Shown: positions 1 through 64,000 of the stretch, piece after piece
Numbering within the stretch: the first letter of the stretch is position 1
Layout: every line of letters begins with the position of its first letter
Origin: Cinnamomum chago
Lineage: Eukaryota; Streptophyta; Magnoliopsida; Laurales; Lauraceae
Assembly (NCBI GenBank): GCA_038049695.1
Contig: CP142460.1
Coordinates: forward strand, 38,621,501-38,685,500
Direction: 5' to 3'
DNA length: 64,000 nt
Translations under genes and position numbers: made by a program
The notes under the pieces: model-generated
Databases searched by the model: none
Seen by the model: only the letters and a program-made list of their open reading frames with translations
Told to the model about the DNA's origin: nothing

Positions 1-1587
1 TTTCTACATGATCAATTGATTGTGATTTCAAAAGCTTTCATAGCTAGATTATTCATGATCAATTGTTGTTGAATCATTTGTGTAGATGTCTTGGTAAGAT
101 TATTTGAACAAATGATTTGGATCAATTCAAGTTTTTCCATAGACTTCTAAGTTATATTTTAATATAGAAAATCATTGTTTTGAAAAATCAACTTATATGT
201 GTTTCAATTAAGTTATATCTTTTCAAATACATTGTTGAAAATCGTTCTTCAAATTCATTCTTTTTATGCTTATTGTTGGATTTTGTTTATTGAAATGATT
301 TGAAGATTATATGATTGGAAATGCTCTAAAACATCATTAGTTATAATCATCAAAGCATGTTCCATGATTCTCATTTCCTTTTTCTTTTGGTTTGATCATC
401 TTAGAATTGGAAATGAATGTTGTTTGCATCTTTGCTTATTTAGTTATTCTTTTTATATGCAAATGACAATTGGTTCCATGTATGGTTGTGATATTTATTA
501 TATTTGAAGATACCATACTAGAACTCTCAAATCCATCATCTATGCCTTCTAGTCATTTCTTTTTGGATGGTTATGATGTTGATTCATGTGTATTCTCTAA
601 GTAATATCTTCCTTATACATGTTTCAACTTCATAGTAGTGTTCTTGATCATATGAAACTCTTTGAAATCCATTCCTCGTATTTCTATATGTTTGATGGAT
701 ATCTTAGATGTTGAATTCATATGATTTTGACACTTTGGAAATTGCATGCATTACCAAGTAATATTCTTTGCATTGCAATTTACCTTGTTCATCTCTATGC
801 TCATTAGTCATATCATTATAAGTGATGAATATCCATTTATGTTGCTTGATGGAATTTTGTGTTTGTCACATCCTTGCTATTAATCATGTTGTCATATTCA
901 ATTGGTTTCATTTGGTATAATTTTCCATTTCATATTTTCATATCCAATTGATGTCTTATCTTGTGTATGTGATAGACCTTGTGTACATTGGATTGATCTT
1001 GATAGTTATATGTTTACATTCCATGTCACATTCCATTAGCATCATAATGTTCATATTTGCCACCTCTCTTGCTCATATAGGTATATATCATGACCACCAT
1101 GTTTATGTGTTCATAATATTGGTTGGTTATTAGTTGAGGTTGGCTTCATGTTTGAATTTCATTTCACTCATCTTGCACTTTAATAAGTCATATTTATTGA
1201 TTGAATGAAATGATTTCAAAACTTACATAGCATATGATTTTCATAGTTAAATTATTTGATGCTATGTTTAGTAAACCCCATTGCATCATGGATAGCTCTA
1301 ATTTGGATTTATCTTAATAGTTATACCCTTTATAACTCCATTTTAGAGTGATTGTTTTAATAGAATTATCCTTGAATCTCAATTGGTATTCTTTGTTTTT
1401 CCAATTGATATCCATGATCGCTTTTCCCATTGACCTTACTCTTTTGGTAATTTGATCATATTGTGCTCTATAGTTAAATGAATCTAATCCTTTCCTTGAA
1501 GTTGACCCTCATTTGGTTAAACCATCTTCTTCTTGAACCCAAATAGTTATATCTTTGTCAAAAGTTTGACAAAAGAAGAGAATGGAT

Positions 1588-2172
1588 TGAGGGGGAGTGT
1601 AAACCTTCATAGGAAGTATTAGTCTTGATCAAATTAACCCTTGGATTGCCTTTGAACCCTTAGAGATTACTTCCATACATGATAGCCTGTTATGTATTTC
1701 ATTTTCGATTTCTTTTGTTAACAGGTGCTACTAAAAGGTATTTTCCTTATTTCATGTGTGTAGGTACCTTTGCAATTTAATGTCAAAGGGGGAGAGAGCA
1801 TTCAAGTTCTCTAAAGGGGAAGAGATTGTCCAAGCTTCCTAAGGGGAGATACTGTATGATCTTCTACAGGGGGAGAGAATGCATATCTTGCCAAAGGGAG
1901 AGAGAGGCATGGTCAAAGAGGGAGAGCAAATAGAAGAAAGAAAGCTTGGGAGCTAAAGAAGATGCTTGGCTAAAGAAAGAAAGAAGAAGAGAAAGCCTGA
2001 AGAATGATCAAGCTCCAAGCATCAAGAAGATTGAAGAAAAGAGCCCAGGAGCCCAAGCTAAGAGGAGGAGCATCCAAGAAGATTTCAAGACTTGTCCAGC
2101 TTAGGGGGAGCTGAAGACTTGGTGTGTTATTTCAATGATGAGTAAATTGCCATCAAATTGCAAAGGGGGAGA
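1588..2172 (+). other. Array of polypurine tracts upstream of the 3' LTR
   Basis: G-rich purine tracts occur near 1590, 1786, 1813, 1841, 1868, 1892, 1918 and 2103. The terminal tract (2162-2172, AAAGGGGGAGA) sits directly before the LTR start TGTTAGG at 2174. The terminal tract is the expected plus-strand primer for reverse transcription; the others are the reiterated tracts typical of Sireviruses. The sequence between them is A/G-rich and non-coding. Confidence 0.75.
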
Positions 2173-2684
2173 TTGTTAGGGATTTTGTATTTGCAATTTG
2201 ATGGATGCATTTTCACTTTAGCATCATTTGAATTTTCACACATGCATTATTTTAGAAAATCTTGAAATCTGGTTTTATACATGCATTGGATTTTAGACTT
2301 ATAGAATTAATGATTTATGCATATTTTATTTTTATACTTGGATGCATTTGTTTTAGAATCCAAACTCTTTTGAAAACCTAATTCTTTGTGCATTACTTTT
2401 GAGAAATCAAATTGAGGATTTAGGTTTGTGCCTTGCATACATTCATCATTTTCAGAATCATTTTTGTATGCATTTAAATGTGAAAAGAGTTTTATCAAAT
2501 CAAGCAAGCCATTGGTTTTAAAGTTTCGAATCATTTTAGGCTTTTTGTGTTTCATGTTTTTAAACATCTTAGAATGATTTAAAACATGTATTCAAGCTTG
2601 GTTTACTAAAAATCCCCACAAAGAAATACTTTGAAAATATGCTTTTATGGGATTTTTTGTCCCAGGGGGGTCAGCCAGCAGTGT

Positions 2685-2819
2685 GGCCGGTCGACCGGCC
2701 CAGAGGTCCCGGTCGACCGGGAACACTGCAGGCCGTCAGGGTCACTGTGCACCAACGGTCATTTTTCTGACCGTTGTGTGTACCCGGTCGACCAGGCCAT
2801 GTCATGGGGTCGACCGGGG
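2685..2819. repeat. Cluster of GTCGAC-centred palindromes in the Sirevirus LTR
   Basis: GGCCGGTCGACCGGCC (2685-2700) and TCCCGGTCGACCGGGA (2707-2722) are perfect 16-bp palindromes. Two imperfect copies lie near 2783 and 2808. The cluster sits about 25-160 bp upstream of the TATA-like box, so a role as an enhancer or protein-binding site is plausible. That role is inference. Confidence 0.7.
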
Positions 2820-3798
2820 ACTAGCCGTTGGACTGTTTTCTTGTATAAAGTCCATTCATTTCCCATCTTTCAAGAGGCTTGATTCATGAACTTTTGAGAC
2901 CATTTTGGAGCCAAAGAAAGGGGAAGAAGTTGGAAAGGCTAGAGGGCTTTTTGGAAACCAAATGCTTGAGTTTTAAAAAGGTACATCTTACTTGTCATTT
3001 TGATTTCCATTACAATTAGAATCTATGCATGTTTAAATCTTTGTATTTCCTTTTATGCATGATTTCTAGTTTGTAAATAGATGTTTTGCAAACTCAAAAT
3101 CATCTTTGGGAAATTAGATTGGTTTGCAAACTCTCTTAACTAAATCACATACATTCTTAGATTTTAATATTCATACAACTTGTTTAGTTCATTTCTTCAA
3201 AGTTGTTTGAATCTTTTATGTGATTAGTTTTATCTTCAATCATCATTTTCTAAGCTTTGATTTTAAAATGCATCAAGCATTCATTTAGGAGCTTCATTGT
3301 AGAAATTGATTGAAGTAAAGCATTCATACACTTGTGCACACACTTTAGCTTCTTTAGTGTATGTTTGTAATTTGTTTTAAACTTTCATATTAGCCTATTT
3401 TAGAGGCAATTACATTGAGCTTTAATTGTATCTCATAGAGTGTTCTTGCATACACACCTTCTTTGAGAATTCTCTCATTTGTAAAGGTTATTGCTTAGCC
3501 TAGAAAAGCATCTTGTAAAGGTTGTTGTTGAGCCTAGAAAAACAACTTTGTAAGGGTTATTGCTTAGCCTATTGAAAAGCATAACTAGTGGAAATCCGGT
3601 GGGGTGATTGGATCACAAGTCGGTAGTGGATGTAGGCATTGAGGCCGAACCACTATAAATCTTTGTGTAATGGTGTTTGCTTGTGGTGATTGTTTTATTA
3701 GCTTCCGCATATTGTTTGTTTATCATCACTTGTGACTAGTTTATGTTAAGAAGTTAAAATTTGTTTAAATTGGTCATAATTGTAGCTCACCCTATTCA

Positions 3799-3818
3799 CC
3801 CCCCCCCCCCCCCCCCCC
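3799..3818 (+). repeat. 20-base poly(C) run
   Basis: An uninterrupted run of 20 C lies 27 bp from the LTR end. C-rich ends of this kind are common in Sirevirus-like LTRs. The run length may partly reflect polymerase slippage or sequencing error. Confidence 0.9.
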
Positions 3819-3845
3819 TCTAGGGTTAGGATCCCAGGACTTTCA

Positions 3846-4277
3846 GGCGCAGCCTTGAGGGTCGACCAGGAGTACTCCGTGTGGGGCGACATGGGGAACT
3901 CCAGCAGAGGCGCCCTGGGCGCCATGGGGATGGGCGCCCAGGTGTACTCCTCGGCCCTGGGCGCCATGGGGATGGGCGCCTAGGTGAGGATGAGGACGGG
4001 CGGCTCCTCGGCCCCGGGCACCATAGGGATGGGCGCCCAGGTGAGGTGCTCCTCTGTGTGGAGCAGTCGGATGCTCCGGGTGGAGTACTTCCTGCCCTGC
4101 GAGCATGAGTTGCAGTATCTGCTGGTTTTGGGTCACCAACTGCTGCATGGTTTCCAGCATTTGTTGAGGAGAGGGAGCAGGGGTATTCGGTGCAGGATTA
4201 GTCGGTATAGGATTACCCTCGCCCTCCCGCGAGGGATTACGATCTTGTCGTCTCGTTGATCTTGTGGTGATCACCAT
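3846..4277 (-). pseudogene. N-terminal gag fragment of a Ty3/gypsy element (E0)
   Basis: The reading frame starts at ATG 4277, shortly after a primer-binding-like site, as gag should. Its N-terminus is basic (MVITTRSTRRQDRNPSREG), followed by a Pro/Ala stretch and a Gln-rich, probably helical segment around residues 38-60. It then enters an imperfect tandem repeat of about 13 residues built on HLGAHPHGAQGRG. The frame ends at TGA 3845-3843, and that codon is created by the inserted Sirevirus LTR, so the frame is truncated by insertion. No retrotransposon-gag core domain is visible in what remains. The rest of the element would lie to the left, beyond the Sirevirus. Confidence 0.6.
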
Positions 4278-4302
4278 AATTTCGAAACAGGAAATTTTCT
4301 TC

Positions 4303-4325
4303 GATTCCCACAGACGGCGCCAAAT
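4303..4325 (-). other. Primer-binding-like site of element E0
   Basis: On the minus strand TTTGGCGCCGTCTGTGGGA follows the LTR end by two or three bases. This is the usual position and a common sequence of the primer site in Tat/Athila-type plant gypsy elements. It fixes the element's orientation. Confidence 0.6.
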
Positions 4326-5227
4326 TGATGATGTACAAAATGGCTTTGCACGCCAGTTGTTAAGTGTGAGTAATAAATGCGATAATTGAAAGTAAAGGGA
4401 GATGGGAGAAACAAGATTTATAATGGTTCGGTCAATCGTGACCTACGTCCACTCTTGAATGGCTTTGGTTGCCGGGTACTTTATTAGCTCAAGAGTGCAG
4501 GGAGCAAATAGTACAAGCTTTGAGAAGGAGAGGAGAGAGTCGTTCTCAGGTAAAAATGTGATCTGCCTCCCAAGAGTTGGTGGGGCTTACAATTTATAGT
4601 CGCCCCCTAACAGATTGGGGCGACTTACTAGCAACTAGATAGTTATTGTGGTGGAGCTCACGACTTCTTCTCAATCAGGCGAGGTGGTTGAGGTGCTCTC
4701 CATGAGACTCGGTCAAAGATGAGGAGAGGGCTGACTCCTTCCAAGGTGGCGAGGGTGAGGCTCCTGGATGCTTCTCCTGATGATGTAGCCAGGCTATGTA
4801 GCTCCCTGATGAACTTGACTAGACTTGGACCACTTTGGGCTTGGTGGGTCTTTATAAGATTGGGTCATTTGGGATTGGCCCATCAGATTCATCTTCCTAT
4901 TCTTGAAGCTGGAGTTGTAGATTCTACTTTGAAACCCTAGATAAGAGAGAAAGAGAGAGATGTATTACATGAGAAGGGTTTTGTTACGAGGAAATGAGGA
5001 AAAGGAAAAGGTGGTTTAAAAGAGAGGGTAGCTACCATGCTGATCTTGCAATTTTTCTAGAGCAAGAGAGAGGGGACTGGATTTCTATCGATAGGATTTG
5101 AGATGGGCAGGGGGAGCTTGATGGGCGTAAGTGGAGGCTTGGCCAGACGGGTCTCATACCTCATATGGGCTTTTATCAGGTTGGGTGGGGGCTTTAGCCC
5201 CAGACCCTTAAATGCGGGTCAAAATCA
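4326..5227 (-). mobile_element. 5' LTR of minus-strand gypsy element E0
   Basis: Read on the minus strand, it begins TGATTTTGACCCGC (near 5227) and ends TACATCATCA (near 4326), immediately before the primer-binding-like site. A TATA-like CTATAAATTG lies near 4593-4602. A U5-type motif (GACCGAACCATTATAAATC) lies at about 4414-4434. The inner boundary is well supported by the primer site. The outer boundary at 5227 is my best guess from the TGAT/ATCA ends, because the other LTR and the TSD are not in the window. Confidence 0.55.
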
Positions 5228-5631
5228 AAAGAAAATGATGCCTTAAAACTATTAAATTTTTGGGGGTATGGATCAAAGGGTTAGGATAGTACATGGAGTT
5301 GAAATTCCCCACATATGTAGATATCTTGTAGATTATTCCATCCAATGAAATTTCATGGCCGTCATACACCATAGTGGATCAAACTAAGAGGGGCATTTTT
5401 TTTATAAAAACTAAAATGAATAAAACAAATAAAAAAAAACTCTCCAAGAGTTCTCTCTCTCTCTCTCTCCCTCTCTCTCTATATATATATATATATGAAA
5501 AATGTTTCTTGCACACAATGCGCATGTGCCCTCTGCATCTAAAGCTGCTTTTTGCATTTTGCATCGGTAGGTCCTGCCTCTTAAATGGCCCGGCCTCTGG
5601 CACACAGTGCCCATGTGCACTATGCGCAGGT
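5228..5631. other. Non-coding flank with microsatellites
   Basis: AT-rich sequence with a (CT)n run followed by (TA)n at about 5451-5495. A segment at 5505-5635 is rich in TGCGCATGTGC-like words and may be a small mobile-element remnant. It is not shared with the right arm. No gene seen. Confidence 0.5.
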
Positions 5632-6225
5632 GAACGTTTCCCACATATATCCCATGCACCCTTTTACCTCATTATAGGGCACATATGGTAGCCCAATTAG
5701 GGATGGGGATGGGGGATTGAAAGATCTATTTGGAACTTTCCTATATACAAGAACTCAACCACATCTAATCATGTTAATCCTTTCATCAATGGCCAACAAA
5801 TTCTAACCATAAAAAGTTCATAATTGATTCAATAGTATAGTCCATTCATATGGGTGCAAACCTAGGGGTTTAGTGACAATAATTCTCCTGAGCCAATAGC
5901 TAAAAAAAAAAAAAAACCAGAAAAACAAAAAAAGATGCATTGTGGCCCTTTTTTCATCCATAGCAATCTTTTCTATTAAAGAGGATAAATTTGATGGAGT
6001 CAAGTAAAGGTCCATAAAGAACCATCAAAATGGCGGTTTCTTTTATAATAAATAACTAGAAAAACAGACCTGGGCCTAAAAATTGTAGTACATTTAAACT
6101 TAAAAGTTTTAGATATTATCACGATGAAAAACAAATTAAAAAAATTATGTGTTTTTATTATTATTAAGATCCTATATATCCATATCATTGAAAAGAAGAA
6201 AAATGCACTTTACTTACATTACTAT

Positions 6226-6396
6226 TAACCCAAGGGGTAGCTCAGTTGGCCTAGGACCATGGTTTGCTCCTGAAAGTTGAAGGTTTAATAATTGCCCTAT
6301 ACATTGGGGCCACATGGGATTTACCCGACTCCCCTTGGGCCCGTAGAGATTAGTCTAGCCCAAAGGGTTAAGACACCCTCCGATATAAAAAATAAA
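6226..6396 (+). mobile_element. Au-like tRNA-derived SINE (left copy)
   Basis: It starts with GGGGTAGCTCAGTTGGC, a clear tRNA-type A-box region. The body has the Au-SINE-like words CACATGGGATTTACCCG and TAGTCTAGCCCAAAGGG, and the tail is A-rich (AAAATAAA repeats). A candidate target duplication near ACTATTA flanks it. A diverged copy sits at the mirror position of the right arm (about 61375-61548), so it inserted before the arms were duplicated. Confidence 0.75.
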
Positions 6397-6589
6397 AAAT
6401 AAAATAAATAAAATAAATAAAATAAAAACTATTATAATTAATTTTTAAATATATTATTAGAAAAGTTGCTCCCCTGCTAAAGTCACGTTGGTGATGTGTT
6501 GCTCGGATGCTTTAACAAAAAATTTCTAGTGTTTCCTAATTTAATGGCATGCATAGACTTTGGGTCTAAGGTTAACTAATAGTCCATTA

Positions 6590-8152
6590 TATTATATATA
6601 TTAAAGTAAAGGGGGAGGTGGGCTTTGAGGGGTGCCACATCAGCACCGAATTATTCTCCTTTTAGAAAAATACAAAAGAAAAAAAAGAAGGCAGACTTTG
6701 CCTTTCAAGTGGGGCCTTCTCAATCTCTCCTTCTCAATCTCTTCAAATCTCCTAAAATCTCTCCATCCCCTCCCATCTTCCCTAAAGAATCTCTCATTTA
6801 GATTAGCATCATATCATATTAAATATCAAGTGTCGCTCTCTCTCTCTCTCCCTCTCTCTCAAATTTATAAATGGCCCCTATGTTTGAAGATAAAACACTT
6901 GCTTTTTTTATATTTATAAAAAATTGCATTTATCAATCATGGGCCTATTTATGTACAGTAATCACCATGTACTCTTACTTTTGTGAAATGAATCCATGAT
7001 GGAGATTGGGATAGGAGAGAGAAATATTCGATATCTCTTCTGATAATTTTATAAAGAGAAAATAAATTGGAAGAAACTCAAATGTAGAAAAATAAAATAG
7101 TGTTTTTTTCTCTTCTTCTCTCTTCCCTTCACTTTTTTTATTAGTGAAACTTCATACCATGTTCTGTGGATGTACCCAACATCGACCAATCCAAATAAAG
7201 AATAATTGCAATCAATCAATACCTTCTAAATTATGGGTCATACCATGGATGGGTAGCTACGCCTCATTCACTGGTACTTTTGATTTTTACTAATCAGGTT
7301 TGATCCCCAACTGCATCCCTAGGATGAAGAAAAATGAGTAGGTGTATCTCCACTATAACTCTATAGTGGACTCATTTATCTCAATCCAAAAGATTATATT
7401 TTAACATTGGATACTATTTCATGTATACTATTTCTCTGTGCTGAAGAAAAATAAAGATTGGTGGGGATAAGCACGGGGCTTTGTTGTTAGAACTAATAGT
7501 ACAAGGGTTCTAGCTTTTGGTCAGATCCGGATTTACTGGACCGTTCATGTATACTATTTCTCTGTGCTGAAGAAAAATAAAGATTGGTGGGGATAAGCAC
7601 GGGGCTTTGTTGTTAGAACTAATAGTACAAGGGTTCTAGCTTTTGGTCAGATCCAGATTTACTGGACCGTTGGATCGGCTGTGTACCGATTCGAATGGAA
7701 TTTTTTTTTTAGAAAATATAAAATTTCATTCTCATGAGGAAATAAAAATCTGCATAAATTAAAATCCTTTTGTTGCACAAACAAATTCAAATGGGTTGCC
7801 TTTGTTTTATTGGGCTTTGAAATTATCAATGCATAACAAAAACTTGAATGCATTTCTTATTACTAATATTATATATATTAACAAAATCCGCTTTTTTATA
7901 TCTTCTTTAGTAATTATTGCTGTTATTATTATTTTTATGTTGTTGTTCAATGGATTTTTTTAGCGTTATATTTTTAATAATTTATTATTGATGTTGACCA
8001 CTTGTATTTGCGATTGAAGATGTGTTGATTGTTTTTATATAAATATGTGTGAATATATGCTTATTTTTTTATAATTAACTTTGATATCTCATAAATTTAA
8101 AATGAAATATCTTACTTTTTGCCCCGAGCTAAGCACGGGGCGTTGTTGCTAG
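6590..8152 (+). mobile_element. Non-autonomous Helitron H1, inserted at the 5' end of H2
   Basis: The right end has the Helitron 3' signature: an 8-bp GC-rich stem with one mismatch and a TAA loop (CCCCGAGC TAA GCACGGGG, about 8122-8140), then CTAG at 8149-8152. The left end is a degenerate TATATATATTAAAG start near 6590, so that edge is approximate. The right arm lacks this segment at the same place. No Rep/helicase coding is present. The interior is AT-rich with a CT-rich stretch near 6835 and a 126-bp tandem duplication. Confidence 0.65.
7418..7669 (+). repeat. 126-bp tandem duplication carrying a Helitron-like terminus
   Basis: Two copies (7418-7543 and 7544-7669) are nearly identical; I see one G/A difference. 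Each contains AAGCACGGGGCTTTGTTGTTAG, close to the real 3' end of H1 (AAGCACGGGGCGTTGTTGCTAG). The near identity implies a recent duplication inside H1. Confidence 0.85.
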
Positions 8153-8330
8153 TCTATATTAAAGCAATAGGGAGCCCTAGTCCTGGAAAGTGCCACATCA
8201 GCACTCTCAAACCTCATGATACCACATGAGAGCTCTCACACATGGCATGTGTCAGCACAATCTCTCTCTCTTAAAATCTCTCATTTAAACAGTTATTTTG
8301 TGACATAATAGTCATGTGGTTGAATAGATC

Positions 8331-8628
8331 CAAAAGGAAAGTTGGGTAACCACAAAAGAGCAAAGAAGAAGCGTAATGCCGGAAGATGAGGTGAGTTTTA
8401 TTTATCTTATTACTTCACTCTTATCATTTGATGATATTGTTTGACCTGAAATGAAATTGGATGGTCTTGAATACCTTTTTAAATAAAACTCTAAACCTGA
8501 AAAGGCCCGGTTGTTAACCAAGGCTTGTTGCTCATGTATTTTGGTAGTTCTATTTTGTCTTTGCTCGCTAATTAATTGTGCTTCCTCCCTGCAGGTCTGC
8601 GGGAGTGTCCGAAATGAAGAAGCAATAA
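8331..8628 (+). pseudogene. RPL36: Captured fragment of the ribosomal protein eL36 gene (two exons)
   Basis: Exon 8331-8390 reads PKGKLGNHKRAKKKR, matching the conserved KRKLGTHKRAKKKREE region of plant eL36, then shifts frame because of a small deletion. GTGAGT follows at 8391. The intron ends TTCCTCCCTGCAG at 8594. The last exon (8595-8628) would give SAGVSEMKKQ and a stop after the KMR|SAG junction, which is where the eL36 C-terminus lies. The first half of the gene is absent. What follows to about 8850 looks like a former 3' UTR. The frame is broken, so this is a Helitron-captured pseudogene fragment and not a ribosomal protein gene. Confidence 0.8.
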
Positions 8629-9439
8629 ATAATGCCTGGTTTGGAGTTTTTTGGGTTTTATTTCAGTACATTTGTATGGAAAGATGTTCTTAGGGTTGTG
8701 TTTGTTGGCTTTGGTGCTTAGACATTTACGGCTTTAATTACGTTTCTACAATCGGAATTTGATTTTATTCTTTGGGTTCTTTACATGCATTCTTGTTTAT
8801 AAATATTCTGTACTTGTGGGAATTCAATCTTCCATACAGTAGAAATCACCATGCTATTATTGGTAGTCTACATGCTATTATTGGTAGTCTAGAATGCATT
8901 TGGCTGAACTCTCTTTAATTGTTACAAATTATTCCCTTGGAATGAAAAATTACAAATGAATAAAAATCTTTTCTTTTGTTAAAATGAAGAGGCCTGCTCA
9001 AATCCTGCTTTCCCTGTCATCTGTTTTGTCAAGAAAAACAAAATTTTATACGAGGGACAGGATATGATCAGTGTTTGTTTTTTAGTGTGCTCCAGTTTGT
9101 GCGGGACCCACTTTGGTGCAGTAATTCTATAATCACAGGGCAATAAATTCAAAATAGAATTCTTGGCCCAACTCATCCTCGGAATAAAAGTATTCTTGGA
9201 ATCAGGGAATTACATCTCATGTACAGAAAAAATGTTATGGTATTATCAAACTTTTTGGGCATGTTAGAGTATTGCTTATCATTTTCTGTACCGCTTTATT
9301 TTCTCACACATACATGATGGTTATCACCGTTGTCAGCGCCTTTGAATTAATGGTCATCCATTATGTAAGTTCTTTCAACTTTTTTCTATTTTCGTATGTA
9401 AAATTGTTATTTTGTTAAGTTGGAATACTGGTTATATGT

Positions 9440-9978
9440 TGATGGGTCAGGCCCAAATGACTCGGTCCGCAATGATAGGTCAAGCCCGAGTGACTCATCT
9501 ACAATAACGGGTCAGGTCGAACTGACTCAGGTTTACAATGAGCCCGGGTCATCATCTACCCAATAAGGGTCGGGTCCGGATCCACCAAGGACGGAGTCAA
9601 TGAGTCGTTCCTTTAAACTGTTCTTACCAATTCCCGCGGAGGATATCTTATCTGCTAGTCTGTTGAGGACGGTTCGGAAGACTCTACCAGACTGGAGCGT
9701 ACATCATTGGAGATCCCTGGAGAATCTCCCCACCCGTTGGAGAAAGAGTATAAAAGGAGAAGTCCTGTCAGAGAAGCGGATCATCTCTCGAATTCTTCAC
9801 ATCATCATTGTAATCTCTTACTTTGTAATCTCTTCCCCGAAGCAGTAAAACAACCCATTGAAGTGAACGTAGGTCACACTGACCGAACCACTATAAATTC
9901 CCTCTCTCTCCATTAATTTCTCATTAATTGCTTATTACTTGACCGGTGGTGTCCGAAAACCATTTTTTGGCATCATCA
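9440..9978 (+). mobile_element. 539-bp solo LTR with TATGT target duplication
   Basis: It runs TGATGGGTCAGG to GGCATCATCA and is flanked on both sides by TATGT (9435-9439 and 9979-9983). The mirror position in the right arm (near 58475) has the uninterrupted site, which confirms both ends. It contains TATAAAAGG near 9748 and a U5-type GACCGAACCACTATAAATTC (9881-9900). There is no internal region, so LTR-LTR recombination removed it. The parent superfamily cannot be decided from the LTR alone. Confidence 0.9.
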
Positions 9979-10732
9979 TATGTGATGCTTTAAACTTGAA
10001 GACCTAGGAATTGATCATTCGGCATGTGTGTGATTCTAACGCACCAAGACCAATCAACTTTAAATATGAGGGTGATGCATAGCATAATTTGCAAGAATAA
10101 TAGATACCATATTGTTCTTTTAGATTTTTTTTTTCTTAATAATATTTAAAAAATCTAATTTTATTATATTTTTACTTTTAGGCCTGAATAGAGTACGGAC
10201 TTTTATTGCTAGTTATTACTATAAATGAGATCAGCACCCATGACTATAGAGAAGTATATAACAACCCTTTCATAGAAGACTGAGAAATAAAATCCAAGAT
10301 ATTTAAATCATTGGCCTCACAGAAAGATCGGCCTAGTTTCAAACAAATGTTTGATTGGACAATCTTAGCTTCTGATATATTTATTTATGATCCTTAAACC
10401 TGTCTAGTGATGGTTAACAATCAGATAGTACCTGTCCATTTCCGAAACCTATTGCTCCCAACAACAGTGGGGCCCACAACGTGAATGGTTGGAACCTTGG
10501 ATAGACATGCATGTGTGCCAAACTACTGTTTTATTTGGTAAAAGAGCTGAGCTACTTGTTGTGAAGCAGTAAAAGAATGAAAAAAATAAAGTTCATGAGG
10601 TGGCCTACCGATCCATGGTCCCAATCATGCCAAAGAAGAATGGAGATTGTCGTATATTTATAATCTAGGCATTGATTATAGGATTCAAGTAGGTTAAGCG
10701 TTTGGATCTTCAAAAGATCAAAAGGCTCGGGG

Positions 10733-11199
10733 TTGTTTGGATGAGTGGTGAGTTAAATTGAGGTGAGGTGAACCATCAAGTAAAAAAAATATAAAATACA
10801 AGAGTTATGATGGTCTATTGTTTGTAGTGGCTTGATAGGAAATCTTTTTGACTTTTTATAAAAAAGGAAGGGTTTTTTTTTTTGTCATTTAATGGAGAAA
10901 AGATGTTGCTTTCTTACCTTTCTTTAAAGGAGGGAATTTTGAATTTGTAAACTTTTAGTTTAACCCGTTCTTTTCTTGTCTGGATAATGGAGGCTTTACC
11001 TCACCTCAATTCAATTCACCACTCATTGAAACACGCCTGTTGTACAAAAAAAAAAATCCTCTTTTTACACAAAAAGGTTAAAAAGACTCCCTATCAAGCC
11101 ACTAAAAATAAAGACCATCATAATTCTCTTATATTTTATTCACTTATTTTGATACTTCACCTCACTTTACTTCAATATACCATCTATCCAAACAAGACG
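10733..11199. mobile_element. Foldback-type element (left copy)
   Basis: Two arms of about 140-150 bp are inverted copies of each other (about 10733-10880 and 11060-11199). Both ends begin with GTTTGGATG-like sequence and carry GAGGTGAGGTGAA words. The middle has another inverted pair (GAGGTGAGGT near 10757 and ACCTCACCTCAATTC near 10998). It has no ORF. A copy lies at the mirror position in the right arm (57249-57726), and arm homology ends at its inner edge. Confidence 0.75.
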
Positions 11200-13048
11200 T
11201 TTAAGTTGTCAAAGTGTATAAAAATTCATAAAATACCAAAAAGTTGTTGATTTCGCTAAAAGAACGGATACTACCTCCCCTGTCCGATTTTATCTCTCCG
11301 AGGTAGTATCTTTACGGTAATATAGTAGTCAATGATTTTTGTGTAGAAACCTACTCCATAGGTCTCACAATCATGATCTAAACCGTCAATTTTGTTAAGA
11401 AGATCCAACACGACTATGTGGGAAAATTTGAGCCATTGATTCCTCATATATTGTGAGATAGTAATAAGAAATTCCATACATTTAGATCATCATTTCTAAC
11501 TTTTGTGGGTCCCTTTTGCAAAATTCAAACCACTCAGCCTCCTTAGAAGGCCTAAAACGGCTAATGGGCCAAATTTAGCAGCCTAATTCATTACAAATTG
11601 TGAAAAAATGGCAAAAAGCTCCATGGCCGTTAAACATCCTCTCTGAGAAAAAAATATTCAGATGCGGATGGTGATTCATGTCATAGTCGGTAATAAGTGA
11701 CAGAGGCGGTAATAATAAGGTGCCAGCTTTTGTAGTGGAAACCTACCTTACGAGTCTCATATTTAAGACCCGAACTTTCGATCTTGTTAATGAAATCCAA
11801 AACAACAATGCCCTTAATTTCCAACCATATGATTCTTCATAGATTTTGAGATATTTTTTTTTAAAAGTCTATACTCAAAAAAATTCTTTCTTATTTTTCT
11901 AGGTCCCATTTGCAAGATCCAAACCGCCCATCAATTCTAGACGGCTAAAGTCAGCTAGGCACTCAAGTTTTAGGGCTTGATCATATAGCCTCAATAGATT
12001 TGCTTCAAAGGAGAGTTCCACTCCTTTCGAATCAGGTGAGATGTGCGTGAGAGCCAAGAGGTCGCAACCATTTCGTTTTCCACCACGCAGTCTACCCTCG
12101 TACTGATCATGTGTCCTCTTCAAAGCCTTACATCTGCTGTCTACGGATTCAACGGTCAGGATGTTCTCACATCTGAGATTACCTCGAATCTTCTCTCGAC
12201 GGCTGAATTCTAGAAACTAACAACGGGCATCGAACAAAAAGGTAGGCCCCCGCATACAGTTTATGTCGGAGTCAGATCAATTCTCCCAAAAATAGGAGAT
12301 GCTAATATCATAAAAGGACAAATGGATAATAGAAATCGTACTAATCAAGATTGGCCAAATCCCACGTCTTTTCGGGAGCACTTCACATGATGCTTCTGGC
12401 CCTCTAGCTGAATGAGAGAACCCACCTTTCAAATCCTAGCCGTTTAAAGCAAGAACAATACTCCACACTACGTTCGGTTATGCGCTTGTTTGTTTGCTTT
12501 GAATTGTAATGATAGAGATTTTAAGAAATGTATTCATAGAAGTGGCAAAATTCTTCCTCCTAAAATAAAGTGGCTAAAATCCAGAAAAAACTACAATGGA
12601 GATTCATAAATGGTCATTTAATAATTATTTATTTTAATGAAAATAAATTAAGAGAAGATAGAAATGGAATACCTGCCCATCAATTTAGTAAATTAAGTCG
12701 CAAAAAATTCTAGGTCCCTTCTTCATCTTCGATTTATATCATTCACCCCTCATCACTTCAGTCATCCTTTGTTTGGAGCCCATTTTATCATGTTCTTAAC
12801 AATTGAAAGCCATGGAAAAAACAGAAAAAGAAAAGTCCTTAAAATAAAAGTAGATCAATTATGGATATTATATTCTTAGGAATTCAAAGGAATGCAGAAT
12901 CTAAGGAAGAAAAAGTGGAGGTAATAAGGAATGATATAAGCTGAGATGTGGATAAGACTCTTATTTTCTTAAGATTTGATTTGTTAGGTTAATAGTTGGG
13001 TAATTATTATTATATTATTATCAGTATCATTTACATATATATATATAT
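11200..13048. other. Non-coding spacer with a diverged direct repeat
   Basis: No gene seen. Segments at about 11342-11560 and 11729-11945 share a run of words (AAACCTAC, TTGTTAA, GATCCAAA, AGGTCCC) in the same order about 387 bp apart, which suggests an old direct duplication. A short inverted pair GATACTACCTC/GAGGTAGTATC lies at about 11268-11310. The rest is AT-rich and ends in a (TA)n run near 13035. Confidence 0.4.
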
Positions 13049-13339
13049 AGAAAATCCTCTCCTCAACTCGAGCATATGGAGGAATCGCATTTGCCCGCAT
13101 GTGTGGGCCAAAGTCATCCGGTTGGGACACACTCATACACCCTATTAATTTCACCAACCGTGCTCCTTGGATTGACCTGGGGACCGGACCAGGATTCGGT
13201 CCCCAGGGTCGGTCCAAGGAGACTTTTTCTAATTTCACATGAACTCCGGGTTTGGATAGATTCGAATGGACTGAACCATTGGATCGATTGCACACCCTCA
13301 CTCAAATAGAATGAACAGGTGGGTCATCCATAATAAGGT

Positions 13340-16300
13340 TGTCGCGACCCCGGATCGGGCTGCCGAGGTCCTAATCCGGGATCGGGACATTAATGATGAT
13401 GATGGTGGTGTGTGGTGAGTGAATGGTTAATATGTAGAGTGTGTCAGCAAGGTGCACACACTTATTTACTTTCCCACAGGTGTCCGCGGTGAGGATATCA
13501 CAACCATATAAGAACATTTCTATTAAGTGCGGAAGCGTGTAGTAAATCAAATATTCAATCCATCTCTAATCACAAAGATGATAACACAAGTATAGTACTG
13601 TATCAGAATGAACAATGATCATTAGCATGTTACCCAAAAGTAAGGTTCAAGTTTAAACAAAAGATTATTTAGTTATATTTCCCAAAATTAGAGGCCCACA
13701 AGACCAATATTAACAAAATACCAATCCCCAAAAGAATGGTTAAAAGTTCTCCCAAAATGTTATCTCTCTCTAGCAATCTAATGTGTACATGACATCATCA
13801 GCACGTCACTCAACTAACTGTTGCGGTTCTCCGACAGCCTCCTCGAGCTCCTCCTCGGGATAACCAACAACGGAACCTGAGTACCAAAGAGTGGGTCAAA
13901 CACGACGGTTTGACAAATGGTAAAATACAATGACAATATGATAATAAATGAATTTACCTTCAAAAGCATTTAAACCTGTTTAAATAACAATTTCTATAAA
14001 CGAGATAAAACATTTATTCAAATACGAGTGTGCATTATAAAACATGTAAGGTAACCAAGGAAACGGGAAACAAGCAAGATGGCAACCACACGAAGTTAAG
14101 TCCTCTGTCACTAAAGTGACAGAGCAATAATTAGGCACTGATCTCAGTCACTTGAGGTGAGGAGAAACAGTGGATCTCATAAATACATATACATATACTA
14201 TACATGACCACGGTAGCGAGCCTGGCATCGGGAACCACAGTAGCAATCTGCGGCATCGGGACAAGACCACGGTAATAACCAGGTAGCGGGATCCAAACTG
14301 CAGCTGGCGGGACAAGAGGGGGATCTCCAAGTCAGTAGATCATACTGACAAGGTTATCCAAGCTTAGTGGTGCCGACTAATATGTCAAATAACAAATCGA
14401 GACATGTGCAAATAAATTAAGTACAAATAAATAAACGGGCAGGATGGGGGTGCTCAAGGGCACACTGTCATTTCATGTCGTGCAATGCACTTCAAGACAA
14501 GTAACTATTATAAGTGTAATTCAATGTTTTCGGGAAAACAAGGCATGTAGTATAAATCTCGGGATCAATAAAGTACAATAAACAATTGAAATCTCGGGTA
14601 AAGTATCGGGTTCAAGATTTATTTGAAGTGAATAGGGATCCCGTATGTCAATATATATGAAACTTGGTACTCCTTGAGTTTGGGGACACTTTGGGGTCCT
14701 TATACACTTTGAATTTTCAAAACCTAGAATGACATCTTTGTGATATGGTTTCTTTTTAGGATGACCTCATATAATGCCTAGTGAATCTCCTTTGACCGAC
14801 AAAGCTCAGCGCTCGAGCGAACCGGAGAGTTCGCTCGAGCGAGGAGCTCTCCGGAATGGTTGTCTGGGTAATTTCGGTTACCTTGCGTTCGGACGGCGGT
14901 TAGCCGCCGTTGCATTCCGCGGTTAGCCGCTGTCTTACCGCGGTTGGCCTGACAGAAAGACAGGTTACTGGAATTGTAACCGAAATGGTTCGGTTGGCTG
15001 TCGGTTAGCCGCCAATATGTCCGGCGATTAGCCTATAGCTGACCGTGAGGCTGACCGTATTTTCTGGAGAAAATGTTGCTCTCTGGAAAAGCAACCGAAT
15101 GGGTCGGTTGGCTGGCGGTTAGCCGCCGATGGGTCCGGCGGTTAGCCGCTTGCTAACCGTGCTTTCAGGTGGAAAATGGTACTCTCTGGAAAAGTAACCG
15201 CGACTGTTCGGCTAGCTGGTGGTTAGCCGCCAGTCACCAGACGGCTAGCCGCCAGGTGACCGCTGGCTGACCGCAAGGTGCGGGAAACACCCACTGTGTT
15301 CAGATTTGAGTCCATTTTCCTCCTCAAAACCACTCTCCTCACTTCCACTTAATCATTGCCATAAAACTGAGCCAAAAGCTCCTCCAATGCAACTATCTAC
15401 ATTTCTCCACAACTCCAATATGGGTTCATTCCATCACCTCCTCCATTAACCTCAAATCCAATACAAATAAAGAAAGAGGGAAACCATTTCACAATAGAGT
15501 ACATTTGGTACAAACAAGAAGAAAATAAATGCCATTCACCAATACACTTATAAGACATAAATGCACTACCCAACTCTAACATGAACATTTATTTCAAACC
15601 AATGCAATAAATAGGCATGAGTGGAAAACACCAAAATCATTGAAAGCTTATAAAAATCAAATCATTCACTTGCCTTGGGTCTTCTAATCAATGAAATCAA
15701 GTTCTAAAACTCTTCCAAACCAAAGATCCAAGCTATGAACAAAATCCCCAAAAACAAACCCTAAAATGGTCAAACAATGAAATAGAAAGGGAAACCTTAC
15801 AATAATGAAGATGAAGCTTCTCTAGAGCTAGAATAATACAAATCTAGGAGAAGGAAAGGATTACTCACTTGTAAGGTCCTCTAATGGCAAGAGTAAGCTC
15901 AATGAAGATCTTGGAATGGAGGGTTTTCTTCACAAATGGTATCAATAGAGAGCTATGGTGATGAGGAAGAGAACGGTAACCTCCATTTTGATGTTGGTGC
16001 AAGATTAGTAGGAGGTTGAGATGGAGAGAGCAAGAAGGAGAAGAAAAGTTACTAAACAAACCCTAGACTCTCTTTTGTGCTGGAAAAAGGAAAAATGAGG
16101 AAGATGGATCTCCTTATATAAGCAATGGAAATGGGTCCCACTACTTAAGACATTCAAGGGCTGAAATCTTGACTTTCGGGGCTTCTAATGGATTCAACGA
16201 AGAAGGAAGAAATGATCGCCGAAATATCTAGTTTCCAAAAAGTATATGTTTCTCGGGTTTCGGGAATATCAAGTTTTGGGTACAGATTTAGTGTACAATG

Positions 16301-16621
16301 ACTGTTTTGCCCTCAAGGCTATGAAATCAGGTTTCGGGGTCTCGAATGGGGATGTGATCAACATGAAAGTTGTAGGGGTTAACAATACAAATAAAATGGG
16401 ATTAAAACAATGAATGAAAAATCTCCGATAAATCCTCAAGCGCATGCAAAGTCATAACAAGGAACCCCCAAAGGGCCCCATAATCACAAGGCAATCAAAA
16501 TTCCCCAAAACTATATCAAAAACTATTCCAAACCCAACTTAGCCAAAATCACTAATCAAGCTTAGAACTAACACACGACTTAATTAACACTAATCGGGTT
16601 CACTCGGGTCGGGGTCTTACA
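13340..16621 (-). mobile_element. Solo LTR S1, Tekay/Del-type gypsy, minus strand
   Basis: The plus strand runs TGTCGCGACCCCGG to GGGGTCTTACA, flanked by AAGGT on both sides (13335-13339 and 16622-16626). On the minus strand this is TGTAAGACCCC ... GGGTCGCGACA, the same termini as the E1 LTRs. It is 3282 bp, matching E1's 3245 bp. It carries TCGCTCGAGCGA palindromes (14809-14846) and a family-specific GGTTAGCCGCC repeat block. There is no internal region, so it is a true solo LTR. The ORFs inside are incidental. Confidence 0.9.
14809..15290. repeat. Palindromes and GGTTAGCCGCC repeats in S1
   Basis: Two GCTCGAGCGA-type palindromes are followed by a GC-rich block in which GCGGTTAGCCGCC and variants recur about ten times. 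The block has a higher-order unit of about 110 bp starting with TCTCTGGAAAAG (near 15072 and 15184). The block occupies the LTR position that holds CTCGAG palindrome arrays in related LTRs. Confidence 0.7.
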
Positions 16622-16765
16622 AAGGTTAGGATGATCTGACTGGTATGATTATTTGTCCATAGGAGGGGCACACATGGATCTTCAAATCCCCTAACCCAAT
16701 ACCCATGTGGGCCCTACAAGCTTGAGCAGGCAAATTCCTCCGTCAACTCGAGCTAAAGAGAGGAG

Positions 16766-18236
16766 GGCCCCCCTTACTTGATAGAATCGAATAGAAACCA
16801 AGATTTCTAGATATTGCGTACAAATCACTGTGGAAATAACTTTGAACTAATATGATTAAATCATACCTGCGAGATCTCTTTGATTTGATCTCGGTCTTAC
16901 AGCAACCCGAAAACCTCAAGATTTTCTACTGTATTCCTATATGCTCGAACTTGCACCAGGGAGTGGGCCTCTTCAACAAATTCTCCTATGCTCTCCAAAA
17001 CCGAGATTTCTCTCTTACTTTTCTTGTTGTTAACTTAGAGAGCAATAATGCATATTTATAGGCTACAATAAGGACCTTAAGAAGGAAATAAGGATATGCA
17101 CCTTATGGAAACAGGAAACCCTAATTCGACCCAAATTAGAAACCTAGTTCTATAAATAATAATTCAGTCCACTAAAGAATTATAATTGTACTCCTGTCCT
17201 TATTCTCAAAATAATATTTCGAGGTTCTTGTTATTAAATGCTTATCAATCTCCCCACGTTAAGATTTTAGATATCCATCGATTAAATAATTGCTGACATC
17301 TATATTTAATCGATATCTTTATAATTCCTTAAGACCTTACACTTAACTTATTTGATATGTCGGACACAAACTCCACTTGCAAGGTTTGACATAATAAAAA
17401 ATTAAAAGCTTCATCAAGGGGATATCATCATTCTCTATTACGGGACGTGGATTCTGTCAATAAACTAATATCCACCATACACGTAGTGTAGTCATTCAAT
17501 TCACTGAGATGATTGACCCATAAAAGATCTCACTCTTTCGTAAATCAAAATGTTAAACACTAAATGTATGTGTTTATTATTTCTGTCGGAATTAAGAGTA
17601 CAAACACTCATAATAACATTTGAGTGTTCATCATCTTATATAGTCAGTATAAAGACAATAAACCCAAAAGCGCAGTCCTGTTCAATACACACATAGTATA
17701 CTAGCATAATTAGTCGAAACTATACCGTTTCCTGGAGTCAAGACAAGCCTACTGCAACATCATGCTACAATCGTATCGATGGTGTGTCCAAATCTGTCTA
17801 AATTGTGAACAACAATTTATATTCTATAAGAACCGACAAATAAGTCTTCCATGTATAAGTAAAACTCTACACACCAACTTGTCTACTTTATAAAATAAAA
17901 GACAATCACATGCATAATAATGCAACCATTTGCCCATAAAAAATCTCAGTTAGATGAGAAGACAAAATATACTAAAAAATGAATCAGTCAAAAACAAATA
18001 CATAAAGTATGTTTTTAGTATAAATTTCCAATATTACTATCATAGTAGTGTGAGAGTTACTATCATAAAATAATAAAACTGACCCTCTATCCAATTGCTT
18101 ACTCCATTTAGATCTATCAAAACCCAGTGGGATCTGTGTAAATAAGAGAAGTGGGTTTAAATAGTCCTCTTGGATAGACGGGTTGGTTGCCCCACAAGGT
18201 GGCTTATACCGTAAAACTGCAAGGAAAGCTTGTAGG
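16766..18236 (-). other. LTR-like AT-rich region of unknown family
   Basis: No ORF. The minus strand has a TATA-type TATAAATATGCATTATTG (about 17043-17060) followed by CT-rich leader-like sequence. I read this as part of a degenerate LTR element in minus orientation, perhaps copia, but I find no partner LTR, primer site or TSD. 17240-18236 is AT-rich and featureless to my eye. It ends at the GTAGG target duplication of E1. Confidence 0.3.
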
Positions 18237-18759
18237 TGTAAGACACTGACCCGAGTGACTTCAATTAACGTTAATTAGGTCATGTGTTAACTTTAAGCAT
18301 GATTAGTGGATTTTGGTAAGTTGGGAATATAATAGCTTTTGATATAGCTTTGTGGAGTTTTGAGTGCCTTTGTAATTAGTAGGACCCTCTGGAGGTTCTT
18401 TTTGTGACTTTAAGTGTACTTGAGGGGTTACTCGAAGTTCCAATAATTCGTATTTCAATCCTCTTAGACTCATCTCGTTAATCTCTACAACTTTGGTGGT
18501 GATCTCATCCCCGTTCGAAACCCCGAAACCCGACTTTCCCAACATCGAGGGTAAAATAGTCTTTTTACACCAAATATGGACACAAAATTCGATATTCCTA
18601 AAACCCTTGAAATATATACTTTTTAAAAACTCAATATTTCGGCGATCGTTTTTCCCTTCTTCTTCAAACTCATCCAAGGTCCCAAAGCCATGATTTCAGC
18701 CCAATGAGAATTATTAGAAGTGGAGCCCATCTCACTTGTTATATAAGGAGAACCATTCC
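18237..18759 (+). mobile_element. E1 5' LTR, first part
   Basis: It matches 53312-53839 of the 3' LTR base for base over most of its length, starting TGTAAGACACTGACCCG. It stops at ATTCC (18755-18759), where E2 begins. The LTR resumes after E2 with CTTCC at 45133. The two 5-bp copies (ATTCC/CTTCC) are E2's TSD, and the intact 3' LTR has CTTCC uninterrupted. Confidence 0.9.
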
Positions 18760-19617
18760 TATCGCGACCCTGGACCGGGTTAGCGACCTAATCCGGGATC
18801 GGGACTAAGTAAGTAATGAGGTGTGAGGAAGTGTGGTGAGATGTGCACATTTATTTAATTTCTCACGGGTGTCCGCGGTGAGGATATTACAACAACATAA
18901 TATATTTTTGTTTAAGTGCGGAAGCGTGTAGCAAATCAAATCATAATTCATTTCAAAATCACATGATTGATAACATATTTATATAACTTAATTTCAGAGT
19001 GAGCAATGATCATTATAACATTTTTCCAAAAGTAAAGTTAAATGTTTATACAAAAGATCAGTTAATTAATCACTCCCCAAAAATAAAGGCTAGTACAACC
19101 AAAAGAATGTGTTAATTATAATCCCCAAAAAGTGTTTCGTATCTCATAGTCCAACATGATGTCTACATGACATCATCAACTTGCCATTCGCCTAAACGTT
19201 GCAGCTCTCCGGCCGCCTCCTCCGGCTCCTCCTTAAGGAATGGGACATCTAGACCTGAGTACCAAAAGTAATGGGTCAGACACGACGGTCTGGCAGGTGG
19301 GTGAAAAGATATAGCAATATGACAATAATTAAATGTACCTTGGAAAACATTGAAACCTGCTAAAACAATAATCTCTATGAAAAAGAATGCATTATCAGTT
19401 AGAAAACATATATGCAATATAAAACATGAAGGGTACCAAGGAAATAGGAAACTGGTAAGATGGCAACCACACAGAGCTAAATCCTCCATCACTAATGTGA
19501 TGAGAGCATGCTAGAGGCGTTGGTCTCGGACACTCGAGGTGACGAGAACCAACTAAATATATATATATATACAAGTAGCTAGACAAGACCACGGCCGCAG
19601 AACCGGGTAACGGGACA

Positions 19618-22422
19618 TGTTAGACCCCGACCCAGACCAATCCGATTAGTGTGTGATTAGTATGTGTTTAGTCCTAAGTGGGTTTAGTTATTGTTGGGTT
19701 AGAAGTGATTAGTTTTAGTCTTGGATATAGCTTTGGTAATTTTGAGAACGTTTAATATTAGTTAGACACACTCAGGATGGCCTGAGTGCACGTGTGAGCT
19801 TGGGAAGATCGTATCGATTTCCGTGTGATCGTGATTTTGATTTCATTTGATTGATATTTCGACGTGTTACAACTTTCGTATTAAGCCCATTCATGTTTGA
19901 AGCCCAAAAATCCAAGTTTTGGCCCAAAGAGGGTAAAATTGTCTTTCTTGCACAAATCTGGACACAATTTTCGAGACTTCAAAACTATGTCAAAAATATA
20001 CTTTTTGGAAACTAGATATTTCGACGATCGTTTTATCCTTCTTCGTCGAAGTCATCCGAGGCCCACAAGGTCATGTTTTAGCCATTTCAAGTTCAAGCCC
20101 AATGGGCCCATGAGTCATCACTTAAGTCTCATTTCTTCCTCTCTTCCATTCATTCCCCCAAATCTCTGCAATTTCTGAAGCTAGGGCAAGGAAAACCCCT
20201 TTTTCCCTTTCTCTTCATTTCCTCTTGCATGATCTAGTTAGAGAGCTCCAAATAAAGTTTCAAGTTCATCATCTTCTTCATCTCCTTGCAAGCTCTCCAT
20301 TGATACAATTTTCTTAAGGTTTCAAGTTTGGAAAGCTCTCCATTCTCTTCCATCTCTCTTGTTTGACCTTCTCTAGGTAAGAGCTTCAAGCCATGGTTTC
20401 CATAAAGTCTTTTTAACTCCTTAAGATTGTGTTTTTCAAGTGTTCAAACCCTTTTTGTTAAAATGGGTTCTTTGCTCCATTTTGAGTGAGTTTTGTGTGT
20501 TTTCTTGAGTTTTGTAGTTCTTGATTTGCTTGGGAGAAGTACTTGAGGAGGAGTGTTTAGCTTTGGTCAAGGCAAGTGATCTTTATAGGCTTCATGTGCA
20601 TTGTATTTTGATTCTATTTCGTTTTAGGAATTGTGCATGTGATTTGTCTACAAGTTTATGATTTTATCTTACTTGATTTGGATGTGTGGATGATGATAAA
20701 TAAACCCTTGGTGAGCATGAAGGCTCAAGGGATGATATGTGGTTGGTGGATGAGAAGAAGGAGGAGAATGTAGTGAAAAATGTGCAAGGAAAGGGGATTT
20801 CCGCACTCAGCGAGCTCAGGCAGCAGCCTGTTCGCTCGAGCGACCCTGGGTTCGCTCGAGCGAACATGCCACTGTCTCCTACGGAGCGAGGCAGTGAGTC
20901 GTTCGTTCGAACGCATTTTATTATTCGCTCGAGCCAACATTCGCTCGAGCGAACTGTCTACGCTTTGTAAGGTCCGCTCGAGCGAAGTGTCTCGCTCGAG
21001 CGAAGTGTCATCAACGTGACAGGTTCGCTCGAGCGAACCTGCCAGACTCAGGAAGATGATTTCTCTCCATTTTGTGTATTCCTTGAGGGCTGAAAACTAG
21101 ACTATGTTAAGGGTTTTAACTTGACATTGTGTAAATGGAACTTCGAAATGAAACCCAACTTCGGGGACACCAATTCTTGTATATTCTGACATTTGGAGTT
21201 TCAATTACACAAAGGTCAATTTGTAGCCTTAGCACATGCTTGTTAGATTTCGTATTTGAATTTCCGTCTTGGTACTATAAGTACAAACGTGCACTTGTTT
21301 TGTATTTCAAGTATAAGTTTGTTTTGAAGTTTTGTTTCAAGAAAAAGGGGATCACTTCCTAAGCGTGTTATGCATAATTATTATGCCTTTTGCTAGTCGT
21401 GCTCGTCGTGTTTTGATAAGTGATTTCCCCCTTTTTATCTCGACGTGCTTTGATCGTGTTTCACGTGTTTTGTGCATTCATGAATTAAGTAAACACCACT
21501 GAGCTTAGACTGCCCTTTCGGTTTGATCCACTGTCTGGGGGTCTTTAAACATGTGGACTGTCTGCAGACTGGTCGTGTATTTATTACACATCGTGCGTGT
21601 CCGGTTCCGCGGCCGGAATTCCCGTCTTTGTGGGAAATCGTGTCGTGCTTATATTATGTATATCGTGCTTGTCGTGCGTGCTTGCTCTTTTCATTATATA
21701 AATGATAGAGAAAGGATGGGCTCTTTGTGGATGATAATTATTCATGATATATTATGTACTCATGCTAGATTATTTTGTATCTCAGCTTTGCTCGTATTCT
21801 TGAAAATGTATCTCAACTGTGATAGTACTTCATACCAAAGATTTGCTCACATGTTTTCTCTAAATGTTATTGTTCATGTTCATGCCTAAATTGGTTACCT
21901 GCCAAACCGTCGTGTTTGACCCTTGTTTATTGGTGCCCAGGTGCAGGAGACGTTGCCTTTGAGGAGGAGCGTCAGGAGGAGGCTTGTGAGCCAACTCCCG
22001 TGAGAGAGTGGCAGCCCGACGATGTCATTTAGATGTCGGTCTGGTTCTCGAGTTTCGTCACCCTTAGTCTTGGGGTTCCTTTTGACTATTTTGATATTGT
22101 ATTGACCTTTATTGGTCTCTTATGGGTTGTACTAAACTTAACTTGTTTTTGTATTAGTTCTATAACTTGAATATTAATGGGAATGCTTGTTAGCTTCTTT
22201 CTATGATACCATGCCTTGTGATCATTTGTTATGGCACCCAAATGTTTTGTTGGGCTCATCTTGATGAGTTTTGCTACACGCTTCCGCATACTTGTACGTG
22301 TGAGCCAGATTCCGCGTGTCTTTGGGAATCCTCACCGCGGGAACCTGTGGGAAAGCAATTAACAACACCGAATGCAATGCAACACTCGTCGCGGGCCCGG
22401 GATCCGTTCCGGGGTCGCGACA
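19618..22422 (+). mobile_element. Solo LTR S3, plus strand
   Basis: It runs TGTTAGACCCCGACCC to GGGGTCGCGACA and is flanked by GGACA (19613-19617 and 22423-22427). At 2805 bp it is shorter than S1 and E1 and clearly a sister family with the same ends. It carries the densest palindrome array of the window (20830-21039). It is inserted in E2, so it is younger than E2's insertion. There is no internal region. Confidence 0.9.
20830..21039. repeat. CTCGAG-centred palindrome array in S3
   Basis: About eight copies of TCGCTCGAGCGA, two of them as the full 16-bp GTTCGCTCGAGCGAAC, lie within 210 bp. They alternate with short AT-richer stretches. The short ORFs here with RSSEL/SLERT-like repeats are read-through of the palindromes and not proteins. 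Confidence 0.85.
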
Positions 22423-22662
22423 GGACAGGCAGGATCCAGACTGCAACTAGCAGGAGCAAGATGGGGTGGATCAAGCCGACAAGGTTGTCCAAGGTTAGTG
22501 GTCCCGACTTATAGGTTACAAGCAAGAAATCTAAACATATACATATATATACAGGAAGGTGTGTAACACTTAGCAGGCGAGACATGGTGCACATAGGCAC
22601 ATAAATCACATTCATGTCTGATCATGCATATACAGGCTTGCAGGACACTCAAAGCACATATT

Positions 22663-22897
22663 TCAGTGGTTTTAAAGTAAAACTGGTGTCAACATGTGAA
22701 AACAGGAAGTTGCACTAGTAGTCAGTGGTTTTAAAGTAAAACTGTTGTCAACACGTGAAAACAAAAAGTTACATTAGTAATCAGTGGTTTAAAGTAAATC
22801 TGGTGTCAACACGTGAAAACAGAAAGTTACATTAGTAATCAGTGGTTTTAAAGTAAAATTGGTGTCAACACGTGAAAATAGAAAATTACATTAGTAA
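22663..22897. repeat. 59-bp tandem repeat, four copies, in E2
   Basis: Copies start at 22663, 22722, 22781 and 22839 with TCAGTGGTTTTAAAG and end near ATTAGTAA. They are about 90% alike. A fifth copy is cut off after TCAGT at 22898. Confidence 0.9.
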
Positions 22898-24759
22898 TCA
22901 GTTAAAAGGGATCACACATGGATATATTTCCACAAAATGTCGGTCCATACATTGAGGATTTAAGATTTAAATCAATGTGGATAGGGGTCCCTTATGTCGG
23001 CTTAGTTATTCACTTGGTACTCCTCAAGATTGAAGACATTTCGAGCTCTCCATACACGTTAACAAGTCCATAAATCCTCAATAATTCTCCGTGATGGGGT
23101 TTCCTTCTCAACCGGGCTCCAAACATCATTCCCTAGATATCACCCTTGCATTGGGCTCCAAACAGACCTCTCCCAAGCATAAAGAAACAAGTTTTAAGCT
23201 CCCTGAATAGACCCAGGCAGAACCTAGGTTCGCTTGAGCAAGAGTTTCCTCGCTCAAGTGAACCTGCCCAGAAGGCAGTCTCGCTCAATCGAGAGTTTCC
23301 CTCGCTCAACCCAAGCAGCCTGTTGCCTGGGCTGTTCCACTGCGGGTTTCTGGCTCCCTTTTCCAATCTTTTGACGTAATTCCTTCCTCCCTTTGCAACC
23401 CACCTTTGAGCCACCCATTTATCACCAAAATAGGATCTCCTTGTCATCTCAAAACCTTACATAATCCTCCTCCAAACATCCACAAAATGCATCAAATCCA
23501 TCACATTCATTCTCATTTCATCAAAGAAAACCCAACATATATGAAGATCCATATGTAACATAAATCAAGATTTAACCAAACAAGTTAAATATATTTCCAA
23601 GAGATTAAGCAAGAGAGGAAATGACCTATTAATATGCACATTTCGAAATCAATGAGAAATCATAAGAAAGGGCATAATAAAGCGAGTAATGAAATCCACA
23701 TTTCTCATAAAACATGTTAGTATCCAAAACAATCCATTCATCCACTTGCCTTTGGTCCAAGCTAGCAAATCAAGCCTCTAATCACACTCTTAAGCTCAAA
23801 ATCACCAATCTACACAAAAACCCCAAAAAACAACCCATTATAAACCCTAAATGATCAGAACAATAAAATAGAAAGAGGGAGCTTCCAATAATGGAGATGA
23901 AGCTTCTCTAGGGTCACAAGAATACATATCTAGAAGATGGAGATGATTGCTTACTTGGATGACCTTCAAATGGAAAGAGTTAGCTCAAAGAGAGCCTCAA
24001 TGTTGATGGATTTCTCTTTCAAGAGTATCAATGGAGAGTTTGCAAGGTGGAGAAGAAGAAGATGAAACCCATATCTAGATTGGTGCAAGATTGATGTGGA
24101 TTTGGAGACGGAAGCAAGAAAGAGAAGAAGAAATTGCAGGAAGAAACCCTAGGCAGCCTTCAAGGAAGTCTTCCTTCAATGAAAAGGTAGCTAGAAAGAG
24201 TAAAGTGGAAAAAGGGCTCTCCTTTTATAGAAAGTGAAGGTGGGTCCTACAACTTAACATGGCTTGTCGGGCTAAAAACACGTTTCTCGGGGTCTCGGAT
24301 GAATTCCACGAAGAACGAAGAAATGATCGTCAAAATTTCTAGTTTCCAAAAAGTATACATTTTATGGGTTTCGAAGACATTGAAAATAGTGTCCAGATTT
24401 TCATGTAAAAAGATTGTTTTGCCCCTAACATTAGAAAAGTAGGGTTTCGGGGTCTCGAACGAGGCCGAAGTAAATATAAAAGTTGTAAAGATTAACGAGA
24501 TAAGTAAAACGAGGCTTGTTGACACCAAAAATGTCACTTTGCCTCTTCAACATCAAGAAGTCTGATGACACCAAAAATGTCACTTTGCCTCTTTAACATC
24601 AAGAAGTCTGTTGACACAAAAAATGTCACTTTGCCTCTTCAAGAAGCAACATGAAGCCGTATCCTACTACAAGCGAGCAATGCTACTTCAAGCTTCAAAT
24701 CTTGTCAAAATCACTTGAAAACTGCAAGATCCTTCAAGACAGCCAAAAGAGGAGTTCAC

Positions 24760-25400
24760 ATGAGGTTTTGGGCCATTTCAGCATCATTTGACCCAACTTC
24801 ACTCCTCCAGCAGCCAAACAAGCGCTCTTGGCGGCGGCGGCGTCGAAGACATCAAAACTTCGATCTGAGCTTACGGATGGTTTCAAAATACCTCCAAAAG
24901 GCTCCACGTCAAATTTTAGGTCATTCCGGTAACATTTGATCCGACTTCGACGCTTAGAAAGAAAATTAAGCCTCCCGGTGGCGAGAACCATCGGGACCAT
25001 TACTCATCAAACAGAGCACATGGGTGGCTTCAACATGCACCAAAAGGGCTGCACGTCAAATTTCAGGTCATTCCGACAACGTTTGACCCGACTTTGATGC
25101 TCCGAAAGAAAATCAAGCCTACCGGCGGCGGAGCACCCTGGGACCATGACATCCAAATCGGAGCTAATGGATCATCTCAAAATGACTCCAATAGGCTCCC
25201 TGTCAAATTTCAAGTCAATCGGACATCGGTTGACCGCACATCAAAGCGCGACATCTTCCTCGCGGTGAAATCAAGCCTAGCAGGGACGGGACCCCAAACG
25301 GCTTCAAAACTCAAACAAAAGCCCATGGTTAGTCCTATCTGCTGGTCAGGAGGCTTCACGTCAAATTTCATGTCATTCCGACATCGTTTGACTTAGTTTC
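24760..25400 (+). repeat. Diverged U3 subrepeats of about 150-165 bp in the E4 LTR
   Basis: The words GGCTCCACGTCAAATTT, TCATTCCG, GTTTGACCCGACTT and AAATCAAGCCT recur in the same order near 24770 (partial), 24900, 25045, 25195 and 25355. Copies are diverged by substitutions and small gaps. They lie upstream of the TATA box in U3. Tandem U3 repeats often act as enhancers in LTR elements; that role here is inference. Confidence 0.65.
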
Positions 25401-26327
25401 GACTCTTGACAAAAATCGGCAACTCTGCGCGCAAAGTCTTCGGCTTTTCCAAAAAATAGGAAACTTTGTGCTCTGATTTGCACGACTTCTTGTTGGGTTT
25501 TCTTCAAGAGAACCAAGCCAAAAAAATGAGGAAAAATGTCAAGAAAAATACAGGAGAAAAAAAAAGAAACAAAAAGCTCGAAAAACGGCTGACAAAGTGG
25601 CGACCAAAGGGGAGAAACTCCCCCATGGTCGCCGGTGACCCTGGAAATCTAGGTCGCCGGATTTCCGCCGGAAGGCCCCTTTTCCGATTCTTTTCGCGTT
25701 TCGGGAGTTCCAGCCCCTGTGATTTCCTGAAAATCTGATTTTCGACGCTCGGAAACGACTGATCTTCGTCGACATCTCGGATCCGTCGTAAATTGCATGA
25801 GATCGTCATTGATCGCTCCAAGATCGCCAACCGGCCGACCAAGAAAGTAGACTTTCCGTCCGACCGATCGAGAAATCGACAAGCCAGATGGTACCGGCCC
25901 GCTATTAGCAATTTATGTATGAAGTTGCATGGTCATCCGACATCGATTAACATGAAGATCCATCGTCGATCATCGTAAGAAGAATTCCAAAAGACGCGGC
26001 ACGGCCCGCGACTCTTCAAATCCCCGACGACCACTTAATGCTGTTAATTGACCCAACTAAATGCGGTTATTTAACTCATTATTTTTACGGCCCAATCAGA
26101 TTCAAGGAAATGGGAGTTACAAGTCAAAGCCATCATGGCATTAAAGCCATGAAACTCCTCTCATCATGGAGATTAAAGGCGATTAATAGCCCATCATTCT
26201 CCATCGGCCAATCAGATTCCAGGAAAAAGGAGTTACAAAATCAAGAAATAAAAACTTATAACTCCTCCCATCATGAAGCTTTAAAGCCATCAATACTCAT
26301 AAACCCTCCTAATGGCTACCAAAGGCC

Positions 26328-26341
26328 TATAAATAGGAGAT
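26328..26341 (+). promoter_or_regulatory. TATA box of the E4 LTR
   Basis: CCTATAAATAGGAG is a strong plant TATA match at a plausible distance (about 770 bp) from the LTR end. Transcription of the element would start about 30 bp downstream. Confidence 0.6.
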
Positions 26342-27114
26342 TATTCCTAGAAGAACGGATCAAGAAATCCATCTAGAAAAATCGAAGAGAATTAGCCAGG
26401 AAGATCATCCAGAAGCTCTGCTACTCTGAAGAAACTTTGCTACAACAAACACCAAAAGGTGATTGAAGTCTCTTAGGGGGCACTCCCCCCTAAGAAAAAG
26501 CCTTCTCTTTTCCTATTCAACATGGACAAGAAGCGGCTCTTCAACCTGTCTCTTCGTTTTTTATTGGGTATAGGACCTTCCCTTGGTCCTTATCCTCTAA
26601 ATTATTGAAGTCCAAGACAAGCCAAAGAATCAAAGCATCACGCGTTCTCATCTGAAGGACGATGGCGAAGTCCATACATGACTTGCGACCGTCGATCTGA
26701 ACTGGTCTCCGCAATCTCCTGAGAAGTCAGATTCCCTTTCTTACTTTTCTATTGTATTTTGTATTTTCTTTAAGAGACAAAAAAACTCACAATTCTTGTC
26801 TTTCATTTTGATAAGATTTGTAAATCGCCTTTCACGGCAAACAAAATCGCCTTTAACGGCATTAAAAAAAATCGTCTCTTTTCTTAAATATATGTGCAAT
26901 GGAAAATTAGAAAAAAAGTTGATTTCCTTTCTACTTACGAAGGTAGGTCTCTGGATCACCATTTCTAAATTCCAAGTAGAATAGAAAATCTGGCATACAC
27001 GTACAAAAATGTAGATGCCCGTCTTTCTCCCCCTTTCTTCCTTCCATTCGGCCTCTCTCAGTGACCTCGGGGACGGATGGGGGAGGAGGGGAAGAGAAAT
27101 CGAGTCCATCAAGC

Positions 27115-27133
27115 TGGCATACCCGGTGGGACC
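27115..27133 (+). other. E4 primer-binding site
   Basis: TGGCATACCCGGTGGGACC begins three bases after the LTR end. Position and the TGG start fit a tRNA primer site, and similar GGCAxGCCCGGTGGGACC sites occur in Tat-type elements. I have not assigned the tRNA. Confidence 0.6.
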
Positions 27134-28417
27134 AGTTCATTTGAGAACACGATGCTTGAATGAATTCTTAGGCTCCCTTCTAGTTGGTGGCCTATGTTGG
27201 ATCTTGCGTCCAAAAAAAACATGAGATGGGATTTTTGGAAAATTTCTACCTTTGAACCTATTTCCATTCTTTCTCATTTCCAAAAAAAATAAAAATAAAA
27301 AAAGAAATCTTATTTCTCTTTTTTGGATTCAATTTTGAGAAACTCTGATCCTCTCCTCTTTGAACTTGATAGCTTACAGAAATGTTCGCAGCTATAGTTC
27401 TTATCGGGGAATGGGTCATCTTTTCTCTTTGATGAGTCCGATAGAGATTTCCAAAAAAACTCCTAAAAAAAAAAACCTCCTTCAAATTTTTTTTTTCTTT
27501 TCGGAATCAAATTTGAGAAAGTTTGGTACCCCCCTTTTCAGATTTAGAGCTCGCAGAAATGTTTGAGCCCTTATTCGGATTGGAACACCGTTCGTTCTCT
27601 TTGATGAATCCATTAAAAAAATCAAAAAAAAATTCAAAACCCACTAAGGTTGCACCAATTGCGTTCTTTGACTAAAGTTGATTTAAGAAAAGCCTTGTTC
27701 AGAGTGTGGAGGCAGCTAGACTAGCAAGGGTCCTCCAAACGGGTTCATTAAGTAATCCTACCCTTATCTGGGGGCTGATCTATCTACTAAGGTTTCATAA
27801 GACCGAATTGAAAACCTTTGTGTTTCTTTAAAAAAAAACACAAATTTTTTTTCAAAAACAAAAAAAACTTTAAAAAAATCGTCATTTTTGGGTTTACATT
27901 TGAGAAATCTTGGTTCCTTCCCTTTCGGATAAAAGCTCGCGGAAATCACTCGTAGCTTGCGTTCGGATTGGAATACCATTTGCTCTCTTCTATGAATTCG
28001 ATTTTGACCTTTTAAAAAAAATCTCATCTCGTGTCTATTCCAAGGATGCGATTTGCAACATTTGAGCCTAGCGGTGCTAGTACGCCCTTCCGGGTCTACT
28101 TTATTCGCGACCGACACATCTGTATCTCCAACCTTATATCATCTTACCTCGAGTGAGCCTCGCTTCTCGGTAATTTGAATTAAGGTCTACAATTGCTTCT
28201 AGCAGTCACTGGAATGCTCGCTCTGAGCCTCATGTACTTGCGTTCAGAACAATTGTATCCTCTATGGCTTTTTGCCTTCTTCACCTCGCTTGGACTGGGC
28301 CATGTTCCCTTGAGCGATTTGAAAAGACAAAACCATAATTCTTTCCCATTTATGATCACTATATTCTTGTGATTACTAATGACGTGGTCTTATTTCAGAA
28401 GTTTTCCAAAACTAACA
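27134..28417 (+). other. E4 leader with three diverged repeats
   Basis: No ORF. Three units of about 110 bp share TTTGAGAAA ... CTCGC(A/G)GAAAT ... TCTTTGATGA(G/A)TC. They lie at about 27335-27445, 27515-27615 and 27895-28000, separated by A-rich spacers. A good 3' splice-site-like sequence (CTTATTTCAG) sits at 28389-28398, just before the gag ATG. I see no convincing matching donor. Confidence 0.55.
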
Positions 28418-30900
28418 ATGGCAGCTTCATTAACCATCACTTTCGATGAGAACAAGTACCAGCTCATGCTCCAGGAGAAGCAGAACAAGCGCACTCATAA
28501 GCGCCCTGCTAGCTGCCGAAGCGTCACCTCCCTCGGCAAATCTCAGAACACCGGGTCGACCTCTACTCCCCGGACTATCATCTTCGGGTCGCTGGGACCG
28601 TTCCCACTTCCCGTAGAGGAAACCGCACTTGCTAAGAAGCATAAGACCGCCCCACAGCGTGTCACTACCATGACACCAAGGGCGAACATGAAGAAGCCTG
28701 AAGCCCGTGGCAACCCCACGAAGCCTCAACCCGCAAAGAACCAGGTCTACCCTAAGACTTGGTCCCCAAGACCTTCACCAAAACAAAGGAGGTCACGAAC
28801 ATCTGCAAGGCCAGCATACCTGGCCCCTCTTAAAGAAATTCGGTTCTATCCTCTTGCATACATGAAGGAGGAGAAACCAGCCTCTTGCCTTGCCTGACAA
28901 AGAAGGCAACTCATCATGAGTCGGCTTGCTCCTACAAGCCAAAAATTAAATCATACATCACCAGGCCTCTATAAGAACTTGCCAAGGCCTGCACTCCTGT
29001 AGTTCGACCTTTTATCTCAATAGGGACTGAACTAGCAAAATTCAAAGCTTCGCTACGACAGTCGAAGGACCGGGTCCAAATCCTGTCTATGCCCAGCTTC
29101 AAAGAAGACAGGCTTGGTTGCTGCACTCGAGGGAGTACATCCTTCATTGCTAAAGCCTGACCAGAGCTGACTGAAGCTCAAATTGCCCGTCGCATACGTC
29201 GTTGCATGTCGTATCGACAAAAGAGACTAAAGAAGCAAAGGACCCAGTATCCTATCCTCCAAGTCTCCCAAAAATGGGTCGAAAAAAAAAGACCCGATCA
29301 AATTGCTACTATCCATATGGTTGGCAAAACCAGAAGATGCCAGAAGTCGACAACGAAACTTCATGTCCGACGACCGGTGACTTGCAGCTTCTCCCAGACA
29401 CGAAGACATCCGGAAGAATCTTCCACTCCTTCAAGCCAAGGACAACGGAGTAATCCTTCCTCAAGCTCTTCAAGAATGAGCCCCAACTCAGTCACCAGGA
29501 CGATCTCCTCCTTCGAATCACGGGGGATGAACGTCTTGGCTACAAACTCTTAGCAACCTCGCAATCCATCTCCTTATGAAACGACCGCACACATCCAGCA
29601 CTTGGAGCAAGGTCAGTAGAGGATTGAGGCTCTGATGGAGAATATTCTCCTCACTTTTTCAGTGTCAAGAAAACAACCAACCTTCTCCAGATAACGAGGA
29701 AAATGCAGAAAACAGTGAGTCACGCCCCTTACCAAAAAGGACGTTGACGATATCCTCGCCAAGGCAAGAGAAGAGGATACGCTGAAGGAGCATGGGATCA
29801 AGCCACCATATCCCTTATGGATGGACTCGGTCCCGTTCCCTGCAAAATTCAAGCAACCTACCCTCCAAACATATACGGGGAAAGGTTCGGCCAGACAACA
29901 CGTCATCCACTTCAAAATATTGACGGGAGCTATCGCGGATCAAGACGCCCTCAAGATCCGTCTCTTCGCAAGTACCCTAAAAGGTACAGCCTTCGATTGG
30001 TACTCCGCTTTGCCAGAGGACTCCATCCAAAATTGGGCCATGCTAGAAACACGCTTCCTGACCCACTTCAAAGGTGAGGATCATCATGTTACTATGGCAC
30101 AGCTCTGCAGCCTAAAACAGGGAGAGAATGAGTCAGCATACGACTTCATTTTCAAGTGGAAGGCGATGGCGTACAAGTGCTCAGATGTGCTGCCACAAGC
30201 GTCGCTCGTTGACATTTGCCGTAACAACATGAGAGTGAGAATCCGCTCCATGATTATCGGCAACAAATCAAAGAACCTGGGAGAACTCCTAGAAGCAGCT
30301 ATGGAGGCTGAAACGGTGATCAAAGACCTCAATAGTCAGCAGTCATCAAAGAAAGAGTCGGCTACCATTACGACCTCAAAGCCAAAGAAAAAGGAGGTTC
30401 TTAATGTGCAAACCAAGTCAGCTCCTCAGTAGCCAAAGAAAACTGAAAATAAAATTGTAGGAAAGAAACCTGAACTCTCTGATGCCTTCAAAGAACGAGT
30501 AGAAAATAAATACCCGTTCGATGAAGATGTTGAAGAAATTTTCGAGGCTCTCATAGCAAATGGTAAACTCACCTTGCCTGAGTCCAAAAGACCGGGAGAT
30601 GTCGGTAAAACCAACGATCCTCGGTATTGTCCCTACCACCAGATGACCTCGCATCCTCTCAACCAGTGTTTTGTTGTGAGAGAGAAGATCAACGAAATGT
30701 GGAAAAACGGAGTCATCACCTTTGACAAAAACTATGGGTCTACCTCCGTCAACATGGTGACATATGGACAAACTTCCAAGTCACCAAAAAAGAAAATCAC
30801 CACTTCCTTCAAGGTGATAAAAATGACCCAGACATCCCAAGAGTTGGTTCTTTATCCAACACCAGACGACAGCCTATACGGGTACACCCCGATCTCCTAG
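28418..30900 (+). pseudogene. E4 gag (degenerate)
   Basis: The ATG at 28418 (MAASLTITFDENKYQ) is the likely start. The first frame stops at 28897, and 28900-29740 is frame-broken. The core lies at about 29745-30432: residues such as TYTGKGSARQHVIHF, STLKGTAFDWYSALP and FLTHFKG match the retrotransposon gag core (strand exchange, W-Y motif). An in-frame TAG at 30430 separates it from 30433-30900, which holds RYCPYHQMTSHPLNQC, the atypical C-x2-H-type knuckle of Tat gags. Gag would package the RNA into particles. With two stops and a frameshift it is not expressible as one protein. Confidence 0.75.
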
Positions 30901-31049
30901 AAGATGAAAACTGGGAGATCGTCAAAACAAAGCCTACCGCTCAATAACGAAGGCAAGCCAAGAGACAACTCTGTAAGCTCAAATAGCAGGAGAAAGCTCA
31001 ACCTAAGAAAAAAGACCCTGAAAAGGCAGAGACCTTTTCCACTGCTTCG

Positions 31050-32348
31050 TTGGGGGCAACGGAAGGATCCAAGGCTTCAAAGGTGGAAAGAAGATTCACC
31101 CTTGGTGATTTCATGCCACCTCAATTCAAAAATGAAACTGTGCAAGGGGCATCATACTCTTGCAATTCGGTAATTGGATTCTCCATGGATGGATACGAGT
31201 CCAGTGACACCGCCATTGACACCGACAAGTGGGAGGAACCCCTTGAAACAGGAGAATACTTCTCCAACGAAGAATGGGTTCCCGAATCTCACCTTATGCC
31301 GGTAATCTGGTATAACCCATATCAGCAACAAGGATCCTGGTCTGATGATGAAGAAGACCAGGAGGATGTTCAAGAAAATGTTGTTGACTCAGCACCCTTC
31401 AACGCTCCAGCAGAACCCAATCGTGTTAAACCACAAGGGGCACACGAAGAAGAAGATTTGGCTCTCATGCCTGATCTTGAAGAGCATGCGAGGATCTTGC
31501 AGCGCCTTGCCTTAGAACAAGAGCAAGATCTTCGCGATCAAAATCCGGAACTGGAAGTCCCTGAAAATCAACAGGCACCTCCTCCCTCAACTCCTGAAAA
31601 TGGAGAAAACTGTTGGATAGATAATCCTCTCACATCCGATGATGAGTTCGACTCCCAACAGTCCACTCTGGAGGAATCTCCCATCAGGGCAACTTGCAAT
31701 GTGATAGCTCAGGATGATAGTGCCTCTGAAGCATCATCTACCGAGGACACGTACTCTCCGGCTACACCTGATAGTATATCTTCCGGAGCCACATTTTCTC
31801 AGGTGACTTCCACTGAGATAACCCCTTCTCAGCCTTCGTCCCCTGAAACCATGACATCACAACTCATAACTTTTCCGACTGATCATCCTGAAGATACTTT
31901 AGCCGATGGACACATGGTCAGTTGGTCCCAAATACCTGACCTCATAGGAGATGTCTGGACCGACAAATTACTCAATGAAGGAGAAAAGTTGCTGGATGTT
32001 GTGCAGGACTTGTTCCCGAAAAATGCTCCATGTAACACAATTACTGAGGATGGTGACTCTGCTGCAGACACATCTTCAGCAAATGAGAAGGATCAACCCT
32101 TGGATCCCAAGGACGATCTTTCAAATGAAGACCCTTCTCAAGAAGCTCTTGAAGTTGGTAAAGGTACCCGTTCTGGCCGAGATTACCACAAAAATTATGA
32201 CCAATCTTCTTATTCTTCTTCTTCTTATGTAAATCCTTCGGGAACACAAAATGTAAACGCCCCAAGTGGTAACAATAATGAAAATGTAAGCCCGAAGGAG
32301 GCTTTCAAGTACGACTTGATTGAGCACTTCAAACACATACCTGCATGA
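31050..32348 (+). pseudogene. Acidic linker between E4 gag and protease
   Basis: A 432-residue open frame with no domain I recognise, rich in Glu, Asp, Ser, Thr and Pro (SSTEDTYSPATPDSISSG and similar low-complexity stretches). It follows gag after a frame change near 30900-31050 and is in frame with the protease, separated only by TGA 32346-32348. A long acidic insert here is probably part of the gag-pro polyprotein. Its openness over 1.3 kb compared with the broken neighbours suggests composition and not necessarily selection. Function unknown. Confidence 0.55.
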
Positions 32349-32372
32349 CTGCACATCCTTGATTTATTACGA

Positions 32373-33653
32373 ATGTCTCCACACACTCGTAATAATCTCA
32401 TTTCAGAACTACAAAGATTGAATGCGGATGTCGACAAACATGCCCCACAAGTCCTACAAATTGAAATGGACTATAGGGTCAAAAAATCGAATACTCTCTC
32501 AAAGGGAGAAAAGAAGAAAATCGAGGGATCAGGCATTGAACGCCTCTCGGTACAGAAAGCACCAAGTGCAACCATCGCCATTGGTAAGGATGACCTCCTG
32601 CTAGGCGAGACAAAGCACAACCGACCCCTGTACTTCACCGGGTACATCAAAGAAAGGCCGATACACAGAGTCCAGATAGACCCAGGTTCTGCACTCAACC
32701 TCATCTCTACTTTGGCACTTGAAGAGCTGGGTATCCCACCTAGCAAGCTGAGACACACGTCTGTATCCATCTTTGGGTACGACGAGAGCACTTAAAGGCC
32801 TATCGGCAAAATCAGGTTCAAGTTGCAAATCGGTGATCTTATCTCTGAAGTCACTGTGTATGCAATAAGAACCCCTTCATGCTACAACATCCGTCTTGGA
32901 CGCCCCTGGATACACGACAATGGTGTTGTCCCTTCAACTCTACATCAATGCATCAAGTTCGTTGGCAACGACGGCTCGATACATCGAGTGTTTGCAGACA
33001 AAAAACCCTTCAAAGGCCAAAAAGTCCATTTTGCAAATGCTCAAATGTACAAAGATGAAAAAGAAGGAAAGGATGAAGAAATAACACCCTTTGCTGAAAA
33101 TCTCCAGAAAGATAAAGGCAAAACTCCTCAGTGGTCATCGGAAGAAAACAAACCTTCCGGCAAATCCGAAGAGAACAATCCATCTCCTTTCGTTGTCTCT
33201 CTCAAATCTTTAAAGCCTTTGGTCATCACAACCAGAGCAAAGAAGACAAAGCAAAAGTCTGGGGGCATGCTTGTTGTCTCCTTCGTGTCTATCATGCAAG
33301 ACATGGATTCAGAGTCAGAGTCAGAAGACGACACACCGTCAAGCCAAGCTGACACTCAACAAGTTCAGCCTGCTCTACCTCCAATAGAGACACCTGCCGA
33401 CGTGGAAGATCCTGCGTCTGCTTCCTTCGTTGTTCCGACAACTTCAGCCGAAGAGAAGCCAATCTTCTTCCACAGATCAGAAGCTTCTTCATCAAATTCC
33501 ATGCTTGAACCTTTTCAAAATGAAGGTATGCCTCAACTATTTCTATATAGTCATGTGGCACAAGCTATCATGAAGAAAATGGGTTATGACACTCAAAACC
33601 AGTCGGTTTGGGGCAAGGCCGTGGTATCCTCACACCATTGGAGCCTGCCTTAA
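32373..33653 (+). pseudogene. E4 aspartic protease region
   Basis: In the first part QIDPGSALNLIS occupies the active-site position; many Tat-type proteases have D-x-G-S-A-L-N there, so Asp and Gly are kept. A TAA at 32793 interrupts the domain. The same frame resumes at 32823 with CYNIRLGRPWIHDNGVVPS, the flap-distal ILGRPW motif, and continues as an acidic tail to 33653. The protease would mature the polyprotein. A frame change near 33610 leads into the RT frame. Not functional because of the internal stop. Confidence 0.75.
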
Positions 33654-34291
33654 CCAAAAGTCAACTGGAAGATTGGAGACTCTACGGGCATGTAGAAAAA
33701 TCTTCACATAGGTTGGAGTATGATCCCGGCACTCCCATGAGACAATTGACACAAATGATAAAGAGTCGATTCGCCGACCAAGCCTCAACATCTCATGTCC
33801 TTGAAGACATCGATCTCCCTGGATATCTCTTTGAAGAATCACCCGTCAAGGATCCAGGAAGCTCTACCAATTCGTACGATTTCTCTGATGATGAAGAGTA
33901 ATTGTTCGGTGATAAAGACATGTGGCGTTCTGACCCAGAAGAACCGTCGTCTCCAAAAGAAGTACCTTACTTCAACCCAGTTTCAACAAGCGATTGGGAT
34001 CACCTCATAGCAAGCCTTGAGAAGATCACCGATCCTGAAAACCCATGGTCAGAAGCAAAGCCTTGGCCTGAAAATGCCCTTGAAACTCCAGAAGGTTTCG
34101 TTGAGTTGGAAGCCTCCGAAAATATTGTGGAGGAACCACCTTCGAACCTTCCAACAACAGATCATGTTCAAAAGATATACTTGGGAACACCAGATGACCC
34201 ACGTCCTGTATTCATAAGCAAGAGTATAAAGGATGATGAGTTACCCGAATATATCTCTTTTCTTCTTGAGTTTATTGATTGTTTTGCATGA
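33608..34291 (+). pseudogene. E4 linker between protease and reverse transcriptase
   Basis: Open in the RT frame except for TAA at 33899-33901. It ends at TGA 34289-34291, ten residues before the RT remnant. The end reads VQKIYLGTPDDPRPVFISKS and LLEFIDCFA, the usual lead-in to Tat RTs. It overlaps the protease tail in another frame, consistent with a frameshift. Confidence 0.6.
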
Positions 34292-34303
34292 TCTTATGCT
34301 GAA

Positions 34304-36088
34304 ATGCCTGGCTTAGACCCCAAAATAGCAGTCCACAAACTCAATCTACAAAAAGATATCAAGCCTGTCAAACAAGGCCAAAGAAGATTCCGTCCAGACA
34401 TGATGGACAAAATTGAACAAGAAGTTCAAAAACTCAAAAGTGTCGGCTTCATCCGTGAAGAACAACATCCTGAATGGTTAGCCAACATCGTCCCTATGAC
34501 AAAGAAAAATGGGCAGATCAGGGTCTGTATTAATTATAGAGACCTAAATGGTGCTTGCCCCAAAGATGAGTTCCCGCTCCCCATACCAGAGGTGATGATT
34601 GACAACACCTGTGGGTTTGAGCGAATGACATTCATGGATGGATTCTCTGGCTACAATCAGATAAAGATGCAACTCGAAGATGAAAAACACACATCATTTC
34701 GGACCCCATTTTGCGTGTATTGCTACACTGTCATGCCATTTGGTCTGAAAAATGCTAGTGCCACATATCAGTTGGCTATGATGAAGATATTCGAAGATAT
34801 ACAGCACAAGACAGTTGAATGTTACTTTAATGACCTCGCCGTCAAAAGCAGAAGAAAAAAAGACCATCTGAAAGACCTTCGGGAAGTTTTCCTCCGACTT
34901 CGCAAACACAAACTGCGAATGAATCCCCTGAAAAGCTTATTCTGCGTCTCATCGGATAAGTTTCTCGGATTCATAGTCTGGAAAGCTGGAATAGAACTTG
35001 ACCCCACCAAAGTCAAGGCTATCCTAGAAATGCCATCTCCAAGAACCCTAAGACAACTAAAAGGGCTTCAAGGGAGGTTGGCGTACATCAAACGGTTCAT
35101 CTCCAATCTCTCGGGGAAATGCCGTCTTTTTTCTCGGTTGATGAAGAAAGGTGTGGACTTTGTTTGGGATGCTGAATGTGAAGCAGCATTTCAAGACATC
35201 AAAACATACCTGACCAAACCTCCAGTGCTGGCTGGCCCCACAACTGGAAAACCATTCATCTTGTACACAAGAGCTCTCGACCATTCCCTGGGCGCTCTGC
35301 TTGCACAGGAGAATGACGAGAGAAAAGAAGCTGCTCTATACTACCTCAGTCATATTCTGGTAGGTGCGGAGCATCGCTATTCTCCAGTCGAGAAAGAATG
35401 CCTTGCAGTGATGTTCGCCGTACAAAAGCTACGTCACTACCTTCTTTCGAACACAATCTACCTGATTTCGAGGATCAATCTCTTAAAGGTCCTTGTCACG
35501 AAAGTAGGTTCTCTCAATGCCCGACTGGCAAAATGGTCAATCCTCCTATCACAATTTGATATCAGGTATGTACCACAAAAGGCAATCAAAGGCCAAGCTC
35601 TGGCAGATTTCCTCGCAGAGCATCCGTTGCCTAAAGATTCCCCACTCAGAGATGATCTCCTAGACGAACCTGTCTACAATGTGGAGACTTTCTCACCAAA
35701 TGCCTCCTGGGACATGTACTTTGACGGTGCAACCAGAACAAATGAAAAAAGAAAGCTGATCTCGAGAGTTGGAATCCTCTTTGTTATCCCCGACAAGCAC
35801 ATAATTCCACATGTTTTCTCGCTGCTGGAACCATGCTCAAACAATGCAGCTGAGTACCAAGCCCTGATTGTAGGAGTAGAATTAGTCTTCAAATCCGGCA
35901 TCACCATGCTGAAAGTCTTTGGAGACTCTCAACTGATCGTCAACCAGATGAATCAGAAATTTGAAGTCAAGAAGCCTGATCTGCTGCCTTACTACAACAA
36001 GGCGCAATCACTTCGCCAAAGGTTTGACATCTGTCACATCACCCACATCCTCAGAGGTGAGAACATCCGTGCAGATGCCCTGGCCTGA
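34304..36088 (+). pseudogene. E4 reverse transcriptase, RNase H and second RNase H
   Basis: A 594-residue open frame. RT fingers/palm: RVCINYRDLNGACPKDEFPLP, FMDGFSGYNQI and MPFGLKNASATYQ. The catalytic YxDD reads YFND (34823-34834), so the first active-site Asp has become Asn. RNase H follows (PFILYTRALDHSLGALLAQ, EKECLAVMFAVQKLRHYL), with its first Asp position replaced by Arg. A second RNase H-like domain (WDMYFDGATR, NNAAEYQALIVGVE, VFGDSQLIVNQM, ENIRADALA) keeps its D-E-D-D set. This tandem arrangement identifies the Tat lineage. A TGA at the end blocks the link to integrase. Confidence 0.9.
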
Positions 36089-37482
36089 CTTGCCGCATCC
36101 ATGGCAATCCAGGAAGGGGAAAACATGCAAATTATAGTGTGTCAAAGAAGGATTCTCCCTCCTCTTAACATGCACCAAGCAATTGCTGAATGCCACCAAT
36201 TGGCCGGAAGTCGGATCTTTATCCTCAAACCTCCGATCTGCGACTGGAGAGATCCGTTCATTGATTACACCATGTTCGGAGTCCTCCCTGAAAACCCAAA
36301 GAACGGGTAAGCATTCAAAGACGAGCCCCAAACTTTCATTAGGACATACCTTCAAAAATGCTTTATAGAAAATCCTTCGACGAAGTACTTCTGCGCTGCT
36401 TGTCACAACAAGAGGTTAAGGAAACCCTCAAAGAAGTTCATGCTGGTGTGGAGCTCATCAGGCTGGTCCCAAGCTCTACGATCAGATAAAAAGGTTGGGA
36501 TATGGTAGCTGACGCCATGCAATTTGCTAAACGCTTCCGCCAATGCCAAGTTCATGGAGACTATGTTCATATGCCTCCAGAATGGCTACACTCCACAGCA
36601 ATCTCATGGCCGTTCGAAGCTTGGGGTATGGACATCATAGGTCCTATCTCTCCCCCATCAAGCAAAGGTCATCGCTTCATCTTCGCCACTACAGATTATT
36701 TCTCCAAGTGGTCAGAAGCATTTGCGCTCAGTGAAATGAAGACCTCATCAGTCCTTTAATTCTTGCGCATCAACATTATTTGTCGCTTCGGCATACCTAA
36801 AAGATTCGTTCATGATAACGGACCGCAATTCCGGGATCACCGATTCTACAGGTTTTGCGACAAATACAAAATCCAGAGTTGTCCTTTGACTCCGTACAAT
36901 CCGGCAGCAAACGGACTAGCAGAAGCCTTCAACAAGACACTCTGCAAAATTCTCAAGAAAATGGTCTCTAGTCACAAAAGAGACTAGGGAGATAAACTAC
37001 CTGAAGCTTTGTGGGCTTATCGAACCATCGTTCGAGGACCAACCCATAGCACACCATTCTCTTTGGTCTATGGATGCGAAGCTGTTGTCCCTTTGGAAGT
37101 ACAAATTCCTTCATTAAGGGTATCTTTGCAAAATGACATGACGCAAGAAAGCAATGTTAAACTGAGACTCCTAGAATTAGACAATCTCGACGAAAGACGG
37201 CTCGAAGCCTTACAAAGCATTGAGTTGTACCAAGCATGCATGGCAGGATCTTTCGACAAAAGGGTCCGGCAACGCGCCTACAAAAAGGGTGACTTGATTC
37301 TTGCAGTAAAAAGGCCAATGGTTTTCGCCTACAAATCCAAAGGAAAACTCGAACCAAAATGGGAGGGACCCTTCGTCATTGACAAAGTCTTATCCAACGG
37401 CGCATACGCACTTCTAAACATGGAAGGCGACAGATGTATGCTGCCCATCAACGGCAAGTTCTCAAAGCGGTACTACCCTTGA
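36089..37482 (+). pseudogene. E4 integrase
   Basis: The N-terminal part (36101-36480) is frame-broken. The core is read in one frame from 36502: AWGMDIIGPI (first Asp), FGIPKRFVHDNGPQF (second Asp), NPAANGLAEAFNKTLCK (Glu), so the DDE triad is kept. Stops interrupt it at 36757-36759 and 36985-36987. 37009-37482 is the C-terminal part (STPFSLVYGCEAVVPLE; KWEGPFVIDKVL) and ends with RYYP, a common Tat pol terminus. Integrase would insert the cDNA. No chromodomain follows, as expected for Tat. Confidence 0.85.
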
Positions 37483-37839
37483 AGACTTCTGTCACTAGGT
37501 CAGAGCAGTGCCTGCACGGCCAAAGCCTATTCTCAGGTACTTGCTCGTCAAACCCGCCTCTTTTAGATTTTTCATCCTTATGTTGAGATTTCTAAAATTC
37601 AAAACAATGCTTACTTTCATAGTTTCATTGTTAAAAAAAAAAAATCCAAAAATCCAAGTTTAGGAGCCTCTTCCCGGACTTGACCAAATTTTCAACCCTT
37701 GAACCCAAAATTCATGGTTTGAAATAAAATCAGGACTCAGGAATTTCCACCCTAGTCCACCCTGACTTTTACAACCAAAAACGGTTTTAAGTCAAAATTT
37801 ATGACCCTCGTGTCTTTAAACAAAAATGGTTTTTCAAAA

Positions 37840-38280
37840 AAAACCCGCAGGGAAACGACGCTTAGTCGATACTCGCAAAACCCAAAATCGGAAGGATGCG
37901 AACCCCATTCGATACTTCCAAAATTTCAAAATCACAGGGAAGCGACACTTCGTCGATACTTGTAAAATTTCAAAAATCGTGGAGACGCAACATTCCAGTT
38001 GATATCCACAAACTCAAAATTCAAACAAAAACCGAGGTCCAAAAAAAAAAAGACCTCAAATTTCAAAAATCGTGGGGAAGCGACATTCAATCGATACCCA
38101 CAAAACCAAATTTTTTGGAAAAAGCAAGGAAGTGACGCTTAGTCGATACTTGCGCCCAAATTCGCGAGGATGCGACATTCCATCGATACTCGCAACCGAA
38201 TGAGTAAGGAGGCGACATTCCATCGATACTTGCAAGACCATTCAGCAGGGAGGCGACTTTTAGTCGATACTTGCATTTTT
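37840..38280 (+). repeat. Tandem repeats with GCGAC...CGATACT words after E4 pol
   Basis: A unit of about 50 bp, in the form GGGAxGCGACxxTxxxTCGATACTxGCAAA, recurs about eight times with variation. It starts roughly 360 bp after the integrase end. Non-coding. Confidence 0.75.
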
Positions 38281-38725
38281 TAAAACCAAAAAATTAGCTA
38301 TAAATGCCACAAAATCGGCTATAAATGCCAAAAACCCGGCTCTCACGCCAAAAATCGGCTATAAATGCCAAAAACTCAGCTCTCATGCCAAAAATCGACT
38401 ACCAACGCCACAAAATCGGCTATAAATGCCACAAAATTTGGCTTTCATGCCAACAAAACAAAACTCAGGTTTTCAAAAAAAAAATTGGCTATAAATGCCA
38501 CAAATTCGACTATAAACGCCACAAAAAAATCGGCTATAAACGCCACAAAGTTTCGGCTTCCATGCCAAAAACAAATCCCGGCTATCAATGCCACAAACAA
38601 AAAATTTTGGCTCCCATGCCACAAACAAAACCGGCTTCCATGCCATCCCAAATTTTTGGCTTTCATGTCATTTCAAAAAAACTTTGGCTTTTATGCCATC
38701 TCAAAATTCGGCTTTCACGCTAAAA
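38281..38725 (+). repeat. Short-unit array (GGCTATAAATGCCA) after E4 pol
   Basis: About 18 copies of a 20-26-bp unit, such as AAAATCGGCTATAAATGCCA and the variant CGGCTTTCATGCCA. The core GGCTATAAATGCC is partly self-complementary (GGC...GCC), and each copy embeds a TATAAAT word. ORFs across it (repeated NATK/MPKT peptides) are by-products. Confidence 0.85.
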
Positions 38726-38981
38726 CAACCATTTGACAAAAGGTTTTTCACAAAATGACAAACTTTTGATCAAATTTCCAAACAAACATTCCCATTTAAC
38801 TATTGCTTGAATTTATCACAAAAGAATTTGAGTGAAAAAAGGGAATACAAAAAGAGAAGTGCTAAAAAAATGTCCACAAGCACTATAAGAGAAAGAGTAC
38901 CAAAAAAATATGTGTGTGTATACACGGGTACCAAAAAAAAAAGAAGAAAAAAGTTTGTTACAAAGAATCAGGAGCTTTGTC

Positions 38982-39913
38982 TCACATGGTTTTCAACCAA
39001 AGATTCAACTCCTTAAGCAGACTCTTGGACTTAGTCTTTAAAGCTTCCAGGCCACGCTTCTTCAAGATCTTCCCATAGAATGCTGCAGAACGCCGCAATC
39101 CATCTGCAGCACGGGGAAGCTCTTCCCAAAGAATCTGTCGTTGCTTGTACTCTTGCATCTTCCTCCGGAGATTGCTCTTAGCCTCCTCAACTTGGCGAAT
39201 CAGAGTCCCTTCTCTGGCACGAGCTTCCACAATGGCAGCTCATTTTGCAGCAGCTTGTTCCTCCAATAGCTCAAGACGTTGCCTGGTCTCAACGACCTTT
39301 CTATCAACACAGCGCAGGTCCTCAGTCAGCCCGATGATAGCCAACTCGGTAACGTTCCTCTCCCGAACGAATTGCTTCCAAGTCCGCGAGATCTCGTCCA
39401 GCTCAGACTTGACCTCGCCAGAAGGCTTCAAAAACATCTCATTGAAGAAGTTACCACTTGGGAAGCTCTTGGTTTCATTCCACTTGCTCCCTAAAGCTAT
39501 GACTTCATCAACGAAAGCCTTCGCATCTGCAATGTCCAGGTCGACTTCCTTGCTATCAGCAAGGATGTCATGTACATGCTTAACCATGCCAAAGCTAGCT
39601 TCCAAATGGTCAGAAGAAAGAGTTTCGATCCATGAGCTCAAAACGCTCTTCAACACTTTCTTCGCATACTCAAGAGATGGCACGGACAAAGTCTCGCCCC
39701 TCTCCATTAGTCGACTGCCCGTGTCATGTCCTGTTGGAGGAGTGATCATTAAGCTCTTTCTAACCGGAGACACTGGCAAAGGAATCTGCTCAGACGATTT
39801 CGTCTTTGCTGCATTGAAACTAGAAGAAAAAATCTCTACTTCTGGTTCAACTGCAGGCATCCCCTACTCTGGCACTGAGAAAGACGGAGGAACTTCTTCT
39901 GCTACCTCAAAAC
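38982..39913 (-). pseudogene. Coiled-coil terminal exon of the antisense gene
   Basis: It opens after the acceptor TTTTGCTGGCAG (39914) as GFEVAEEVPPSFSVPE. It is interrupted by TAG near 39865 and by TGA at 39242-39240. The same frame then continues to the final stop at 38982. The last 250 residues are rich in Glu, Lys, Arg, Leu and Gln with heptad-like spacing (ETRQRLELLEEQAAAK; EEAKSNLRRKMQEYKQRQ), a probable coiled coil. The upstream donor is not visible; a former GT may have mutated near 39945-39950. Confidence 0.65.
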
Positions 39914-41312
39914 CTGCCAGCAAAACAAAACAAAAAAAAGAGGTATGAATATGATCCTGTTAAAGATTTTCATCATCATCAGGATTATTGCTACAAATAC
40001 TTTCTTCGACGATTGGCGGAATACTTTCTGCCTCCATGAGTTCATCTGAAGTGTCGTCAAAGGCTGCATCCATGGATGGCTCGAAATTATCAGAATCCTG
40101 TGGCAAGTCAACTAACAAGAAAACAAGCAACATGTTAGCATATGACAGCATAGACAAAAAAAACAGAGAAAGGAAAATACAAAGAAGTCATACCATGTGA
40201 AGATTCTGGAATCATTTCAGAGTCCCTTGGTTCTTCTTCAGATGCCGCAACCGGATCCGTCACTGCCTCATCGGCTGGAACCTCAGGCATCATCAAGTCC
40301 TCATCTTCTACTGAAGAAGGGAGAGAAAGCAAATAAAAAAAAGAAACGAAAAGGGAAAAAGGAGGAATCATACCTTCATCAATGGTTTCTTCCTCTCGGC
40401 TCCTCTTTTCCAGAGGCTCATCAACATCCCCTGACATCTCTTCAGCGGTGGCGAGAGGGACTTCCGCATCAGGAGAGTCATTGTCTCGTCTTTTATTACG
40501 GCGCTGCCCTCTCTTCCTCTTGCTTCTATGGGTTGGTTTACTTGAAGTACCAGCCCCATTGTCAAAGTCAGCATCTCCGCTTGATTCCTCACCGAATGGT
40601 CTGCTCTTCCCAGTAGACTAAATGGAAGCCTTTGTTAATTCCGCTTGCATCCAAGCGTCGATCTTGGCTTCCTCCTCTTCTAGCTGTTCCAAGACCTCAC
40701 TAGGTATTTATTGTACAGCTTCTGAAGTGATGATGTCCTGCTCACAGAGAAAGTCGATCTTGTGCTTCTCTCCGGAAAGGAAAGTCAGAACTTCCTCTCA
40801 CCAGACTCCATCTGATGTTCCAAGACCCTTCCCAGGAGATTGCTTGACATCAAGCTCCTTCTTGGAAAGCCCCCGGTACACTGAAAAGTTTTCCGCAAAC
40901 CGTTTAGTGAAACCCGCAGTCCGGACAGAGGGCAACTCAGGATAGGAAATCATGGCGGTAGTGTCCTCCGCACTGTAAAAGGCCCATGCATTCCTCCCAT
41001 CCTGCAAACTTCCAAAGCACTTCACCATGCTCGAAGGCGTTCCCACAACGCCTTGAGAGAAACCCAACTGCAGCGCGAAACGCGAGGGAACATATGGCTG
41101 GATGTCAACAAAAAGATGTCTCCGGTACACCATCGTACCAACATGTATGTTAAAAAGCCATCCCTTTTCTGCATTGGTCAATGAGTAGTGTCTTCCCGAC
41201 CCCGCCCAGATGGAATCGCAGGAGGCTCCGAAGTCAAAAGCATTCTTCCGCAAACCCGGAGAAAGCTTTACTGAAGATTGCCCGATCTCGACGTCCTTGA
41301 ACTGTCAAATCC

Positions 41313-42180
41313 TCAAACGGGCAAACAAAAGAGATTCTCGTTAACGGTTATCCCTCTAGCCAATCGAATCATGAAAGGGTCATCATCCTGTGCAACTCCT
41401 AAGCGATGGAAGTCGGGACAGTGGTACACATACCACGAATAAAAAATGTGGGCTAAAAATACCCTGTTCATAGGGAGCCCAAGCCGAACCAGAAAGGCAG
41501 CAGCCTGCAGTTCAGTACACAAGTTGGAGTAAAGAGCTGGCACCAAAGCAAGCCGCTCTCCGAATGCCATCTGATAAGCTGGAAAAATACAGTGCGGCCT
41601 GATGTGTGTTCCATCTCCTCCAGCAAAAACAGCCTCACCCAACCAATAAGTGAGGTAAATAGCGAGATCTCTCCGCAGTGCAATGTCAGGACAAATGGCG
41701 TCTGTACTCTCGAAGAACTTCTTCAAGTCATCTTGCATAACGGAGATCTTCTTCATACCTGGGTTCTTGGTCTTGGCATCTTGGGCCATACCATCAGAAG
41801 ATTCTCCGCCGTCAAAGAAGTTGGAGCTGCAATTCTTCCAACTGCTACCCTGGACTTTCAAGCCCTCCTTCTCCTTTAAAAAATCATAGAAGGCGACAAG
41901 CTGAAAGTACAGGAGTCTAAACTCCTCATACTGCTCCTCAAGGACGCTGTCAATAGGCATAAACTCCTCATAGAGTTTGCCAAGGATGGGCAACCCGGTG
42001 ATGACGCTTAATTCCTTCAAAGTAAAACCAATCTCACCGTTCGTTACAACGAAGGTGTTGGTTTGTGGAAGGAATGACTCTAGCATGGCCATAAAGGCCT
42101 CATCGGAGAAAACCAAGGTCTGCCGAAAAGCGCGAACCGCATCGAAGATCCTGGCCTCCTTCAAAATGGCTCCGCCAACC
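41313..42180 (-). pseudogene. Core of the plant mobile domain in the antisense gene
   Basis: The frame reads VGGAILKEARIFDAV, then FSDEAFMAMLESFLPQT, FVVTNGEIGFTLKELSVITGLPI and KLYEEFMP. In plant mobile domain proteins the pattern 'G E ... T L ... L ... GLP' marks the same region. Further on, TYWLGEAVFAG, HIRPHCIFPAYQMAFGE, ALVPALYSNL and FYSWYVYHCPDFHRL follow in the usual order. A TGA just upstream (M-D-stop, near 42194) and a frameshift at about 42200 separate it from its N-terminal part. I identify the family from remembered motif style; a profile search would settle it. Confidence 0.7.
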
Positions 42181-43815
42181 GCAGGGTGTGATCAGTCCAT
42201 GATTCCCAGCTCGAATCAACACTGAAAAGGCCATGAAGTCGAAAGGCTTCACCCAACTGCTGTCGTCACCCCGAAAAATGCCAATGCCAACCGGTCTCAA
42301 ATTGACCGACGGATGGTCAGAACCCTGGTAGCCACTGGAGGGCATCAACATGTCCATATGGACGGGCGACTTCTCCGCATATCCGGAAGGGCCGCCAACA
42401 AAAACCTCGGTCTTTATCACATTGGTCCTCTTCATCCAGCTTGGAGGACCTCCCTCTTGGGACGCATGGGAGAAAGACTCATGATCGAGACAGTCCGATC
42501 AAAAGTCGACCGGGTAGAAATAGTTCTCTCATCACCATCAGCCGTGTAAGAGAACTGAAAAAATCTCCTTTGGTACATCAAGTCGTCAGGGACTGCATCG
42601 CGAAAGAAGAAGGTAGGCTTGGGCACAATGCTCTGATCGTCCATGACCCAAGGACGATTGCTTGCCATAACTCTGTAAAACTCCTCATCCTTGAGAGCGA
42701 TTAATCGCTGTCTCATCTCATCGCGGTTGAGGGAGTCACACTCTTCCAGGTTTCTCTCCACAAACTGGACCTTCTCCCAGGCCTGCTGTACAGCCACATT
42801 AGGAGACCTGGTAGACCGGCGAGGTGCATCAGTAGCAGGCTCTTTGCCCTTGTTCGTTCTGGAGGAACTACCTGCAAAGGACGAAAAAGGAAAAAATCAA
42901 TCATTAAAGTGATAGAATTTTGCTAAGAAAAATTCTAGCAAAATTTTGGCATGATTCCGGGACAATTCCGAAGAAAAGGGAGACACCCGAAGAAGACAGG
43001 AAGCTTGAAGATGAGCTCAACGAAGCATCCTCAAAGAAGGTTTGAACTCAAACATTGTTGCGAGATCAAACCAATTTTATCGAATCTCCGCAAGTTTGAA
43101 GAAGGGCTCAACATCGCTGCGAGCTCCAAACTCCAAAACTTGCAAAGCTTCTCAAAATCCAGCAAGGTCAGGAAATGGCTCAACATTGCTACGAGCTCCA
43201 AATCCCAAAACTTGAAAAAGATTTCTAAGTATGCATCATCATGCTCCCAATCAATTTACTAAAAAGCATGCATCCAAAAATTATCATGCATTAGATGCTA
43301 GGAAAACTTTAACCAAAGTCTGATCAATCCCAACCCAACTTGGTCAAAACCAATCACACTTTGTCAAAGTCAAAATTCATGTTGACTCAACCTAGAGATT
43401 CTAGCCTTTTATCTTGATGCATAAAAAAAAAAGGGGAAAGAAAGACAATATGCATGAACATCTTGGAATGCATAAACCTCATCATCATGGTGCATAAAAC
43501 TCATTATCATGGTGAGCAAAAAAAGAGGAAGAAAAAAGGAGAGAGAAGTTTCAAAAAAAAAAAAATTTGGGCAGCAGACTGTGGCCCACTACCACGTGGC
43601 AGTACGGCCAAGTCCGAACGAACCTGTCCATACAGCTAAGGAAAAAAAAGCGTCAGCAAAAAAAAAATAGCACGTGAAAATAAAAAGAGAAAAAGAAAAC
43701 ACGTGAGAAACAATAAAAAAAAGAAAGAGAAGGAGAAAGAAAAGAAAAGAAAAGAAAAAGAATTCTACATCTACATGAAATTTCTTGTGGAGAAAGAAAA
43801 CTTACTTGAAGCCAT

Positions 43816-44378
43816 TGATGGAGAAGAAGAGGAAAAGTTTGAAGATCTTTGAAGAAGAAGAAAAACTCTTGATCTTGGAGCACTCTTGCAAAGAAAGAAG
43901 GCAAAGAAACAAAGATCCAATCTCATCTTGCTTTTAAAGAAGAGAGCAAATCAAAAGAGGAAACAAAGAGAAAAGAAAGGAGGTAAGTGCTAAAAATTAG
44001 CAACCTTCCCAAAAGAAAAGAGATTTGAGATATTCTCTCCCAAAGAGAATATTCTTTGAGAAATTTTCTCCAAAAAGAAAGGGAATGAGAAATATTCTCT
44101 CCAAGAAAGATACTTTGAGAAAATCTATCTAAAAAACAAGGAAGCTTGAGAGATTCTCTCCAAGTAAGAATATTCTTAGATATTCTCTATCCAAAAGAGA
44201 TATTTTCAGATATTCTTTACAAAATGACACCATGTGAGACCTAAGCCATCTTTAAAGCTTAAAGTCCCATGGGCTAGCCCACATGAGTCAGGTTTGACCA
44301 CCTAGGAACTAAAAGGGGCTTTCTTTCAAAAAATTCCTCTTACCAAGAGCATACAAAATGGTTTCATGCCTCTTTGCA
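43816..44378 (-). promoter_or_regulatory. Upstream region of the antisense gene
   Basis: On the minus strand the 60 bases before the ATG are CT-rich, as in many plant 5' UTRs. A weak TATA-like CTTTAAAAGC lies near 43930-43940, about 120 bp before the ATG. 43980-44225 is a purine-rich block with repeated GAGATATTCTCTCCAA words. A promoter here is inference. The plus strand has no gene. Confidence 0.35.
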
Positions 44379-44905
44379 AGTCCAAGCCAAGCCAAAGAAT
44401 CAAAGCATCAAGCGTTCTCATCTAAAGGACGATGGCGAAGTCCATACATGACTTGTGACAGTCGATCTGAACTGGTCCCCGCAATCTCCTGAGAAGTCAG
44501 ATTCTCTTTCTTACTTTTCTATTGTATTTTGTATTTTCTTTAAGAGACAAAAAAAACTCACAATTCTTGTCTTTCATTTTGATAAGATTTGTAAATCGCC
44601 TTTCACGGCAAACAAAATCGCCTTTAACGGCATTAAAAAAACGTCTTTCACGGCAAACAAACAAATCGTCTCTTTTCTTAAATATATGTGCAATGGAAAG
44701 ATAGAAAAAAGATTGAGTTCCTTTCTACTTGCGAAGGTGGATCTCCGGATCACCATTTCTAAATTCCAAGTAGAATAGAAAATATGGCATACCCGTACAA
44801 AAATGTAGATGCCCGCCTTTCTCCCCCTTTCTTCCCTCCATTCGGCCTCTCTCGGTGACCCCGGAGACGGATGGGGGAGGAGAGGAAGAAAAATCGGGTC
44901 CATCA
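44379..44905 (+). mobile_element. E4 3' LTR remnant
   Basis: It matches 26609-27111 of the 5' LTR closely, with one 24-bp duplication of CGTCTTTCACGGCAAACAAA near 44640. The first 2.1 kb of the LTR and the polypurine tract are missing. At the break both sides share AAGTCCAAG, so a deletion through short homology is likely. It ends CATCA before the AGGCT duplication. Confidence 0.85.
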
Positions 44906-45132
44906 AGGCTAAAACAAGAGTTATCAGAAATTTCGAATAATCTCTCAATCACGCGCAAAGTCACTAAAAGAACCTCCAAAGGGTCCCACTAATCACAAAG
45001 GCACTCAAAATTCCCCAAAGTTATAACAAAAGCTATTCCAATTCCAACTTAACCAAAATCCACTAATCACACTTAGAACTAAAACACAACTTAATTAACG
45101 CTAATCGAGGTCACTCGGGTTGGGATCTTACA

Positions 45133-47838
45133 CTTCCTCTCTTCTCCCTTTTCCATCTCAAAAGCTTGAACCCCAAGCTAGGGTTTCTCCTTTCTTTTCT
45201 TCTTCTTCCTCTTGCTCTCCCAATCTCCACCAAACCTTTGCCAATGGAGAAATGCATGTAATCACCTTCTTCCTCTCCATGAAAGCTCTCTCTTGATGCC
45301 ATTTGTGGAGGAAACCACCTACTTCAAGATCTTCCTTGAACCATTCTTGTCCATTTGAAGACCTTAAAAGTAAGCTTCTCCTTAAATATCTTAGATTTGT
45401 GTTATTATAGCCTTGGAGAAACTCCACCTCTACTATTACAAGTTTTCTTCTTCTTATTCTTGACTTTGACCATTTAGGGTTTGTTTTTGGGGGGTTTTGT
45501 TTGTAGCTTTGAACCTTTGACTTGGAAGAGTGATTAGAGCTTGATTTGTTAAGCTTGGACCTAAGGCAAGTGGATGATTAGATATTATGAGCATTGAATG
45601 GTTTTTTATGAGAAATATGGTTGACTTGTTATTTCTATGCATGCTATTCTTGACTTGCATTGATTTTGAAATAAATGCACATGAAAGAGTCTTATAAGCT
45701 CATTTAATGTATTGGAAATGTTGATACATAGTCCCTTATCTAGCACTTGTTCATAACACTAATGGACCTTGGTGAATGATCGATTTCCTTTCTCTTTCTT
45801 ATGGTTAAATGTGAATAGAAAGAAGGAGATTAGGTGGATGTTTATGGAGGTTTTGATGATGGGTTGAGTGGTGTTTGAAGGAGGTTTTGAGCCACCCAAT
45901 TTGGTGTAGAAATGAGGCTCTAAGGGCTTTGTAAGAAGAGAAAAAGGCTAGAGTTGAACTATTCCCAGAACCAGTTCCTAGACAGTTCGCTCGAGCGAAC
46001 CCATCCAGTGGACAGTTCGCCCGAGCGAACCCAACTTCGCTCGAGCGAACCCTCCCAGAACCCCTTACAGAGAATGGTTAGCTTGAGCGAATCGATAGTT
46101 CGCTCGAGCCAACCTGAACTGAATAGGTCAGCTCGAGCGAACCCAACTTCGCTCAAACGAACCCTTCCAGAGACCACTTCGCTCGAGCGAACTTCATGTC
46201 CGCTCGAGTGACGTGCACTGTTCATCTGAGGTTATGTTGGGAGCAAGAATGAAATGTTTAAATGTTTAGGAGAGGTTTATTGGGAGCCCCATAGTAATGG
46301 AGAAATTTTAGAAACAATGTGCGAAGCCCGTTTGAGAAAAAACCCCATCACGAAGATTCATCGAGGTTTTTGAAGTTACCAAGGTGTATAAGGAGCCCGG
46401 AATGTTTTCAAAATTTAATGAGTACCAAGTCTATACTGAAATAGACATACAGGACCCCTATTCACCTTAAACTAATCTTGAATCCCGATACTTGTCCCTG
46501 AATTTCAAAAGTTTAATTCTATTCCATTGTTCTCGAATTTTGATATGCACTCCCGAAATTCATGATTTATAATTTATCATTCCGGAAAACACTGAATTTG
46601 TACTTGTAGCATTTTGCTAGCCCTGATGTGCATTGTCTGAAATGAAGTGAAATTTGTGCCATGAGCACTCTCGTCCCGCCCATTTCTATAATTGCATCAT
46701 ATGTATTTTTATACATGTCCTGATTTATATTATGTGACCTATGAGTCAACACCACTAAGCTTGGATGACCATCTCGATTTGCTCCACCAACTTCGAGATC
46801 CCCCTCCCGTCTCGCCAGCTACAGTTTGGATCCCGATGCTCGATTTATTACCGTGGTCTCATCCCGACACCCGGCTTACTACCATGGTTCTCGTACCAGG
46901 CTCACCACCGTGGTTCTCGATACCCGGCTCGCTATTGTGGCCCGTCCCGTATAGTTATATGTATATGTATATTTTGTTGAAGCTCCTCACTTCGTGTGAC
47001 AGAGATCAACACCCCGATATGCTCTTGTCACTTCAGTGATAGAGGACTTAGCTTCGTGTGGTTGCCATCTTACTTGTTTCCCGTTCCTTGGTACACTTAC
47101 ATGCTTTTACATTGTATATATGTCTTTGAAGAAATGATTTACTCCTTCATGAAATTATTGTTTAAACAGTTAAGTGTTTTCTAAGGTAAATTCATTTATC
47201 ATTGTATTGTTATCTCTTCACCCACCTGCGACCTGCCAAACCGTTGTATTTGACCCACTCTTTGATACTCAGGTCCAGTTGCCGGTTACCCCGAGGCGGA
47301 GCTTGAGGTGACGGTCAGAGAACCGCAACGCTTAGTTGAGTGGCATGCCGATGATGTCACTTAGACATTCGGTTGCCTCAAGATACGATACACTTTTAGG
47401 GGTTGTGGATAACGTATTCTTTTGGGGAACTATTTTGTTGTACTGGCCTTTGTTGGCCTTTATCCATGGGGAATGTTAATTAACCAACTTTTTGTATAAA
47501 CATTAACTTCACTTTTGGGAAAATGCTTATGAATATTGCTCACTCTGATATACTTTGTTTTATATTGATGTGTTATCAGTCTTATTGATGAGAATGAGCT
47601 ATAGACTTGATTTAATACATGCTTCTGCACTTAAACAAAAATTTATATATGTTGATGTGATATCCTTACCGCGGACACCTGTGGGAAATCACGTGCATGG
47701 GTAGTATCATATTCTTTATTGACCCGTGTACGTATCAGCCAAAATAAGTATATGTTCAATGGCATCATTCACCGCAATCATCAAATATTCAAGTCCCGAT
47801 CCAGGATTGGGTAGGTAATCCGGTCCGAGGTCGCAACA
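45133..47838 (+). mobile_element. E1 5' LTR, second part
   Basis: It continues the LTR from CTTCC and matches 53835-56556 at roughly 95-97% by eye. It ends GGTCGCAACA three bases before the primer site. It contains the palindrome array (45984-46213) and a degenerate 27-bp repeat (about 46830-46950). Confidence 0.9.
45984..46213. repeat. CTCGAG palindrome array in the E1 5' LTR
   Basis: Copies of GTTCGCTCGAGCGAAC and variants alternate with CCATCCAGTGGA-like spacers. About nine copies are visible, several with one change (GCCCGAGCGAAC, GCTCAAACGAAC). The equivalent array of the 3' LTR is at 54682-54928. Confidence 0.85.
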
Positions 47839-47841
47839 AGC

Positions 47842-47853
47842 TGGTATCAGAGC
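47842..47853 (+). other. E1 primer-binding site (initiator Met-tRNA)
   Basis: TGGTATCAGAGC follows the LTR end by three bases and is the standard complement of the 3' end of plant initiator Met-tRNA. Confidence 0.9.
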
Positions 47854-48090
47854 GAGTCGTGTTTCAGGCAATTAAAAGAAATTAAAAATCCTAAGAATGC
47901 GGCGAGGATTCGATAGACTCTTCGTTAGCTAGTATCGTGTGAGCAATGTGTGACCCTTTAATTGACTATCATGTGCTAACATCTTGTTTTGCAACGTTAT
48001 GCAACCTCGTTAGAGACCGATAAACGACAATCCCACTGCAAGCAATAGTGATCATACACGGCCAGTTGGGGAAGATACTGTTATAACACC

Positions 48091-49330
48091 ATGCAGAATC
48101 AGTTCTAACAAATGATGTAGGCAATGCTTGATCAGTAGCGTCAGGCCAATGAAAACTAGGCAAGGTTACAAGAACAAATGCTTAAGAAGGACGAGGATCA
48201 CGCCATAGAGTTGGCACAAATGCAGACACAATTGCTAGAGGTATTACAAAGGAGGCCTGAACCGGTTCCAACTCAACCAGCAAGCCCACAGATCGTCATA
48301 AATCAAAGGGAACATGACCCAAATGCCTTGTTTGAGCAGTTTCGGAAGAGAGCTCTGAAAGAGTTTGTTGTTCAAGAAGATCCCTTGGCTACAAAAGATT
48401 GTCTAGAACACATGGAGAATATCTTTGAAGTCTTTCGATGCACGGGAGGAGAACAAGTGAAACTAGCAACGTCTCTGTTTACCGGTTTGACAGACATATG
48501 GTGGAAGACAGTCAGGGAAGAGTACAGGACCATGGCAGATGCAGTGGCTTGGGCTAGTTTCAAGAGGCAGTTTGGGGACAAATATGTACCCACTCATGTC
48601 AAAAGAAAGAAGGCAGTAGAGTTCCAACAGCTAGTGTAAGGCAACACGACAGTCCTAGAGTACCTCACTAAGTTTGAAAGATTGTCAAGATATGCCCCAA
48701 ATTTAGTAAACACAATTGAGAAGAAGATAGCTAAGTTCCTCGAAGGACTTAATCCCATCATTGAAAGGGATGCTACGAGGGTAGTGCCACCTGCAACTTT
48801 TGAAAAGGCTGTCAAGAGGGCCTATAAATTTGAGAACTTTTACAACAAAATTCTTAGAGTTCAAGGAAAGGGGCAAACTCATCAGTAAAACTACCAGCAG
48901 AAGAATCAGCAACACAAGAGGCATAGGCCAGAACAGAATGTTCAGAACCAAGTAGTCTATATCCACTGTGGGAAGAACCATGAGAGTACCAAGTGTCGTA
49001 CACTTACAGGAGCATGCTTCATATGTGGTTCGATGAACCATCAGATGAGAGATTGTCCAATACCAAACAGGCAGAATCAACAACCCTAGGGAGCACAACG
49101 TCCAGCACCACCTCAGAACGTACCAGTTATCCAGAATTAGGCAATGCCACCTTAACCACAAGCACCACAGCAGCAGTATAGACCACAGCAGCCTCAGCAG
49201 GCCTGTCAATAGGGACAGAACTAGAATCAGCGTCCCCCATAACAGAACAGGAACGGCCCACAAGGCAGGCCACAGCAGGTTCAGAACAGACCACATCAGC
49301 GAGGACAAATCTATGCCATCAATAGGGCTA
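48091..49330 (+). pseudogene. E1 gag
   Basis: Read in one frame. The first part to 48177 has several stops where Gln is expected. 48178-48639 holds the gag core (DPLATKDCLEHMENIFEV; WWKTVREEY; FKRQFGDKYVP). A TAA at 48637 stands where related gags have Gln. The frame continues to 48888. A good zinc knuckle CFICGSMNHQMRDCP lies at 49015-49059, preceded by a decayed one (IHCGKNHESTKC). The Gln-rich tail to 49300 has at least five more stops at Gln positions. Confidence 0.8.
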
Positions 49331-49817
49331 ATGCAGAGGCGGCAGGAAATGTAGTGGAAGGTACACTCCTTGTTTATGGAATTGAAGCTAGAATTTTATT
49401 TGACCCTATCTCTACACACTCATTTTTATCCCATGAATTTTCTGATTTAATTAATATGCATGCTAAAGAACTTGAGTTCATTTTGAGTATGGCTACTCCA
49501 ATAGGCAAGCAAGTTGTGTTGTGTGTAGGATCTTTTACCCTAGTTGCACAATTCAAATAGGGGAAGTGGTATTACTTGCAGATCTCATTTTATTGAAAAT
49601 GCATGATTTCGATATCATCCTAGGGAGGGATTGGTTGGCAGGATACCATGCCACAATGGATTGTTTCCATAAGACCCTCACCTTCAAACTAGATGAGACA
49701 CCGGCAGAAGTATTATTTCAGGGAGAGAGGAGGAATCCTCGTGCAGGGTTTGTCTCTGCGTTGAAAGCTGATAAACTTTTGAAAAGTGGATGTGCCGGCG
49801 TTTATCACGGAGGATAA
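49330..49817 (+). pseudogene. E1 aspartic protease
   Basis: The sequence EGTLLVYGIEARILFDPISTHSFLSHEF is the active-site region, split here as EGTLLVYGIEA and ILFDPISTHSF. Chromovirus proteases have D-S-G-A-T-H-S-F there, so the D-S/T-G triad is lost. The frame ends at TAG 49558. The C-terminal half (MHDFDIILGRDWLAGYHA) is in another frame (49521-49817), showing a frameshift. Confidence 0.8.
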
Positions 49818-49899
49818 ACGGTCTCAAGGGGTGGAGGAGATCCCTATTGTTTAGAAATTCCCAGATGTTTTCCAGAAGAAACTCCAGGATTGCCACCCA

Positions 49900-51275
49900 T
49901 CAGAGAAAAAAATTTCACTATTGAGCTGTTACCAGGGACCACTCCTATTTCTATTGCACCTTATAGAATGGCTCCGGCGGAATTAAGAGAATTAAATTTA
50001 CAATTGCAAGGATTATAAGACAAAGGTTTTGTTAGACCTAGCATTTTGCCATGGGGAGCTCCAGTTTTGTTTGTCAAGAAGAAAGATGGTTCGATGAGGA
50101 TGTGCATCAACTACCGAAGATTGAACCAAGTGACTATCAAGAACAAATACCCATTGCTAACGATAGATGAATTATTTGATCAATTACAAGGTGCTTCATA
50201 CTTTTTGAAGATTGACCTGAGATCCTATTACCATCAGCTGAGAGTCAGAGAATCAGATGTATTGTAGACAGCCTTCCGGACCAGTTATGGTCACTATGAG
50301 TTCCTTATGATGCCATTTGGGTTGACAAATGCACCAGCAGTATTCATGGCATTGATGTACAAGATATTTGCACAGTATCTAGATCAGTTTGTAGTTGTGT
50401 TTATTGATGATATTTTGGTGTACTCCAAGACCAAGGAAGAACATAAAGAGCACTTAAGAATAGCACTGCAACTTCTAAGGGACAACCAGTTGTATGCGAA
50501 GTTCAATAAGTGTGAGTTTTGGTTTGAACAAGTAGTATTTTTGAGACACATCATTTCCAAAGAAGGGTTGTCAGTGAATCCATCCAAGATTGAGGCAGTT
50601 ATGAATTGGAAAAGACCGAAAAATGCGACAGAAATCAGAAGTTTTCTGGGATTGGCAGGATATTACCGGAGGTTTGTGCAAGGATTTTCATCGATTGCGT
50701 CACCATTGACGAAGTTGACCAGAAAAAATATACCGTATGTGTGGACAGACCAGTGTGAAGCCAGTTTCCAAGAACTGAAGAAGAGATTGACTACAGCACT
50801 AGTCCTTACTTTACCATCCGGAAGCGACGGTTTTACTATTTTTACCGATGCTTCGAATGTTGGACTTGGTTGTGTTTTGATGTAAGATGAAAAAGTTGTT
50901 GCTTATGGATCCCAGCAGTTGAAAGATCATGAGAAGAACTATATCACCCATGATCTTGAGTTAGCAACGGTTGTTTTTGCATTGAAAATGTGGAGACATT
51001 ACCTCTATGGAGAGAAATTCGAAGTCCACTCCGACCACCGCAGTTTACAGTACTTGTTTTCTCAAAAGGAACTGAACATGAGGCAGAGGAGATGGATGGA
51101 ATATGTCAAGGATTATGATTTTCCTATCAAATATCACTTGGGGAAAGCAAATGTAATTGTCGATGCTTTGAGCAAAAAATTAGTAGGCTTGGCAAATCTA
51201 AGTGGCACTTGTATCTTTGAGCAATTTGAAGAGTTGAGAATAGATCTACAGCCACTGAAGAATGGTGTGAATTAG
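49900..51275 (+). pseudogene. E1 reverse transcriptase and RNase H
   Basis: RT motifs in order: [66 protein letters not shown], then the catalytic [10 protein letters not shown] (about 50397-50426), which is intact. Connection and RNase H follow: [75 protein letters not shown], with catalytic D-E-D-D kept. Stops at 50016, 50265 (Lys expected) and 50883 (Gln expected) break it. It ends at 51275 before the integrase zinc-binding part. Confidence 0.9.
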
Positions 51276-52740
51276 CCAAAATGTCAGTGTCCGAGCCTTC
51301 CTTCATCCAGAAGATCATAGATAATCAATAGGGGTGTAAGAAAAAACCGTCTAACCGTCAAACCGCACCGAACCAAACCGAACCACGGTTATTAACCGTA
51401 TTTTCACAGTTATGTTACGGTTAATAAAATCAAAAAACCGCACGGTTCGGTTCGGTTACGGTTTTCCACAATATTCACGGTTATTAACCGAACCGAACCG
51501 TAAAATACGGTTCGGTTAACCGTATGCAGTTAACCGCACCGATAACAAATAAAATAATATACATGAGGGGTAAATGAAATTTTCCTTACCTAAAACCAAA
51601 CCCTAGCTTCCCACATCGTCATCGCCGGTTATTAACCGTAACCGAACCATAACCGTAACCGTATAATACTGTAATTATACTGTATTACTGTGTATATTTT
51701 TCCACGATTATTAACCGAACCGTATAATACGGTTAACCGCGGTTCGGTTTTCCACGGTTTTTGTATATACGGTTACGGTTACGGTTTTTAAAGACGAAAA
51801 ACCGCGGTTACGGTTTCCCCAAAAAGACCGGTTAACCGAACCGTTACACCCCTAATAATCAATTGCATGATCCAGAGTTGGCCAAGATTTCAGAGCATAT
51901 AGCAGAACGTCCTGACTTTCGTATTGTGGATGGAGTCTTGTACTACCGTGACCGTCTATGTGTGCCCAACATCGAAGATTTGATGAATGACGTCATGACC
52001 AAGGCCCACAGTACGCAGTATTCCATGCATCCAGGCAATACAAAGATGTATCAGAACTTGAAGGGCAGATTTTGGTGGAACAACATGAAGAGGGAGATTG
52101 CAGCATTTGTCTCCCGATGTATGACTTATCAGTTGATAAAAGCAGAGCATCAGAAGCCTCCAGAGTTGTTACAACAGTTAGAGATCGCGGAATGGAAATA
52201 GGAACACATTACCATGGATTTTATTTCGGGACTACCGAGAACCAGCAGAGGCAACAATGCAATATGGGTCATTGTGGACCTTCTTCCCAAGTCAGCTCAC
52301 TTCATTCCTATGAGGACAGGGAAGAAGATGCACATATTACCTTTGGCAGAGTTGTTTGTCAACAAGATTGTCAGTCGACATGGACAACCAGTTTCCATCA
52401 CATCTGACAGAGACAGCAGGTTCATCTCGAGATTTTGGAAGACATTACATGAATCCATGGGTACGAAGCTACAGTTCAGCACGGCTTATCACCCACAAAC
52501 AGATGGCCAATCAAAGAGGACAATTTAGACCCTTGAGGATATGCTCCGTGCTTGTGTGTTGGACTTCAAGACTCAATGGGATGAGGCTTTACCGTTCTGT
52601 GAGTTTGCTTACAACAACAGTTACTATTCGAGCATTGGAATGGTGCCTTTCGAAGCTTTATATGGTAGAAGGTGTAGGACACCTGTATGTTGTGAAGAAG
52701 TTGGCGTACAGAACTTCCATAGACAAGCTATATAAGTTAA
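51276..52740 (+). pseudogene. E1 integrase (interrupted by the MITE)
   Basis: 51276-51320 and 51863-52201 give the zinc-binding region (HSTQYSMHPGNTKMY, then FVSRCMTYQLIKAEHQ, where the second Cys is Tyr). TAG at 52199 replaces the Trp of the W-x-H-I-T-M-D-F motif region. The core has TMDFISGLP (first Asp), [14 protein letters not shown] (second Asp) and [13 protein letters not shown], where the catalytic Glu is Lys (52514-52516) and the next Gln is TAG. 52541-52735 continues in the same family pattern (FCEFAYNNSY, PFEALYGRRCRTP). Confidence 0.9.
51329..51854. mobile_element. hAT-type MITE inserted in E1 pol
   Basis: The 526-bp element has 11-bp perfect inverted ends (TAGGGGTGTAA / TTACACCCCTA). 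It is flanked by a perfect 8-bp duplication ATAATCAA (51321-51328 and 51855-51862), the size used by hAT transposases. The interior consists mostly of AACCG/CGGTT words on both strands and can fold extensively. It has no ORF. It splits the integrase frame, whose two sides match across it. Confidence 0.95.
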
Positions 52741-53270
52741 ACTAGTGACAAAGTCAAGTTGATCCAAGAACATCTGAAAGTAGCTCGGAGAAAACAGAAA
52801 AGCTATGCAGACTCTCACAAAAGGGATTTACAATTCAAAAAAAGAGACAAGGTTTTCTTGAAGGTGTCACCTACCAGGGGAACATTGAGATTTGAGAAAA
52901 AAGGCAAACTATCTAGGTGGTACGTTGGACCGTATGATATTGTGAGCAAGATTGGTGATGTGGCTTATGGATTAACGCCTTACCACCCGAACTCTCTGGC
53001 GTACACAACGTCTTCCATGTGTCAATGTTAAAGAAGTATGTCCTTGATCCATCACATGTACTCCGTCATGAACCCTTGGAAATCCGAAAGGATGCTACAT
53101 ATGTTGAGAAGCATGTTCAGATCATCGATACAAAAGAACAAGAGTTGAGGACACAGACTATTCATTGGGTGAAAGTGCTTTAGGAAAACCATGGACCAGA
53201 AGAAGCAACGTGGGAACTACGAGATCAACTTCAAAAGAAGTATCCACATCTACTACCTGAGGTGAGTCGT
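52741..53270 (+). pseudogene. E1 integrase C-terminus and chromodomain
   Basis: 52759-53031 has ARRKQKSYADSHKRDLQFK and LSRWYVGPYDIVSKIGDVAYGL, the GPY/F-type integrase tail. A frame change leads to 53040-53260: YVEKHVQIIDTKEQELR, HWVKVL, stop (TAG where Trp is expected), ENHGPEEATWELRDQL, YPHLL. This is the C-terminal chromodomain of Tekay-type elements, which is thought to steer integration to certain chromatin. Confidence 0.8.
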
Positions 53271-53298
53271 ATATTTCATTTGGAGGATCAAATGCCTT

Positions 53299-53311
53299 TA
53301 GGGGTGGAGGA
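53299..53311 (+). other. E1 polypurine tract
   Basis: TAGGGGTGGAGGA directly precedes the 3' LTR start TGTAAGACC at 53312. It is the expected plus-strand primer, with one T interrupting the purines. Confidence 0.75.
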
Positions 53312-54681
53312 TGTAAGACCCCGACCCGAGTGACCACGATTAGCGTTAATTAAGTCTTGTGTTAACTCTAAGCGTGATTAGTGGATTTTGGTTAAGTTGA
53401 GAATAGAATAGCTTTTGATATAGCTTTGGGAGTTTTAAGTACCTTTATAATTAGTGGGACCCTTTGGGGTTCCTTTTTGTGACTTTAAGTGTAGTTGAGG
53501 GTATACTCGAAGTTTCAATAATTCGTATTTCAATCCCGTTAGACTCATCTCGTTAATCTCTACAACTTTCGTGTTGATCCCGTCCCCGTTCGAAACCCCG
53601 AAACCCGACTTTCCCAACATCGAGGGTAAAATAGTCTTTTTACACCAAATCTGGATACAAAATTCAATATTCCCGAAACCTTTGAAATATATACTTTTTA
53701 GAAACTAGATATTTCGGCGATCGTTTTTCCCTTCTTCCCCGAACTCATCCAAGGTCCCGAAATCCATGATTTCAGCCCAATGAGAATTATTAGAAGTGGA
53801 GCCCATCTCACTTGTTATATAAGGAGAACCCTTCCTCTCTTCTCCCTTTTCCATCTCAAAAGCTTGAACCCCAAGCTAGGGTTTCTCCTTTCTCTTCTTC
53901 TTCTTCCTCTTGCTCTCCCAATCTCCACCAAACCTTTGCCAATGGAGAAATGCATGTAATCATCTTCTTCCTCTCCATGAAAGCTCTCTCTTGATGCCAT
54001 TTGTGGAGGAAACCACCTACTTCAAGATCTTCCTTGAACCATTCTTGTCCATTTGAAGACCTTAAAAGTAAGCTTCTCCTTAAATATCTTAGATTTGTGT
54101 TATTATAGCCTTGGAGAAACTCCACCTCTACTATTACAAGTTTTCTTCTTCTTATTCTTGACTTTGACCATTTAGGGTTTGTTTTTGGGGGGTTTTGTTT
54201 GTAGCTTTGAACCTTTGACTTGGAAGAGTGATTAGAGCTTGATTTGCTAAGCTTGGACCTAAGGCAAGTGGATGATTAGATATTACGAGCATTGAATGGT
54301 TTTTTATGAGAAATATGGTTGACTTGTTATTTCTATGCATGCTATTCTTGACTTGCATTGATTTTGAAATAAATGCACATGAAAGAGTCTTATAAGCTCA
54401 TTTAATGTATTGGAAATGTTGATACATAGTCCCTTATCTAGCACTTGTTCATAACACTAATGGACCTTGGTGAATGATCGATTTCCTTTCTCTTTCTTAT
54501 GGTTAAATGTGAATAGAAAGAAGGAGATTAGGTGGATGTTTATGGAGGTTTTGATGATGGCTTGAGTGGTGTTTGAAGGAGGTTTTGAGCCACCCAATTT
54601 GGTGTAGAAATGAGGCTCTAAGGGCTTTGTAAGAAGAGAAAAAGGCTAGAGTTGAACTATTCCCAGAACCAGTTCCTAAAC

Positions 54682-54928
54682 AGTTCGCTCGAGCGAACCC
54701 ATCTGTTGGACAGTTCGCCCGAGCGAACCCATCCAGTGGATAGTTCGCCTGAGCGAACCCAACTTTGTTCGAGCGAACCCTCCTAGAACCCTTCACAGAG
54801 AATGGTTATCTTGAGCGAACCAGCCAACCTGAACTGAATAGGTCAGCTCGAGCGAACCCAACTTCACTCAAACGAACCCTTCCAGAGACCACTTCGCTCG
54901 AGCGAACTTCATGTCCGCTCGAGCGACG
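54682..54928. repeat. CTCGAG palindrome array in the E1 3' LTR
   Basis: About nine copies of GTTCGCTCGAGCGAAC-like units. It differs from the 5' LTR by one extra unit near 54710 and a loss near 54815, so the array changes copy number quickly. Confidence 0.85.
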
Positions 54929-55554
54929 TGCACTGTTCATCTGAGGTTATGTTGGGAGCAAGAATGAAATGTTTAAATGTTTAGGAGAGGTTTATTGAGA
55001 GCCCCATTGTAATTGAGAAATTTTAAAAACAATGTGCGAAGCCTGTTTGAGGTAAAAACCCCATCACGAAGATTCATCGAAGTCTTTTAAGTTACCAAGG
55101 TGTATAAGGAGCTCGAAATGTTTCCAAAATTTAATGAGTATCTATACTGAAGTAGACATACGGGACCCCTATTCACCTTGAACTAATTTTGAATCTCGAT
55201 ACTTGTCCCGGAATTTCGAAAGTTTAATTGTATTCCACTGTTCCTGAATTTTTATATTCACTCCCGAAATTCATGATTTATGATTTATCATTCCCGAGAA
55301 CACTGAATTTGTACTTGTAGCATTTTGCTAGCCCCGATGTGCATTGTCCGAAATGAAGTGAAATTTGTGCCTTGAGCACTCCCGTCCCGCCCATTTCTAT
55401 AATTGCATCATCTGTATTTTTATACATGTCCCGATTTCTATTATGTGACCAATGAGTCGGCACCACTAAGCTTGGATGACCTTGTCGGTTTGATCCACCG
55501 ACTTGGAGATCCCCCTCCCGTCCCGCCAGCTGCAGTTCGGATCCCGATGCCTGG

Positions 55555-55665
55555 TTTATTACCATGGTCCCGTCCCGATACCCGGCTTGCTATCGTAGTT
55601 CCCGATACCCGGCTCGCCACCGTGGTTCCCGATACCCGGCTCGCTACCGTGGTCCCGTCCCGTAT
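55555..55665. repeat. 27-bp minisatellite in the E1 3' LTR
   Basis: A unit of the form TTCCCGATACCCGGCTCGC(T/C)ACCG is repeated about four times. The 5' LTR has a more diverged version at about 46830-46950. Confidence 0.75.
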
Positions 55666-56561
55666 AGTTATATGTATATGTATATTTCGTTGAAGCTGCT
55701 CACTTCGTGTGACAAAGATCAATGCCCCGATATGCTCTTGTCACTTCGGTGATAGAGGACTTAGCTTCGTGTGCTTGCCATCTTACTTGTTTCCCGTTCC
55801 TTGGTACACTTACATGATTTTACATCGTATATATGTCTTTGAATAAATGATTTACTCCTTCATGAAATTATTGTTTAAATAGGTTTAAGTATTTTCTAAG
55901 GTAAATTCATTTATCATTGTATTGTTATCTCTTCACCCACCTGCCAAACCGTTGTGTTTGACCCACTCTTTGATACTCAGGTCCAGTTGCCGGTTACCCC
56001 GAGGCGGTGCTTGAGGAGACGGTCGGAGAGCCGCAACGCTTAGTTGAGTGGCATGCCGATGATGTCACCTAGACATTCAGTTGCCTCGAGATACGATACA
56101 CTTTTGGGGGTTGTGGATAACGTATTCTTTTGGGGAACTATTTGGTTGTACTGCCCTTTGTTGGCCTTTATCCATGGGGAATATTAATTAACCAATCTTT
56201 TTTGTATAAACATGAACTTCACTTTTGGGAAAATGCTTATGAATATTGCTCACTCTGATATACTTTGTTTTATATTGATGTGTTATCAGTCTTATTGATG
56301 AGAATGAGCTATAGACTTGATTTAATACATGCTTCCGCACTTAAACAAAAATTTATATATATTGATGTGATATCCTTACTGCGGACACCTGTGGGAAATC
56401 ACGTGCACGGGTAGTATCATATTCTTTATTGACCCGTGTACGTATCAGCCAAAATAAGTATATGTTCAATGGCATAATGGCATCATTCACCGCAATCATC
56501 AAATATCCAAGTCCCGATCCCAGATTGAGTCGGTAATCCGGTCCGGGGTCGCGACTGTAGA

Positions 56562-56918
56562 GTAGCATTACTTATATATATTAAAGCAGCACGGGTCGGT
56601 AGCCCTCCGTTTCAAAATACTGATTCCTCCATGTCCACCTCAACCTCCAATTGTTTGGAAATCATTCGTCCATGTCACCAGGGAACCCTTCCAATCTGTT
56701 TTCTTCCTAATATAATTTAGGAAAATCCAATTTCCTAACAATCTCCACAATTGCAAATTAAGGGCATGTTTGGCAAGCGTCCACGGTCTAGAGGATTTCT
56801 TATTTTTCCTATACAAAGTTATTCTCACTTAGGATTTTTCCCATACGATTCCAAGTTTGGCAAACAGAAGGAACTTGAGGATTTACATATGACATATCCA
56901 ACGGTCATAAGTTTGCTT
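56562..56918. other. Non-coding stretch with a Helitron-like start
   Basis: It begins ACTTATATATATTAAAGCAGCACGGG, which resembles a Helitron 5' end, but I find no matching 3' end. 56765-56875 has GCATGTTTGGCAAGCG and CCAAGTTTGGCAAACAG, possibly a small mobile-element fragment. No gene. Confidence 0.3.
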
Positions 56919-57243
56919 AGGCCCGTTTAGCACTTTACTAGAATCGTAAAAGTCAAGTAAGGCCTCCATTTTTCAGACAAGATATCACATCAAAAGCACT
57001 TTAATTCAAAATTTCCTCCATCTTTTAAAATATATGTCAAAAGGCATCCACCATTATCTACTAAAAAAGACAAAAAAAAAAAAAACCTCCACTTTGCTAT
57101 ACAAAAAGTCAAAAATATTTCATACCAAACAATTAAAAATAAAGTACCATCATAATCCACTTATATTTTATTCCCTCTTGATTTGATGCTTTACTTCACT
57201 TCATTTCACTTTATTTTAATAGTAAAATTACCAAACGGGCCCA
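56919..57243. mobile_element. MITE with about 20-bp inverted ends
   Basis: The left end AGGCCCGTTTAGCACTTTACT and right end AGTAAAATTACCAAACGGGCC are inverted copies with a few mismatches. About 325 bp, no ORF. It abuts the inner edge of the right arm and has no partner in the left arm. Confidence 0.6.
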
Positions 57244-57248
57244 TTATA

Positions 57249-57726
57249 CGTCGTGTTTGGATGGATTGTGAATTGAAGTAAAGTGAGATGAAGCATCAAA
57301 TCAAGAGAATAAAACATAAGGGGATTATGATGGTCTTTTATTTTTTAGTGGCTTCATCGGGAGGCTTTTTGACTTTTTGTATGAAAAGAGGATTTTTTTT
57401 TTTTTTTTTGTACAACGGGCGTGTTTGAATCAGTGGTGAATTGAATTGAGGTGAGGTAAAGCCTCTATTATCCAGACAAGAAAAGAACCGGGATCAAATC
57501 AAAAGTATACGAACTCATAATTCCCTCCTTTAAAAAGAGGTAAAAAAAGCAACCTCTTTTCTCCATTAAATGACAAAAAAAAACCTTCATTTTATATAAA
57601 AAGTAAAAAAGATTTTCTATCGAGCCACTACAAACAAAAGATCATCATAACCCCTTATATTTTATATTTTTTTTATTTGATGCTTCACCTCACCTCAATT
57701 TAATTCACCACTCATCCAAATAACCC
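57249..57726. mobile_element. Foldback-type element (right copy)
   Basis: Same structure as 10733-11199: GTTTGGATGG start, GAGGTGAGGTAAAG and CACCTCACCTCAATT internal words, CATCCAAATAACCCC end. Its long inverted arms lie at about 57249-57400 and 57585-57726. Confidence 0.75.
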
Positions 57727-59599
57727 CGATCCTTTGGGATCCAAATACTTAACCTACTTGAATCCTATAATCAATGACTAGATTATAAATATACAAATAT
57801 CTCCATTCTTCTTTGCAATGATTGGGACCATGGATCGGTAGTCCACCTCATGAACTTGATTTTTCTCATGCTTTTCCTGCTTCACAACAAGTAGTTCAGC
57901 TCTTTGAAAAAAAAAAAAAAATAGTTCAGCTCACGTGCATGTCAATACAACCATTCACGTTGTGGGCCCCACTGTTGTTGGGAATAATAGGATTCGGAAA
58001 TAGACAGGTACTATCTGATTGTTAACCATCACTAGACAGGTTTAAGCATCATCAGTAAATATATCAGAAGCTAATTAGATTGTCCAAACAAACATTAGTT
58101 TGAACTTTGAAACTAGGCCGATCTTTCTGTGGGTCCAATGATTTAAATATCCTGGATTTTATTTGTCACAATCTTCTAAGAAACGGTTGTTATATATTTC
58201 TCTATAGTCATGGGTGCTGATCTCATTTATAATAATAACTAGAAGTAAAGTCCCGTGCTTAACTCAGGCCTAAAAGTAAAAATAAAATAAAATTAAAGGT
58301 TTTTTTATATTATTAAGGAAGAAACAAATCTAAAAGAACATTATAGTATCTACTATTCTTACAGATTATGCTATGCATGGCCAACATATTTAAAGTTGAT
58401 TGGTCTTGGTGCATTAGAATCACACACATGTCGAATGATCAATTGATAGGTCTTCAAGTTTAAAGCATCACATCAAACCAGTATTCCAACTTAGCAAAAT
58501 AAAAAAAATCTATATACGAAAATAGAAAGAAGTTAAAAAATAAAGTAAACTTACATAATGTGCTGACCCTTTAATTCAAAGGCGCTGACAACGGTGATAA
58601 CCATCATGTATGTGCGAAAAAATAAAGCGGTATGGAAAATGATAAGCAATACTCTAAGTACCCAAAAAGTTTGATATTACCATAATATTTTTTCTGCATA
58701 TCAGTATATGAGATGTAATTCCTTGATTCCTAGAATACTTTTATTCCGAGAATGAGTTGGGATGAGAATTCTATTTTGAATTGATAGCCCTGTGATTATA
58801 GAATTACTACACCAAAGTGGGTCCCGCACAAACTGGAGCACACTAAAAAACAAACACTGATCATGCCATGTCCCTCGTATAAATTCTTCATTTTCTTGAC
58901 AAAACAGATGACAGGGAAAATGAGATTTGAGCAGGCCTCTTAATTTTCACAAAAGAATTTATTTTTATTCATTCGTAAATTTTCATTCGAAGGGAATAAT
59001 TTGTAACAATTAAAGAGAGTTCAGCCAAATGCATTCTAGACTATCAATAATAGCATAGTGATTTCTATCGTATGGAAGAATGAATTCCCACAAGCACGGA
59101 ATATTTATAAACAAGAATGCATATATAGAGCTAGAAAAATAAAATCAAGTTCCCACTGTAGAAATGTAAAGCCGTAAATGTCTAAGCACCAAAGCTAACA
59201 AACAAAACCCTAAGAACATCTTTCCATACAAATGTACTGAAATAAAATTCAAAAAAGTCCAAACCGGGGCATTATTTATTGCTTGTTCGTTTCGGACACG
59301 CCCGCAGACCTGGTGGGAGGAAGCACAATTAGCAATAAATGACATAATAGAACTACCAATATTCATAAGAAACAAGCCTTGGTTAACAACCGGGCCTTTC
59401 CAGGTTTAGAGTTTTATTTAAAGGGGCATTCGACAACAAGTACCTGAACATATCACCTTCTAGCCTTAGATCCACAGTTTCCAAATTTGAAAATATCTAA
59501 GTAATCCTTTCTTTAATTCATATCCCATGATTAGTGGGATATGCCATTAATAAAGGTCAACTACCATTTAAATGACCACGATTAATGAAATCCCATTAA

Positions 59600-60440
59600 T
59601 GAGATTTTCAAATAAACTTTAAAAAACACAAAGAAATTTCAAAAGAATGTAAATAAGTTTCAAAAAACGCGAATAAATTTAAAAAGACGCACTTAAATCT
59701 CAAAAGATCCAAATAAAATTTAAAAAATATAAATAAATTTCAAAAGACGAAAATAAATTTCAAAAGATTAAAAAAAATTCAAAAAATATAAATAAATTTC
59801 AAAAGACGCAAATAAGTTTCAAAAGGATGCAAATAAAATTACAAAAAATGCAAAAATTTCAAAAAACACAATAAATTTCAAAAGAACGTAGATAAATTTA
59901 AAAAGACGCAAATAAATCTTGAAAGATCCAAATAAAATTCAGAAAATGTAAATAAATTTCAAAAGACGCAAATAAATTTCAAAAGACATAAATAAAACTA
60001 AAAAATGAAAATAAATAAAAAAATATATACATTTGTGAAAACTAAGATAAACCAAATTCCAGGATTTTAGAAAGATTTTCCAAAAACTTAAGTATTATTG
60101 CCAAAACTCAATTAAATTTATTTAAAAAAATGAAAATAAATTTAAAAAGTCTCAAATAAATTTCAAAAGACAAAAATAAAATTAAAAAATGCATATAAAT
60201 TTTCTAAAAGACTCAGATAGACTTTTCAAAAACTCAAATAAATTTTCCAAAAATAAAGAAAGATTTGTTCAAAAACTTAGTTAAATTTTTCAAAATGAAA
60301 ATATATTTGTTAGAAACTTAGATAAATTTACCATGTTCAAAATGGAGATAAATTTGTCAGAAACTCAGATATATTTACCCAAAACTCAAATAGATTTGTC
60401 CAAAACTCAGATAAACTTTTTAAAAACTTAGTTAAATCTA
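59600..60440. repeat. AT-rich minisatellite in the eL36 intron (right arm)
   Basis: Some 35-40 degenerate copies of a unit of about 20 bp, AAATAAATTTCAAAAGACGC, which changes gradually to CTCAGATAAATTTxxCAAAAA toward the right end. It is absent from the left arm. Confidence 0.85.
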
Positions 60441-60985
60441 TCAAAAACTCAACGAAGGTCGGTGGGTGGTGAGTGCTCTAGCGATCTCTCCGGTCTTCTT
60501 CGTCGGTCACAGCGGCAAGTGCGCAACAGCGATGATAGAGTTCAGATAGCTCTAAAAATCGAGAATCAAATCTGGCCATCCAAACTGGTCAAACTAGCCT
60601 TGACTATATTGATGCTGTCGCGCTGATGTCAACACCTGCCTGCTTATTGCTCTGGATCTGGGCTTCTATAGAGTGGGCGGGTCGAACCTGACCCGAACCG
60701 TCCAGAGACTTGGGACACCCAAAATGGGTTGTCTTCTTTCTTTCTTCAACGATTCTGTGACGGACTGTTTGTGGATGAGATTGGCATGGATAGAGTGGAT
60801 GAGGAGATTTTTGTTTAGTCCTCGTACGGATACCCAACGTCCTGCTGCTTATCTTGGCATGAACTCGCCGACTTTGAAGCCCGGATTCATTGACTTCCCA
60901 CATAATGAGAAAGGGAAAGTAATTCGGAGCAGTCTCCTGTTGACATGGAAATAGTTCAATTGCTTAACGACTTGAAATGATAAGA
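60441..60985 (+). other. Unidentified GC-richer insert, possible second captured fragment
   Basis: It lies within the right-arm eL36 intron and is absent from the left arm. It is clearly richer in GC than its surroundings. A 93-residue plus-strand ORF (60673-60954) and a 99-residue minus-strand ORF (60604-60903) overlap, but neither resembles a protein I recognise. A captured piece of another gene is possible. Confidence 0.3.
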
Positions 60986-61374
60986 GTGAAGTAATAAGAT
61001 AAACAAAACTCACCTCATCTTCCAAATCTCCTCACGCTTCTTCTAATTTGCTCTTTTGTGGGTACCCAACTTTCTTTTTGGATCTATTCAACCATATGAC
61101 TATTATGTCAAAAAATAATTGTTTAAATGAGAGAGATTTTAGAAGAGAAAGATTGTGCTGCAACATGGCATGTATGAGAGCTCTCATGTAGCATCATGCG
61201 GCTTGAGAGTGCCGGCGTGGCACTCTCCAGGACTAGGGTTCCCTATTGCTTTAATATGGATATATTGGACTATTAGTTAACCTTAGACCCGAAGTCTATG
61301 CATGCCCTTAAAATAGGAAACACTAGAAATTGATTGTTAAAGCATCCGGGCAACAAATCACCAACGTGTATATA

Positions 61375-61548
61375 TATATATCATCAAAGGGTGTCCTAGC
61401 CCTTTGGGCTAGATTAATCCTTACAGGCCCAAGGGGAGCCGAGCCGGGTAAATCCCATGTGACCCCAATGTGTAGCGCAATTTCAAACCTTCAACTTTCA
61501 GGAGCAAACCATGGTTATAGGCCAACTGAGCCACTCTTTGGGTTAATA
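61375..61548 (-). mobile_element. Au-like SINE (right copy)
   Basis: Reverse complement of the left-arm SINE, with the same ACCATGGTTTGCTCCTGA and CACATGGGATTTACCCGG words. The A-rich tail is replaced by (TA)n near 61365. It shares its flanks with the left copy. Confidence 0.75.
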
Positions 61549-62142
61549 GTAATGTAAGTAAAGTTCATTTTTCTCCTTTTTCAAAGATCTAGATATATAG
61601 GATCTTAAAAATGATAAAAACACATATTTTTTTTTGAATTGTTTTTCTTTGTAATAGTATCTAAAAAACTTAAGTTTAAATGTACTACAATTTTTAGGCC
61701 CATGTATGTTTTTCTAGTTATTTATTATAGAAGAAAACACATTTAATGGTTCTTTATGGATCTTCACTTGACTCCATCAAATTTATCCTCTTTAATAGAA
61801 AAGATTGCTATGGATGAAGAAAAAGGGACATAATGCACCTCTTTTTTTTTTTTTTATTATTATTTTTTTAGCTATTGGCTCAGGAGTATTATTGTCACTA
61901 AACCCCTAGGTTTGCACCCATACAAATGGACGGTATTATTGAGTCAATTATGAGCTTTTGTTGGTTAGAATTTGTTGGCCATTGATGAAAGGATTAACAT
62001 GATCAGATGTGGTTGAGTTCTTGTACATAGGAAGGTTCCAACTAGATCTTTCAATCCCCCATCCCCATCCCTAATTGGGCTACCATATGGGCCCTATAAT
62101 GAGGTGAAAGTGTGCATGGGATATATGTGGGGAACGTTATAT

Positions 62143-64000
62143 ATATATGAGTAACACTATAAAACTCCCTGGGCGTTTTTCACAAAAAAAGCCCCTCTTT
62201 TAGCCAATGAAAGTGTCACACGTGTCATCAATGATACACTTATCTATTCTCTCTCCTAAATATTCTCCTAAAATTGTGGATATTTAATAAATTCTCTTAA
62301 ATCATTGGCTAATAGATAGGGGCAGAAACTCCCCTTTTGAGATAGGGGAGTTTTTGAGAATTTCCATATATATATATATATATATATATATGGCTCCCAA
62401 TGAGAGATATCTCTCACCGTATATGAGAGATAGGGGTGTGGGCCCTCACATTTAAGTTGTTGGCATTGGATATGGATGCGAGGGCTCCCACTTTATCTTT
62501 CATAGTAGGGTTAGAGCACTTATGTGTGAAATGATCGAACTGATTCAAAGTTGGTTATAAACATAAGGGAGCAAATCTGAGAGTTTTTAAAATTGGGAGT
62601 TTTTGAGAATTGAAAGTTTATGAAAAATACTATAGTTTTTCATATCATTAGCCCCGCCCACCCTCACCCTCTATAATCCTTGAAATGCGCTTCTTTTGCT
62701 TTAAAGATCTTTTCTTCTCAATCGTTAGGGCTATTATGACAAAATCAAGTAAAACAAAGTAAAGACAAATGGGGACCGTAAAGGTGTTGCGTCATTTTTT
62801 GCACTTTAGAATGGATAATTTTTGTATGAAGTACTCTTTCATCAGTTTCTAAAAATAGATACATTAATTTGTAATTAACTCCTCTAAGTCATATTTCCTG
62901 TAAAACATCCAATAATACAATTCTCCTTTCCATTAAAAAAACCCAATAATTTATAATAATTATATTATTATTTTGTTGCGCTAAAGTATTTGCCACCGAG
63001 ACACTTACCTAACTACCTCACCCAACACAATCAAGGATTGATCATTGATTGTTTTTGTAGAGAGTTTCAAACTACTATGTTATGAGTGACTTGGCTAGCA
63101 AAATTATTATGCTAGTTTTTACTATAAAGAATTTAGAATAAAAGAAAAAAATAGAGAAAATCTATAAAATTATTTTACACTATATGTTGTGGTTATTTCT
63201 TTAATTATTTAAAAATTTGTAAACTTGATTTTTGCTTTTTTGGTGACATTTCCTTATACTAATAAAACATTGAATTTGAAAGTATCTCGATAAAGGTCAT
63301 CACCCAGTATGGTTCCAGCGAAGAAGGGTCCTGGGGGCCTAAATTGGAGACAGACCTAACCTTTGACAATTTTACACAAAGTGGCTGCTTACAGGTTTTG
63401 AAAGTATCTTGATATTTTCTTGAAATAATTTTTTCTTTCAAAAAATATATTCTTCTAACATTGATGTTCAGTCTAATTGGCACTCAGAATCTTTATTATT
63501 ATGTCTTCTATTTTCTTAGTGAAATAAATGATTTATTTATAATAGAGACAATGACTATCAATAGACTAAAAAACAGTTGATTATGGAGAAACACGAGGCA
63601 TCCTAGTGGCAAGGGCTCGGGATCAGCGTAGGTTGACTCACAAGTTATGTACCATTCACCCATCTAGCAACAGCAGGAAAAAAAAAAAATGCTTACATTA
63701 AAACATAACTAAATTATCTAGATGAATTGAAAATTGTTGGAGTTAGCATGGACACACCAAATTTTCTTTCAGGGTTCACTATAAACGAAAGTCCACTAAG
63801 AAGACCATGTGCAAGAATACAAACGGTTTTCAAAATGAAATTTGGGCATGTCATGGTTTGGTGATCGCCTTAGATTTCTATTGGCTTGTTTCTTTATTAG
63901 AATTCAAGGAATTCCTCTCCCAGAATTTCTTAATGTTCCTGTATAGTCGAATTTATGAATTATCCTTTTTGCTTGAGTATCCATAAATCCCACAAAAAAG
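62143..64000. other. Right flank, non-coding
   Basis: No gene. 62156-62372 begins AAAACTCCCTGGGCG and ends GATAGGGGAGTTTTT, so it may be a small TIR element. A (TA)n run follows at about 62373-62393. 62400-63580 is AT-rich with nothing recognisable. Confidence 0.4.
63595..63670 (+). other. Possible tRNA-type SINE remnant
   Basis: TAGTGGCAAGGGCTCGG resembles an A box, GGTTGACTCAC about 25 bp later is a poor B box, and a poly(A) run follows at 63679-63690. Only a weak suggestion. Confidence 0.2.

Follow-up and report, generated by a model that had tools for sequence, protein, structure and literature searches.

The minus-strand gene described here is best explained, and probably so, as a five-exon accessory gene that an Ogre-like Tat (Ty3/gypsy) retrotransposon carries in antisense orientation between its integrase and its 3′ LTR. 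The element lies in a 64,000-nucleotide stretch of the Cinnamomum chago genome, referred to as the window. As far as sequence can establish it, the gene, with its mobile-domain frame antisense between integrase and 3′ LTR, belongs to the element, and the same frame was under purifying selection in the past, while the element family spread.

The element and its antisense gene

The window holds many repeats, and the element spans positions 24516-44904 (Table 1). In this family the full-length LTR measures at least ~3 kb, and both LTRs of the window copy are shortened. Specifically, the 5′ LTR lacks ~585-600 bp at its start, measured from the junction corresponding to 44375; it opens with a short repeat, at 24516 and again at 24563, and runs continuously from 24609. 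The 3′ LTR retains just its last ~530 bp. The idea that the window copy has an LTR unlike that of its relatives was rejected, the common ~530 bp being the end of a longer LTR. A candidate polypurine tract near 43990, with the LTR starting there, was also considered. Two stretches of 1.3-1.4 kb fetched in search of the start of the 5′ LTR (L062 and L064) gave zero matches, and among the best 40 matches listed for the query 43816-44374, 39 cover it in full and one covers positions 3-559.

Table 1. Features of the retrotransposon and of its antisense gene in the window.
Feature	Coordinates	Strand	Evidence or remarks
5′ LTR	24516..27112	+	matches LTR sequence of other copies
gag capsid ORF	29821..30432	+	PF03732, E 5.3e-12
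Protease region, weak	32373..32795	+	Asp_protease_2, E 0.018, below cut-off
Reverse transcriptase, RNase H, second RNase H (RVT_3); open	34304..36088	+	PF00078, PF17917, PF17919, PF13456
Integrase region, broken by stops	36490..37479	+	frame fragments
Tandem repeats between integrase and 3′ end of antisense gene	38286..38720	.	TRF
Exon 5, coiled-coil-like C terminus, stop TGA 38984-38982	38982..39913	-	stop common to 15/15 copies
Intron 4, GT-AG, phase 1	39914..40000	-	GT 16/16, AG 16/16 copies
Exon 4, acidic	40001..40111	-	86% identity to avocado P0034 over 36 residues
Intron 3, GT-AG, phase 1	40112..40193	-	GT 15/15, AG 13/16 copies
Exon 3, acidic	40194..40310	-	78% identity to avocado P0034 over 36 residues
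Intron 2, GT-AG, phase 1	40311..40373	-	GT 14/15, AG 13/15 copies
Exon 2: N-terminal part, plant mobile domain, basic NLS-like stretch	40374..42871	-	
Intron 1, GT-AG, phase 1	42872..43805	-	GT 15/15, AG 14/16 copies
Exon 1: the ATG, two more codons and one base	43806..43815	-	
TTTAAAA-containing conserved block, ~120 bp before ATG	43931..43945	-	each column kept in at least 14/15 copies
3′ LTR remnant, final ~530 bp only	44375..44904	+	

The layout shows traits of the Ogre lineage of Tat elements. In particular, element and LTRs are very long, and PF13456 follows the RNase H within 34304-36088 and precedes the integrase, an arrangement of the second RNase H that is common to Ogre and Retand; Ogre elements are likewise described as giant, and in them, too, a second RNase H separates RNase H from integrase (PMC6317226). 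Ogre would be expected to encode its polyproteins in two ORFs separated by a gap or an intron; the window copy, which is decayed, has several ORFs across 29821-37482. In copy L060, the part matching the window integrase region gives PF00665 (E 4e-15).

The start codon and the minus-strand unit of the original prediction are borne out, with an ATG at 43815 and the common TGA stop. The three introns that it named (43805-42872, 40373-40311 and 40193-40112) are real, each starting with GT and finishing with AG, but a fourth one, of phase 1 (40000-39914), which takes out an in-frame TAA, had been overlooked. By eye, the reading frame joins correctly at the junctions of the three named introns, as claimed; the window copy is, however, a pseudogene whose frame is interrupted by 6 internal stops and shifted by 4 indels. 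The conserved block upstream of the ATG is possibly a core promoter.

The predicted plant mobile domain was confirmed by a PF10536 profile search, the window ORF 41313-42164 scoring 57.3 bits, well above the curated cut-off of 34.9 (E 2e-15); the relative P0090 aligns to positions 1-346 of the 347 of this profile. Basic NLS-like and acidic stretches are legible in the translation as described, and the coiled coil is supported only by heptads counted in the relative P0063. When four window pieces together with P0089, P0090, P0048, P0063 and P0077 were analysed by hmmscan, PF10536 was found and all other matches fell below cut-off, with none to Transposase_28 (PF04195) above it. An AlphaFold model of P0089 with 30 relatives was uninformative (pLDDT 40.9), and a PDB sequence search returned a single match at chance level (E 0.84). 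Within the same genome, the window mobile domain shares only 22-27% identity with L001 and L002, presumed to be host-type since they are unbroken and clustered, and has no match to L003. All 133 listed PF10536 rows refer to loci other than the window copy, which is not among them.

Past selection on the antisense frame

A first look gave 1614 candidates for copies of the element, of which 40 were scored, namely the window itself (100%) and 39 others at 91-92%, and 20 other copies were fetched. All 20, distributed on ten contigs, have the antisense gene, whole or partial. Moreover, pol adjoins the gene in both copies that were read further (L039 with L059, 91.1% identity; L047 with L060, 89.6%), and the gene-LTR junction recurs in 15 copies. 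Five of the fetched copies (L041, L042, L049, L050 and L056) were left out of the alignment as partial, and L045, without 40600-40140, was excluded from codon counts. Frame, dN/dS and decay counts are based on 15 rows, window included, and splice-site counts on up to 16.

The exons of the 15 aligned copies form a single frame of 1222 codons with a common stop, the shared alignment columns being 2499 in exon 2, 117 in exon 3, 111 in exon 4 and 933 in exon 5 (the last including one base past the stop). Each copy has 4-10 stops in this frame, terminal one included, versus 41-62 in one shifted frame and 79-99 in the other. Accordingly, the mean dN/dS over 105 pairs is 0.365 versus 0.742 and 0.733 in the shifted frames, where values also below 1 mark these dN/dS values as biased low; conservation of the frame, proposed as a check of the original prediction, thus exceeds that of the shifted-frame controls. 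The pol yardstick gives 0.21-0.36 (two pieces, three pairs each), with 0.21-0.23 for the 34304..36088 piece. Variants shared between copies number 221 N to 213 S, versus 518 N to 255 S for singletons (P 5.5e-8).

Short indels, counted up to a length of 30 bases, occur at 0.77 per kb per copy in exon 2 versus 10.98 in intron 1, being ~14 times rarer in the exon, a difference for which homopolymer-rich introns may partly account. All 15 analysed copies are broken, with 3-9 internal stops and 1-7 frameshifts each, and selection is therefore read from the past; for this reason, just 1 of the 29 short indels of exon 2 is a multiple of three bases long. Splice dinucleotides are kept at 116 of 124 copy-sites and other intron dinucleotides at a rate of 0.863, a difference that does not reach significance by itself (P 0.09). 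Nucleotide diversity (exon 3, 0.117; exon 2, 0.089; intron 1, 0.124; intron 3, 0.092; 3′ flank, 0.086) is not uniformly lower in exons than elsewhere. In the copies as a whole, frame and most splice sites are common, though each copy is broken somewhere. None of the three outcomes named in advance as refuting the original prediction was observed, namely a missing domain match, copies devoid of frame and splice sites, or conservation no better than neutral.

Gene models and proteins of relatives bear on the proposed splicing. Introns 2-4 are removed in some avocado gene models, P0034 and P0048 (the latter by inspection) joining exons 2-3-4-5 at the same points; such models are possibly ab initio and they vary, P0098 passing from exon 3 to exon 5. 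Another avocado model, P0037, starts with MASSSSSR, to be compared with exon 1. Inspection of P0089, P0090, P0095, P0066 and P0077, called on unspliced contigs, showed that they read into intron 1, 2 or 4 where this would be expected. ENA-contig proteins were also checked as cDNA: P0066, P0077, P0089 and P0095 run into introns and so look genomic, and P0062-P0064 and P0070, which begin within exon 5, are uninformative on splicing. P0144, from a transcriptome assembly (EukProt Trinity), has 104 residues in one exon and no bearing on splicing or strand; among the database proteins examined, none proved to be a transcript that spans a junction.

Alternative explanations

The original prediction saw a host gene taken up as cargo. 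Recent capture of a passenger would account for a multi-exon structure resembling that of an ordinary gene and for a domain found in host genes too, but it is very improbable and, for a recent event, largely refuted by the copies: the gene is present, whole or partial, in all 20 fetched copies, pol adjoins it in two and its frame was selected. In addition, some avocado models show the same exon design, Gypsy-only clades of the domain have been reported (PMC5418596), and the identity to presumed host-type loci is low. Insertion of an unrelated gene or transposon, once, into the window copy could be imagined in so repetitive a region; the recurrence of the same junctions with pol in two copies and with the LTR in 15 refutes such nesting and leaves it a negligible probability.

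Two further readings accept the gene as part of the element, and both are unlikely. On the one hand, the gene might have been selected with its introns unspliced, the exons giving separate proteins, and exon 2 alone does yield database proteins of ~800 residues (P0089, P0090). Against this, exon 1 is merely three codons and one base, the small exons 3 and 4 are in frame with their neighbours across phase-1 GT-AG introns, and the exons are joined in P0034 and P0048. On the other hand, the working product might be the antisense RNA, pairing with genomic RNA and tuning silencing: the gene overlaps the 3′ end of the element, and dsRNA regulation has been raised for plant antisense ORFs in general (PMC7264820). 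The frame-specific stop counts and dN/dS, however, favour a protein, to which RNA effects could be additional.

Known systems, proposed mechanism and meaning

Gypsy-borne plant mobile domains are already known (PMC9289625). According to Ikeda et al. 2017, the mobile-domain clades A1 and A2 are exclusively Gypsy-encoded and old (PMC5418596). Like these PMD-A clades, the gene is encoded by a Ty3/gypsy element, and in the window and two copies it lies antisense beside RT/RNase H/integrase; the available text of that account does not mention a five-exon antisense structure. The same authors leave the direction of capture undecided, and ancient uptake from the host can therefore still be envisaged. 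Neumann et al. 2019 report pfam10536 in extra ORFs of 57% of Ogre elements (PMC6317226); these are uninterrupted frames 250 codons long or longer, and the accessible part of the report neither describes multi-exon ones nor states the orientation of pfam10536. Retand and Grande TRP28 ORFs (Vicient 2025, PMC11963269; PMC7264820) similarly lie antisense between pol and 3′ LTR with tandem repeats nearby, Grande having a promoter upstream of gene23, but their domain is PF04195 and they are listed there as continuous ORFs, not spliced genes. HTLV-1 HBZ and HTLV-2 APH-2 are spliced antisense genes expressed from the 3′ LTR and encoding nuclear regulators (PMC10186651). Their protein is unrelated, and splicing of HBZ alters the 5′ part of the RNA rather than removing four introns along the gene; they would be alike in working only, not relatives. 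Finally, host MAIN/MAIL1/MAIL3 share the Pfam domain but are cellular silencing factors (PMC7156037), whereas the antisense gene is carried by an element and has acidic and coiled-coil-like extensions.

For the five-exon accessory gene, we propose that a promoter within the 3′ LTR, or slightly inward of it, would drive leftward transcription by RNA polymerase II, and that splicing would remove four introns from this leftward RNA. The genome-length sense RNA would present the same introns as CT...AC and leave them in, and the arrangement supports the view that they could survive retrotransposition because of their antisense orientation. The protein might be nuclear and might imitate and interfere with the host MAIN/MAIL1-PP7L silencing complex, aiding the element; this is the favoured function, though a tentative one, and the host complex is built from the same domain. 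The host side and the counter-silencing idea are already published (PMC7156037, PMC5418596, PMC8616336). The broader proposal that Ogre-type elements permanently keep an orientation-protected, five-exon spliced antisense gene whose protein jams MAIN/MAIL1-PP7L appears doubtful.

What may be new is the conserved antisense design in five exons. Surveys of continuous antisense ORFs only may overlook or split such genes, since an ORF finder does not see intron 4 or the small acidic exons. Should spliced RNA be confirmed, this would represent a four-intron retroelement gene that replicates through RNA without intron loss, and would provide a natural protein for testing whether Gypsy elements turn the mobile domain against the host silencing pathway in which it also occurs.

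Structure of the antisense gene and of its element

In the Ogre-like Tat element, the minus-strand unit that the original prediction placed between integrase and the 3' LTR begins with an ATG, and its predicted plant mobile domain is confirmed by a profile match to PF10536 at 2e-15. The three introns proposed are all present with GT-AG ends, but a fourth, intron 4, had been overlooked. Likewise, the frame continues at the junctions as claimed, but not within the exons, the window copy carrying 6 internal stops and 4 frameshifts.

Features of the element and of its antisense gene (window coordinates)
Feature	Position	Strand	Remarks
5' LTR	24516/24609-27112		shortened
gag, protease, reverse transcriptase with two RNase H domains, integrase	between 5' LTR and 3' LTR remnant	+	domain matches and reading-frame fragments; protease match weak
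3' LTR remnant	44375-44904
Antisense gene start ATG	43815	-
Exon 1	43815-43806	-
Intron 1	43805-42872	-	GT-AG, phase 1
Intron 2	40373-40311	-	GT-AG, phase 1
Intron 3	40193-40112	-	GT-AG, phase 1
Intron 4	40000-39914	-	GT-AG, phase 1
Antisense gene stop	38984-38982	-

The comparable LTR ends of the window element agree in 480 of 506 ungapped positions (K ~0.053). A first impression that the window differs in its 3' LTR from 15 other copies was dropped after one copy was traced outward: the 530 bp common to window and copies are, measured from the junction, the mere end of an LTR of ~3.3 kb (757 bp in L048 plus 2530 bp in L061). At a second locus the LTR would measure ~3.05 kb from coordinates alone, provided that both matches belong to one element. 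Most of the 3' LTR is gone from the window copy, the break at 44375 being the start of the LTR-like sequence shared by the other copies. In this copy, the reverse transcriptase-RNase H frame at 34304-36088 is open over 594 codons, although the antisense gene is heavily broken. In the interval separating integrase from the antisense gene's 3' end, at 38286-38720, lie tandem repeats with units of 20-61 bp; tandem repeats are likewise reported in about half of Retand elements.

Copies in the genome and selection on the frame

A DNA search of the genome (1.06 Gb, 14 contigs) with the mobile-domain piece gave 1614 candidates at first look. Among the best 40, which were scored, the window itself stands at 100% and the remaining 39 at 91-92%. 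The antisense gene region aligns in all 20 copies retrieved, from ten contigs, in nine of them as a single piece from 44375 to ~38700 and in the others in several pieces or partially. Where the next 7 kb were read (two copies), pol adjoins the gene at 91.1 and 89.6% identity.

Across 15 aligned copies, window included, the exons measure 10, 2499, 117, 111 and 932 bases, that is, 1222 codons and a stop (the 933 alignment columns of exon 5 include one base past it). Each copy has 4-10 stops in the exon frame, the shared terminal one counted; the two shifted frames contain 41-62 and 79-99. The rate of short indels, per kb and copy, is 0.77 in exon 2, 0.93 in exon 5 and 3.0 in exon 4, with none seen in exon 3, but 9-17 in the introns. 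Two measures offer no argument for constraint: exons do not all show a reduced nucleotide diversity (0.117 in exon 3 against 0.086 in the 3' flank), and of the 29 short indels in exon 2 a single one has a length multiple of three, as expected of mutations in dead copies.

As the original prediction anticipated, dN/dS lies below 1, with a mean of 0.365 (range 0.277-0.492, 105 non-independent pairs) versus 0.742 and 0.733 in the shifted frames, values which show that the method is itself biased below 1. By part, it amounts to 0.30 in the N-terminal region, 0.32 in the mobile domain, 0.34 in the remaining exon 2, 0.46 in the acidic exons and 0.44 in exon 5; the element polyprotein gives 0.21-0.36. 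Variants found in at least two copies comprise 221 non-synonymous and 213 synonymous changes, singletons 518 and 255 (Fisher P 5.5e-8). In other words, older changes went through a filter that the later ones, arising in dead copies, escaped. The position, structure and past selection of the antisense gene are established.

Splicing and related proteins

Of 124 copy-sites, 116 have the splice dinucleotide; the average for other intron dinucleotides is 0.863. In 8.9% of draws, eight intron dinucleotides taken at random reach the mean observed for the splice sites, so that, the copies being young, this test by itself is weak. Annotated avocado gene models give better support for splicing: P0034 and, in an alignment read by eye, P0048 join exons 2-3-4-5 at the same residues, and the N terminus of P0037, MASSSSSR, corresponds to the exon 1-2 join; a further model, P0098, deviates by passing from exon 3 straight to exon 5. 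Proteins from unspliced contigs (P0089, P0090, P0095, P0066, P0077) enter intron 1, 2 or 4 at the expected points, again by eye. The short ORF P0144, from a Trinity assembly, indicates no more than transcription of such sequence somewhere.

Among the matches listed (120 of 177), all plant-named relatives are from avocado, Persea americana. Several plant mobile-domain proteins of the family studied here stand under bacterial names in public databases (P0090, P0006, P0019, P0020, P0026, P0158), most likely through contamination of bacterial assemblies with plant DNA. A second repeated mobile-domain family (L004-L008 and L063 at 3-1130, minus strand), very different in being 23-29% identical to the window domain, has its domain interrupted by a gap that contains stops and may be an intron. 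It adjoins a long convergent frame, which from its motifs we take to be a MULE-type transposase whose end is OTU-like; no family was assigned by hmmscan at 0.01.

Novelty and putative function

Antisense ORFs of plant retrotransposons are already known (PMC7264820), as are spliced antisense genes in HTLV (PMC10186651). Among the open-licence papers searched, none was seen to describe, in its main text, an antisense mobile-domain gene of several exons in a plant retrotransposon, a weak sign that the five-exon gene is new.

Leftward transcription would proceed from a putative promoter near the 3' LTR, for which a TTTAAAA block at 43945-43931, retained by at least 14 of the 15 copies, is a candidate. 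The transcript would be spliced and translated into a large protein that combines a basic stretch, presumably for nuclear targeting, with acidic exons and a coiled coil. On general grounds, the best-supported function of this mobile-domain protein would be interference with host silencing, a counter-silencing role likewise speculated for MULEs in PMC5418596.
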